Part shown: positions 1 to 42,201 of the stretch, in pieces
Position numbering within the stretch: the stretch's first letter is position 1
Layout of the letters: every line of letters starts with the position of its first letter
DNA from: Synechococcus sp. CS-1332
GTDB taxonomy: Bacteria > Cyanobacteriota > Cyanobacteriia > PCC-6307 > Cyanobiaceae
Direction of reading: 5' to 3'
DNA length: 42,201 bases
NCBI RefSeq assembly: GCF_025127995.1
Contig: NZ_JAHLYP010000034.1
Location: 1 to 42,201 of the forward strand
The notes under the pieces: model-generated
What the model was told of the DNA's origin: nothing
The model's database searches: none
The model's input: only the letters and a program-made list of their open reading frames with translations
Translations under genes and position numbers: made by a program

Positions 1-1838
1 GCGTTGGTTTCCGCGGCGAGGATCTGCCTGTCGGCGAATTGGCTGGCCTTGATCTGGGTGCCGCTCAAGCGGACCGCGGAGCTGACGCCGTTGATCTGAA
101 CCGACACCAGATCAGTGATGTTGTCGCGGAGCAGTTGCACGTCGCCGTTGGGATCGATGATCTGGACGGTGGTGGTCGTGGTCGGAGGTGGGGTCGTGGT
201 CGGCGGCGGGGTCGTGGTTGGAGGTGGGGTGCTGGTGGCGGATTGGACCGTGCCGCTCACCATGTACTGGCCGAGGCTGGCGTAATCGGTGTACCCCGTG
301 GGGGTGCTGGCGAGAGGAGTGCCGAAGCCCACCCCATCGATCCCGAGGTAGTAGGTGCCGGCGGCGAGGTTGATGGAGAAGCTGGCCGTGGTGAGATCGG
401 CCGGGTTGAAGGTCTGGACGATGCTCTGGTCGGCCCGGTAGAGGGTCGCGGCGATGTCCAGGTTGGCGCCGCGGGCGGCGAGGTATTCGGTGGTGTAGAC
501 ACCGGCACTGTTGGTGAACGCCCTGGAAGCGTTGACGATGTTGAAGGACACCAGACCGGCTCCGGTATCGAAGCGGAACATGTCCACGTCGGTGTTCTGC
601 TCGATGATGCCGAAGCTGCTGAAGGTCAGTCCGGTGAGGGCTGTCGCGGTGGCGAAGCCGCTGCCATGGTCATCGGCGGCGTAGGTGAAGCCGTTGCCGG
701 TGGTGATTGTGGCGAGGTCGTCCTGGGTGTTGTTGGCGCCGGTGTACTGGCCTTTGCTCCACTGGGTGAGATTTTCGTCGTTGCCCAGCCAGGGAGCGCC
801 CATAAGGGTGGCCCAGCTGGTAGGGCCGGTGCCGCCATGGCCGCCGTAGTAGTCGGTGTTGGTGCCGGCCCCGTCATGGGTGAGGCCGAGGGCATGGCCC
901 ACTTCGTGGCTGGCGGTGTTTGCGGCCGTGTATTCGCCCCTGTTGAACACCAGGGCCACGTCATCGGTGCTCCAGTTGAAGCTGTTGTAGTAGGCCGTAC
1001 CGCCACCGCCGGCGTTGGCGATGACATTGCCGGTGAGCAGGTTGAGGTTGCTGGTGAAGGCAACGCGGATGCCCCAGCGGTCATCTCCGGTGCCGAATTT
1101 GCGCAGGTTTTCGGTGCCGGGATCCTGGGTGGTGACGTTGATATTAAAGGGTGCGAAGTCCTCGGCCACCCGTTGCCAGATATGCTGGATCTCCGTGAGT
1201 GCGGTGGTATCAAAGGTGGTGTAGAAACCCTTCAGTTTCAGGTTGCCGCCGTTCTCCCAGGGGGTGTTGTTGATGGCATAGCCGTCGAAGTCGAGAAAGA
1301 TCGTCTTCGTGGCTGTTGGGTTGCTGTGCAGCTGAAACACCTTGCTCAGATTCACCCCCGTACCGAGGGTGACCAGGCCATTGAGCACCAGGGGAGCCTG
1401 GTCGGTGGTGGTGTCCCAGGCGGCGGCGCCGTCACCGTTGGTGACCGCCAGGACGCTGCAGGCCCTGCAGCCGCAGCTGGGCCCCGTGGTGGCCGTTGCC
1501 GCCCCGGGCAGGGAATCGCTCAGGACCTGATGGCTGTCCATCACCACATCTGGGGTGGCGGAGATAGCGACACCTTTCTGGAAGACGGCCCCCTGGCTGC
1601 TTGGCGCCAGATAGCTGGATTCCAGTGACCCGCGCGTGGCTTCGGCTGGTGGAGGTTGTGAGGCCTTGGTGGTGGCCAGAACAGCTGTGATCAGCGGGCT
1701 GGATGCTTCCGCTGCCGCTGCGGGGGCGTCAGTAAGAAGGGACAGGGTTGTATCGACGGAACGCTTCGCTTGGTTGGAGAGCTCTGGGAAGAGGAAGGAA
1801 GGCGATGTCTGGCCCCCTGCCTTTGTGGTGTAAGTCAT
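1..1838 (-). CDS. Matrixin-like zinc metalloprotease with PPC domain (3' end outside window)
   Basis: Partial gene: it enters from ATG at 1838 and runs off the window at base 1, giving 612 codons with no stop. The catalytic core carries HEVGHALGLTHDG (His311, Glu312, His315, His321), the zinc-binding signature HExxHxxGxxH, and a likely Met-turn (TLMGAP) about 40 residues later. It is followed by a beta-rich block typical of bacterial pre-peptidase C-terminal (PPC) domains (DVDMFRF to TYYLGIDGVG), then a repetitive PPPTTT linker and the start of another domain. The N-terminus has no clear signal peptide. Many cyanobacterial proteases of this kind leave the cell by type I secretion with a C-terminal signal, which would lie outside the window; that is inference. 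No good ribosome binding site precedes the ATG, but an in-frame TGA lies about 20 codons upstream, so the start cannot be much earlier. The substrate is unknown. Confidence 0.85.
   Translation of the reverse strand, partial: MTYTTKAGGQTSPSFLFPELSNQAKRSVDTTLSLLTDAPAAAAEASSPLITAVLATTKASQPPPAEATRGSLESSYLAPSSQGAVFQKGVAISATPDVVMDSHQVLSDSLPGAATATTGPSCGCRACSVLAVTNGDGAAAWDTTTDQAPLVLNGLVTLGTGVNLSKVFQLHSNPTATKTIFLDFDGYAINNTPWENGGNLKLKGFYTTFDTTALTEIQHIWQRVAEDFAPFNINVTTQDPGTENLRKFGTGDDRWGIRVAFTSNLNLLTGNVIANAGGGGTAYYNSFNWSTDDVALVFNRGEYTAANTASHEVGHALGLTHDGAGTNTDYYGGHGGTGPTSWATLMGAPWLGNDENLTQWSKGQYTGANNTQDDLATITTGNGFTYAADDHGSGFATATALTGLTFSSFGIIEQNTDVDMFRFDTGAGLVSFNIVNASRAFTNSAGVYTTEYLAARGANLDIAATLYRADQSIVQTFNPADLTTASFSINLAAGTYYLGIDGVGFGTPLASTPTGYTDYASLGQYMVSGTVQSATSTPPPTTTPPPTTTPPPTTTTTVQIIDPNGDVQLLRDNITDLVSVQINGVSSAVRLSGTQIKASQFADRQILAAETN
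175..237 (-). repeat. PPPTTT tandem repeat linker
   Basis: Inside the metalloprotease gene, an 18-base unit encoding Pro-Pro-Pro-Thr-Thr-Thr occurs three times in a row, with small base differences, followed by further Thr codons. Such Pro/Thr linkers separate extracellular domains. The tandem DNA could change copy number by slippage. Confidence 0.8.
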
Positions 1839-2454
1839 GGTGATCAGAGGGGCAAACAGCAGGCAAAGTCCATCCGCGTCCAGAGCTTCCAACTGTTGTC
1901 AGATGGAGTCTCCAAGACATCTTCAAAGTCATGGCACCCAGGGCACTGGGGGGATTGACTTTGTTGCGGGGGGGTGGTGATGGAAGGGAACCCTTTTCCC
2001 CCGAACTCATCATCGTTGTGAAGCAGCCTTGCTGTCTTTGTGCTCAGGCCCAAATCAGGGGGAGAGTTTCATGCCCGAGGCTGAGCAAGGCCTTAGGTTT
2101 TCACCGGCAGTCCTGTGCGTTCGGACTCAAGAATCTTTGTAACGGCCGCCATGCGGGCTGGTCAGGACGATCACGCTCAGCCCACCTCCGGGCCGTTCTG
2201 GGCTTCGGACCGGGACGACAAGAGGGGAAGGAGAGGGAAGAAATGCTGTTGCACCAAGGGATCTGACCGTTTCTGGCCTGTCCCTTGTAACCCTATGTAA
2301 AGCCTGTCCGCAGGCTGAGGGTCTGCGCATCAACGGCCTAAGCGCCATTAAGCATTGATGCAACTCTGCAACCCATGTGCAGAGTTTGGCTCTTGCCTGC
2401 TTTGGCCGTTGTCTTGCATGGATGGTGCCAGCCAGGAGACCGACAGGCAAGGTC
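1839..2454. other. Gene-poor stretch with two hairpins
   Basis: No convincing gene is seen. The short open frames have no recognisable product or coding character, and base composition is less GC-rich than the core genes. Two inverted repeats stand out: AGCCTG/CAGGCT at 2301-2316 with a four-base loop, and AACTCTGCA/TGCAGAGTT at 2362-2386. Both lie downstream of the minus-strand gene at 2455-2901. It probably contains the promoter or leader of the metalloprotease gene, but no clear -10/-35 pair could be picked. Confidence 0.5.
2362..2386. repeat. Perfect 9-bp inverted repeat, 7-base loop
   Basis: AACTCTGCA at 2362-2370 and its exact complement TGCAGAGTT at 2378-2386 enclose a seven-base loop. 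It sits about 70 bases beyond the stop codon of the HpsJ-like gene ending at 2455, where a terminator could be expected. No T-run follows on the minus strand, so a classical Rho-independent terminator is not supported. It may be a transcript 3'-end hairpin or a protein-binding site. Confidence 0.5.
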
Positions 2455-2901
2455 TCAGGGGGGAGGGGGCACCCCTGTTTCCGAGGTGTCGTCTTCTTCG
2501 GGCACCAGCTGGGAAAAATACTCTTCCTCAGAAGGGGCAGACAGGCCGGGAAGGGGCAGGCCACGCAGGCCCCCGCCAGTGGGGTTCGCTGACTGCGGGC
2601 CTCGGAGGCTCAGCATGGTGTGCCATTCCACCAGCAGGGGCACATCCTGTCCCTTGCGCTGGGCGCCCATGGCGAAAGCGATGGCCAGGGCGAAGGAGGA
2701 GAGCATCACGCGGAGGCTGTCCCGTATAGGGCCCTCGATGGCCTGGGGGGCAGGGGCCTGAATCCTGGCCTCCACCTGCTGCCTCACCTCCTGGAGGCGA
2801 GCCTCAAGGAGGTCGAGGCTGGTGGGTGTCGTGATGGTCTCCTGTAGCCGATGGGCGAGGATCGCCGTATCGGAGGTTCTGTATTCCTTGGTGCCGGCCA
2901 T
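2455..2901 (-). CDS. Short HpsJ-like protein lacking the first three membrane spans
   Basis: 148 residues, clearly related to the full-length neighbour at 3438-4301. It shares the N-terminal motif (DTAILAHRL against YEASILADRL), then jumps directly to the helical segment (SLDLLEARL against SLDDLQQRL). The last membrane span and its flank follow, GAQRKG..VPLLVEWHT being nearly identical, and then an acidic Pro-rich tail. Relative to the neighbour, roughly 125 residues holding membrane spans 1-3 are missing with the frame intact. The remaining protein would have a single span near residues 66-84. The HpsJ family is tied to exopolysaccharide and exosortase-linked systems in cyanobacteria, but no role can be given here. 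It may be a working deletion derivative or a decaying copy. Confidence 0.75.
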   Translation of the reverse strand: MAGTKEYRTSDTAILAHRLQETITTPTSLDLLEARLQEVRQQVEARIQAPAPQAIEGPIRDSLRVMLSSFALAIAFAMGAQRKGQDVPLLVEWHTMLSLRGPQSANPTGGGLRGLPLPGLSAPSEEEYFSQLVPEEDDTSETGVPPPP

Positions 2902-3437
2902 CAGGACAGCCTTGGGTCCATCGCGGCGCCTGGGTGGCCTGGGAGATGTCCCCCAGAGCCTGTCGCCTGGATGTCAATCGGGTGGAAGGGGGGCTTCACG
3001 AAACGATGCAGATTCGGGATGCTGAACTTTCCCGTAATGGCTTCATTGCCAGGCGAGAGATGTTGCCAGTCTGCCAACCGAATAGGTGTTGAATGTGTGA
3101 CCGCTTGTGACTGGTGCCCCATTCGATTGATGGCCATGGATGTCAATCGTTCAATCGAATACTGAAAAAAGACCCTCCTTAGGAGAGAAGAATTGATAGT
3201 GCGGTCAAGCTGATCACGCCGCCATGTGATGGCTGAACCAACATTTACTCGTCGTTGTTCTTTGTGCTTCTCGGGGCTGGTTGTGGTCGGATTGCGAGCC
3301 GTCTGCCGCGCATCCGAGAACCAGAATGATTTTACATTTCAAGCCGAAGGGCGCGGCAGCGCACTGGACAGGCGGAGGACCGGGTCTCTTCCATTTCCGA
3401 GGCGGGGAAGCAGTCGGTGATGTGGGCCGTTCCCTCC
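2902..3437. other. Gene-poor spacer between two HpsJ-like genes
   Basis: No credible gene is seen on either strand. The spacer holds a perfect 10-bp inverted repeat at 3121-3160 and a 13-bp direct repeat (TGGATGTCAATCG at 2968-2980 and 3137-3149), the second copy lying in the loop of the inverted repeat. The composition is locally AT-richer, around 3120-3260. It should hold the 3' end of the full-length gene's transcript and the promoter of the short paralogue. Confidence 0.5.
3121..3160. repeat. Perfect 10-bp inverted repeat with 20-base loop
   Basis: ATTCGATTGA at 3121-3130 and TCAATCGAAT at 3151-3160 are exact complements. A run of six A follows on the plus strand (3165-3170), so on the minus strand the T-run precedes the hairpin and does not fit a terminator for the gene ending at 3438. 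An operator or a mobile-element scar are alternatives. Confidence 0.5.
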
Positions 3438-4301
3438 TCAGCGCGGGGCTGGCGGCTCGTCCTCCGCCGGCAGGAGTTGCTCGAGGTAGTCATCCTCCGG
3501 GGCCCCCAGCGAAAAGCCGTTGGTCGGCCGATCCTGAGGGTTGCCCAAGCGGACGCCCCGCATCACCCAGAAGGTGTGCCATTCCACCAGCAGCGGCACC
3601 GTGCTCCCCTTGCGCTGCGCCCCGGCGGAGAAGGCCAGGGCCAGGGCCAGGCAGGAGATCACCACCCTGACGGTCTCGCGCGCCAACGCTTCGCTCGCCT
3701 GCCGATCCGGCTTGCTGACACGGGCTATGACGGCATCCCGCACGACGACCAGTTGCTCGAGGAGCTCTTTTTTAGTCTGCTCAAGTGAGACTCCTTTCTC
3801 TTCCAGGTTGAGGCGCACGCCGCGGCTCTCCTGGTTGTCGAGGCGCTGCTGCAGGTCGTCGAGGCTGGGGGCCTGCAGGATGATGTCGCGGAGGATGTTG
3901 AAGGTATCGTTGGCCCGGGCCATCTGACGTGATGCATTAGCGTCACCCGCCGCCACCGTTCTCCATGCGGCGGTCACCTGCAGGGGAATGAACAGCAGGA
4001 ACCCGAGCACCGCCAGGATCGCCAAGCGTGCCGCCAGTTCGCGCCGGTTCTGAAGCGTCAGGTTCTGTGGATCCAGGTAGGCGGCGAGATGCAGCAGCCC
4101 AAGCGCGAGCAGAGGAAGGAAGGCGGAGTCCAGGATCGTGCGGATGGCCCTGAGCTGCCATGCGGTGTTGAACAAGGCCGGGGGCAGAAGTCCCGCTACT
4201 GCCGCCGCGACGTAGAGGATCAGGAGGGCCAGGGAAAAGAGGCTCAGCCTGTCAGCAAGGATGGAGGCTTCGTAGCCCTTGAACTCGGAAGACTCATCCA
4301 T
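3438..4301 (-). CDS. HpsJ-like four-span membrane protein
   Basis: 287 residues from ATG at 4301. The frame stays open for 24 more codons upstream, but that stretch is low-complexity and the related protein at 2455-2901 aligns from this Met. Membrane spans lie near residues 22-43, 58-77, 92-113 and 211-228, with a charged, probably coiled helical part (about 120-205) between spans 3 and 4. The segment with LLPPALFNTAWQL and LPLLALGLL, and the later FIPLQ, resemble the cyanobacterial HpsJ family, known from hormogonium polysaccharide loci and from exosortase-associated sets. The tail is acidic and Pro-rich. It lies downstream of a PEP-CTERM-like gene on the same strand, with a strong hairpin in between. 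The family name is from recognition, not a search; any link to protein sorting is inference. Confidence 0.75.
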   Translation of the reverse strand: MDESSEFKGYEASILADRLSLFSLALLILYVAAAVAGLLPPALFNTAWQLRAIRTILDSAFLPLLALGLLHLAAYLDPQNLTLQNRRELAARLAILAVLGFLLFIPLQVTAAWRTVAAGDANASRQMARANDTFNILRDIILQAPSLDDLQQRLDNQESRGVRLNLEEKGVSLEQTKKELLEQLVVVRDAVIARVSKPDRQASEALARETVRVVISCLALALAFSAGAQRKGSTVPLLVEWHTFWVMRGVRLGNPQDRPTNGFSLGAPEDDYLEQLLPAEDEPPAPR

Positions 4302-4521
4302 GGTCTGGCGCCGGTAGCAATGGACTGGGCTGGGTTGGGTTGGCCGTGAGGAGGGGCGAGAGACCCCCTGCACCGTGCTCAGCTGTTCACCCTGTCAGGT
4401 CGGATGACAGCAGCAGGCGAGAGGACAGTCTGGCTTGAGCCATGGCAAGCAGCCACATCCCGGGTCGACGGGGGGACGGATCGGCAGCGGGCGCATCAGG
4501 TTGGGACGGGCCAACAAGGGA

Positions 4522-4554
4522 ACCCCCCGGGCCAGTGTTAGTGGCACGGGGGGT
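4522..4554 (-). terminator. Putative terminator hairpin after the PEP-CTERM-like gene
   Basis: ACCCCCCG (4522-4529) pairs with CGGGGGGT (4547-4554). Past one G/A mismatch, GCCA (4531-4534) pairs with TGGC (4542-4545) around a seven-base loop. On the minus strand the stem is followed by TTCCCTTGTTGG, a weak T-rich tract. It lies 40 bases beyond the stop codon at 4594, the right place to end that transcript. Confidence 0.65.
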
Positions 4555-4593
4555 CGTGAAGGGGGCAGAAGGGCGTCGTTCGGATGCCGAGGA

Positions 4594-5403
4594 TCAGCCA
4601 GGATTCTGCTGTGCAGAACGCGCTGCGGCCAGACGCCGACGCAGTCGGCGACTCTGGACGAAGGCCGCAGCAGCTCCGAGCACCGGCAGGGGGCCTGGCA
4701 CCGCATCTCCGGGACCACCGTCTGGCTTGGTTTGTGGTTTGCCGGTGACCTTGTCGCTTCCGCCGTTTTCGGTGGCGGAATTGATCCCTTGGAATCGGGC
4801 GGCCAGCACCACTGTGTTGTTAACAACCTTGTTTTGGTTTAGAGGAGTGGCGAGGACCAGCCCGTCGAACAGGTTGAAGAAGGCGTTGGAGACGTCACCG
4901 ACTTCTGGGCTGGTACCCGCAAAGTTGAAGGCGTACTTGACAGTGGCCGATTGGCCATTGGCTAGGCCACTAGCGACAACGCCCGATCCACAGTTTGTGC
5001 CATTGTTGATGTTATTGTCCGTGCTGGCACAGAAAGTGAAGAATGGCGCCGGAGAGATCGTCAAGCTGTCGTCGGCTTTATAGAAATTTGTGCCGTTGCG
5101 ATTATATGTGAAGGCGCTAACTCCCGTGGGGGTGTCGAAGGCGAAACCCGTTATGGACGAAGAGGTGATGGGAGCTCCGGACGTATTCTTGATGGTCAGA
5201 TCGAGCGTATAAGTATTGGCGTTCGAATCCCCTGCGTCACCAAAAAGAAAGTCCATCGTACCAGTGACGCCCGTATAACTGTCTCCGAACGACTTATTCA
5301 GATCGACGATGAAGCTGCTGGTGGCGGCCATGGCCGATCCGCCACCCATGAACACCGACGCCCCTGCCAGGGAGACGAGCGGAGCCAGAAGAGATCGCAT
5401 CAT
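4594..5403 (-). CDS. Exported protein with cyanobacterial PEP-CTERM-like sorting tail
   Basis: 269 residues. A signal peptide covers residues 1-26 (hydrophobic core, cleavage after SAMA). The mature part is rich in Asn, Thr, Ser, Gly and Phe, as in extracellular beta-rich proteins, with two Cys (CASTDNN, NCGSG) that could pair. The C-terminus from about residue 235 has VPGPLPVLGAAAAF followed by an Arg cluster (SRRLRRR), the three-part layout of PEP-CTERM signals (motif, short hydrophobic helix, basic end) in the PGPLP form common in cyanobacteria. Such tails are cut by exosortases; no exosortase is in the window. The gene is notably AT-richer around 4820-5300 than its neighbours, suggesting a different history. 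Its function beyond surface display is unknown. Confidence 0.8.
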   Translation of the reverse strand: MMRSLLAPLVSLAGASVFMGGGSAMAATSSFIVDLNKSFGDSYTGVTGTMDFLFGDAGDSNANTYTLDLTIKNTSGAPITSSSITGFAFDTPTGVSAFTYNRNGTNFYKADDSLTISPAPFFTFCASTDNNINNGTNCGSGVVASGLANGQSATVKYAFNFAGTSPEVGDVSNAFFNLFDGLVLATPLNQNKVVNNTVVLAARFQGINSATENGGSDKVTGKPQTKPDGGPGDAVPGPLPVLGAAAAFVQSRRLRRRLAAARSAQQNPG

Positions 5404-5624
5404 GGAGGGGAGCCGGATCAGCTTTCAGACTGCTTTCACCAAAACCTTAGCAGATGGTGAGTGGTTTTTGACAATGGATTCACCACAGCGGCCTTTTCAC
5501 GGGCCTCCGGCGCCAGCGGCCGCGATCGAGGCAGGGGGGCGGAGGCCCCGGCGCCCTTGCGGCACAGGGCGATTCAGGGGAAGCGCGCCGGGCCCTGGCG
5601 GCTCCGGTGAGCATTCGCTGATTT

Positions 5625-6320
5625 TCACCGGCCGGTGTCGACCCTCCCGAATTGGGCGAAGACAGCCGCGATCCGCCTGGGTTGCATCGCAAATGACTTG
5701 GGACCTGGGCAAGGATCCTCTTCCGGGGGAGCCAGGGAGGGACAGAACTCCTCTGCGCGTTTGGCGGCGGACTTCTGGAAGGGGATGGCCGCGCAGCTCT
5801 GGCCCCCCCCTGGTCTGGCGATCCAGCAGGGACGGCCACTCGACCAGGAAGGGCCCAGCTGATTTTTGGGCTGGGTATAGTCGGCGAAGCCGGCTGCCAA
5901 GGAGGTCGACGAGACCATGACCCGCAGGCTTTCCAGCGTGATGCGATCAGCCGTGGCGGGATCGATGGGCGCGAACCTCCCCTTGACCTGTCCCTCCGCC
6001 TGATCGAGCTGGCTGAGCAGTTGCCACTTCAGGGCCGGCAGGGGGATCGTCGGAAAGCGCGAGGGGTCCAGCCCGATGCGCAGATCTGGACGCTGCAGCG
6101 CCAGAAGCCGCCGTTGCAGCTCCTCCTTTTCGGTGGCCTGCTTGATGGTTCTGGCCTGCTGCTGCTCGGCGACGGCATTGGAGAGCTGATACGACCGCCA
6201 GACGGCATGGATCTGCAGGGGAACGATCAGCAGAAACGCAAGGGAGACGGGAACGGCCGGCCCCACCGGCCCCTCAGGTCCGCCAGGGAGGATGATCACG
6301 GCCCCCGTCTGCCGTTTCAT
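5625..6320 (-). pseudogene. N-terminally truncated, frame-damaged HpsJ-like copy
   Basis: Open frame of 231 codons from ATG at 6320, only 12 bases from the divergent argS start. It begins where membrane span 3 of the full-length paralogue would be ([15 protein letters not shown] against FLLFIPLQVTAAWRT), so the first two spans are absent. The helical part and last span follow ([16 protein letters not shown]). After TQPKNQLG the frame gives an unrelated sequence, while the overlapping frame gives [14 protein letters not shown], matching the family motif VPLLVEWHT. Beyond a run of eight C at 5803-5810 the original frame again matches the family tail ([14 protein letters not shown]). This fits a one-base loss near 5851-5856 and a one-base gain in the C-run. 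It could be a decaying gene, a tolerated double mutation, or sequencing errors. Confidence 0.6.
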
Positions 6321-6332
6321 CGGTTTCGCCCC

Positions 6333-8138
6333 ATGCTGCGCCTCGCCCACGCCCTGAACATCCTGTTGCAGAGGGCCCTGGAGAGCGCGTTTCCCGAGGC
6401 CGCTTCCGCCGCCCGGGAGGCCGGCACGCCGCTGGATCCCCAGCTCGGGCCTGCGTCGAAGCCGGAGTTCGGTGATTTTCAGGCCAATGGCGCCCTGGCC
6501 CTGGCCCGGCCCCTGCGCCTGGCCCCCCGTGCGATTGCCTCGGCGATCGTGGCCCAGCTGAAGGCCGACCCCGCCGTCTCTGCCCTGTGCCTGCCGCCGG
6601 AGATCGCCGGCCCTGGCTTCATCAACCTCACCCTGCGGCCCGAGGTGCTGGCCGTGGAGGTGGCTCGCTGCCTGGAGGATCCCCGGCTGGGGGTGGAGGC
6701 CGTGGCCGGCGGCGGCGCCCCGGTGGTGGTGGATTTTTCCAGCCCCAACATCGCCAAGGAGATGCACGTGGGCCACCTGCGCTCCACGATCATCGGCGAC
6801 GCCCTGGCGCGGGTGCTGGAGTTCCGCGGCCATCCGGTGCTGCGGCTCAACCACGTGGGCGACTGGGGCACCCAGTTCGGCATGCTCATCACCCACCTCA
6901 AGCAGGTGGCCCCCGAGGCCCTCGACACCGCCGACGCCGTCGACCTGGGCGACCTGGTGGCCTTCTACCGCCAGGCCAAGGCCCGCTTCGATACCGACGA
7001 GGCCTTCCAGGCCACCGCGCGCGAAGAAGTGGTGAAGCTGCAGGGGGGGGACCCGGTGTCCCGCAAGGCCTGGCAACTGCTCTGCGATCAGTCGCGCCGC
7101 GAGTTTCAGCGCCTCTACGACCGCCTCGACATCCGCCTCGACGAGCGCGGCGAGTCCTTCTACAACCCCTACCTGGAGGCAGTGGTGGCCGACCTGGCCG
7201 CCGCGGGCCTGCTGGTCAGTGATGGCGGCGCCCAGTGTGTGTTCCTTGAGGGGAAGGACGGCACGGCCAGCCAGTCCCCGCCGGTGATTGTGCGCAAGAG
7301 CGATGGCGGCTTCAACTACGCCACCACCGACCTGGCTGCCATCCGTTATCGCTTCGCCGGGCCCCCCGCAGGCGATGGGGCCCGCCGGGTGATCTACGTG
7401 ACCGACGCCGGCCAGGCCAGCCATTTCGCCGGGGTGTTCCAGGTGGCGCGCCGGGCTGGCTGGATCCCCGAGGGCGGCCGCCTCGAGCATGTGCCCTTCG
7501 GGTTGGTGCAGGGGGAGGACGGCAAGAAGCTCAAGACCCGTTCCGGCGACACCGTGCGGCTCAAGGAGCTGCTGGATGAGGCGGTGGAGCGCTGCGAGGC
7601 CGACCTGCGCCGCCGTCTGGCCGAGGAAGAGCGCCAGGAAGACGGGGCCTTCATCCGTGAGGTTGCCACCACCGTGGGCCTGGCGGCGGTGAAGTACGCC
7701 GATCTGTCCACCAACCGGATCACCAACTACCAGTTCAGCTTCGATCGCATGCTGGCCCTCAGCGGCAACACCGCCCCCTACCTTCTCTATGCGGTGGTGC
7801 GGATCGCCGGGATCGCGCGCAAGGGTGGTGCCGATGCCGCCGGCTCCGCCTTCCCCGCGCCCCTGGTGTTCGGCGAATCCCAGGAGTGGGCACTGGTCCG
7901 CCAGTTGCTGCAGTTCGACGCGGTGATCCTTGAGGTGGAGCAGGAACTGCTGCCCAACCGGCTGTGCAGCTACCTCTTCGAGCTCTCCCAGGTGTTCAAC
8001 CGCTTCTACGACCAGGTGCCCGTGTTGAAGGCCGCCGAACCCGCCCGCGGATCGCGGTTGGCCCTCTGCCGCCTCACCGCCGACACCCTCAAGCTGGGCC
8101 TGGGCCTGCTGGGAATCCCCACCCTGGAGCGGATGTGA
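6333..8138 (+). CDS. argS: Arginyl-tRNA synthetase
   Basis: 601 residues from ATG at 6333, where family similarity begins ([17 protein letters not shown]). The class I HIGH signature appears as HVGH in [20 protein letters not shown]. Downstream are the ArgS-typical blocks [15 protein letters not shown] and [13 protein letters not shown], the latter replacing KMSKS as is usual in this enzyme, and a C-terminal helical anticodon-binding domain with the family block [11 protein letters not shown]. The enzyme charges tRNA-Arg in the cytosol. The frame is open further upstream to 6021, but that part overlaps the HpsJ-like remnant and is not credible protein. Its 3' end overlaps the convergent speG by 50 bases. 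Confidence 0.97.
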
Positions 8139-8664
8139 TGCTGGCTGATCTGGCCAGATAATCCTCCTGAAGGATGTACATGCGTTTGACGTCGCGGTAC
8201 TGGCCTTCGATGAAGAATTCACCCACCAGGTGGCCTTCTTCGACAAAGCCGCATTGCTCATAGAGGTGCAGCGCCTTGGCATTGTCGACGGCCACGGAAA
8301 GGTAGATCTTGTGCAGGTTCAGGATGGTGAAGGAGTAGTCGAGAGCTTTATGGACGCAGAAGCGTGCGAAGCCTTTGCCCTGGTGGGCAGGGGCCACGAT
8401 GATCTGGAATTCAGCCCGGCGATGAATGTAATCAATCTCGATCAACTCCACCAGGCCGATCAATTCCTTGTCCTTGTTCTCGACGACAAAGCGACGTTCG
8501 GCGTTGTCGTGAATATGGCGGCTGTACAGCTCTTCCAGTTCGTCGAAGGACTCATAGGGTTCTTCAAACCAATAGGCCATCACGCTCCTGTTGTTCACCT
8601 GGTCGTGAATGAACCGCAGGTCGCCCCGCTCCAGGGCACGCAGGGCCAGTTCTGTACTCGCCAC
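8089..8664 (-). CDS. speG: Spermidine N1-acetyltransferase (SpeG-like)
   Basis: 191 residues, GNAT fold. It closely resembles enterobacterial SpeG as remembered: [45 protein letters not shown], the acetyl-CoA loop QGKGFA, and [16 protein letters not shown]. SpeG acetylates spermidine/spermine and limits polyamine toxicity. The last 16 or so residues are encoded by the antisense strand of the argS end (8089-8138) and look like read-through rather than a family tail, suggesting the original stop was lost. Base composition is visibly less GC-rich than argS. Both points, and the rarity of SpeG in picocyanobacteria as far as known, suggest horizontal transfer. It follows the 4Fe-4S gene by 27 bases on the same strand and may share its transcript. 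Confidence 0.9.
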
Positions 8665-8691
8665 CGAACACTCTGATCAGCCATGGCCAGA

Positions 8692-10524
8692 CTAATGCTG
8701 CCCGCTGGCGCAGGCCGCCTGCTCACCGGTCGTGATGGCTGCTCTGCGCGTGTTCCAGGCCCGATCGGAACGGGGGCCGATGCTGTCGATCAGGTCCTGC
8801 CAGCTGGCCTCATCCAGTAGGAAGTCCCTGCGAATCCTGCTGAGGTTGCCACGGAAGTGGGGGTCTGCCAGGAGCTGCTGGAGATCGTCCAATCGCGTCA
8901 ACCGCAGCAGCTCGAGCATGGCCTCCTGGGCGGCTTCCTGGCGCAGGCTGCGAATTTCCCTCTGCTGGCCTGTGAGTTCCAGAATTCGCCGGTCCTGGAG
9001 GGCCAGTTCCTGGATCGCGGCCCAGTGGTCGTCGTCGTCCAGTTTCAGGGATTGGCGCAGCTCCTCCAGTTGCACCAGGGCGGTGGCCTGCTCCAACCGA
9101 CCCGAAACCAACAGCTCCGCCATCACCCCCTTGTAGAGGCTTCGCTTGGTCTGACTGACCTGGGCCGGCAGCACCTTGACCAGGGTGAACACTTCGGCGG
9201 CACTCAGCTCATCGATCGAGCGGCCGTCCAGATAGGGCGAGAGGTCGGGAATCAGTTGCTCCAGTTGCCTGCGCAGGCTGGCACTGGTGCTTTCCCGCAG
9301 ATAGGTGGCCCGTTCGCGATACCAGCCACGGTGCACCCACATGCCGCTCACGATCAGAGCGACGGAACGGATCACCTGCCCGCCGGCCGGCCCCAGGAGA
9401 CCGATGGTGGGATCGGCAAACCAGAAGAAGATGTTCACGGCCAGGAACGAGGCCAGCAGCCGTGTGCGATGGATGGCGATCTCCTGGGCCCGCTTCCCGA
9501 AGTCCGGGGTCAGTTGCCGCTGCTGCAGCTGCTGCAGCCACTGCTGCAGTATCACCGAGATCCAGGCCGCGAGCACCAGCAGGACCGGAATCGCCATGAG
9601 GCGGGGCACGGCGGGGATCCATGGGCCCGTCACGAGGGGGCTCCAGGCGTATTCCGTCACCTCGTTGTCGTAGGCCCACATGCCGCTGCGCAGGTAGTCG
9701 AGCCCGCCACGGGATTCCAGCTTGATGATCAGGAAGAAGGCGAGCACAAGGCCGGGATAGGACCCCCAGGCCCAGTTCAGGCCCCGTTTGCCCTTCAGCG
9801 ACGACCAGTAGCTGCGCTCCGAGTCGATGTCGATGCAGGGGGTCTGGCAGGCCACGCAGGCACTCCGGACCTTGCCGGAGTCGGTCACCGTGCGGCACAT
9901 CGACTGGGTCACTTTGGCGGTGGTCTCGATGTGGGCCGGACTGCCGAAGAAGCTGCGTGGGCCGGTGATGATCGTCTGGACGGGGCCCATGGGGCAGACG
10001 TACTGGCACCAGGCCTTGCCCCCAAAGGCCCAACCCACCCCCAGGGCGGCGACCGCGGTGAGCAGGAGCAGCAGACCCAGCCCGAGGGTGTTGCTGTTGA
10101 CCAGCAGCAGGCGCAGAGCCAGCCCGGCCATGAACAGGCTCCACTGCAGCGCAACGTGATGGCGGCCCAGCCAGGACCCCGGCTCCACCTTCGCCACCTC
10201 GCGCCGGCCTCCCCGTCCGCTCACGGTCCGCTGCAGCCCCAGAATCCGGAACAGCTGGGACACCAGGGCGAGCGGACAGATCCTGCGCCAGAGTTCGTGG
10301 CTGAACACCACCAGAAGCAACAGGCAGCCAGGCACAACCATGCCCCAGAAAATCTGATTGCCTTCGAGGGAATGACAATCAGGACTGCCGCCACAACGAT
10401 TCACGTCAAAAGGATAAAGATCGATGCCGGCCAGCAGGCTGACGATCAGAAAGATCCAGCCGGACAACAGCAGCCAACGGATGATCTGTGCCTGACGCTC
10501 AGGCCATGAACTGAAGATCTGCAT
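8692..10524 (-). CDS. Multi-span membrane 4Fe-4S protein (NapH/NosR-like N-terminal part)
   Basis: 610 residues. The N-terminal 410 or so carry six or more membrane spans and cysteine blocks: ICPLAL (Cys83), WCQYVCPMG (Cys173, Cys177), Cys210 and CVACQTPC (Cys223, Cys226, Cys230). The paired CP motifs after membrane helices are typical of the NapH/CcoG/NosR family, which bind iron-sulfur clusters and pass electrons across or along the membrane. The C-terminal 190 residues are soluble, helical and charged, with no assigned domain. The partner is unknown; a redox role in the cytoplasmic or thylakoid membrane is inference. The 434 bases upstream, shared with the divergent aminotransferase gene, contain candidate regulatory repeats. 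Confidence 0.8.
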   Translation of the reverse strand: MQIFSSWPERQAQIIRWLLLSGWIFLIVSLLAGIDLYPFDVNRCGGSPDCHSLEGNQIFWGMVVPGCLLLLVVFSHELWRRICPLALVSQLFRILGLQRTVSGRGGRREVAKVEPGSWLGRHHVALQWSLFMAGLALRLLLVNSNTLGLGLLLLLTAVAALGVGWAFGGKAWCQYVCPMGPVQTIITGPRSFFGSPAHIETTAKVTQSMCRTVTDSGKVRSACVACQTPCIDIDSERSYWSSLKGKRGLNWAWGSYPGLVLAFFLIIKLESRGGLDYLRSGMWAYDNEVTEYAWSPLVTGPWIPAVPRLMAIPVLLVLAAWISVILQQWLQQLQQRQLTPDFGKRAQEIAIHRTRLLASFLAVNIFFWFADPTIGLLGPAGGQVIRSVALIVSGMWVHRGWYRERATYLRESTSASLRRQLEQLIPDLSPYLDGRSIDELSAAEVFTLVKVLPAQVSQTKRSLYKGVMAELLVSGRLEQATALVQLEELRQSLKLDDDDHWAAIQELALQDRRILELTGQQREIRSLRQEAAQEAMLELLRLTRLDDLQQLLADPHFRGNLSRIRRDFLLDEASWQDLIDSIGPRSDRAWNTRRAAITTGEQAACASGQH

Positions 10525-10958
10525 GGCATGAAGAGAATCGATGGCAACTTATGCAGAAGTCCTCCGACCAGTTCTCCGGTTGTGCCAATTGGCTGTCGCG
10601 CGGTTTCCAGACTGTCCCGGCTGGGCGGGGGGATCTGGCAGATCTCAGGCCCGCACTCGAACGACCAGACCAGCGTCTTGATCCGGTCGCATCCGGTCAT
10701 CAGAAACTGGCAGCATTCCGTTGCCTGCCGTGGCGTTGGCTTCGGCCGCGTTCGCTGCGTGGATCCCACCCCTGGCCGGTCCTGCTCTAGACGGAAGCTG
10801 CAGGGGCTTCGGTCCCGGCCCAGCGGAGGTGTCCTGTGTCTGGTTGGGAAACATCCAGACACATCGGGCCGAAACGGACGTTCCTGCCAGGCTGCCGATG
10901 GTCGAGGTCAGCAGCCCATCTAGCTTGGGCTCCCCTCCAGGAAAACCGCCGCCACGCC
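10525..10958. promoter_or_regulatory. Divergent intergenic region with direct and inverted repeats
   Basis: 434 bases between two divergent genes, with no credible gene inside. ATCCGGTC occurs at 10681-10688 and again at 10691-10698, exactly one helical turn apart. TGTGTCTGG (10835-10843) and CCAGACACA (10855-10863) form a perfect 9-bp inverted repeat with an 11-base loop, about 95 bases before the aminotransferase start. Both are shapes used by dimeric regulators or leader hairpins; no factor can be named. Confidence 0.45.
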
Positions 10959-12146
10959 ATGGTCCTTGATCGTTCCCATGCCCAGGCGCCTGTCACGGCA
11001 TCGGCGGCCGGGAACGCTCCAAGGGCCCGCCCCGAGGTGGAAGCCCTGGTGGCCTACAGCGCTCCCCTCGAGGGAAGGCGCAACCTGTTGCGTCTCGACT
11101 TCAACGAAAACACCGTGGGGCCCAGCCCCCGGGTGGTGGAAGCGATCCGCGCCATTCCCGCCGATCACTACGCCATCTATCCCGAGTACGACGGTCTGCG
11201 GGAGGCGGTGGTGGCCTCGCTTGGCAGCACGGGCCTGAGCCCAGGCCACATCGGTCTGTTCAACGGTGTCGATGACGCGCTTCATGCCATCTTTCACGCC
11301 TTCGCGGCCCAGGGCGACCGTCTGCTCACCACCAGCCCCACCTTCGGCTACTACACCCCCTGTGCCCGCATGCAGGGGATGACCATCGAGGCGATCCCCT
11401 ACCGGTCGCCCGACTTCGCTTTCCCCTTCAGCGAGATCCGCGCCGCCCTCGACACCGACCCCCCGGCCCGGATCCTGTTGGTCTGCAATCCCAACAACCC
11501 CACCGGCACCCGCTTGGCGCCGGAGCGGATCCTCGAACTGGCGGCGGCGGCGCCCGCCACCCTGGTGGTGGTGGATGAGCTCTATGAGGCCTTCAGCGGC
11601 GACAGCGTGTTGCCACAGCTGCAACAGCGCCTGCAGCAGTCCCCGTCGACGCCCGTCACCAGCGGCGATGGAGCCTTTGCTGCCTTTCCCAATCTGCTGG
11701 TGATGCGCTCCCTGGCCAAGACCGCCGGCCTGGCGGGCCTGCGCATCGGCTTCGCCATCGGTGCCCCCGCCCTGGTGGAGAGGGTCAGCCGGGTTTGCGG
11801 CCCCTACGACGTCAACAGCTTCGCGGTCACCGCTGCCCATGCGGCGCTGGCGGACCAGGCCTATGTGGACGCCTACGTGGCTGAGGTGCTGCGGGCCCGT
11901 GATTGGTTGCTGGAACGGTTGCGGGCGGCCGGTGTACGCCACCACGCCGCCGGGGGCAATTACCTGCTGCTCTGGCCGCAGGGCCCCACGGCGGAGGTGG
12001 AGGCACGGCTGAAGCAGGCCGGCATCCTGGTGCGCTCCATGGCGGGCAAACCCTTGATCGATGGTGCGCTGAGGGTGAGCATCGGCACCACGCCGCAGAT
12101 GGAGTGCTTCTGGCAGGCCTACCGGGCCGTCGAGCAGCTCAGCTGA
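10959..12146 (+). CDS. hisC: Histidinol-phosphate aminotransferase-like class I/II PLP enzyme
   Basis: 395 residues from ATG at 10959, the Met nearest the start of family similarity (a longer frame begins at 10836). Motifs: LDFNENTVGPSP near the N-terminus, YPEYDGLREAV, CNPNNPTGT, VVVDELYEAF, and the PLP lysine in MRSLAKTAGLAGLRIGFAIG. These fit the HisC branch of aminotransferases, which converts imidazole-acetol phosphate and glutamate to histidinol phosphate. Cyanobacteria often have more than one HisC-like gene, so a role with another amino acid cannot be excluded. No other his gene is nearby. The convergent gene at 12178 begins 31 bases beyond its stop. Confidence 0.85.
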   Translation: MVLDRSHAQAPVTASAAGNAPRARPEVEALVAYSAPLEGRRNLLRLDFNENTVGPSPRVVEAIRAIPADHYAIYPEYDGLREAVVASLGSTGLSPGHIGLFNGVDDALHAIFHAFAAQGDRLLTTSPTFGYYTPCARMQGMTIEAIPYRSPDFAFPFSEIRAALDTDPPARILLVCNPNNPTGTRLAPERILELAAAAPATLVVVDELYEAFSGDSVLPQLQQRLQQSPSTPVTSGDGAFAAFPNLLVMRSLAKTAGLAGLRIGFAIGAPALVERVSRVCGPYDVNSFAVTAAHAALADQAYVDAYVAEVLRARDWLLERLRAAGVRHHAAGGNYLLLWPQGPTAEVEARLKQAGILVRSMAGKPLIDGALRVSIGTTPQMECFWQAYRAVEQLS

Positions 12147-12177
12147 ACCTGGCGGCCGGCATCGCCGTGGGCTGGGC

Positions 12178-12951
12178 TCAGCGCAACACCTCAACCACCA
12201 TCCCGTCCCCCAGGGGCGGCACCAGGCTGACCGAGCGGCCACTGCGCCGCACCGTGGCACCCGCCATCGCCTTCAGGAACGGCTCCACCGATCCCTGATC
12301 GCAGTTGGCAGGCGGCTTGCCGCCGTTGTACTGCACAGGAATCACCCGGCGGGCCTGCAGCTCCCGGGCCACTTCGGCCGCTTCCTGGCCCGTGTAGACC
12401 TTGCCCCCACCGCCGACGCCGATGATCAGCACATCTGGCCGTCCCAGCAGCACGCGATCGGCGGGGCTGAGGCTGCCGGCGGTGCCGCCGAGGTGGGCGA
12501 TGTCGAGGCCGCCCTGGCGCCAGCGCCAGAGGGTGGCGTTGCCGAAGCGGCGGCCCCCGACCCGGTCGTGGGGGGCGGCGATGCCTTCGATCTGCAGCCC
12601 GGAAAGGCGGTAGGAGCCCGGCTTGACCAGAAACTTGCCGCTGGCCACCTGGGCCCCCTCATCCTTCAGCAGGCTGCTGGCCAGGATCACATCGGCACTG
12701 ACCCGGGGCACACTGAGGCCGGCGGCGCAACCCACGGCCTGAAAGGGGTTGAGCAGCACCCGGGCGCCGCCCCCCTGGATCATCAGGGCGCTGTGGCCCA
12801 GGCTGGTGATCGTGACGCCGCCGCCCTTCTGGGCCATGGCCGGCACAGGCAGGGAGAGCCCGGCCGCCAGGGCCAGAGCCACCCCCAAGCTCAGGCCGGT
12901 GGTGGTGGTCCGGCGCAGCGGCGCCGTAGACCTGCGGGTGGGGTGAACCAT
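12178..12951 (-). CDS. Exported MBL-fold (metallo-beta-lactamase-like) protein without HxHxDH
   Basis: 257 residues. An Arg-rich start and hydrophobic stretch give a signal peptide with likely cleavage after residue 40 (AMA/QK), so it should be periplasmic or luminal. The layout follows the UlaG-like branch of the MBL fold: GHSALMIQ, LLNPF, then GIAAPHDRVGGRRFG, DIAHLGG, LLGRPDVLIIGVGGG and VIPVQYNGG. Where active members have the zinc motif THxHxDH this protein has ILASSLLKDEGA (residues 89-100), so three of the expected metal ligands are absent, while HD and HLGG remain. A similar variant is remembered from other picocyanobacteria. Hydrolase activity is therefore doubtful. It lies 43 bases after trpG on the same strand. 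Confidence 0.8.
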   Translation of the reverse strand: MVHPTRRSTAPLRRTTTTGLSLGVALALAAGLSLPVPAMAQKGGGVTITSLGHSALMIQGGGARVLLNPFQAVGCAAGLSVPRVSADVILASSLLKDEGAQVASGKFLVKPGSYRLSGLQIEGIAAPHDRVGGRRFGNATLWRWRQGGLDIAHLGGTAGSLSPADRVLLGRPDVLIIGVGGGGKVYTGQEAAEVARELQARRVIPVQYNGGKPPANCDQGSVEPFLKAMAGATVRRSGRSVSLVPPLGDGMVVEVLR

Positions 12952-12994
12952 GGAGTCGTGTCTGGCCCCACCGGGCCCGTCTTGTGGCGAGAAA

Positions 12995-13591
12995 CTAGCA
13001 GTGGGAGGCCTGGCGCAGGAAATTGGCCAGCAGTTGGTGGCCGGCCTGGGTGAGCACGCTCTCCGGGTGGAACTGCACCCCCTGCAGGTGGCGATGCTGC
13101 CGGTGCTGCAACCCCATGATCGTGCCGTCGTCCAGCCAGGCGGTGATCTCCAGGCAGTCGGGCAGGCTGTCGCGCTCGGCGATCAGGCTGTGGTAACGGG
13201 TGGCGGTGAGGGGTTCGGGCAGGCCTTCGAACACCCCCGCGCCCCGGTGGTGCACTGGTGAGGTCTTGCCGTGCATCAGCTCGCGGGCCCGCACCACCCG
13301 TCCCCCGAACACCTGGGCCAGGCACTGGTGGCCCAGGCACACCCCCAGCACCGGCACGGTGGGCCCGAGTTCCCGAAGCACCTCCTGGCAGACCCCGGCC
13401 TGGTCCGGATCTCCGGGCCCAGGGGAGATGAGAATCGCCGCTGGCTCGAGCGCCCGGATCTGCTCCAGGTCGAGGGCGTCGTTGCGTTCCACCCGCACCT
13501 CGGCGGCCAGGGGGTGTTCGTCGGCCAGTTCACCCAGGTACTGCACCAGGTTGAAGGTGAAGCTGTCGTAGTTGTCGAGGACCAGGAGCAT
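12995..13591 (-). CDS. trpG: Anthranilate/aminodeoxychorismate synthase glutamine amidotransferase subunit
   Basis: 198 residues, the full length of a class I glutamine amidotransferase of this type. It begins with [20 protein letters not shown], has the nucleophile cysteine in GVCLGHQ, the oxyanion block SPGPGDP, and the catalytic His/Glu in [11 protein letters not shown]. It supplies ammonia from glutamine to chorismate-using partners, so it serves tryptophan (TrpE) and, in many bacteria, folate (PabB) synthesis. No TrpE or PabB is in the window. It starts nine bases after dgkA in the minus-strand run prfB-DUF3285-ybeY-dgkA-trpG. Confidence 0.92.
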
Positions 13592-13600
13592 GGGGACGGT

Positions 13601-14068
13601 CTAGACGCCGAGGCGGATCAGCAAAGGGGGCACCAGCAGCAGCAGGGCGATCAGCAGCGACGAGAGGGCGGCGACGAGCACGGCGGCGGCGGCGCAGTCC
13701 TTGGCGATGCGGGCCAGGGGGTGGAACTGGCGGCCGATGGCCAGGTCGACCACCGCTTCGGTGGCGGTGTTGAGCAACTCCAACACCAGCACCGCGGTCA
13801 CCGTCAGCACCAGCACGGCCAGGCGGTCGGCGGCCAGCCGCAGCCACAACCCCATGCCGAACACCAACAGGCCGGTGAACACGTGGATACGGAAGTTGCG
13901 CTGGCTGGCGAAGCCATAGGCCAGGCCCTGGGCGGCATAGCGGAAGCTCGCCGGCAGGTCGCCGGCCACTTTCCACGCCCCCACCCGCAGGCGCCTGCCG
14001 CGCCGGTGGACGTCAGTGGTCACGTCGCGCAGGGCCGGCGGTTGTTCCTCGGGAACGAGCATCGGCAT
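13601..14068 (-). CDS. dgkA: Diacylglycerol kinase-family membrane protein
   Basis: 155 residues. After a basic N-terminus (about 35 residues) it has three membrane helices and the family signature ELLNTATEAVVDL, followed by H-LARIAKDCAAAAVLVAAL. DgkA-type enzymes phosphorylate diacylglycerol or undecaprenol at the membrane. In Gram-positive relatives the substrate is undecaprenol, and which applies here cannot be told. It sits directly before trpG with a nine-base gap and 62 bases after ybeY, in the same direction. Confidence 0.9.
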   Translation of the reverse strand: MPMLVPEEQPPALRDVTTDVHRRGRRLRVGAWKVAGDLPASFRYAAQGLAYGFASQRNFRIHVFTGLLVFGMGLWLRLAADRLAVLVLTVTAVLVLELLNTATEAVVDLAIGRQFHPLARIAKDCAAAAVLVAALSSLLIALLLLVPPLLIRLGV

Positions 14069-14130
14069 CGCACCGCCGTTGGAGGGACATCCGGCACACT
14101 ACCGCCGATGGACGCGGCAAACCGCTTCTG

Positions 14131-14685
14131 TCAGGACGGCGACGCCAGCAGCAGCGCCGTCTGCCGCTCCAGCATCGCCGCAAGGCTGCCCTCATCGGGG
14201 TGATCCCAGCCCAGCAGGTGAAGGAGCCCATGGCTGGCCAGAAACAGGAGTTCCGCCTCGAGGTCGTGGCCGGCGTCGCGGGCCTGTCGCTCGGCCGTGT
14301 CGAGGGAAATGATGATGTCGCCCAGTTCCAGCCAGGCTTCGCCCTCACCCTGCGGAACCGGCGGCGCCTCCTCCTGGGCGGCGAAGGCCAGCACGTCGGT
14401 GGGGCCGCTGCGGTGGCGCCAGGTCTGGTTGAGGGTCGCGATGGTGGCGTCGTCGCAGAGCTGCAGCCCCAGGCTGTAGCCGGCCGCCCGCAGCTGGGCC
14501 GGCAGCTCCGGCCCTAGCTGGGCGAGCCAGCCGCTGAGGTGGGCCATCCAAAGTGCTTCGGCCTGGGCCGGATCCACCAGGGTGCTGACGGTGGAGGCCC
14601 CGGTATCGGCCCCCGGCTCCAGGCTGAAGGCCAGATCGATCTCCGGCGCCGGGCCTGCGGCTGAAGCTGTCATCGCCGCCGTCAT
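14131..14685 (-). CDS. ybeY: Endoribonuclease YbeY (16S rRNA maturation)
   Basis: 184 residues from ATG at 14685. This start overlaps the stop of the upstream small gene as ATGA, which favours coupled translation; a longer frame to 14913 runs through that gene and is rejected. The metal-binding signature HGLLHLLGWDHPDEG (HxxxHxxxxxH) is present near the C-terminus, after SGPTDVLAFA and the LGDIIIS strand. YbeY acts with ribosomes in rRNA processing and quality control. A Met four codons in (14673) is a possible alternative start. Confidence 0.93.
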   Translation of the reverse strand: MTAAMTASAAGPAPEIDLAFSLEPGADTGASTVSTLVDPAQAEALWMAHLSGWLAQLGPELPAQLRAAGYSLGLQLCDDATIATLNQTWRHRSGPTDVLAFAAQEEAPPVPQGEGEAWLELGDIIISLDTAERQARDAGHDLEAELLFLASHGLLHLLGWDHPDEGSLAAMLERQTALLLASPS

Positions 14686-14858
14686 CCGGGCAGGCTGGGC
14701 CGGCCCAGCCAGGCGATCAGCAACAGGAAACCGCACAGACCCACGGCGGTGAGGCCGAAGTGGACCAGGCTCTGGCGCCCCTTGCGCACCATGTTGCGCA
14801 TGGCCAGCTTCACGAAGCTGGGGCTCTCCTGGCCTTGCGGCGTGGTGGGTTCCGGCAT
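14682..14858 (-). CDS. Small DUF3285 membrane protein
   Basis: 58 residues from ATG at 14858. The sequence PSFVKLAMRNMVRKG followed by one membrane helix (residues about 34-51) matches the cyanobacterial DUF3285 family as remembered. It is placed between prfB (23-base gap) and ybeY (ATGA overlap), a position often seen in cyanobacteria. The basic amphipathic stretch before the helix should face the cytosol. Function unknown; the fixed position beside a release factor and a ribosome-associated nuclease hints at a translation link, which is inference only. Confidence 0.88.
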   Translation of the reverse strand: MPEPTTPQGQESPSFVKLAMRNMVRKGRQSLVHFGLTAVGLCGFLLLIAWLGRPSLPG

Positions 14859-14881
14859 GGGATTGGGCTGGCTCAGGGGGA

Positions 14882-16007
14882 TCAGGCGGCCGCGTCGGCG
14901 GCGATCTCCACACCCTGGCGCAGCAGGGACTGAATGAAGGGATCCAGATCGCCGTTCATCACCCCCTGCACGTCGGTGGTCTCCTGGGCGGTGCGCAGGT
15001 CCTTCACCATCTGGTACGGGTGGAACACGTAGTTGCGAATCTGGTTGCCCCAGGCGGCCTCGACGATGTCGCCACGGATGTCGGCGATCTCGGAGGCGCG
15101 CTGCTCCTGGGCGATCACCAGCAGCTTGGCCATCAGCAGGGCCATGGCCTTCTCCTTGTTCTGGAGCTGGGAGCGCTCCTGGGTGCAGCGCACCGCCAGG
15201 CCGGTGGGGATGTGCAGGATGCGCACGGCCGTCTCCACCTTGTTGACGTTCTGGCCGCCGGCACCACCGGAGCGGGAGGTGGTGACCTCCAGGTCCTTGT
15301 CGGGGATGTCGAGCTTGACGTCTTCATCGAGCTTCGGCATCACCTCCACCCCGGCGAAGCTGGTCTGGCGCTTGTCGTTGGCGTTGAAGGGCGAGATCCG
15401 CACCAGTCGGTGGGTGCCCTTCTCGTTGCGCAGGTAGCCGTAGGCGTAGCGGCCGTCGATCTCGATCGTGCAGCTCTTGATGCCCGCCTCCTCCCCTTCG
15501 GAGAGCTCGTCCACGGTCACCTTCATGCCGTGGTCTTCGCCCCAGCGGGTGTACATCCGCATCAGCATCAGGGCCCAGTCCTGGGCGTCGGTGCCGCCGG
15601 CACCGGCATTGATGGAGATCACGGCGCCTTCCTTGTCGTAGGGGCCGTTCAGCAGGCGCTCCAGTTCCCAGCGGTCGAGGTCGGCGCGCAGCGACTGCAG
15701 CGAGCCGTTGGACTCGGCCAGTAACTCCTCGTCGGGTTCCAGGTCGTACAGCTCGAGCGTGGCCTGGCCGTCATTGACGGTGGCCCGCCAGGAGGAGAGT
15801 TGCTCCAGCTGGGCCTTGACGTCATCCAGCTGACGCATCTTCTTCTGCGCCACGGGCTGGTCGTCCCAGAAGCCTGGCTGGGAGGCCAGTTGCTCGAGAT
15901 CCCGCTGACGCGCTTTCAGGGCCGGTACGTCAAAGACAGTCCTGGGCATGGCCCAGGCGGTCGGTGAGCTCGGAGAGGTCGCGCTTGAAATCGGTGAGGT
16001 CGAGCAC
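14882..16007 (-). CDS. prfB: Peptide chain release factor 2 with programmed +1 frameshift
   Basis: The gene is split between two frames. A first part starts at GTG 16007, encodes 25 residues ([24 protein letters not shown] after the start) and stops at TGA 15932-15930. The second part runs from GAC 15931 to the stop ending at 14882 (349 residues). The junction is CTT TGA C, the classical RF2 slippage site, so +1 slippage on CTT gives a 374-residue protein. An SD-like AGGA lies four bases before CTT. RF2 features are all in the second part: GGTDAQDW, the GGQ motif in [18 protein letters not shown], and the RF2 tail. A count of 25 codons before TGA equals that of E. coli prfB, which supports GTG 16007 over the in-frame GTG at 16031. 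The site is autoregulatory: low RF2 favours slippage. Confidence 0.93.
15929..15935 (-). promoter_or_regulatory. RF2 programmed +1 frameshift site CTTTGAC
   Basis: Zero-frame CTT occupies 15935-15933 and is followed by TGA 15932-15930; shifting one base forward reads GAC 15931-15929 and continues the RF2 frame. The heptamer is identical to the core of the E. coli prfB site. Slow termination at UGA when RF2 is scarce promotes the shift. Confidence 0.92.
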
Positions 16008-16120
16008 CGCAGCCAGCAGATCTTGTGCCACGACCGTATCAGGTGGGGCGTGGGATCTCCCTCTAGGCTGGTTGAAATCAATCCTGAACAAGCCGGATGG
16101 AGATTCCAGGTGTCCCCCCA

Positions 16121-16420
16121 ATGGAATCTGGGCAGGATGCCTTGGAGGTGAAGCCGCCGGCCAAGGTCGAGATCTACACCTTCCGCTTCTCCTCCGATTG
16201 CATCCGGGCCAAGGGCCTGCTGGACAGGCTCGGTGTGACCTACAACGAATTCATCATCGACGACGATGAAATCAACAAGGAAGTGATGATGAAGCGCACG
16301 GGAGGTCGCACCAGCGTTCCCCAGATCTTCATCGACGGCATCGCCATCGGCGGCTACGTCGAACTGCAGAAACTGAACGCTGCCGGCGAGCTGGCCGCCC
16401 TGCTGCGTCTGGCCGCGTGA
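16121..16420 (+). CDS. grxC: Glutaredoxin 3-like protein with altered active site (SSDC)
   Basis: 99 residues from ATG at 16121, preceded by AGG about 11 bases upstream; ATG 16097 is an alternative giving 107. The glutaredoxin fold is clear: [24 protein letters not shown], the GSH-binding [10 protein letters not shown] with cis-Pro, and GGYVEL. The usual CPFC or CPYC active site reads SSDC (residues 24-27), so the N-terminal nucleophilic cysteine is replaced by Ser and only the second cysteine (Cys27) remains. Normal dithiol or monothiol chemistry is unlikely as written. Its stop overlaps the gshB start (GTGA), so the two are translated together, linking it to glutathione. Confidence 0.9.
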
Positions 16421-17406
16421 GCCGCGATCGGGAGGCCCAGCTGTTCGTGGTCGATCCGATCACGCGACTGCGGCCAGCCAAGGATTCCAGCGTGGCCCTG
16501 ATGCAGGCGGCCCAGCGGGCCGGTCTGGCGGTGTGGGTCTGCACCCAGGCGGATCTTTCCACCGCCGCAATGGACGATGGTGCCCATCGACCCAGGGCCT
16601 GGGCCCAGCCCCTGCGGCTGGCGGTGATGGCTGCGACGGAGGACGGCTGGACCGTGCCGGAGCCCTGGTATGAGGCCGGTGAGCCCCGCGAGCTGCCGCT
16701 GGATCACTTCCGTTGGATCTGGATGCGCAAGGATCCGCCCGTCGATGAGGCCTACCTGTACGCCACCCAGCTGCTGGAGATGGCCGAAGCCTCCGGCGTG
16801 CGCGTCCTGAATCGGCCGGCGGCCCTGCGGGCCTGGAACGAGAAGCTCGGCGCCCTGCGTTTCAGCCATCTGATGGCCCCGTCGATGGTGAGTGCGCGGG
16901 TGGAGCAGCTGGCGGCCTTCGCCTCAGGCCACGAGGAGGTGGTGCTCAAGCCCCTGGCGGGGCGGGCCGGCCAGGGGGTGGTGCGGGTCACGGCGGCGGC
17001 CGCCGGCCTGCGGTCCCTGCTGGAACTGGTCACCCTTCAGGAAACCCTGCCCGTGATGGTCCAGGCCTTTCTGCCTGGGGTCAGTGCCGGTGACAAGCGG
17101 ATCCTGCTGGTGGACGGGGAGCCCCTGGGCGCCGTGAACCGGCTACCCAAGGCGGGTGAGTTCCGCAGCAACCTGGCCCTGGGTGGTGCCCCCGTCGCCG
17201 CCGATCTGACCGACACGGAACAGCGCATCTGCGCCGAGCTGGCCCCGGTGCTGCGGGCCGAGGGTCTCTTCTTCGTCGGCATCGATGTGATCGACGGCAG
17301 GCTCAGTGAGATCAACGTCACCAGCCCCACCGGGGTGCGGGAGGTGGAGCGACTGGGACGCCGCCCCCTGGCCGATCTGGTCATCGAGCGCCTGCTGGTC
17401 AGCTGA
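16417..17406 (+). CDS. gshB: Glutathione synthetase
   Basis: 329 residues from a GTG at 16417 that overlaps the grxC stop by four bases. It has the prokaryotic GshB layout: an N-terminal block with [23 protein letters not shown] and [18 protein letters not shown], then the ATP-grasp part with [52 protein letters not shown], and the metal-binding end [19 protein letters not shown]. It joins gamma-glutamylcysteine and glycine. Pairing with a glutaredoxin gene makes a glutathione synthesis/use pair. Confidence 0.96.
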
Positions 17407-18823
17407 AGGCGGCGGCCAGCGGCAGGTTGAGCTGCTGCTGCAGCACCCCGAGCTTGAGCGCCACTTCCTGCAGCTCCCGTTCGGGGTGGGATCCGCGCAC
17501 CAGCCCCGCCCCGGCGGTCAGCTCCAACTGGCGGCCCCGCAGGGTGCCGCTGCGGATGGCCACCCGTAGATCCGTGTCGCCTTCGGTGTCGATCCAGCCG
17601 ATCGGCGCGGCGTAGTGCCCTCGCTCGAAAGGCTCAAGGCTGCGCAACCAGGCCATCGCCTCGCGCCGGGGCAGGCCCGCCACCGCGGGGGTGGGGTGCA
17701 GGGCTTCGGCCAGGGTCAGCGGGGCCTGGCCCCGCAGCGAAGCCGTGATCGGGGTGTGCAGATGCACCAGGGAGCCGTGGCGGGCGAGGCGCGGCCGCCG
17801 CGGCCGGCGTGGATCGAGGCCCGCCTTCTGCAGCACGGCGGTGATCGTTTCCACCACAAGTTCATGCTCGTGGCGGTCCTTGCGCGACTGCAGCAGGTCG
17901 TCGGCCGGCTCCCCCAGCGGGGCCGTGCCGGCCAGGGCATCGCTGCGCAGCTGGCCCTGCCGCAGGGTGAGGAGCCGTTCCGGTGAGGCCCCCACCAGGG
18001 CTTCCCGCTCCGATTGCTGCCACAGGAAGCGGCAACTGCCTGGCTGGCTGCGGCGTAGATGCGACAGCAGGCTGAGAGGATCCAGCGGCCCATCCAGCAC
18101 CAGCTGCTGGCGCACCGCCAACACCAGCTTCTGCAGCTCGCCCTGCTCTACCAGCTCCAGCGCCCGATCCAGGGCGGAGCGGTAGCCCGCCTGCCAGCTG
18201 GAGCCGTGGGCGATGCCCACCGGTGCGGCCTGGCCGGCACCGGGGTGCCCAGCCCAACCCAGGGTTTCGAGCCGCTGGCGGGTGTCCCAGAGCTCCTCGG
18301 CCACGCTGCGGGCCGTGATGCCGCCACCGAGGGCTCGCTGCAGTCGCAGCCAGCAATGGCGGCCCTGGCGGCCCAGCTGCCAGCTGGGCAGGACGGCCTG
18401 CACCCCCGCCGCGCCGGTGCCGGCATGCAGGGGGCTCTCGAAGAAGGCGAAGGCCAGCAGCACCCGTGGCCTGGCCAGGGGAGGGCAGTGGGCCGCTTCC
18501 CGGGCCAGGCGGCTCAGGCTCAGGCTGCTGAAACGCTGGGCCAGCTCGAAGCGCCGCGGCCCACTCAGCTCCAGGCCGTTACAGACGCCGGCGGCGGCGA
18601 TGCTGAGCCCCGGGGCGCCGTCCCAGAGAAAGCGGAAATCGTTGCTGTCGCCCAGGTGGGGCAGGGCCACAAGCGGGTCGATTGCGGCCATCGGCAGGGC
18701 CAGGCTGAGCACTCCCTCCTCCTCCAGACGCCGGCTGGCGGCGGTGGCTGCCGAGAGCAGCGCGGGGAAGCTGGCAGGGGCCTGCACCAAGGGGCCGCGG
18801 GACCGGGGCGGAAAGCTGCTCAA
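17399..18823 (-). CDS. menF: Isochorismate synthase
   Basis: About 474 residues if started at TTG 18823; an ATG at 18886 would extend into the divergent menA start, and its extra residues look like antisense menA. The start is not certain. The chorismate-binding fold is clear: [77 protein letters not shown] and [11 protein letters not shown], ending with [14 protein letters not shown]. It turns chorismate into isochorismate, the first step of phylloquinone synthesis. It is divergent from menA, with overlapping or very short promoter space, and its 3' end overlaps gshB by eight bases. Confidence 0.93.
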
Positions 18824-18846
18824 ATGTATGGGCCTTTCCCCGTCCA

Positions 18847-19851
18847 ATGCCCGCGGCCCCCATGTCTGAGCCACAGGTCGTCGCAAGCCGTTACGCCGCG
18901 GGGGGCGTCGCCGCCTCTGAGGCCTCTTCTCGCAGCCGCCTCTGGCGCGCCGCCGTGAAGTGGCCCATGTATGCCGTGGCGGTGATGCCGGTGCTACTGG
19001 CGGCCGGCTGGCGGCTCGGCCAGGGGTTGGGCCTGCGGCTTGATCAGCTGTTGTTGTTCCTGGTGGCGGCGGTGCTGCTGCTGGCCTGGGAGAACCTTGC
19101 CAACGACGTCTTCGACGCCGACACCGGTGTGGACACCCATGGCAAGCCCCATTCGGTGGTCAACCTCACCGGCCGGCGCGACCGGGTGCTCTGGCTGGCG
19201 AACGGCTGCCTGCTGCTCGGGCTGGCCCTGATGGCCCTGGTGGCCCTGCGCAGCAGCGCCGTGGTGCTGCTGCTGGTGCTGCTCTGCTGCGGCCTGGGAT
19301 ACCTCTACCAGGGACCACCCTTCCGCCTCGGCTACCGCGGCCTGGGGGAACCCCTCTGCTGGCTGGCCTTCGGCCCCTGTGCCACGGCTGCCGCCCTGCT
19401 GGCCCTGGCCCCGGCCGGGGAGGGCGCCGGTGGGGTGCCCTGGGGACCGGCGCTGGTGCTGGGCAGCGGGCCGGCGGTGGCCACCAGCCTGGTGCTGTTC
19501 TGCTCCCATTTCCACCAGGTGGAGGAGGACGCCGCCCACGGCAAGCGCTCGCCGGTGGTGCGCCTCGGCAGCCAGCGGGCCGCGGCCCTGGTGCCCTGGT
19601 TCGTGGCCACCGCCCTGGCGCTGCAGTGGGCGCCCGTGCTGTTGGGCTGGTGGCCGCCCACGGCCCTGCTGGGTGCGATCGGCCTGCCGCCAGCCCGGGC
19701 CCTGATCCGGCTCCTGGGCGATGAGCACCACCGGCCCGACCGGATCATCGGCAGCAAGTTCCTGGCCCTGCGCTTCCAGGCACTCAATGGCCTGGGGCTC
19801 GCTTTTGGTCTGGCCCTGGGCCCCTGGCTGACGGCGCTGGCGGGCCTGTGA
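18847..19851 (+). CDS. menA: 1,4-dihydroxy-2-naphthoate phytyltransferase
   Basis: 334 residues from ATG 18847 (or 329 from ATG 18862). It is a UbiA-family prenyltransferase with eight or nine membrane helices. The Asp-rich prenyl diphosphate site is seen in ENLANDVFDADTGVDT, and a second in SHFHQVEEDAAHGKRSP. The middle part GYLYQGPPFRLGYRGLGE is typical of MenA. It joins a phytyl chain to DHNA, giving demethylphylloquinone in the membrane. It starts the plus-strand set menA-menC-menE; its stop overlaps the menC GTG start (GTGA). Confidence 0.94.
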   Translation: MPAAPMSEPQVVASRYAAGGVAASEASSRSRLWRAAVKWPMYAVAVMPVLLAAGWRLGQGLGLRLDQLLLFLVAAVLLLAWENLANDVFDADTGVDTHGKPHSVVNLTGRRDRVLWLANGCLLLGLALMALVALRSSAVVLLLVLLCCGLGYLYQGPPFRLGYRGLGEPLCWLAFGPCATAAALLALAPAGEGAGGVPWGPALVLGSGPAVATSLVLFCSHFHQVEEDAAHGKRSPVVRLGSQRAAALVPWFVATALALQWAPVLLGWWPPTALLGAIGLPPARALIRLLGDEHHRPDRIIGSKFLALRFQALNGLGLAFGLALGPWLTALAGL

Positions 19852-20846
19852 GCGCCCCTGCGGTCGGGGGGAGGCCCGTGGGGTGGTGGCGGCTGGAGTC
19901 CAGGCCCTTCGCGTTCCGCCTGCCCAGGCCGCTGCAAACGTCCAGAGGCCGGCTGGAGGACAAACGGGGCTGGCTGCTGCGGCTGCAGGGCCCGGACGGT
20001 GGCGTCGGCTGGGGAGAGGCGGCCCCGCTGATGCCCAGCGAGACGCCGGACGTGGCCGCGGCCCTGGAGGCCCTTGGCCCCGAGCTGGAACGGAGCGATC
20101 TGGAACGGAGGCTGCCGGCCCTGCCGCCCGCCCTGGCCTTCGCCCTGGGGGCCGCCCTGGCGGAGAGCGATGACGTGGTGGGAGCGGCTGCCGACGGCGG
20201 CTGGCTCGCCGCTCCGCCATCGGCCTGGCTGCTGCCCGCCGGGGAGGCCATGCTTGCGGCCCTGGAACAACGGCTCGCCGACCCAGCGGCCGCGGCGCTC
20301 ACCGTCAAGTGGAAGGTGGCGGCGGCGCCCGATGGGCTGGAGCGCCTGTGGCTGGAGCAACTGCTCGAACGCCTGCCCGCAGACGGCCGCCTGCGGCTGG
20401 ATGCCAACGGCGGCTGGGACCGGCCCACCGCCGCCGCCTGGGCCGGGCGGCTGGAGCGGGAACCGCGGTTGGAGTGGCTGGAGCAGCCCCTGGCCGCCGA
20501 CGACCTGGAGGGCCTCGATCAGCTGGCCCTGGGGATCCCGGTGGCCCTGGATGAATCCCTGCGGCAGCGGCCGGAGCTGCGACAGCGCTGGGCTGGCTGG
20601 CAGGTCAGGCGCCCGTCCCAGGACGGCGATCCCCGGCCCCTGCTGGCCCAGCTGCGTCGGGGGGTGCCCCGGCTGATGCTCAGCACCGGCTTTGAGACCG
20701 GCATCGGCGCCCGCTGGACAGCCCACCTGGCAGCCCTGCAAGGGCGGGGCCCCACGCCGGTGGCCCCTGGCCTGGCCCCGGACTGGACGCCCAGCGGCCC
20801 CCTGTTCGACCAGGACCCGCAGCGGGTCTGGGCGGCGGCGGCCTGA
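19848..20846 (+). CDS. menC: o-Succinylbenzoate synthase
   Basis: 332 residues from a GTG overlapping the menA stop by four bases. Enolase-superfamily barrel with the KxK motif in LTVKWKVA, the metal ligands in DANGGW, WLEQPL and ALDES, and the end block MLSTGFETGIGARW. The N-terminal capping domain carries GWGEAAPL. It dehydrates SHCHC to o-succinylbenzoate. The overlap with menA indicates a single transcript. Confidence 0.94.
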   Translation: MSAPAVGGRPVGWWRLESRPFAFRLPRPLQTSRGRLEDKRGWLLRLQGPDGGVGWGEAAPLMPSETPDVAAALEALGPELERSDLERRLPALPPALAFALGAALAESDDVVGAAADGGWLAAPPSAWLLPAGEAMLAALEQRLADPAAAALTVKWKVAAAPDGLERLWLEQLLERLPADGRLRLDANGGWDRPTAAAWAGRLEREPRLEWLEQPLAADDLEGLDQLALGIPVALDESLRQRPELRQRWAGWQVRRPSQDGDPRPLLAQLRRGVPRLMLSTGFETGIGARWTAHLAALQGRGPTPVAPGLAPDWTPSGPLFDQDPQRVWAAAA

Positions 20847-20890
20847 GCCCCTGCCGGGGCTTCTAGCGTGGCCTTCCGCGGAGAACCTGC

Positions 20891-22144
20891 GTGGCCGATC
20901 CCTCCAGGGTGCCCTTGCTGTTTGAGCTCGCCCGGGCTGACCCTGCGACGGCGGCGGCCCAGCTGGAGCAGGCCTGGGCACAACAACGGCTGGTGGCCCT
21001 GGCCGGGCCCGGCCAGCAGGGGGATCTGGACCAGGCCCTCGGCGGCGCCTCGGGGGAGATGGCGGCACTCGCCCGGTTTGGGGCCGCCGTGGTGGTGGGC
21101 AGCGGTGGCAGCGCCGGCGAGCGTCACTGGTGCCTGCAGCCCCTTGCCCATCTGCAGGCTTCTGCCGAGGCCACCGCTGTCTGGTTGGCGGCAGCTGGCC
21201 TGGAGCCAGCCCATTGCCTGCACCTCAACCCCCTGCCGCTGCACCACGTCAGCGGCCTGCTGCCCCTGGTGCGGGCTCGCCACTGGGGGGGGGAGTTGCG
21301 TTGGCTGGCCCCGTCGCTGCTGCGCCGGCCGGACGACTTGCCCCAGGCCTGTCCCCTGCCCCGGGATCGCCCGGTCCTGCTCTCGCTGGTGCCCACCCAG
21401 CTGGCCCGGTTGCTGGCCAGCCCCGAGGCCACCGCCTGGCTGGCCGGCTGCGCCGTGATCTGGGTCGGGGGGGCGGGCCTGCCGGCACCCCTGGCCGCCG
21501 CCGCCCGCCGCGCCGGCTTGCCCCTGGCCCCCTGCTACGGCGCCACCGAAACCGCCGCCATGGTGTGTGCCCTGCCGCCGCAGCGGTTCCTGGAAGGAGC
21601 TGCGGGCTGTGGCCACCCCCTGGCCGACGTGGCCCTGCGCCTCGATGGCGCCACCGGCGCCGTGGAGGTGCGCTGCAGCCGCCTCAGCCCCGGTCGGCTG
21701 GTGTCGGGCCAGCTGCTGCCCCTGCCGCTGCAGCCGGGCGGCTGGTGGCGCAGCGGCGATGCCGGGCTCCTCGGCAGCGAGGGGCTGGAGGTGCTGGGCC
21801 GCCTGGATGGGGCCCTGCACAGCGGCGGTGAGACGGTCTTCCCGGAGCGGCTGGAGGAACGGCTGCAGGAGCAGGCGGCCTGCGCCGGTGTGGGCCACGA
21901 CGCGCTGCTGCTGCTGGCCCGGCCCGATCCGGAATGGGGGCAGCAGCTTGTGGCCCTGGTGCGCCCCCGGCAAGGGGGCGACTGGGCGGTGCTGCTGCGG
22001 GACCTGCAGGGCCTCACGGCCGCCTGGCCCCCTGCCGAGCGGCCGCGGCACTGGCATCTCTGCCCCACGCTGGCGCCCACCGCGGCAGGTAAGTGGGAGC
22101 GGGGACGTTGGCAGAGCTGGCTGGACTCGCTAGAAGCCTTCTGA
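20891..22144 (+). CDS. menE: o-Succinylbenzoate-CoA ligase
   Basis: 417 residues from GTG 20891, 44 bases after menC. ANL-family adenylating enzyme: HHVSGLLPLVRA, the YGATETAAMV motif, GGWWRSGDAG, and the catalytic lysine of the C-terminal lid in TAAGKWERGRW. The phosphate-loop region near residue 75 is Gly/Ser-rich but departs from the usual TSGTTGxPK form. It is about 30-80 residues shorter than typical MenE, as remembered for other picocyanobacteria. It activates o-succinylbenzoate with CoA for the naphthoate ring closure by MenB, which is not in the window. Confidence 0.92.
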   Translation: MADPSRVPLLFELARADPATAAAQLEQAWAQQRLVALAGPGQQGDLDQALGGASGEMAALARFGAAVVVGSGGSAGERHWCLQPLAHLQASAEATAVWLAAAGLEPAHCLHLNPLPLHHVSGLLPLVRARHWGGELRWLAPSLLRRPDDLPQACPLPRDRPVLLSLVPTQLARLLASPEATAWLAGCAVIWVGGAGLPAPLAAAARRAGLPLAPCYGATETAAMVCALPPQRFLEGAAGCGHPLADVALRLDGATGAVEVRCSRLSPGRLVSGQLLPLPLQPGGWWRSGDAGLLGSEGLEVLGRLDGALHSGGETVFPERLEERLQEQAACAGVGHDALLLLARPDPEWGQQLVALVRPRQGGDWAVLLRDLQGLTAAWPPAERPRHWHLCPTLAPTAAGKWERGRWQSWLDSLEAF

Positions 22145-22159
22145 ACAGCAGCCGCACCG

Positions 22160-22426
22160 ATGACCGACAGTCAACAGGTCGAGACCAGCAACAAGAAGCT
22201 GGCGGCGGGGTTGCTGGCCATCTTCCTGGGGTCGCTGGGCATTCACAAATTCGTTCTGGGCTACAGCAAAGCCGGGCTGATCATGTTGCTGGTCACGGTG
22301 CTCACCTGCGGCTTCGGCGCGTCGGTGATGGGCGTCATCGGTGTGATCGAAGGTGTCATCTACCTCACCAAGTCGACAGAGGAATTCCAGGCCCAGTACA
22401 TCGACGCCACCCGGGAGTGGTTCTGA
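22160..22426 (+). CDS. TM2-domain membrane protein
   Basis: 88 residues. After a polar N-terminus it has two membrane helices around a short turn, with the TM2 signature: AGLLAIFLGSLGIHKFVLGYSKAGLIMLL. A charged tail ends in DATREWF. TM2 proteins are widespread and of unknown function. It begins 15 bases after menE and its stop shares one base with the start of the next small gene (TGATG), so the two are probably translated together. Confidence 0.9.
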   Translation: MTDSQQVETSNKKLAAGLLAIFLGSLGIHKFVLGYSKAGLIMLLVTVLTCGFGASVMGVIGVIEGVIYLTKSTEEFQAQYIDATREWF

Positions 22427-22617
22427 TGTCCGCCCCCCACTCGGCCGGCAGGCTGCCACCACGGCTGGGCCTCGCCCTGCTGGTGGGGGGTGGGCTGGTG
22501 AGCTTCGTGGCCCTGGGGGCAACGCCGCACGATGGCCTGCACCCCCTGGCCCTGATGGGGGCGCTGCTGCCCCTGCAGCTGGCCGCCCTGGTGTGGGCCC
22601 TGCTGAACCGCCGCTAG
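22426..22617 (+). CDS. Small two-span membrane protein, unrecognised
   Basis: 63 residues from ATG 22426, overlapping the TM2 gene stop by one base. Two hydrophobic helices (about residues 15-32 and 42-60) with a short polar link (GATPHDGLHP) and a basic end (LNRR). No family is recognised. The tight overlap with the TM2 gene and its end abutting the convergent thioesterase gene (four-base overlap) support a real gene; it may pair with the TM2 protein in the membrane, which is inference. Confidence 0.7.
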   Translation: MSAPHSAGRLPPRLGLALLVGGGLVSFVALGATPHDGLHPLALMGALLPLQLAALVWALLNRR

Positions 22618-23111
22618 GCGTCTGGCCGGCTGGCCTCCAGCCATTGCGAGACGCTGCCGGGGAGCGTCGTCCGCTGGCGGCTGATCGCCTCGATGGCCAC
22701 GTGCCGGGTGATCCCGGTGGCCGCCTCCTTGCTGCCGTGCAGGAAGCGGTAGCGGATCTCGAAGCTGCCGCCATCGCGCTGCAGGGGCCGCAGCTCGATG
22801 GCCAGGGGATCGCCGCAGCTGAGGGGACTCAGGAAGTCGGCGCTCACGTGCACGATCGGCAGCGCCACGGCCGGGGTTCGGCCCGGCCCGGGGAAGATGG
22901 CGCCGGACGCCACACCGAACCGTTCCAGGCTTTCCTCATAGGCCACGTGGCACCAGCGCAGCAGTTGGTGGAAGTGCATCACCCCGGCGGCATCGGTGTC
23001 ACCGAAGCGGACCGTGCGGCAGAGCAGTAGCCAGTCCTCTGGCGTGGGTGATGGCCCCTGGGGCGGTCTCTCGAGCGTGTCGTGGCCCGGTGGCTCGGAT
23101 GGGGACATCAA
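22614..23111 (-). CDS. 1,4-Dihydroxy-2-naphthoyl-CoA thioesterase (hotdog fold)
   Basis: 165 residues. Hotdog-fold thioesterase of the 4-hydroxybenzoyl-CoA type, with the active block RFGDTDAAGVMHFHQLLRWCHVAYEESL, where Asp in DTDAAGV is the expected catalytic residue, and SADFLSPLSCGDPLAIE. Cyanobacterial proteins of this type (Synechocystis Slr0204 is the known example) release DHNA from its CoA form in phylloquinone synthesis. Its position next to menF-A-C-E supports that role. Start could be either of two adjacent Met codons (23111 or 23108). Confidence 0.88.
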   Translation of the reverse strand: MMSPSEPPGHDTLERPPQGPSPTPEDWLLLCRTVRFGDTDAAGVMHFHQLLRWCHVAYEESLERFGVASGAIFPGPGRTPAVALPIVHVSADFLSPLSCGDPLAIELRPLQRDGGSFEIRYRFLHGSKEAATGITRHVAIEAISRQRTTLPGSVSQWLEASRPDA

Positions 23112-23232
23112 CCTCCATGGCGACGCGTGCCCTTCGCCCCATCCTGGCGCCCCTCTGCCGCCACCCGCCTCCCGGACCCGTTGCTGGCCTCCCGGAACGC
23201 CCCTAGGTTCCGCTCAGTTACGGACCGCCCCC

Positions 23233-23919
23233 ATGGCTGCAGCGATCGCCTACGAGCCGCCCACCATCTCCAAGGCCTGGGCCGCCTTCCTGGCCCACAT
23301 CCCCACGATCCTGTTGATCTGGGTGGTCACGATCGTCCTGACCGTCATCGGCGTCGTGGCTTCTCTCGCGCTCACCGCCCTGGGTGTCGGGCTTTCGGGC
23401 AACGGCGCAAGTGGCGAAACCGCGGCCACTCTGTCGGCGGTCCTGGGCAATCTGGTGCAGTTGCCCTTCACGATCCTCTCCAATCTCGTGGGGGTGCTGT
23501 TCGTGGCGGTGCCGGCGATGCATTACGCCAGTGGCGAGATCATCGACACCGAAGCCGCCCTGCGGGTCCTGATGCACCGGCCCGTCCGCTATCTCCTTGC
23601 CGGGGCGTTATTTACCGTCGTGGCCGCAATCGGTTTTGTGCTGTGCATCTTGCCTGGCATCGCCGTCACCCTGGTGATGCCGGTCTACGTGAACAAAGTG
23701 TTCCTCACCGACAGCCCCATCCTGGACGCTTTCTCCTCCTCGTTCCAGGCCGTGTATGGCTCAGTCAAGGGCCGCACTTTTGCAGGCATCGAACTGATCG
23801 CCTGGCTGCTGGTACTGGTGGTGACGATCTTCACCTGCGGCCTTGGCTCCCTGGTGGCGGTGCCGGTGGCCACCTTCTACATCCAGAACGCTGCCTATCA
23901 CCAGGGGGTGCTCAGCTGA
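23233..23919 (+). CDS. Integral membrane protein, unknown function
   Basis: 228 residues from ATG 23233. A short N-terminal part (AYEPPTISKAWAAFLAH) is followed by about four or five hydrophobic segments, with VLCILPGIAVTLVMPVYVNKVF typical of bacterial DUF975-like or glycerophosphodiesterase-type membrane domains. The layout resembles the protein at 28246-29079 in broad form only. Its end overlaps the convergent desaturase gene by eight bases. No function can be assigned. Confidence 0.8.
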   Translation: MAAAIAYEPPTISKAWAAFLAHIPTILLIWVVTIVLTVIGVVASLALTALGVGLSGNGASGETAATLSAVLGNLVQLPFTILSNLVGVLFVAVPAMHYASGEIIDTEAALRVLMHRPVRYLLAGALFTVVAAIGFVLCILPGIAVTLVMPVYVNKVFLTDSPILDAFSSSFQAVYGSVKGRTFAGIELIAWLLVLVVTIFTCGLGSLVAVPVATFYIQNAAYHQGVLS

Positions 23920-25057
23920 GGGGACAGGGCTGGATGATGGTGCCGCAGCTGCTGGAGAAGGTGGTGGCGTCCAGGTAATGACGGGGGGTCTGCCTCAGCA
24001 GCTGCCAGGCCTGGGGGGCGCTCAGCAGATTGAAGCGGTCCGGGTAGTGCTCCAGCAGCAGGGCCCGCACCTGGGGGTAATAGTCCGGGTTCATGCCCGG
24101 AAAGATGTGGTGCTCGGTGTGGTAGGAAAAATTGAAATGAAGGACGTCGAAGATGGCTGGCATCTTCAGGGAAATGCTGTTGATCAGGGGGTCGTTGGTG
24201 TCGGTGGCGCGGCAGGCCATGTGATTGGTGTAGATGTAGGCAATCACCACGCTGTAGCCGATCCAGATCGGCAGGAAGTATCCCAGAAAAAGGGGCACAG
24301 GGCGTAGGCCGATGAAGGCGATGATGGACAAGTGCATCAGCACGATGGCGGCCAGTTCAAGGGCAATCTGGCGCCTCTCCCTCGGGCTCACCTGAAAGGA
24401 GAACACCGGATAGCGCGTGGATCCGTTGTTAAACAGCAGCACGGATGTGATGTTTCGGAACGCATGCACCCCCCATGCCGAGGTCAGCCCCACGTAGAGC
24501 CAGAAGGGATTGACTTCAACCGATGGCACGAACAGATTCTGGATCCATTTCCCCCAGCTGGCTGGCTGGCTGGCGTTGTAGTTGCGGTCAGGATCCTGCT
24601 CGGAATTGGTCTTGCCGTGATGTTCCCGGTTGTGCACCGCCTTCCACAGGGTCGGGGGCATCCACAGCAGGGCGAGCCCCAGCAGCTGAACCACTTGCCG
24701 CAGCAGGGGCTGGCGGATCGCCTTGCTGTGCATCATGTCGTGGGTGCCAAAGAGCATCACCACAACGGCGTTGCCCATCACCAGGGCGAAGGGCAGGAAC
24801 AGAAGCAGGCCCTGCCAGTGGCTGACCTGGAGCTGACGGGCCATGGCCCACCCCAGCACCAGAATCGCCCCATTCAGGCCAAGGACCAGGAGGGTCCCCC
24901 GGTCGGGTGTGAAGGCCCCCTCAGGCAGCAGGGGGCGCAGGCGTTTGGCGTAGTCGGGCTGGGCGATCAGAAGCTGAGCACCAGGGGGTGCTGCAGTGCT
25001 TGACGAAACGGGCAAGGAATTCCTGGTGTGGACCGGGGAGCAACGGGGGAGGTCCAT
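23912..25057 (-). CDS. Membrane fatty acid desaturase-family protein
   Basis: 381 residues. The three histidine boxes of membrane desaturases/hydroxylases are present: HDMMH, HNREHH and HTEHH, with hydrophobic pairs between them. The last box in FNFSYHTEHHIFPGM and the early part (FGTHDMMHSKAI) are typical. It would use a di-iron centre, oxygen and reduced ferredoxin at the membrane. Substrate (fatty acid, carotenoid or another lipid) cannot be read from the sequence. Start is taken at the first Met; the first 30 residues are poorly conserved-looking and a later start is possible. Confidence 0.87.
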   Translation of the reverse strand: MDLPRCSPVHTRNSLPVSSSTAAPPGAQLLIAQPDYAKRLRPLLPEGAFTPDRGTLLVLGLNGAILVLGWAMARQLQVSHWQGLLLFLPFALVMGNAVVVMLFGTHDMMHSKAIRQPLLRQVVQLLGLALLWMPPTLWKAVHNREHHGKTNSEQDPDRNYNASQPASWGKWIQNLFVPSVEVNPFWLYVGLTSAWGVHAFRNITSVLLFNNGSTRYPVFSFQVSPRERRQIALELAAIVLMHLSIIAFIGLRPVPLFLGYFLPIWIGYSVVIAYIYTNHMACRATDTNDPLINSISLKMPAIFDVLHFNFSYHTEHHIFPGMNPDYYPQVRALLLEHYPDRFNLLSAPQAWQLLRQTPRHYLDATTFSSSCGTIIQPCPLS

Positions 25058-25129
25058 CCCGCAGCCAGCGTAGGCGGGGCAACGGAATTGCCGTGGCGGT
25101 GGGGGGCGGTCGGTTGCCGCCCTGCTGGA

Positions 25130-25543
25130 TCAAGGGAGCGGAAAAGCCTGCAGGCCGAGGCCGTAGGTCAGACCCATCCGCCCGGCCCAGTAGAGCAGCA
25201 GCAGCACGCCCACAACCACCAGCTGACGGCCCCGCAGGAACCGGGGCACCAGCCGGCCGCTCCGCAGGGCCTGCAGCGACCAGATCACCAGGCAGGCGGC
25301 CAGCACCGGCCCGAAGGCGTGCAGGGCTAGGGAGTCGCCGAAGCGCCCCACCAGACTCGCCGCGGTGGCCCGGGTGAGATAGCAGGTGGGGCAGGGGATG
25401 CCGGTGAGGGCGCGCAGGGGACAGCTGAACCCAGGCAGGCCCGGATGCAGCCCCTTGAGCACCAGCAGGCCGGTGGCCCCGAGGGGCAGGAGCGGGCCGC
25501 AGCGTTCGAGCCGGCGAATCCAGCGCCGGCCGGCGGTGGTCAC
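25130..25543 (-). CDS. DUF2752 membrane protein
   Basis: 137 residues from GTG 25543, overlapping the ndhH stop by four bases (GTGA). It has the DUF2752 signature [19 protein letters not shown], with three Cys around the first membrane segments, then [19 protein letters not shown] and two further hydrophobic segments. The family is of unknown function. The overlap with ndhH indicates co-transcription. Confidence 0.88.
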
Positions 25544-26724
25544 CGATCCACCGATCCCATGATCACGTCGATCGAACCGAGGATGGCCATGATGTCGGCC
25601 ACCTTGGCCCCCTTGAGGATGTGGGGCAGGATCTGGAGGTTGTTGAAATCGGCGGCGCGGATCTTCCACCGCCAGGGGGTGACGTCGTTGTTGCCCATGA
25701 TGAACACGCCCAGTTCGCCCTTGCCCGACTCCACCCGGCAGTAGAGCTCACCCTCGGGAATCTTGAAGGTGGGAGCCACCTTCTTGGCGACGTATTGGTA
25801 GTCGAAGCCGTACCACTCGCTCTTCTTGCCTTCGGCCATTCGCCGGGCCTCCAGATTCTCGGTGGGGCCGCCGGGAATCATGGTGATGGCCTGGCGCAGG
25901 ATCTTCAGGGACTGGCGCATCTCCTCGATGCGCACCCGATAGCGGGCGTAGCAGTCACCTTCCTTCTCCCAGGCCACGGACCATTCAAAATCGTCGTAGC
26001 ACTCATAATGATCGACCTTGCGAAGATCCCAGGGCACGCCTGAGGCCCGCAGCATCGGCCCGGAGAGACTCCAGTTGATCGCCTGCTCCTTGCCGATCAC
26101 CCCGAGCCCTTCGATCCGCTTGCGGAAAATGGGGTTGTTGGTGATCAGTTTCTCGTACTCATCGATCTTGGGGCCGAACCAGTCGCAGAAGTCGGCGCAC
26201 TTCTCCAGCCAGCCGTAGGGCAGGTCGACAGCGACACCACCGATGCGGAAATAGTTGTTGTTGATCAGGCGTTGGCCGGTGGCCGCTTCCCACAGGTCGT
26301 AGATCATCTCCCGCTCCCGGAAGATGTAGAAGAAGGGAGTCTGGGCCCCGACGTCGGCGAGGAATGGGCCAAGCCAGAGCAGGTGATTGGCGATGCGGTT
26401 GAGTTCCAGCATCAGAACTCGGATATAGCTGGCCCGTTTCGGCACGGGCACGTCGGCCAGCCGCTCGGGCGCATTCACGGTGATCGCCTCGTTGAACATG
26501 CCCGCCGCGTAGTCCCAGCGGCTCACGTAGGGCACGAACATCACGTTGGTGCGGTTCTCGGCGATCTTCTCCATGCCGCGGTGCAGGTAGCCGATCACCG
26601 GCTCGCAGTCGATCACGTCCTCGCCGTCGAGGGTCACCACCAGCCGCAGCACCCCGTGCATCGACGGGTGGTGGGGACCGAAGTTGACCACCATCGGCTC
26701 GGTGCGGGTCTCGAGCTGGGTCAT
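25540..26724 (-). CDS. ndhH: NAD(P)H-quinone oxidoreductase (NDH-1) subunit H
   Basis: 394 residues, full length for cyanobacterial and plastid NdhH. It starts [24 protein letters not shown] and contains [44 protein letters not shown], and ends [15 protein letters not shown], matching the 49-kDa subunit of complex I that lines the quinone cavity. NDH-1 drives respiratory and cyclic electron flow and CO2 uptake in the thylakoid. The divergent rsmH starts 43 bases away. Confidence 0.97.
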
Positions 26725-26767
26725 GCCCTTCGCTAGGAACGGAGTGCCGGGATCTTAGGAAGGTCGG

Positions 26768-27661
26768 ATGGCCGTTTCGTTCGCCCATCTTCCGGTTCTG
26801 ACCGATCCGGTGCTGCTGGCCTTCGCCGGGTTGCCTGGACAACACGACGGAGACGGCGAGTCGCTGCTGCTGGATTGCACCCTCGGCGGCGGTGGGCACA
26901 GTGCCCTGCTGCTGGCGGCCCACCCCAAGCTGCGCCTGATCGGCCTCGACCGGGACCCCGCCGCCCGGGCCGCGGCCGCCGAGCGGCTCGCCGCCTTCGG
27001 CGATCGGGCCGTGATCCACGCCGCCAACTTCGCCGACTTCACCCCGCCCGCTCCCCTGGTTGGGGTGCTGGCCGATCTGGGGGTCAGCAGTCCCCAGCTG
27101 GATGAACCCACCAGGGGATTCAGCTTCCGCGCCCCTGGCCCCCTGGACATGCGCATGGACCCGCAGACCGGCGAGACGGCCGCCGAGCTGATCGACCGGC
27201 TGGAGGAATCGACCCTGGCGGATCTGATCCATGGCTACGGCGAGGAGCGCCTGTCGCGCCGCATCGCCCGGCGCCTGGTGGCCGAGCGCCCCTGGACGGG
27301 CAGCGGCCGCAGCACCGCCGACCTGGCCTATGCGGTGGCCGGTTGCTTCCCCCCCAAGGCGCGCCACGGCCGGATCCATCCGGCCACCCGCACCTTCCAG
27401 GCCTTGCGGATCGCCGTCAATGACGAGCTGGGCGCCCTCGATCGGCTGCTGGCGGAAGCCCCCGGCTGGCTGGTGCCGGGGGGGCTGCTGGCGGTGATCA
27501 GCTTCCACTCCCTCGAGGACAGGCGCGTCAAGACGGCCTTCCTCACCGATCCGCGCCTGGAGCGGCTCACCCGCAAGCCGCTGGTCGCCAGCGAGGAGGA
27601 GGAGCAGGCCAATCCCCGCAGCCGTTCCGCCAAGCTGAGGGTCGCCCGCCGCGTGGCCTGA
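26768..27661 (+). CDS. rsmH: 16S rRNA (cytosine-1402-N4) methyltransferase
   Basis: 297 residues from ATG 26768, preceded by AGGAAGG a few bases upstream. Motifs: [23 protein letters not shown] (SAM site), [53 protein letters not shown] and [10 protein letters not shown]. These define RsmH, which methylates C1402 in the ribosome decoding centre. No division or murein genes follow, unlike the mra cluster of many bacteria. Confidence 0.96.
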
Positions 27662-27671
27662 GCCGCTTCCC

Positions 27672-28256
27672 ATGACCACGGCCAGCCTGCTGAGCCTCGA
27701 TCGTGTCGATGTCCTCTGGTGGATCGCCCTGCTGATCCAGGCCCTTGCGATCCCCGGCACCGTGCTGCCGGTGGCGCCCGGCCTCACCTTGTTGCCCCTG
27801 GGCGCCTTGCTGTGGTGCTGGGCCGTGGGCTGGGCCGCCGGCTGGCCGGCCCTGCTGCTGGCCGTGGTGCTGCTCGCCCTGGGCTGGGGGGCCGAGGCCC
27901 TGGGCCTGCTGCTCGGTCCGGCCCGGTTGCAGGCCACCCGCTGGAGCTATGTCGGCGCTGGCCTCGGCCTGGTGGTGGGCCTGCTGGGGCTGCTGCCGGC
28001 CCTGCCGGTGGGCGGCCCCCTGCTTGGTGCCCTGGTGGGCCCCCTGCTCGGGGCCAGCCTCGGCGAGCTGCTGACCGCCCCGCCGTCCCTGGGGCCGCCG
28101 GGGCTGGGGCGGTTGCGCCGCTCCCTGCTGGTGGGCCTGGCGGTGGTGGCCGGGATGCTGGTGAGCCGCGTGGCCCAGCTGCTGCTGGCCCTGGTGGGGC
28201 TGCTGGGCTTCGTGCTGCTCACGGCGGGTCCCTTCGCCCCCCGGATCAGCGGCTGA
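27672..28256 (+). CDS. DUF456 membrane protein
   Basis: 194 residues, about 70% hydrophobic, with five or six helices. The layout LPVAPGLTLLPLGALLW and the alternating Gly/Leu-rich middle (GAGLGLVVGLLG, GPLLGALVGPLLGASLGELL) match the DUF456 family as remembered. Function unknown. It follows rsmH by ten bases and its end overlaps the convergent membrane gene by 11 bases. Confidence 0.85.
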   Translation: MTTASLLSLDRVDVLWWIALLIQALAIPGTVLPVAPGLTLLPLGALLWCWAVGWAAGWPALLLAVVLLALGWGAEALGLLLGPARLQATRWSYVGAGLGLVVGLLGLLPALPVGGPLLGALVGPLLGASLGELLTAPPSLGPPGLGRLRRSLLVGLAVVAGMLVSRVAQLLLALVGLLGFVLLTAGPFAPRISG

Positions 28257-29079
28257 GGGTGGGCGGCAGGGGATCGGCAGCGCCGCTGGCCAGCACCAGT
28301 TGCCGGTAGGCCGCCGTGGCGATGCAGACCACCAGTGGCCAGGCCACGAAGGCCCCTACCAGGCAGGCCAGCAGACCCAGCAGCATCAGCAGGCCCCCGA
28401 TCAGGGTGAGCAGCAGCACCATCAACCAGCTGGGATCCACCAGGGCCCGCCCCCGTTGCAGGGCGGTGCGCGAGCCGGCCCGCTCAAACAGCACGATCTG
28501 GGTGAGGAAGCTCTGGTTGATCGCCAGATAGATCACGCCCAGCAGCAGCACGCCCAGGAGCAGGGTGAACACCACCGCCAGGCTCAGGCCCAGCACCTCC
28601 ACCAGGGTGCGGCTGAACGGCACGAGCTGCTCGGCATAGATCCCGAGCAGCGCCAGGGGGCCGCCCACCACCAGCAGCAGGGCAACCAGGGGCACGAGCA
28701 CCACCGCCGCCAACAGCAGCCAGGCCCGCAGCAGCCGCAGGAACACTTCGCCGTCCCAGCGCATCAGTTGCCCCAGGGAGGGGTGGCCGCCCTGGAGGGC
28801 GCTGCCGGCACCGCGCACCAGCCCGATGGCACACCAGAGATTCAGCAGCAGGTTGGCCGTCAGCCCGATCAGGTACAGGAGCCAGTCGAGGGGATCGCTG
28901 GAAGCCACGCCACCGTTGCTGATGTGGCTTTGCAGGGGCTGGATCAGGAACTGGAGGGCAATCACCACCAGGGGAAAGGCCACGAAGGGCCCCGGACTGC
29001 GGCTGAAGGCACGCCAGCCCTCCTGCAGGGCATCACCGAAGTCGAGCCGGAGCCCTGGCCGGCCGACGGGCGTGTGCAT
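28246..29079 (-). CDS. Integral membrane protein, unknown function
   Basis: 277 residues from ATG 29079. After a short N-terminus (LDFGDALQEGWRAFSRSP) there are about six hydrophobic segments of 18-25 residues, with polar links containing SFLTQIVLFERAG and ALQRGRALV. The form resembles glycerophosphodiester phosphodiesterase membrane domains and DUF975-like proteins, but no assignment is made. It lies 26 bases after the cysteine desulfurase gene on the same strand. Confidence 0.78.
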   Translation of the reverse strand: MHTPVGRPGLRLDFGDALQEGWRAFSRSPGPFVAFPLVVIALQFLIQPLQSHISNGGVASSDPLDWLLYLIGLTANLLLNLWCAIGLVRGAGSALQGGHPSLGQLMRWDGEVFLRLLRAWLLLAAVVLVPLVALLLVVGGPLALLGIYAEQLVPFSRTLVEVLGLSLAVVFTLLLGVLLLGVIYLAINQSFLTQIVLFERAGSRTALQRGRALVDPSWLMVLLLTLIGGLLMLLGLLACLVGAFVAWPLVVCIATAAYRQLVLASGAADPLPPTLSR

Positions 29080-29105
29080 CAATGGAAGGCCATAGACCCC
29101 GAAAG

Positions 29106-30248
29106 CTAGACAGGCACTCGCAACTCCGCCACTGCGGCGCCAACGGCTGCCACGGCCACGTCGATGTCCGCCGCCGTTGTGCCCCGTCCCAGCCCGAAGC
29201 GGACCGTGGCGCCTGCGGCGCGGCGGTCGAGGCCGAGGGCGGCCAGCACATGGGACGGGCTGCCCTGGCTGCAGGCCGAACCGCTGCTCACCGCCAGCAC
29301 CCGCCGCAGCTGCCGGTGCAGGCGGGTGCCGTCCACACCGTCCACGGTGACGCTGAGGCTGTGGGGCAGGGTGTGGAGCGGCTGGCCGTTGCGGCGCACA
29401 GCGCCGAGGGCCTCCAGTTCCCCCCATAACCGGTCGCGCAGGGCCCCGAGGCGTTCGGCCCGCTCCTGGCGGTCGGCCAGGGCTCCCGCCACGGCGGCGC
29501 CGAGGCCGACGATCAGGGGCACTGGCAGGGTGCCGCCCCGCAACCCACCCTCCTGGCCGCCGCCGAGCTGCTGGGGGGCCAGGGGCACTCCCGGACGCCG
29601 CAGCAGGGCGCCGACGCCTTTAGGGCCATAGAGCTTGTGGCCGCTGAGGCTGAGCAGGTCAATGCCGAGGTCGGCCATGGCCAGGGGGATGTGGCCCACC
29701 GCCTGGGCGGCGTCGCAGTGGAACAGCACCCCCCGCTCGCGGCAGAGGGCGCCGATGCTGGCCAGGGGCTGAAGCACCCCGATCTCGTTGTTCGCCGCCA
29801 TCACCGACAGCAGCAGGGTGTCGGGACCCAGGGCCTGCGCCAGCTGTTCGGGATCGAGCAGGCCATCGGCCCCCACCGGCAGCACGGTGAGGGGAAAGCC
29901 GTGGCGCGCCAGCCAGGCCAGGGGCTCCAGCACCGCCCGATGCTCGCTGGCCAGGGTCACCAGCCGGCGGCGGGGCTCCCCCCGCTCCAGGGCCGCTTCG
30001 GCCACCCCGCGCAGCGCCAGATTGTTGGCTTCGGTGGCGCCGCTGGTGAAGATCACCGCCTCATCGCCCACACCCAGAGCCTCAGCCACCCGGGTGCGGG
30101 CGATGTCGACGGCCGCCCCCGCTTCCAGGGCCGGCCGGTACAGGCGGCTGGAGGCATTGGCGGGGTTCTCCGACCACCAGGGGGCCATGGCCGCCAGCAC
30201 CGCCGGATCGCACGGGGTGCTCGCGTGGTGGTCGAGGTAGGTCAGCAT
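29106..30248 (-). CDS. Cysteine desulfurase (NifS/IscS-like)
   Basis: 380 residues from ATG 30248; a far longer open frame upstream is antisense to other genes and is rejected. Class V PLP enzyme: YLDHHASTP at the start, SGATEANNLAL, ASEHRAVLEP, ANNEIGVLQPL, CDAAQAVGHIP, and the PLP lysine in LSLSGHKLYGPKGVG. The active-site cysteine is in SSGSACSQGSPSHVLAALG. It removes sulfur from cysteine for iron-sulfur clusters or tRNA thiolation. The divergent gene starts seven bases away, with both starts inside one palindrome. Confidence 0.93.
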   Translation of the reverse strand: MLTYLDHHASTPCDPAVLAAMAPWWSENPANASSRLYRPALEAGAAVDIARTRVAEALGVGDEAVIFTSGATEANNLALRGVAEAALERGEPRRRLVTLASEHRAVLEPLAWLARHGFPLTVLPVGADGLLDPEQLAQALGPDTLLLSVMAANNEIGVLQPLASIGALCRERGVLFHCDAAQAVGHIPLAMADLGIDLLSLSGHKLYGPKGVGALLRRPGVPLAPQQLGGGQEGGLRGGTLPVPLIVGLGAAVAGALADRQERAERLGALRDRLWGELEALGAVRRNGQPLHTLPHSLSVTVDGVDGTRLHRQLRRVLAVSSGSACSQGSPSHVLAALGLDRRAAGATVRFGLGRGTTAADIDVAVAAVGAAVAELRVPV

Positions 30249-30261
30249 GGAGCCATGCTGA
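30242..30261. repeat. Perfect 20-base palindrome covering two divergent start codons
   Basis: TCAGCATGG-AG-CCATGCTGA: nine-base arms with a two-base centre. The ATG of the desulfurase (30248-30246, minus) and the ATG of the exported protein (30255-30257, plus) lie symmetrically in the two arms. The first codons of each gene (Met-Leu) are therefore the same sequence. It may be a dimeric repressor site or a consequence of tight divergent packing. Confidence 0.85.
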
Positions 30262-30800
30262 TCCGTCCCCGCCCCTCCGGTGCCCTCCCCCTGCGGCTGG
30301 CCGGTGCGCTGTCCATGGCCTTGCTGGCGGCGTCCTCCCTGGTGGTGGCCTGGCCAGCCGCCGCCCAGGACGACTCCCGCAGCAATGCCGAAAGCCGCCC
30401 GGTGGGTTTCAAGGTGCTGCTGGACAAGGTGACCCACCGGGGCCGGGAGGTGGTGGGCATCTACGGCCTTGTGAGCGAGCCCGCCCAGCCGGGGATGTGG
30501 CGTGTGCAGGTGTGGGAGGAGCTCGACGACAGGGTCACCGTCGCCACCGACAAGATCGGCTGCAGCCTCAGCAGTCCGATGAGGATCACCGGCACCGCCC
30601 GCCGGCTGATCATCCGCGAGCTCAATCCCGGCGGGGTGATCACTCCCGCCAATCGTCTCGATCACCTGATGTGGTGGGCCGTCTGCGTGCCCGCCGAGGC
30701 TGGCAAGGATCCCGCCAGCCTCGGCCCCCTTGCCCGCCAGCTCGGCTACAGCGGCCGGTTGCCCGAGAGGGAACAGGTGGTGCTTGGTCCCGGTCGATAG
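30255..30800 (+). CDS. Exported conserved protein, unknown function
   Basis: 181 residues from ATG 30255. Signal peptide covers residues 1 to about 38 (RLAGALSMALLAASSLVVAW, cleavage after PAAAQ or PAAA). The mature part (VGFKVLLDKVTHRGREVVGIYGLVSEP, WEELDDRVTVATDKIGCSLSSPMRITG) looks beta-rich, with two Cys that could pair (GCSL and AVCVP). No family is recognised. It precedes the response regulator gene by nine bases on the same strand and probably shares a transcript with it. Confidence 0.8.
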   Translation: MLIRPRPSGALPLRLAGALSMALLAASSLVVAWPAAAQDDSRSNAESRPVGFKVLLDKVTHRGREVVGIYGLVSEPAQPGMWRVQVWEELDDRVTVATDKIGCSLSSPMRITGTARRLIIRELNPGGVITPANRLDHLMWWAVCVPAEAGKDPASLGPLARQLGYSGRLPEREQVVLGPGR

Positions 30801-30809
30801 ATTTCCCCC

Positions 30810-31601
30810 ATGAGTCAAGAACCATCCGCCGCCGCCGGCCCCATCTCCGAGCCGTCCGGGACGGAGGAGCCACTCGAAGCCCCCGCCAGCACCCCCGTTC
30901 GGTTGCTGCTGGTGGACGACGAGCCCGGCCTGCGCACGGCGGTCAAGGCCTATCTGGAGGATGAGGGGTTTGCCGTCACCACCGCCAACGACGGCGAGGA
31001 GGGCTGGACGGCGGCCCAGGCCCAGATGCCCGATGTGGTGATCACCGACGTGATGATGCCCCGCTGCGACGGCTACGGCCTGCTGAAGCGGCTGCGGGCC
31101 GATGAGCGGCTCGGCGGCACGCCGGTGATCTTCCTCACCGCCAAGGGCATGACGGCCGACCGCATCGCCGGTTTCCAGGCCGGCGCCGACGACTACATCC
31201 CCAAGCCGTTCGACCCGGACGAACTGGTGGCCCGGGTGCGCAACGTGGTGCGCCGCCAGGAGCGGCTGCTGGCCGAGGCGGCCCGCTTCGCCGATGCCGA
31301 CATCGGCGCCATGGCCCGCCAGATCACCGAGATCCGTTCGATGCTGGGGGGCGGCGGAGGCTCCGGCAGCGGCGGCAGTGCCAGGAAGCCCGTCACCGAC
31401 GTCAAGCTCGACTTCACCCCCCGCGAGGCCAGTGTCCTGCAGCTGGTGGCGGAAGGAATGATGAACAAGGAGATCGCCCGGCGGCTGGAAACCTCGATCC
31501 GCAACGTGGAGAAGTACGTCAGCCGGCTGTTCATCAAGACCGGCACCGCCAGCCGGACCGAGCTGGTGCGCTTCGCCCTGGAGCATGGGCTGGTGGATTG
31601 A
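30810..31601 (+). CDS. NarL/LuxR-family response regulator (Rre1/Ycf29-like)
   Basis: 263 residues. A 28-residue N-terminal extension is followed by a receiver domain (about 29-150) with acidic pair Asp36/Asp37, phospho-acceptor Asp80 (VVITDVMMP), Thr110 and Lys132 (YIPKPF). A helical linker and a Gly/Ser-rich stretch (about 178-190) lead to a LuxR-type HTH (FTPREASVLQLVAEGMMNKEIARRLE to RTELVRFALEHG). The combination and the HTH sequence match the Rre1/Ycf29 regulators of cyanobacteria and red plastids as remembered, which act in stress response with Hik2. No histidine kinase is nearby. Confidence 0.88.
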   Translation: MSQEPSAAAGPISEPSGTEEPLEAPASTPVRLLLVDDEPGLRTAVKAYLEDEGFAVTTANDGEEGWTAAQAQMPDVVITDVMMPRCDGYGLLKRLRADERLGGTPVIFLTAKGMTADRIAGFQAGADDYIPKPFDPDELVARVRNVVRRQERLLAEAARFADADIGAMARQITEIRSMLGGGGGSGSGGSARKPVTDVKLDFTPREASVLQLVAEGMMNKEIARRLETSIRNVEKYVSRLFIKTGTASRTELVRFALEHGLVD

Positions 31602-32598
31602 AGGCCTCCACCCCCCACCGCTGAGCCTGTCGCCGGGCTGGTTGCCGTCCCGCCTCAACAACGGCTGGACCTACAGCGACCGCCTTCCCCCCGCTGGGGC
31701 CCAGACAGGGATCGTGGCTTTTTACGCCGGCCGCTACCCCAACTCCAGTCCAGACGACTGGGAACGGCGCCTCGCCCGTGGCGAGATCAGCCGCAACGGC
31801 GATCGGCTGCTCTGGCACCGTCCCCCTTGGCAGGAGCCCGCTGTGCCAGGCGGCTGGGGTGTGATCCACGACGATGGCGATCTGCTGGTGATCGACAAGC
31901 CCAGCGGCCTGCCCGTGCTGCCGGCCGGAGGATTCCTCGAACACACCTTGCTGCGGCTGTTGGAGCGCCAGACCGCCGCCGAGCCGGCAGCGGCGCCTCC
32001 ACCGCGGCCGGTGCACAGGCTGGGGCGCTTCACCTCCGGCCTCCTGGTCTGCGCCCGCCGCCCCGCCACCCGCGCCTGGCTAAGCAAGCGGTTGCGGGAG
32101 AGCAGCGCCGCCGGCGAAGGCGAGGCCCCGTCCTGCCGCAAGATCTACCGGACGCTGCTGCTGCCGGGGGCCTTGGAGCTGGAGCTGGGCGTGCCCCTGC
32201 GGATCACCATTCCCATCGGCCGCCGGGCCCACCCGTTGCTGGGGACGATCTGGTGTGCCGCCCCGGACGGGCTGGCCGCCAGCAGCCTGCTGACCCTGCT
32301 GCGGTGCCATCCGGACGGGGATCTGGCGCAGGTTGAGATCGCCACGGGCCGGCCCCATCAGATCCGCATCCACTGCGCCGCCGTTGGGGCGCCCTTGCTG
32401 GGTGATCCCCTGTATCTGCCAGGGGGATCTGCCCAGGCGGAGGTGCTGCCTGGGGACGGGGGTTACCGGCTGCATGCCCATCGGCTTGCCCTGGCCGGTC
32501 CCGATGGGGCCAGGCTCGCCTGGGAGGCGCCCCTGCCGGCGTGGGGGCCTGGGCTGGCTAGCGCCGGCTCAGCCGCGCTCGAAGGCGATCAGGCGTGA
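31585..32598 (+). CDS. RluA-family pseudouridine synthase with altered catalytic motif
   Basis: 337 residues from ATG 31585, overlapping the regulator gene by 17 bases. Family blocks: an S4-like start (RLARGEISRNGDRLLWHRPPW), DGDLLVIDKPSGLPVLP, VHRLGRFTSGLLV, KIYRTLLLP, and TGRPHQIRIHCAAVGAPLLGDPLY. The catalytic aspartate of HRLDxxTSGL is Gly147 here (codon 32023-32025). Either another residue serves, or the protein binds RNA without activity. HRLGR forms are remembered from some plant and cyanobacterial relatives, so it is probably not a chance error. The end overlaps convergent chlM by 30 bases. Confidence 0.88.
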   Translation: MGWWIEGLHPPPLSLSPGWLPSRLNNGWTYSDRLPPAGAQTGIVAFYAGRYPNSSPDDWERRLARGEISRNGDRLLWHRPPWQEPAVPGGWGVIHDDGDLLVIDKPSGLPVLPAGGFLEHTLLRLLERQTAAEPAAAPPPRPVHRLGRFTSGLLVCARRPATRAWLSKRLRESSAAGEGEAPSCRKIYRTLLLPGALELELGVPLRITIPIGRRAHPLLGTIWCAAPDGLAASSLLTLLRCHPDGDLAQVEIATGRPHQIRIHCAAVGAPLLGDPLYLPGGSAQAEVLPGDGGYRLHAHRLALAGPDGARLAWEAPLPAWGPGLASAGSAALEGDQA

Positions 32599-33303
32599 AA
32601 AATAGAAGGGGGCCTGGTTGAGGCTGCGGTGGACGGGGATGAAGCCGGCGGCGGCGGCAGCCGCCACGATTCCGTCTTCCCGAAGGGTGTAGGCGCGGGT
32701 GGTCTTGCTCGGTCCGGGGAACAGTTGGCCGATCTGCTTGAGCACCGCCAGCAGTGGCGTGTAGGGGGCGAAGCTGACGATCAGCTGGCGCTCGGCCATG
32801 GCCGCCAGGTGACGCACCATCGCTTCAGCGGCCGCCTGGGGGTAGTGGATGAAGACGTCCAGGCAGATCACCGTGTCGTAGCGACCCTGGAGGCTCTCCA
32901 GGTCGGAGGCGCTGAAGCTCAGCCGCTCGGACGCCAGGCCGGCCTCGGCGGCGCGGCGGCTGGCTTCGGCCACCATCGCCGCCGAGAGGTCGCTGGCGGC
33001 GATCGAGCCGGCCCCGAGGGCCGCCAGGGGCAGGCTGAGGCTGCCGACGCCGCAGCCGGCATCACAGAAGCTGCGGCTCGAGAGGTCGCCCTGCTGCTGC
33101 AGCCAGGCCAGCACCGCATCCACGGTCTTCTGGTGGCCGATGCGGATGTTGCGCTGGACCCGGTTCACCTCCTCGCTGTCGCTGTAGATGCGGTTCCAGC
33201 GTTCGAAGCCGGTGCTTTCGAAATAGGCCTGCACCTCGGCCTTCTCGGCCTGCGTCTCAGCCTGTGCCTCGGTGGGCGCGGGGGGTTGCAGTTCCGGGGG
33301 CAT
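32569..33303 (-). CDS. chlM: Mg-protoporphyrin IX methyltransferase
   Basis: 244 residues. SAM-dependent methyltransferase with the glycine-rich loop CDAGCGVGSLSLPLA, preceded by the typical ChlM block VQAYFESTGFERWNRIYSDSEEVNRVQ and followed by ICLDVFIHYPQ, and FPGPSKTTRAYTLRE near the end. It methylates Mg-protoporphyrin IX in chlorophyll synthesis at the thylakoid or plasma membrane. The N-terminal 20 residues are Gln/Glu/Ala-rich and variable. The convergent RluA-family gene overlaps its 3' end by 30 bases. Confidence 0.96.
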   Translation of the reverse strand: MPPELQPPAPTEAQAETQAEKAEVQAYFESTGFERWNRIYSDSEEVNRVQRNIRIGHQKTVDAVLAWLQQQGDLSSRSFCDAGCGVGSLSLPLAALGAGSIAASDLSAAMVAEASRRAAEAGLASERLSFSASDLESLQGRYDTVICLDVFIHYPQAAAEAMVRHLAAMAERQLIVSFAPYTPLLAVLKQIGQLFPGPSKTTRAYTLREDGIVAAAAAAGFIPVHRSLNQAPFYFSRLIAFERG

Positions 33304-33334
33304 GGGGCGCAGGGCCAGTCAGGTGGGGCGGATC

Positions 33335-34579
33335 CTAGGGAGATGGGGCTGGGGCCATCCCCTTTGGCTCCCTGGCCCCGGCGTCCGGGCGCCGCCAGCG
33401 CAGGCTGCCGTCGTCCGCCGTGCTCCAGCGCAGGGTGTCCCCCAGGGGCCGCCCCAGCAGCAGTTGCTCCAGCGGCCGCTGCTCCCCCAGCAGGCGCCGG
33501 GGGGCCAGGGTGGCGGCGGCGATCGAGGCCGGCACCAGGCCGCCCCAGCGCGCCAGCCGCGTCACCCCCTCCAGCAACGGCAGGGTGACCCCGGCCAGGG
33601 TGCCGTCCTCCAGCCGGCAGCTGCCGTCCTGCACCAGCAGGAGCCGCTCGTCCCAGCGGTGGGTGCCGTCGGCGAGCCCATAGGGGGCCAGGGCATCGCT
33701 GACGATCACCAGCTGGCGGGGCGCCAGCCGCTGCAGCAGCACGGCCATCGTCGGGGCCACGTGGACGCCGTCGGCGATGAGCCCCAGGGCCACCTCCCCC
33801 TGGCGCAGCGCCGCGCCGACGGGCCCCGGGGCGCGGTGGTGCAGACCGGCCATGGCGTTGAAACTGTGGGTGAGCATCCCCACCCCCTGCCCGAAGGACT
33901 GCCGGGCCTGCTCCTCATCGGCGCCGCTGTGGCCCAGGCTCACCACCACGCCGGCGGCCCGCAGGGCGTCGATCAGCTCAGCGGCCCCCTCCAGCTCCGG
34001 TGCCAGGGTCACCAGGGCGACATCGGCCTCGGCCCCACCCCCGAAGCCATCGATCAGGGCCCGCAGCGCAGCCCGGCTGGGGACCTGAAGGTGCTGGGCC
34101 GGGTGGGCGCCGCGCCGCTCCGGGGCCAGGAATGGCCCCTCCAGATGGGCACCCAGCAGCCGGCAGCGCCCGGGTCGATGGCGGCGGCGGGCCTCGGATA
34201 GCACCGTCAGGGCCTGGCGCAGGGCCTCTGGGGCGCAGGTCACCAGGGTGGGGCAGATGGCTTCCACCCCATCGCGCCAGAGCAGCTCCAGCAACGCCTG
34301 CAGGCGGGGCAGATCGCTGGACGTCAGTTCGGGGAAGGCCAGCCCCAGGCCGCCGTTGATCTGCAGGTCCACCCCCCCCGGGGACAGCCAGTCGCCGCCC
34401 CAGTCCTCGCCGGCGGCCCGGCTTCCCGCTGGCGTGGGCCGCACCCGGGCGATCAGCCCATCGTGGTCGACACCGACCCGCCAGCGCCTTCCCGCCACTC
34501 CGCAGGCCGGGTCATCGCCCGCCAGTCGCAGGTTGGTCAGCCAGCGCATCCGGGCAGCCGCGGGACGGGACAATGCCAT
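33335..34579 (-). CDS. nagA: N-acetylglucosamine-6-phosphate deacetylase
   Basis: 414 residues from ATG 34579, or 404 from ATG 34549, where family similarity (RWLTNLRL) starts. Amidohydrolase barrel with AHLEGPFL, SLGHSGADEEQA, LTHSFNAMAGLHHR, IADGVHVAP and IVSDALAP, the metal and substrate residues of NagA. It removes acetate from GlcNAc-6-phosphate, feeding amino-sugar recycling. No nagB or sugar transporter is next to it. It is divergent from purE, with 18 bases between the starts, and lies 31 bases after chlM on the same strand. Confidence 0.93.
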   Translation of the reverse strand: MALSRPAAARMRWLTNLRLAGDDPACGVAGRRWRVGVDHDGLIARVRPTPAGSRAAGEDWGGDWLSPGGVDLQINGGLGLAFPELTSSDLPRLQALLELLWRDGVEAICPTLVTCAPEALRQALTVLSEARRRHRPGRCRLLGAHLEGPFLAPERRGAHPAQHLQVPSRAALRALIDGFGGGAEADVALVTLAPELEGAAELIDALRAAGVVVSLGHSGADEEQARQSFGQGVGMLTHSFNAMAGLHHRAPGPVGAALRQGEVALGLIADGVHVAPTMAVLLQRLAPRQLVIVSDALAPYGLADGTHRWDERLLLVQDGSCRLEDGTLAGVTLPLLEGVTRLARWGGLVPASIAAATLAPRRLLGEQRPLEQLLLGRPLGDTLRWSTADDGSLRWRRPDAGAREPKGMAPAPSP

Positions 34580-34597
34580 CCTCGCCGCCTGCGCCCC

Positions 34598-35155
34598 ATG
34601 GATCCCGCCCCCCCTGCTTCCGTACCCACTCCAGCGCCCCGGGTCGCGATCGTGATGGGCAGCGATTCCGACCTGCCGACGCTGGAGCCGGCCGTGCGGA
34701 TCCTGGAGAAATTGGGGGTGGCCAGCGAGGTGCGGGTGCTTTCGGCCCACCGCACCCCACGGGAAATGGCGGCCTTCGCCGAGGCAGCCGCCTCCCGTGG
34801 CTTGCGGGTGATCATCGCCGGGGCTGGCGGGGCGGCCCACCTGCCCGGCATGGTGGCGGCCTTCTGCCTGCTGCCGGTGATCGGCGTGCCCGTGCGCAGC
34901 CAGGCCCTCTCCGGGGTGGATTCCCTGCACTCCATCGTGCAGATGCCGGCGGGTGTCCCGGTGGCCACGGTGGCCATCGGCGGCGGCCTCAACGCCGGTC
35001 TGCTGGCGGCCTCGATGCTGGCCATCGCCGATCCGGTGCTCGCTGAGGCCCTGGAGGCCTACAGGCGCGGACTGCATGACCAGGTGGTGGCCAAGGATGC
35101 GCGCCTGCAGGCCCTGGGCAGCGCCGCCTACCTGGAAGCGATGGGCCAGGGATGA
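34598..35155 (+). CDS. purE: N5-carboxyaminoimidazole ribonucleotide mutase
   Basis: 185 residues from ATG 34598. Class I PurE: VAIVMGSDSDLPTLEPA, VLSAHRTPREM, IAGAGGAAHLPGMVAA, VIGVPVRS, GVDSLHSIVQMPAGVPVATVAIG. It rearranges N5-CAIR to CAIR in purine synthesis. The N-terminal 17 residues (Pro/Ala-rich) are an extension before the conserved strand. No purK is in the window. Confidence 0.95.
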   Translation: MDPAPPASVPTPAPRVAIVMGSDSDLPTLEPAVRILEKLGVASEVRVLSAHRTPREMAAFAEAAASRGLRVIIAGAGGAAHLPGMVAAFCLLPVIGVPVRSQALSGVDSLHSIVQMPAGVPVATVAIGGGLNAGLLAASMLAIADPVLAEALEAYRRGLHDQVVAKDARLQALGSAAYLEAMGQG

Positions 35156-35234
35156 AGCGCTGGCCGTTGCCGGCCCGGCAGGCCAAGCTGATGAGAGTTC
35201 ATCGATCCACCGGGGCCGTGCCCGGCTCCCGCTG

Positions 35235-36335
35235 ATGCTCGAGCGGCTGGTGCTGCCCCCCTGGCTGCGGTTCTCCCTGGCCCTGCCCCTGCTGGTGCTC
35301 AACCTGTGGGTGCTGCGTCAGTTGCTGGTGCCCCTAGCGCCGTTCCCGGCCCTGTTCCTGACGGCGGCCCTGCTGGCGTTCCTGCTCGATATCCCCAGCC
35401 GCTGGTTGATCCAGCGCGGTCTGCCACGGCCGGTGGCGCTGCTGCTGGTGCTGGGGCTGAGCCTCTCGGTGGTGGTGCTGGCGGCGCTGGTGCTGGTGCC
35501 TCGGCTTGTGGAGCAGCTGGGTGACCTGGTGCTGGCCCTGCCCAGCTGGCTGGCCCAGGGGGAAACCCTGCTGGAGCAGCTCCAGAGCTGGGCCACCGAG
35601 CGGGGGCTGCCCACCGACTTCGGGGGGATCAGCAGCGAACTGATCGCCCGCACCAGCAAGATCGCGTCCCAGCTCAGCCAGCAGGTGCTGGGGATCCTGG
35701 GGGCCACCGTCAGCATCACCGTCAACACGGTGATCGTCCTGGTGCTGGCGGTGTTTCTGCTGCTGGGGGGTGAAGGCATCGCCAAAGGCCTGGCCGAATG
35801 GCTTCCCTCCGGCACCCGCGCCCTGGTGCTCACCACCCTCGATCGCACCTTTCGGGGCTACTTCGCCGGCCAGGTGGTGCTGGCCCTGATCCTCAGCGGT
35901 GCCCAGAGCCTGGTGTTCACCCTCCTGGGGATCCCCTACGGCGTGCTGTTTGCGGTGGCGATCGGCTTCACCACCCTGATTCCCTACGCCAGTGCCCTCA
36001 CCATCGTGGGGGTGAGCGTGCTGCTGGCGCTTCAGGATCCCCGCACCGGCCTGGAGGTGCTGGCGGTGGCGATCAGTGTCGGTCAGGTGGTCGACCAGGT
36101 CATCCAGCCGCGGCTGATGGGGTCGATCGTGGGTCTGCAGCCGGCCTGGCTGCTGATCAGCCTGCCGATCGGAGCCCGCCTTGGGGGCCTGTTGGGGCTG
36201 GGGGAACTGCTGGGCCTGCTCCTGGCAGTGCCGGTGGCCAGCTGCGCCAAGACCTTCCTCGATGCCTGGGCCCTGCGGCTTCGCAGGGACTGGCCCGAGC
36301 CGGAGCCATTCAGGGCTCTGCCGGAGCCGGAATGA
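35235..36335 (+). CDS. AI-2E family (PerM-type) membrane transporter
   Basis: 366 residues from ATG 35235, 79 bases after purE. Seven or eight hydrophobic segments, with the family's long charged periplasmic part (about residues 70-150) and the block RGYFAGQVVLALILSGAQ, LGIPYGVLFAVAIGF, LIPY, and VVDQVIQPRLMGSIVGLQP. The family moves diverse small molecules or ions; a quorum-sensing role should not be assumed from the name. The end overlaps convergent cysC by 26 bases. Confidence 0.9.
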   Translation: MLERLVLPPWLRFSLALPLLVLNLWVLRQLLVPLAPFPALFLTAALLAFLLDIPSRWLIQRGLPRPVALLLVLGLSLSVVVLAALVLVPRLVEQLGDLVLALPSWLAQGETLLEQLQSWATERGLPTDFGGISSELIARTSKIASQLSQQVLGILGATVSITVNTVIVLVLAVFLLLGGEGIAKGLAEWLPSGTRALVLTTLDRTFRGYFAGQVVLALILSGAQSLVFTLLGIPYGVLFAVAIGFTTLIPYASALTIVGVSVLLALQDPRTGLEVLAVAISVGQVVDQVIQPRLMGSIVGLQPAWLLISLPIGARLGGLLGLGELLGLLLAVPVASCAKTFLDAWALRLRRDWPEPEPFRALPEPE

Positions 36336-36945
36336 TGCCGCGGCGCTCCAGTTCGGCCATCACCTGGGCCACAGAGTCGTCGAGGCTCTGTTCGCCGGTG
36401 GCCACCCGCAGCTCGGGGGCCTCGGGCGCCTCATAGGGGCTCGAGATGCCGGTGAATTCCTTGATCTCCCCGGCCCGGGCCTTGGCATAGAGCCCCTTGG
36501 TGTCCCGTTGCTCGCAGACGTCCAGGTCGGCGGCGCAGTGGATCTCCAGGAAATCGCCCGCCTCCACCAGATCGCGGGCCCGCTGGCGATCCGCCTGGAA
36601 GGGGGAGACGAAGGCGGTGAGCACCACCACGCCGGCATCCAGGAACAGCTTGGCCACCTCACCGATCCGACGGATGTTCTCCTCGCGGTCGGCGTCGGAG
36701 AAGCCCAGATCGCTGCACAGCCCATGGCGCACGTTGTCGCCATCGAGCACATAACAGGCCAGCCCCTGCTCGAACAGGGCCGAATTCACCGCATTGGCCA
36801 GGGTGCTCTTCCCCGCTCCCGAGAGCCCCGTGAACCAGAGGATGGCGCTGCGGTGGCCGCGCTGGTGGGCCCGGGCAGCGCGGCTCACGGTGGAGTGGTG
36901 CCAGACGATGTTGGTGGCCTTGGCAGGCGAGGTCATCTCGGACAC
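36310..36945 (-). CDS. cysC: Adenylylsulfate (APS) kinase
   Basis: 211 residues. Walker A loop in LWFTGLSGAGKSTLANAV, DGDNVRHGL, the block FSDADREENIRRIGEVAKLF, FVSPFQADRQRAR, and CEQRDTKGLYAKARAGEIKEFTGISSPYE, all typical of CysC. It phosphorylates APS to PAPS for sulfate assimilation or sulfation. The N-terminal block TNIVWHHSTVSRAAR is also standard. It stands alone, followed by no sulfate genes. Confidence 0.96.
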   Translation of the reverse strand: MSEMTSPAKATNIVWHHSTVSRAARAHQRGHRSAILWFTGLSGAGKSTLANAVNSALFEQGLACYVLDGDNVRHGLCSDLGFSDADREENIRRIGEVAKLFLDAGVVVLTAFVSPFQADRQRARDLVEAGDFLEIHCAADLDVCEQRDTKGLYAKARAGEIKEFTGISSPYEAPEAPELRVATGEQSLDDSVAQVMAELERRGIIPAPAEP

Positions 36946-36980
36946 GGAAACGGGGCGGCGGCTTCGGGCCGCATTCTCCC

Positions 36981-37304
36981 CTACCCCCCCGACTGATTCG
37001 GCCGATAGCCGTCGTGCTCGAGGGCAGCCAGGGCCGCCGCCACATGGTCTCCCTGGAGTTCGATCACCCCGTCCTTGAAGGTGCCGCCGGTGCCGGTACC
37101 AGCCTTCAGCCGCTTAAGCAGCTGGCGCGCTTCGGCCTCCGGGGCCACCAACCCCGTGATCGTGGTGACGAGCTTGCCGCCTTTCCCAGCCTTGGTGCGC
37201 TGCACGCGCACCCTCTGCAGGGACTTGGGGGGCTGGGCCGATGGGGACTCTGGCCGTTGCAGGCTCTCCGACCCGCTGAACTCCCTCCAGCCGCCTTTAG
37301 GCAT
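36981..37304 (-). CDS. SUI1/eIF1-like translation factor (YciH type)
   Basis: 107 residues. After a variable N-terminal 30, the SUI1 fold is clear: VRVQRTKAGKGGKLVTTITGL, then LLKRLKAGTGTGGTFKDGVIELQGDH. The bacterial members (YciH) bind the small ribosomal subunit and influence start-site choice. A perfect 12-base palindrome (37305-37316) lies directly before its start codon, in the region shared with the plus-strand small frame and trpB. Confidence 0.92.
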   Translation of the reverse strand: MPKGGWREFSGSESLQRPESPSAQPPKSLQRVRVQRTKAGKGGKLVTTITGLVAPEAEARQLLKRLKAGTGTGGTFKDGVIELQGDHVAAALAALEHDGYRPNQSGG

Positions 37305-37316
37305 GGGTGCGCACCC
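37305..37316. repeat. Palindrome GGGTGCGCACCC before the SUI1 gene
   Basis: A perfect 12-base palindrome adjoining the SUI1 start codon. It could bind a dimeric regulator or hide the start region in RNA. In a GC-rich genome a 12-base palindrome may also be chance. Confidence 0.5.
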
Positions 37317-37333
37317 CCATCAGGAGCTGTTGC

Positions 37334-37477
37334 ATGGGACGGCATTTCGGTGGCGTCGTTGCCATCATCCCTGCGACAGATCCTTTCATCCTTGGCCCCG
37401 AAGTGATCTGCCTGGCCATTGAGGCCGATCAGGCCGTGCAGCAGGGATGGCTGGGCTGGCACTGGGTGTGTCCCTGA
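37334..37477 (+). CDS. Candidate 47-residue small protein or leader peptide before trpB
   Basis: ATG 37334 to TGA 37475-37477. A strong ribosome binding site AGGAG (37322-37326) is seven bases from the ATG, better than at most genes here, including trpB itself. The peptide begins MGRHFGGVVAIIPATDPFI and ends GWLGWHWVCP, with three Trp among its last ten residues. The end lies 48 bases before the trpB GTG. The Trp cluster suggests a leader peptide that senses tryptophan supply, though it is longer than known leaders; a free-standing small protein is equally possible. No family is recognised. Confidence 0.5.
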   Translation: MGRHFGGVVAIIPATDPFILGPEVICLAIEADQAVQQGWLGWHWVCP

Positions 37478-37525
37478 CGCCCCGGAGGATGCGTACCTAG
37501 TGTTGAAGCCCCCTCAGTACCGCCG

Positions 37526-38791
37526 GTGACCAGCACCGTCCCTACCCGCCACGTCGACCCGGCCGAGCTGCAGCCGTCGGTCCGTCCGGATGGCCTGGGC
37601 CGTTTCGGCCCCTTCGGTGGTCAGTACGTGCCCGAAACCCTGATGCCCGCCCTGGCGGAGCTGGAGGCTGCCGCGGCTGAGGCCTGGGCTGATCCCGCCT
37701 TCACCGCCCGGCTGGATCACCTGCTGCGCCATTACGTGGGGCGACCCACGCCCCTGTACGAGGCCGAGCGCCTCACCGCCCACTACCGCCGTCCGGAGGG
37801 GGGGCCGCGCCTGTGGCTGAAGCGCGAGGACCTCAACCACACCGGCGCCCACAAGATCAACAACGCCCTGGGCCAGGCCCTGCTGGCGCTGCGGATGGGC
37901 AAGCAGCGGATCATCGCCGAAACCGGCGCCGGCCAGCACGGCGTGGCCACGGCCACGGTCTGTGCCCGCTTCGGGCTGGACTGCGTCATCTACATGGGCG
38001 CCGAGGACATGCGCCGCCAGGCCCTGAACGTGTTCCGGATGCGGTTGCTGGGTGCCAGGGTGCAGCCGGTGACCGCCGGCAGCGCCACCCTCAAGGACGC
38101 CACCAGCGAAGCCATCCGCGACTGGGTGACCAACGTGGAGAGCACCCACTACATCCTCGGTTCGGTGGCCGGGCCGCACCCCTACCCGATGCTGGTGCGG
38201 GATTTCCATGCGGTGATCGGCCAGGAGGCCAAACGCCAGTGCCATGAGGCCTTCGGGCGGCTGCCGGATGTGCTGATCGCCTGCGTGGGCGGCGGCTCCA
38301 ACGCCATGGGCCTGTTCCATCCCTTCGTTGAGGACGCCGGTGTCCGCCTGATCGGGGTGGAGGCGGCCGGCGAGGGTGTGGCCACCGGTCGCCATGCCGC
38401 CACGATCACCGAAGGGCGGGTGGGGGTGCTGCACGGCGCCATGAGCCTGCTGCTGCAGGACGAGGAAGGCCAGGTGCAGGAGGCCCATTCGATCAGTGCT
38501 GGCCTCGATTACCCGGGCGTGGGGCCGGAGCACAGCTATCTCAAGGGCATCGGCCGGGCGGAATACGCCGCGGTCACCGACGACCAAGCCCTCGAAGCTC
38601 TGCAACGGGTGAGCGAGCTGGAGGGCATCATCCCGGCCCTGGAGACGGCCCATGCCTTCGCGTGGCTGGAATCCCTCTGCCCCACCCTGGCGCCTGGCAC
38701 TGAGGTGGTGCTGAATCTCTCCGGCCGCGGCGACAAGGACGTCAACACCGTGGCCGAGCGGCTGGGGGGCCGCCTGGAGGGCGCCGGCTAA
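37526..38791 (+). CDS. trpB: Tryptophan synthase beta subunit
   Basis: 421 residues from GTG 37526. Conserved blocks: [38 protein letters not shown] with the PLP lysine, [45 protein letters not shown], and NLSGRGDKD. It joins indole and serine to tryptophan with TrpA, which is not in the window. No good ribosome binding site is seen before the GTG, while a small frame upstream has one, so translation may depend on the leader. A 6-bp hairpin (38784-38800) spans the stop codon, without a T-run. Confidence 0.96.
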
Positions 38792-38800
38792 CGCAGCCGG
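38784..38800 (+). terminator. Weak hairpin over the trpB stop codon
   Basis: CCGGCT (38784-38789) and AGCCGG (38795-38800) flank a five-base loop, with the TAA stop partly in the stem and loop. GC-rich bases, not a T-run, follow, so classical termination is not supported. It may protect the transcript end. Confidence 0.35.
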
Positions 38801-38820
38801 GGGGCTCGCCAACCCGTGCT

Positions 38821-39606
38821 TCAGAGCGGATCCTGTTCCCAGGGGAAACGGGGCAGCTTGTTGAGGCCTTCCTGCATGTGGCGGGACCATACATCCATGG
38901 TGTGCTGGATCTCCGGGGCCTCCTTTTCGAGTTTGAGGCGCCGGCCCACCTTGAACTCGTCGCGGCGCACCAGGGCGATCTCGAAGGGTGGCCCCACGGT
39001 GAGGTTGGAGCGCCGGGTGACGATCTCCGATACCAGGCAGAGGCGCGCCGCATCCTCCAGGGAGAGGTCGGGTCGGCCGATGTAATCGAGAGGGGGCTTG
39101 CCGTACTTGGTTTCGCCGATCTGCAGGAAGGGGGTGTCGGCGGTGGCCATGATCGCGTTGCCCTGGGGATAGATCATGTAGAGCCCGTGGGGCTGGCCGG
39201 CGATCTGGCCCCCGAGGATGAAGCTGGCTTCACCGCTGGCGCCCGCCTGCCGCAGGTTGGGATTGAACTCCTTCTGGACCATCACATTGAGCCGGCCGAT
39301 GTAATCGGCCACCTCAAACAGGTATCGGGCCGTGAGCATGCTCGGTCCGGCCGGGGGCTCGTCCTGGCGGCTCCACTGGGGGCTGGGGCCGGCGCCATGG
39401 TTCTCGATGTCACGGCGGATGCGGTTCAGCACGGCCTGGGTGGTACCCAGGTTGCCGGCCGCCATCAGCACGAACAGCCGATCGGGGGCCGGTGCCAGCA
39501 CATGCATCTTGCTGTAGCTGGAGATGTAATCCACCCCTGCGTTGGTGCGGGAGTCGGAGGCGAACACCAGGCCGCTTTGGAGCAGAAAGCCGAGGCAATA
39601 GGTCAT
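38821..39606 (-). CDS. Proteasome-type protease (Anbu-like)
   Basis: 261 residues from ATG 39606. Ntn-hydrolase fold of the Anbu (ancestral beta subunit) type: the N-terminus MTYCLGFLLQSGLVFASDSR exposes Thr2 as the expected nucleophile once Met is removed, followed by TNAGVDYISSYSKM, LFVLMAAGNLGTTQ, EASFILGGQIAG and YMIYPQGN. Anbu proteins form open helical or ring assemblies, with unclear activity. In many bacteria they stand with transglutaminase-like and ATP-grasp genes; here the partner is hrcA, whose stop shares one base with this start (TGATG). Confidence 0.9.
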   Translation of the reverse strand: MTYCLGFLLQSGLVFASDSRTNAGVDYISSYSKMHVLAPAPDRLFVLMAAGNLGTTQAVLNRIRRDIENHGAGPSPQWSRQDEPPAGPSMLTARYLFEVADYIGRLNVMVQKEFNPNLRQAGASGEASFILGGQIAGQPHGLYMIYPQGNAIMATADTPFLQIGETKYGKPPLDYIGRPDLSLEDAARLCLVSEIVTRRSNLTVGPPFEIALVRRDEFKVGRRLKLEKEAPEIQHTMDVWSRHMQEGLNKLPRFPWEQDPL

Positions 39607-40616
39607 CAGCTGAGCAGCCTCTCCAGGATCGAGGCCACCGACTGGACCGCCGAGCGGGCGGTGGCGTAGGCCATGCGCATCGGCCCCACCAAGCCCACCT
39701 GGCCGAGGCCGCCATGGCCTGTGCGGTAGGTGGCCTGGACCACCGAGCACTGCCCGAGGGCCGCATGGGGGTGTTCCGTGCCGATCCAGATGGCGTCGCT
39801 GGCGATGGCCTCGGGGTAGCCGCTGAGCCCCAGCAGGGCGCGGGGGCCGTGCTCCACCAACTGCACCACCGGAAGCAGGCTGGAGCTGTAGCTGAACTCG
39901 GGTTGCGCCAGCAGTCCCCCCAGGCCGGCAGCCACGACGGCGTCGAGCTCCTCGCTGCGGATGCGGCCGTGGCTGTCGAGGGCCTGGCGCAGCAGGCCGC
40001 CGCTGCGGCGCAGTTCCGCCGGCAAGCGCTCCCAGGGGATGCGGCCGTCGCCACCGGAGCGGAGCTGCTGGTTGCACCAGCGCTCCAGGATGGGCAGTTC
40101 TCCCTCCAGACCGGCGCCGAGGCGCAGGTTCAGGCTGGTGCTGAAGTCGGGCCCCTGGACCAGGAACACCAGAAGCCGGTCGCCGCTGGGCACGAGCCGC
40201 ACCGCCTGGAGCAGGGGGCTGGGCCGTTGGGGCCGGGTGATCAGGCTGAGCAGGCCAGTGAGATCGGCCAGGCGACGGGCCAGATGCAGCAGCAGATCGT
40301 CAAGGGCGGCCCATTGCAGGCTGATCCCGGCCAGCTCCCGCTCCAGCTGCAGGGCGGCGGCCCCCGGGGCTGGCAGCAGCTGATCGACGTACAGGCGGTA
40401 GCCCCGCTGGCTGGGGATCCGGCCGGCTGAAGTGTGCGGCTGGGTCAGCAGGCCACGCTGTTCCAGGGCCCCCATCGCCGTGCGCACCGTGGCGGGGCTG
40501 GCGGGCAGCCCGAAGCGACGCACCAGCGTGTTGCTGCCCACGGGTTCGACGGTGTCCACGTAATGCCGCACCGTGGCTCGGAGGACCTCCTGTTGTCGGC
40601 GCGGCAGCGTGTCCAA
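39606..40616 (-). CDS. hrcA: Heat-inducible transcription repressor HrcA
   Basis: 336 residues. A winged-helix N-terminus (RRQQEVLRATVRHYVDTVEPVGSNTL, SPATVRTAMGALEQRGLLTQPHTSAGRIPSQRGYRLYVD) and the HrcA core to the end (VGLVGPMRMAYATARSAVQSV). HrcA represses groESL/dnaK by binding the CIRCE repeat. No CIRCE (TTAGCACTC-N9-GAGTGCTAA) is seen in the 80 bases before it, so it is apparently not autoregulated by a nearby site. It is translated in tandem with the Anbu-like gene. Confidence 0.95.
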   Translation of the reverse strand: MDTLPRRQQEVLRATVRHYVDTVEPVGSNTLVRRFGLPASPATVRTAMGALEQRGLLTQPHTSAGRIPSQRGYRLYVDQLLPAPGAAALQLERELAGISLQWAALDDLLLHLARRLADLTGLLSLITRPQRPSPLLQAVRLVPSGDRLLVFLVQGPDFSTSLNLRLGAGLEGELPILERWCNQQLRSGGDGRIPWERLPAELRRSGGLLRQALDSHGRIRSEELDAVVAAGLGGLLAQPEFSYSSSLLPVVQLVEHGPRALLGLSGYPEAIASDAIWIGTEHPHAALGQCSVVQATYRTGHGGLGQVGLVGPMRMAYATARSAVQSVASILERLLS

Positions 40617-40695
40617 GGACTGGGGGAAAAGCTGATTGAGAACAGATCTACGACTCTAGGTAGGAGAGGACCCTTCAACCCGTCTGGGCGTGCGC

Positions 40696-41058
40696 TCAGT
40701 AACGGGGAACCTGGGGATCCACCTCCCGGCTCCAGGCGTCGATGCCGCCTTTCAGGTTCCAGACGTCCCCAAAGCCCTGGTCCTGGATCAGCCAGCAGCC
40801 GAAGTCCCAGCTGCGGATGCCGGCATGGCACAGCACCACCACCGTCTGCTGCCGGTCCAGCAAGGTCTCCAGTTGCGGCAGCCAATCCCGGTGACGGCTC
40901 AGGGGCAGATGCAGCACCGCATGGGGCAGCTGGGCCAGGGCCAGTTCAGCGTCTTCGCGCACGTCCACGACCCGAAGCGGTTCCCCCGCCGAGAGGCGCC
41001 GTTGCAGGTCCACGGCGGGGAGAGTGCGGGGGGTCCCCGGGCGGGTCGGCTCGTCCAT
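40696..41058 (-). CDS. Rhodanese-like sulfurtransferase
   Basis: 120 residues from ATG 41058. Single rhodanese domain: LRVVDVREDAELALAQLPHAVLHLPL, and the active loop LCHAGIRSWDFGCWL with the catalytic cysteine, then GFGDVWNLKGGIDAWS. It may transfer sulfane sulfur; the six-residue loop CHAGIR-S fits the GlpE/PspE type. It lies 79 bases upstream of hrcA in the same direction and is divergent from the next gene by 54 bases. Confidence 0.92.
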   Translation of the reverse strand: MDEPTRPGTPRTLPAVDLQRRLSAGEPLRVVDVREDAELALAQLPHAVLHLPLSRHRDWLPQLETLLDRQQTVVVLCHAGIRSWDFGCWLIQDQGFGDVWNLKGGIDAWSREVDPQVPRY

Positions 41059-41112
41059 GGGGGGCTTTGAAGCGGGGGTGGCGTCAGGATGGTCCCACCC
41101 TGCTGAGAACGC

Positions 41113-42201
41113 ATGAAGGCCCGCCCATTCCTGGCGGTGCTGCTGGCCCTGGTGCTGGTGGTGTTCGGTCTGGGACTCGGTGGCTGGTGGCTGGTGTGGC
41201 AACGCAGTGCCCTGCGGCTGCAGCGCCTGCCGCTGGTGGTCCCCCGGGCGGCCCAGTTCGTGCCCAGGGATGCGCCACTCAGTTTTCATCTGTTCAGCGA
41301 CGGCGACCAGCCCCTGGATTACGCCCGCGCCGTCGCCCCGCCCCGCCAGCGGGGTCAGGCGGCGGCGGCGGTCGGCCGGCTGCGCGACGGGGCCTTCGCC
41401 GCGGCGGGTCTCGACTACGAAACGGAACTGCGCTCCTGGCTGGCCTCACCGGTGGGTCTGGCCCTGTTCGAGGCGGACGCCGGCGACGCCGCCGGTGCCT
41501 CCAGGGGAGGCTGGCTGCTGGCGCTGGGCAGCCGTGACGATGACGGTGCCCGCCAGTTTCTGCAGCGCTTCTGGCAGACCCGCAGCCTGGCGGGCACCGA
41601 TCTCCAGATCAGCACCTACCGGGGCATGGGTCTGATCAGCGGCCGGGGGGCCCTGCTGGGCCGCACGCCGATGCCTCTGGCCACGGCCCTGGTGGATGAC
41701 GACCTCGTCCTGATCGCCTCGGGACGGGGTGTGCTGGAGCAGGCACTGGACGTGTCCCAGATTCCTGAGCTCAACCAGGCCGGTCAGCCGTCCTTCCAGG
41801 AGGGGCTGCGGCGGCTTGGCACCGGTGTGGCCCTGCTCCAGGCAGCCCCCGGAGCCCTGGAGCGCTGGCTGGGGCTGCCGCTGCCGGCCCCTGCCGACCA
41901 GCGGCCCGGCGGGCTGCTTCTGGCCCTGCGACCCGAAGGGCGGAGCCTGAGGCTGTCCGCCCTGCTGGGACTACCGCCGGAGATGGTGTTGCCGGCTGTC
42001 GGCGCCGATGTCGGCCTGGGCCGGGAGTTGCTGGCCGCCCTGCACCTCCAAGTTTCCAGCCTCGCCCTGGTGCAGGATCCCGCCACCATCGCCACAATCC
42101 CCCTTCTGCAGCCGCTGCTCGCCCGCCTGGTCGGGGCGGCGGACGCAGCGGGCCCGGTGCCCGCCCTGGTGGTGGGGGCCGATGGGGGGCCGCTGCTGGC
42201 C
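41113..42201 (+). CDS. DUF3352-like exported/anchored protein (3' end outside window)
   Basis: 363 codons in frame to the window edge, so partial. It starts with a basic MKARP and a hydrophobic helix (residues 6-28), an uncleaved anchor or signal. Then come RLPLVVPRAAQFVPRDAPLSFHLF and repeated blocks with SWLASPVGLALFE, GGWLLALGSRDDDGARQFLQRFW, and DDDLVLIASG. These match the cyanobacterial DUF3352 family as remembered, typically about 550 residues long. Function unknown, location probably periplasmic or thylakoid-lumenal. Confidence 0.85.
   Translation, partial: MKARPFLAVLLALVLVVFGLGLGGWWLVWQRSALRLQRLPLVVPRAAQFVPRDAPLSFHLFSDGDQPLDYARAVAPPRQRGQAAAAVGRLRDGAFAAAGLDYETELRSWLASPVGLALFEADAGDAAGASRGGWLLALGSRDDDGARQFLQRFWQTRSLAGTDLQISTYRGMGLISGRGALLGRTPMPLATALVDDDLVLIASGRGVLEQALDVSQIPELNQAGQPSFQEGLRRLGTGVALLQAAPGALERWLGLPLPAPADQRPGGLLLALRPEGRSLRLSALLGLPPEMVLPAVGADVGLGRELLAALHLQVSSLALVQDPATIATIPLLQPLLARLVGAADAAGPVPALVVGADGGPLLA

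Follow-up and report, generated by a model that had tools for sequence, protein, structure and literature searches.

A stretch of 42,201 nucleotides from Synechococcus sp. CS-1332 (hereafter, the window) carries three minus-strand open reading frames that resemble HpsJ, at 2455-2901, 3438-4301 and 5625-6320, with a gene for a protein bearing a VPGPLP tail among them. This arrangement raises two questions: how three copies of such unequal length arose, and what relation an HpsJ-like gene has to its tail-bearing neighbour. Below, J denotes an HpsJ-like gene, T a gene for a protein with a VPxPLP tail and G000 the genome from which the window was taken.

An array of T and J genes eroded by deletion

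The locus comprises the following features.

3-1892, minus strand: metalloprotease-like gene, one boundary of the array; it runs off the contig end and adjoins the array in relatives too
2455-2901, minus strand: J1 (copy 1), shortened HpsJ-like gene that retains its start and C-terminal part but has lost, in frame, a net 118 codons and then 30 more
3438-4301, minus strand: J2 (copy 2), intact HpsJ-like gene for a protein of 287 aa that spans the membrane four times, with a helical segment separating the last two spans
4594-5403, minus strand: T2, upstream of J2, a candidate exosortase substrate with a signal-peptide-like N-terminus, a beta-rich domain and a VPGPLP tail at the C-terminus
4684-4701, minus strand: VPGPLP motif of the T2 tail (profile match 4621-4716)
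5625-6320, minus strand: J3 (copy 3), pseudogene lacking its 5' part; it also has a 30-base deletion, carries indels that break the frame around the LVEW region and runs past the usual end
6262-6271, no strand: deletion junction, at which T3 and the start of J3 are missing (a loss of about 1.5 kb relative to G012 or 1.8 kb relative to G005)
6333-8138, plus strand: argS, the other, conserved boundary of the array

Pairwise comparison showed homology between copies 1 and 2 (46% over 122 aa, E 5e-27), copies 3 and 2 (28% over 200 aa, E 1e-15) and copies 3 and 1 (E 2e-8). The three are one intact gene (copy 2) and two damaged members of a T/J array that is fuller in close relatives, where full-length orthologues stand at each of the three places and the array runs from argS to the metalloprotease gene. 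Its order is T3-J3-T2-J2-Jb-T1-J1 in G012, T3-J3-Tb-Jb-T1-J1 in G007 and T3-J3-T2-J2 in G013 and G022. In the window, T2-J2 is the one intact T-J pair left; deletions have removed or damaged the others.

The hydrophobic spans of J2 lie at residues 21-39, 56-74, 89-107 and 210-228, and its orthologues in G005, G012, G013 and G022 (74-91% identity) are accompanied by orthologues of T2. In J1, net 354 and then 90 bases are missing relative to both G005 and G012, and only the last hydrophobic span (62-80) is left; G003, G005, G007, G012 and G017 have full-length J1 orthologues whose open frames run to 324-327 codons. J3 has full-length orthologues in G003, G005, G007, G012, G013 and G022. Each of three alignments to relatives placed a frame-breaking change in J3 at about 5854-5862, with more after it, and its LVEW region sits in another reading frame. 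The 5625-6320 frame is part of an 885-codon open frame running antisense through argS; therefore, the ancestral J3 did not start from the ATG at 6320.

The sequence-only reading had proposed three paralogues evolving by deletion, and the homology above and the comparison with relatives (in-frame deletions in J1, a 5' deletion in J3) confirm both points. It was also right that copy 1 consists of N- and C-terminal parts with three spans lost from the middle in frame, that copy 2 is full length with four spans and that copy 3 begins at span 3. Its statement that all copies keep the region around GAQRKG..PLLVEWHT fails for copy 3, where that region is out of frame. Of the observations that had been named as speaking against it, relatives with full-length genes at each place were found, but a lack of any PEP-CTERM link was not.

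Family resemblance of J2 and T2

The resemblance of J2 to HpsJ, previously a matter of recognition, is upheld by a match to the NCBIfam family HpsJ_like_A (NF050013; E 1.1e-19), although its 70.9 bits are below the 140-bit cut-off; among the damaged copies, copy 3 scored 19.6 bits and copy 1 had no match at E <= 1. J2 also resembles the HpsJ family NF038305 (1.5e-12, 47.9 bits). The 60-bit cut-off of NF038305 is passed by two paralogues of this genome (loci L099, 70.0 bits, and L100, 66.3 bits) and by the lone gene in L103 (109.4 bits), whereas J2 falls below it; for this reason, the name HpsJ-like rather than HpsJ is used for the window genes. Copy 2 shares only 21-30% identity with the six other full-length J genes of this genome that lie outside contig C17, and no PHROGs family matched it at E <= 0.1. 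The AF2 model of J2 had a mean pLDDT of 87.8. Among solved structures, a sequence profile of the HpsJ-like family found none at E <= 0.001 (the best of the 27 chains matched at E <= 1 had E 0.069), and Foldseek on the model gave 0 matches at E <= 0.001. A second structure comparison returned helical proteins only, with the best Z of 9.5 among designed ones, in the range common for helical models.

T2 combines a signal-peptide-like start with a three-part tail (Pro motif, hydrophobic helix and basic end, VPGPLP...RRLRRR), as read from the sequences, in agreement with the earlier description of an exported protein with a VPGPLP tail between the copies. Residues V235-P240 are invariant across 20 aligned proteins, and the predicted model places the tail helix at 244-266 with low confidence. 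T2 matched neither PEP-CTERM model (PF07589, TIGR04155) at E <= 1; its sole Pfam match was Invasin_D3 (E 0.18, below cut-off). Five places in G000 were scored with PF07589 and 0/5 exceeded the cut-off, and five other T proteins scanned with TIGR04155 reached at most 17.5 bits (cut-off 21.6). VPxPLP thus marks a tail class that PF07589 misses in this genome and TIGR04155 misses in all six T proteins compared with it. The T2 model (mean pLDDT 77.9) resembled beta-sandwich folds, including adaptin and cellulose-binding domains, at Z of at most 7.2; Foldseek found no match at E <= 0.001, and these look-alikes were not taken as evidence.

J-T adjacency and exosortases in the genus and family

In ten genomes of the genus, which carry 5-12 J places each, a T gene lay within 2.5 kb at 87/90 J places, and one-to-one pairing was found at 81/89. 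The 90 places include G024:C26:21169, a second-frame fragment of its neighbour that was dropped from the orphan count (89). Near a J gene were 82 of the 133 listed tails, against 2.3 expected by chance (estimated with rounded genome sizes for all genomes except G000); the other 51/133 had no J nearby. The nearest tail was on the same strand and upstream at 61/87 places, and adjacency was also seen in divergent and convergent orientation. J and T numbers per genome were correlated (rho 0.85, p 0.002, n = 10 genomes). A partly overlapping sample of named loci gave a T gene at 70/82 testable J places and no recognisable tail at 12/82, after 15/97 places had been set aside because they showed no tail but lay less than 2.5 kb from a locus end; this sample held 69 tails in 456 kb near J and 4 in 536 kb elsewhere. 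Only J-linked tails went into the tail profile. Tail counts are lower bounds because at most 150 candidates per genome in the genus search and at most 79 in the family search were scored, first-look candidates only in part.

A CrtA-like exosortase match was present in 34/37 genomes of the genus, exactly one in 29/37. That of G000 lies on contig C33 (PF09721, 95.7 bits, cut-off 25.7; TIGR04178, 51 bits, cut-off 23), is closest to CrtA (132 of 150 bits) and neighbours WecA-like, dehydratase and Wzc-like genes; the search for HpsJ-like places found none on this contig. The window genes thus lie outside the location described for NF050013, which is with cyanoexosortase A. Among 101 genomes of the family, PF09721 was matched in 12/13 tail-bearing genomes and in 6/88 without listed tails (p 2e-10), on the assumption that tails and exosortases were counted in the same draw of genomes, with which the listed handles agree; the lone exception, G236, is 85% complete. 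An exosortase elsewhere in the genome near polysaccharide genes, taken with J-T adjacency, bears out the suggested link to PEP-CTERM-like export.

Other genera of the family differ in copy number. Fourteen genomes had 0-2 J copies each, and 4/12 J places adjoined an exosortase. Nine tail-bearing genomes had 9 J genes for 42 listed tails, with a listed tail within 2.5 kb at 2/9 J; G219 had 16 tails and two HpsJ-like places. The J search in these genera used a profile built in the present genus, which may miss more distant HpsJ genes. Of the 8 places scoring over the NF050013 cut-off, 5 (G037, G040, G044, G059 and G043:C12) had a CrtA-like match no more than about 1 kb away, compared with 1/90 J places beside an exosortase in this genus. 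These comparisons show an HpsJ-like family, elsewhere often beside an exosortase, that has multiplied in this genus, where nearly every copy stands beside a VPxPLP-tail gene and the exosortase is mostly single. A first impression that the tail was private to the genus (1/116 genomes of the class, the window's own) was rejected, as the tail occurs in 5 other genera of the family.

In the open-access literature, we found neither J-T gene pairing nor a paper on HpsJ together with an exosortase or on Cyanobium with PEP-CTERM; exosortase with picocyanobacteria returned only a paper on Planctomycetota. The genome-wide pattern of J beside T genes was also absent from the sequence-only reading. In Nostoc punctiforme, one study links CrtB to the retention of polysaccharide at the filament (PMC12188702). 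The present system is similar in having one exosortase, among polysaccharide genes, for many tail-bearing exported proteins, and it differs in its VPxPLP tail with an Arg-rich end, in an exosortase nearest CrtA and in the J gene adjoining a tail gene at most J-class loci; HpsJ has 0 occurrences in the text of that study (PMC12188702). The hpsJ gene of the hormogonium polysaccharide set is given as Npun_F0077 in a table of PMC10581220. The profile of this name-giving gene (NF050014) matches copy 2 at 1.6e-6, but the score of 28 bits is below the cut-off of 260 bits. Hormogonia occur in filamentous cyanobacteria, and the relatives compared here are not known to be filamentous.

A possible partnership between J and T

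The best explanation, to which we assign a probability of roughly 0.55, joins an eroding T/J array, genus-wide multiplication of J and a role for J as handler of its neighbouring T. One HpsJ per exosortase would have become one HpsJ-like partner per substrate. T would be exported and then anchored in the inner membrane through its VPxPLP-helix-RRR tail; J, a four-span protein whose helical segment would lie in the periplasm, could bind the neighbouring T or a subset of tails and present it to the exosortase or the polysaccharide export machinery. J might thereby supply substrate specificity, timing or destination, and loss of a pair, as in the eroding array of the window, would remove one surface protein together with its handler.

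Several comparisons bear on this explanation. The array order in relatives, the genus-wide adjacency, the correlation of J and T numbers, the mostly single exosortase, the co-occurrence of tail and exosortase and the few J genes of other genera speak for it, as do T and J shortened or broken together in G024 at C7 and C49. On the other side, J1 of G003 and Jb of G012 are full length without a T of their own, the tail profile came from J-linked tails, 12/82 testable named J places had no recognisable tail, and T2 and copy 2 score below the curated cut-offs of the families they resemble. Orphan J genes were not significantly more damaged than paired ones (2/8 vs 5/81, p 0.12); a gene was scored as damaged when it covered fewer than 200 of the 298 model positions or was split over at least two frames, which leaves the other orphans not proven intact. 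Mirror-tree correlations were r 0.16 (p 0.20) in G012 and r 0.29 (p 0.044) in G007 when the argS array was included, and no signal was found outside that array (p 0.29 and 0.25); fold tests gave no support for J-T handling. A private J is not obligatory, because G219 has two HpsJ-like places for its 16 tails and because of the listed genus tails with no J nearby.

The lack of a mirror-tree signal outside the argS array, the few HpsJ-like places of G219 and the frequent same-strand order of T then J would also suit J and T that merely duplicate or are co-regulated as a unit, any J serving any T in a general role, like the lone HpsJ next to an exosortase elsewhere, and the multiplication reflecting dosage or co-transfer rather than specificity. 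We consider this unlikely, though the strongest of the alternatives: adjacency persists in divergent and convergent arrangements and with differing T domains such as DUF1194 (PF06707, 5.7e-28), which would not be expected to survive simple block duplication, and the other full-length J genes of this genome have diverged far from copy 2.

Copy 1 might instead be a working short form (one span, coiled-coil and LLVEW tail), for example a regulator of J2. Its start region is conserved, every indel relative to G005 and G012 is a multiple of three, w of the retained part (0.17-0.29) is no higher than in full-length relatives (0.19-0.34, leaving out one identical-protein pair), and the ratio of codon positions 1+2 to 3 on its terminal branch (0.26) falls within the 0.23-0.38 range of G017, G011, G003 and G012. 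However, the same rates are expected from a recent deletion, two unconstrained deletions would both be in frame in 1 case of 9, and the form occurs in one genome only, six relatives with a J1 orthologue (among 40 genomes) having longer frames of 244-327 codons, the shortest cut by a contig end. A working short form is thus doubtful. The earlier suggestion that the working part lies in the C-terminal LLVEW region found no support, as LLVEW is out of frame in copy 3 and nothing observed in J1 demonstrates a working copy.

Plain gene decay, in a family outside any exosortase system and with the VPGPLP protein an unrelated exported protein, fits the lack of PEP-CTERM model calls for T2 and of PF07589 calls throughout the genome but is highly improbable given J-T adjacency far above chance, the co-occurrence of tail and exosortase (12/13 vs 6/88) and a J-linked tail protein, the one scoring 17.5 bits, that aligns with cyano_PEP TIGR04155 over 25/27 positions.

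If J does handle its neighbouring T, the genus may have turned a shared HpsJ into dedicated four-span adaptors, about one per J-linked substrate, which would make the sorting by one exosortase specific; gain and loss of T-J pairs would then edit the cell surface module by module. We put this extension forward tentatively. A multiplied family beside individual candidate substrates offers a testable substrate-partner hypothesis for exosortase-associated proteins, for which natural losses and low-copy outgroups are available.

HpsJ-like copies between argS and the metalloprotease-like gene

The window makes up contig C17 in a genome of 2.97 Mb, with Cyanobium, Aphanothece and Synechococcus records as the closest named matches. 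Three minus-strand ORFs, all HpsJ-like (J), and one exported-looking protein lie between two boundary genes.

3-1892, minus strand: metalloprotease-like gene, one array boundary
2455-2901, minus strand: copy 1 (J1)
3438-4301, minus strand: copy 2 (J2)
5625-6320, minus strand: copy 3 (J3)
6333-8138, plus strand: argS, the opposite boundary

Pairwise homology among the copies was far above chance, confirming the paralogy proposed in the sequence-only reading, and copy 2 was, as claimed, an intact gene with four spans. It matched the NCBIfam models HpsJ_like_A (NF050013, 'cyanoexosortase A-associated'; 1.1e-19, 70.9 bits, cut-off 140) and HpsJ (47.9 bits, cut-off 60) below both curated cut-offs, and is therefore termed HpsJ-like rather than HpsJ. 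Two of its paralogues, also in this genome, did pass the HpsJ cut-off. For J2, AF2 gave a confident model (mean pLDDT 87.8) that was almost wholly helical, with a helical segment separating spans 3 and 4. Separately, in relatives the last 55-65 residues of the metalloprotease-like protein matched again, on their own, immediately downstream (L089:15077-15241; L090:13801-13995); this shared C-terminal module may be another sorting or secretion signal.

In the matching interval of relatives, J genes stand in series with genes for VPxPLP-tail proteins (T), which are candidate exosortase substrates.

Gene order between argS and the metalloprotease-like gene
Window: J3 remnant, T2, J2, shortened J1
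G012: T3-J3-T2-J2-Jb-T1-J1
G005: as G012, plus a 60-base remaining tail match between J2 and Jb
G007: T3-J3-Tb-Jb-T1-J1
G003: T3-J3-Tb-Jb-J1
G017: T-Jb-T1-J1
G013, G022: T3-J3-T2-J2

Copy 1 orthologues are full length in G003, G005, G007, G012 and G017 (open frames of 324-327 codons; 71-80% identity over the matched part). As the earlier reading held, copy 1 retains its start and C-terminal part and the loss is in frame: net losses relative to G005 and G012 amount to 354 bases followed by another 90, and every indel in those alignments is a multiple of three. The codon substitution-rate ratio (w) of its retained codons against relatives was 0.17-0.29, versus 0.19-0.34 among the relatives, one identical-protein pair aside, and codon positions 1 and 2 showed no excess. 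These relative-like rates suggest that copy 1 was either shortened recently or is still in use.

Copy 3 orthologues are full length in G003, G005, G007, G012, G013 and G022 (49-68% identity). Its first third and T3, the partner gene upstream of it, are both gone, which looks like one deletion beside argS (ca. 1.5 kb relative to G012, 1.8 kb relative to G005; junction 6262-6271). Frame-breaking indels occur from ca. 5862 onward, w was 0.27-0.53 versus 0.09-0.32 among relatives, and the LVEW region is out of frame, contradicting the claim that all three copies keep GAQRKG..LLVEWHT. On this sequence evidence, we call copy 3 a pseudogene. In G011, J3 is likewise fragmentary and T3 absent.

Association of J with T across the genus

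Ten genus genomes, including that of the window, were searched with a tail profile (A2, 14 tails) and a J profile (A3, 16 proteins), yielding at least 133 tails and, with frame fragments combined, 90 J places. Among the tail matches listed, a tail lay within 2.5 kb of 87 of the 90 J places, and 82 of 133 tails had a J within that distance (2.3 expected under uniform placement). The nearest tail was upstream on the same strand for 61 of these 87 J and on the opposite strand for 23. One-to-one matching assigned an own T to 81/89 J, and per-genome counts of J and T were correlated (rho 0.85, p 0.002). In the set of 77 named loci, a tail lay within 2.5 kb of 70 of the 82 J places that could be assessed and of none of the other 12; a further 15 J places close to a locus end, where no tail was seen, are not among the 82. 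NF050013 matches numbered 4-17 per genome in 37 genus genomes and 0-4 in 23 genomes of other genera; among the 14 control genomes, a single genome (Synechococcus elongatus) matched at that threshold.

At two loci of G024 (L214, C7; L215, C49), the tail and HpsJ-like genes are seemingly damaged together, with short tail frames (114 and 60 codons) and J split over two frames. Contig CALPNT020000089.1 (L123), whose record names a Bifidobacterium breve metagenome bin, carries a cyanobacterial-type HpsJ-like locus and a tail gene; the bin label looks wrong.

Exosortase and the proposed partnership

A cyanoexosortase A-like (CrtA-like) match was found in 34/37 genus genomes (one in 29, two in four, three in one), always below the model's 150-bit cut-off, and none in G004, G021 and G030 (84, 91 and 95% complete). 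The exosortase protein of the window's genome exceeded the PF09721 cut-off (95.7 versus 25.7 bits); among PF09721 controls, only Methanocaldococcus matched. The exosortase gene of the window's genome, on contig C33, comes after a gene for a WecA-like transferase and one for a PF02719 dehydratase; a Wzc-like kinase gene lies beyond on the opposite strand, after two ORFs, one without a family match. HpsJ-like searches of this genome found no such gene at the exosortase. Across 101 Cyanobiaceae genomes, an exosortase occurred in 12/13 with a tail versus 6/88 with none among the tails listed (p 2e-10); excluding the genus, in 8/9 versus 6/88. In G003 (C1:644660-652365), a second exosortase match (648042-648731) adjoins a broken HpsJ-like gene amid three tail matches, which we read as a small system of its own, present in this one relative.

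T-J adjacency, tail/exosortase co-occurrence, the four spans and the intact and broken copies are direct observations. The segment between spans 3 and 4 would be periplasmic, and J could bind T or its tail and carry T to the exosortase or a polysaccharide exporter. A study of Nostoc CrtB links exosortase-processed proteins to keeping polysaccharide at the cell (PMC12188702); we assume that the tail proteins here may serve a similar end.

Results against a dedicated partnership include G219, with at least 16 tails and two J places, and the ten genus genomes, where 51 of the 133 tails listed lack a nearby J. Additionally, 6/8 orphan J (without an own T) were not counted as damaged (orphan-decay association, p 0.12), the T-J mirror-tree correlation was weak, and fold searches with the J2 and T2 models gave nothing informative. 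On balance, a dedicated T-J partnership has the best support among the readings but falls short of demonstration. The window's genome also has three VPxPLP-tail genes, two in tandem, without an HpsJ-like gene near (C12:1107-1964; C56:22660-22752).

HpsJ-like genes in other lineages

The HpsJ_like_A cut-off was passed at eight places in seven genomes, all from other families, and five of these lay within ca. 1 kb of a CrtA-like match. On contig C39 of the window's genome, a lone 216-aa gene (L103:6225-6875; no VPxPLP tail in the surrounding 13 kb) scored best among the scanned proteins of that genome over the HpsJ family cut-off (NF038305, 109.4 bits) and may be the ancestral stand-alone copy. 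Other genera of the family had 12 J places over 14 genomes, four within 400 bases of an exosortase (G193, G177, G218, G196); in their nine tail-bearing genomes, a tail lay within 2.5 kb of 2/9 J among the tails listed (G179, G193). In the ten genus genomes, by contrast, an exosortase adjoined 1/90 J, at the second exosortase of G003. We read this as a shift from approximately a single HpsJ for every exosortase to an arrangement in which many substrates each have one HpsJ-like protein next to them.
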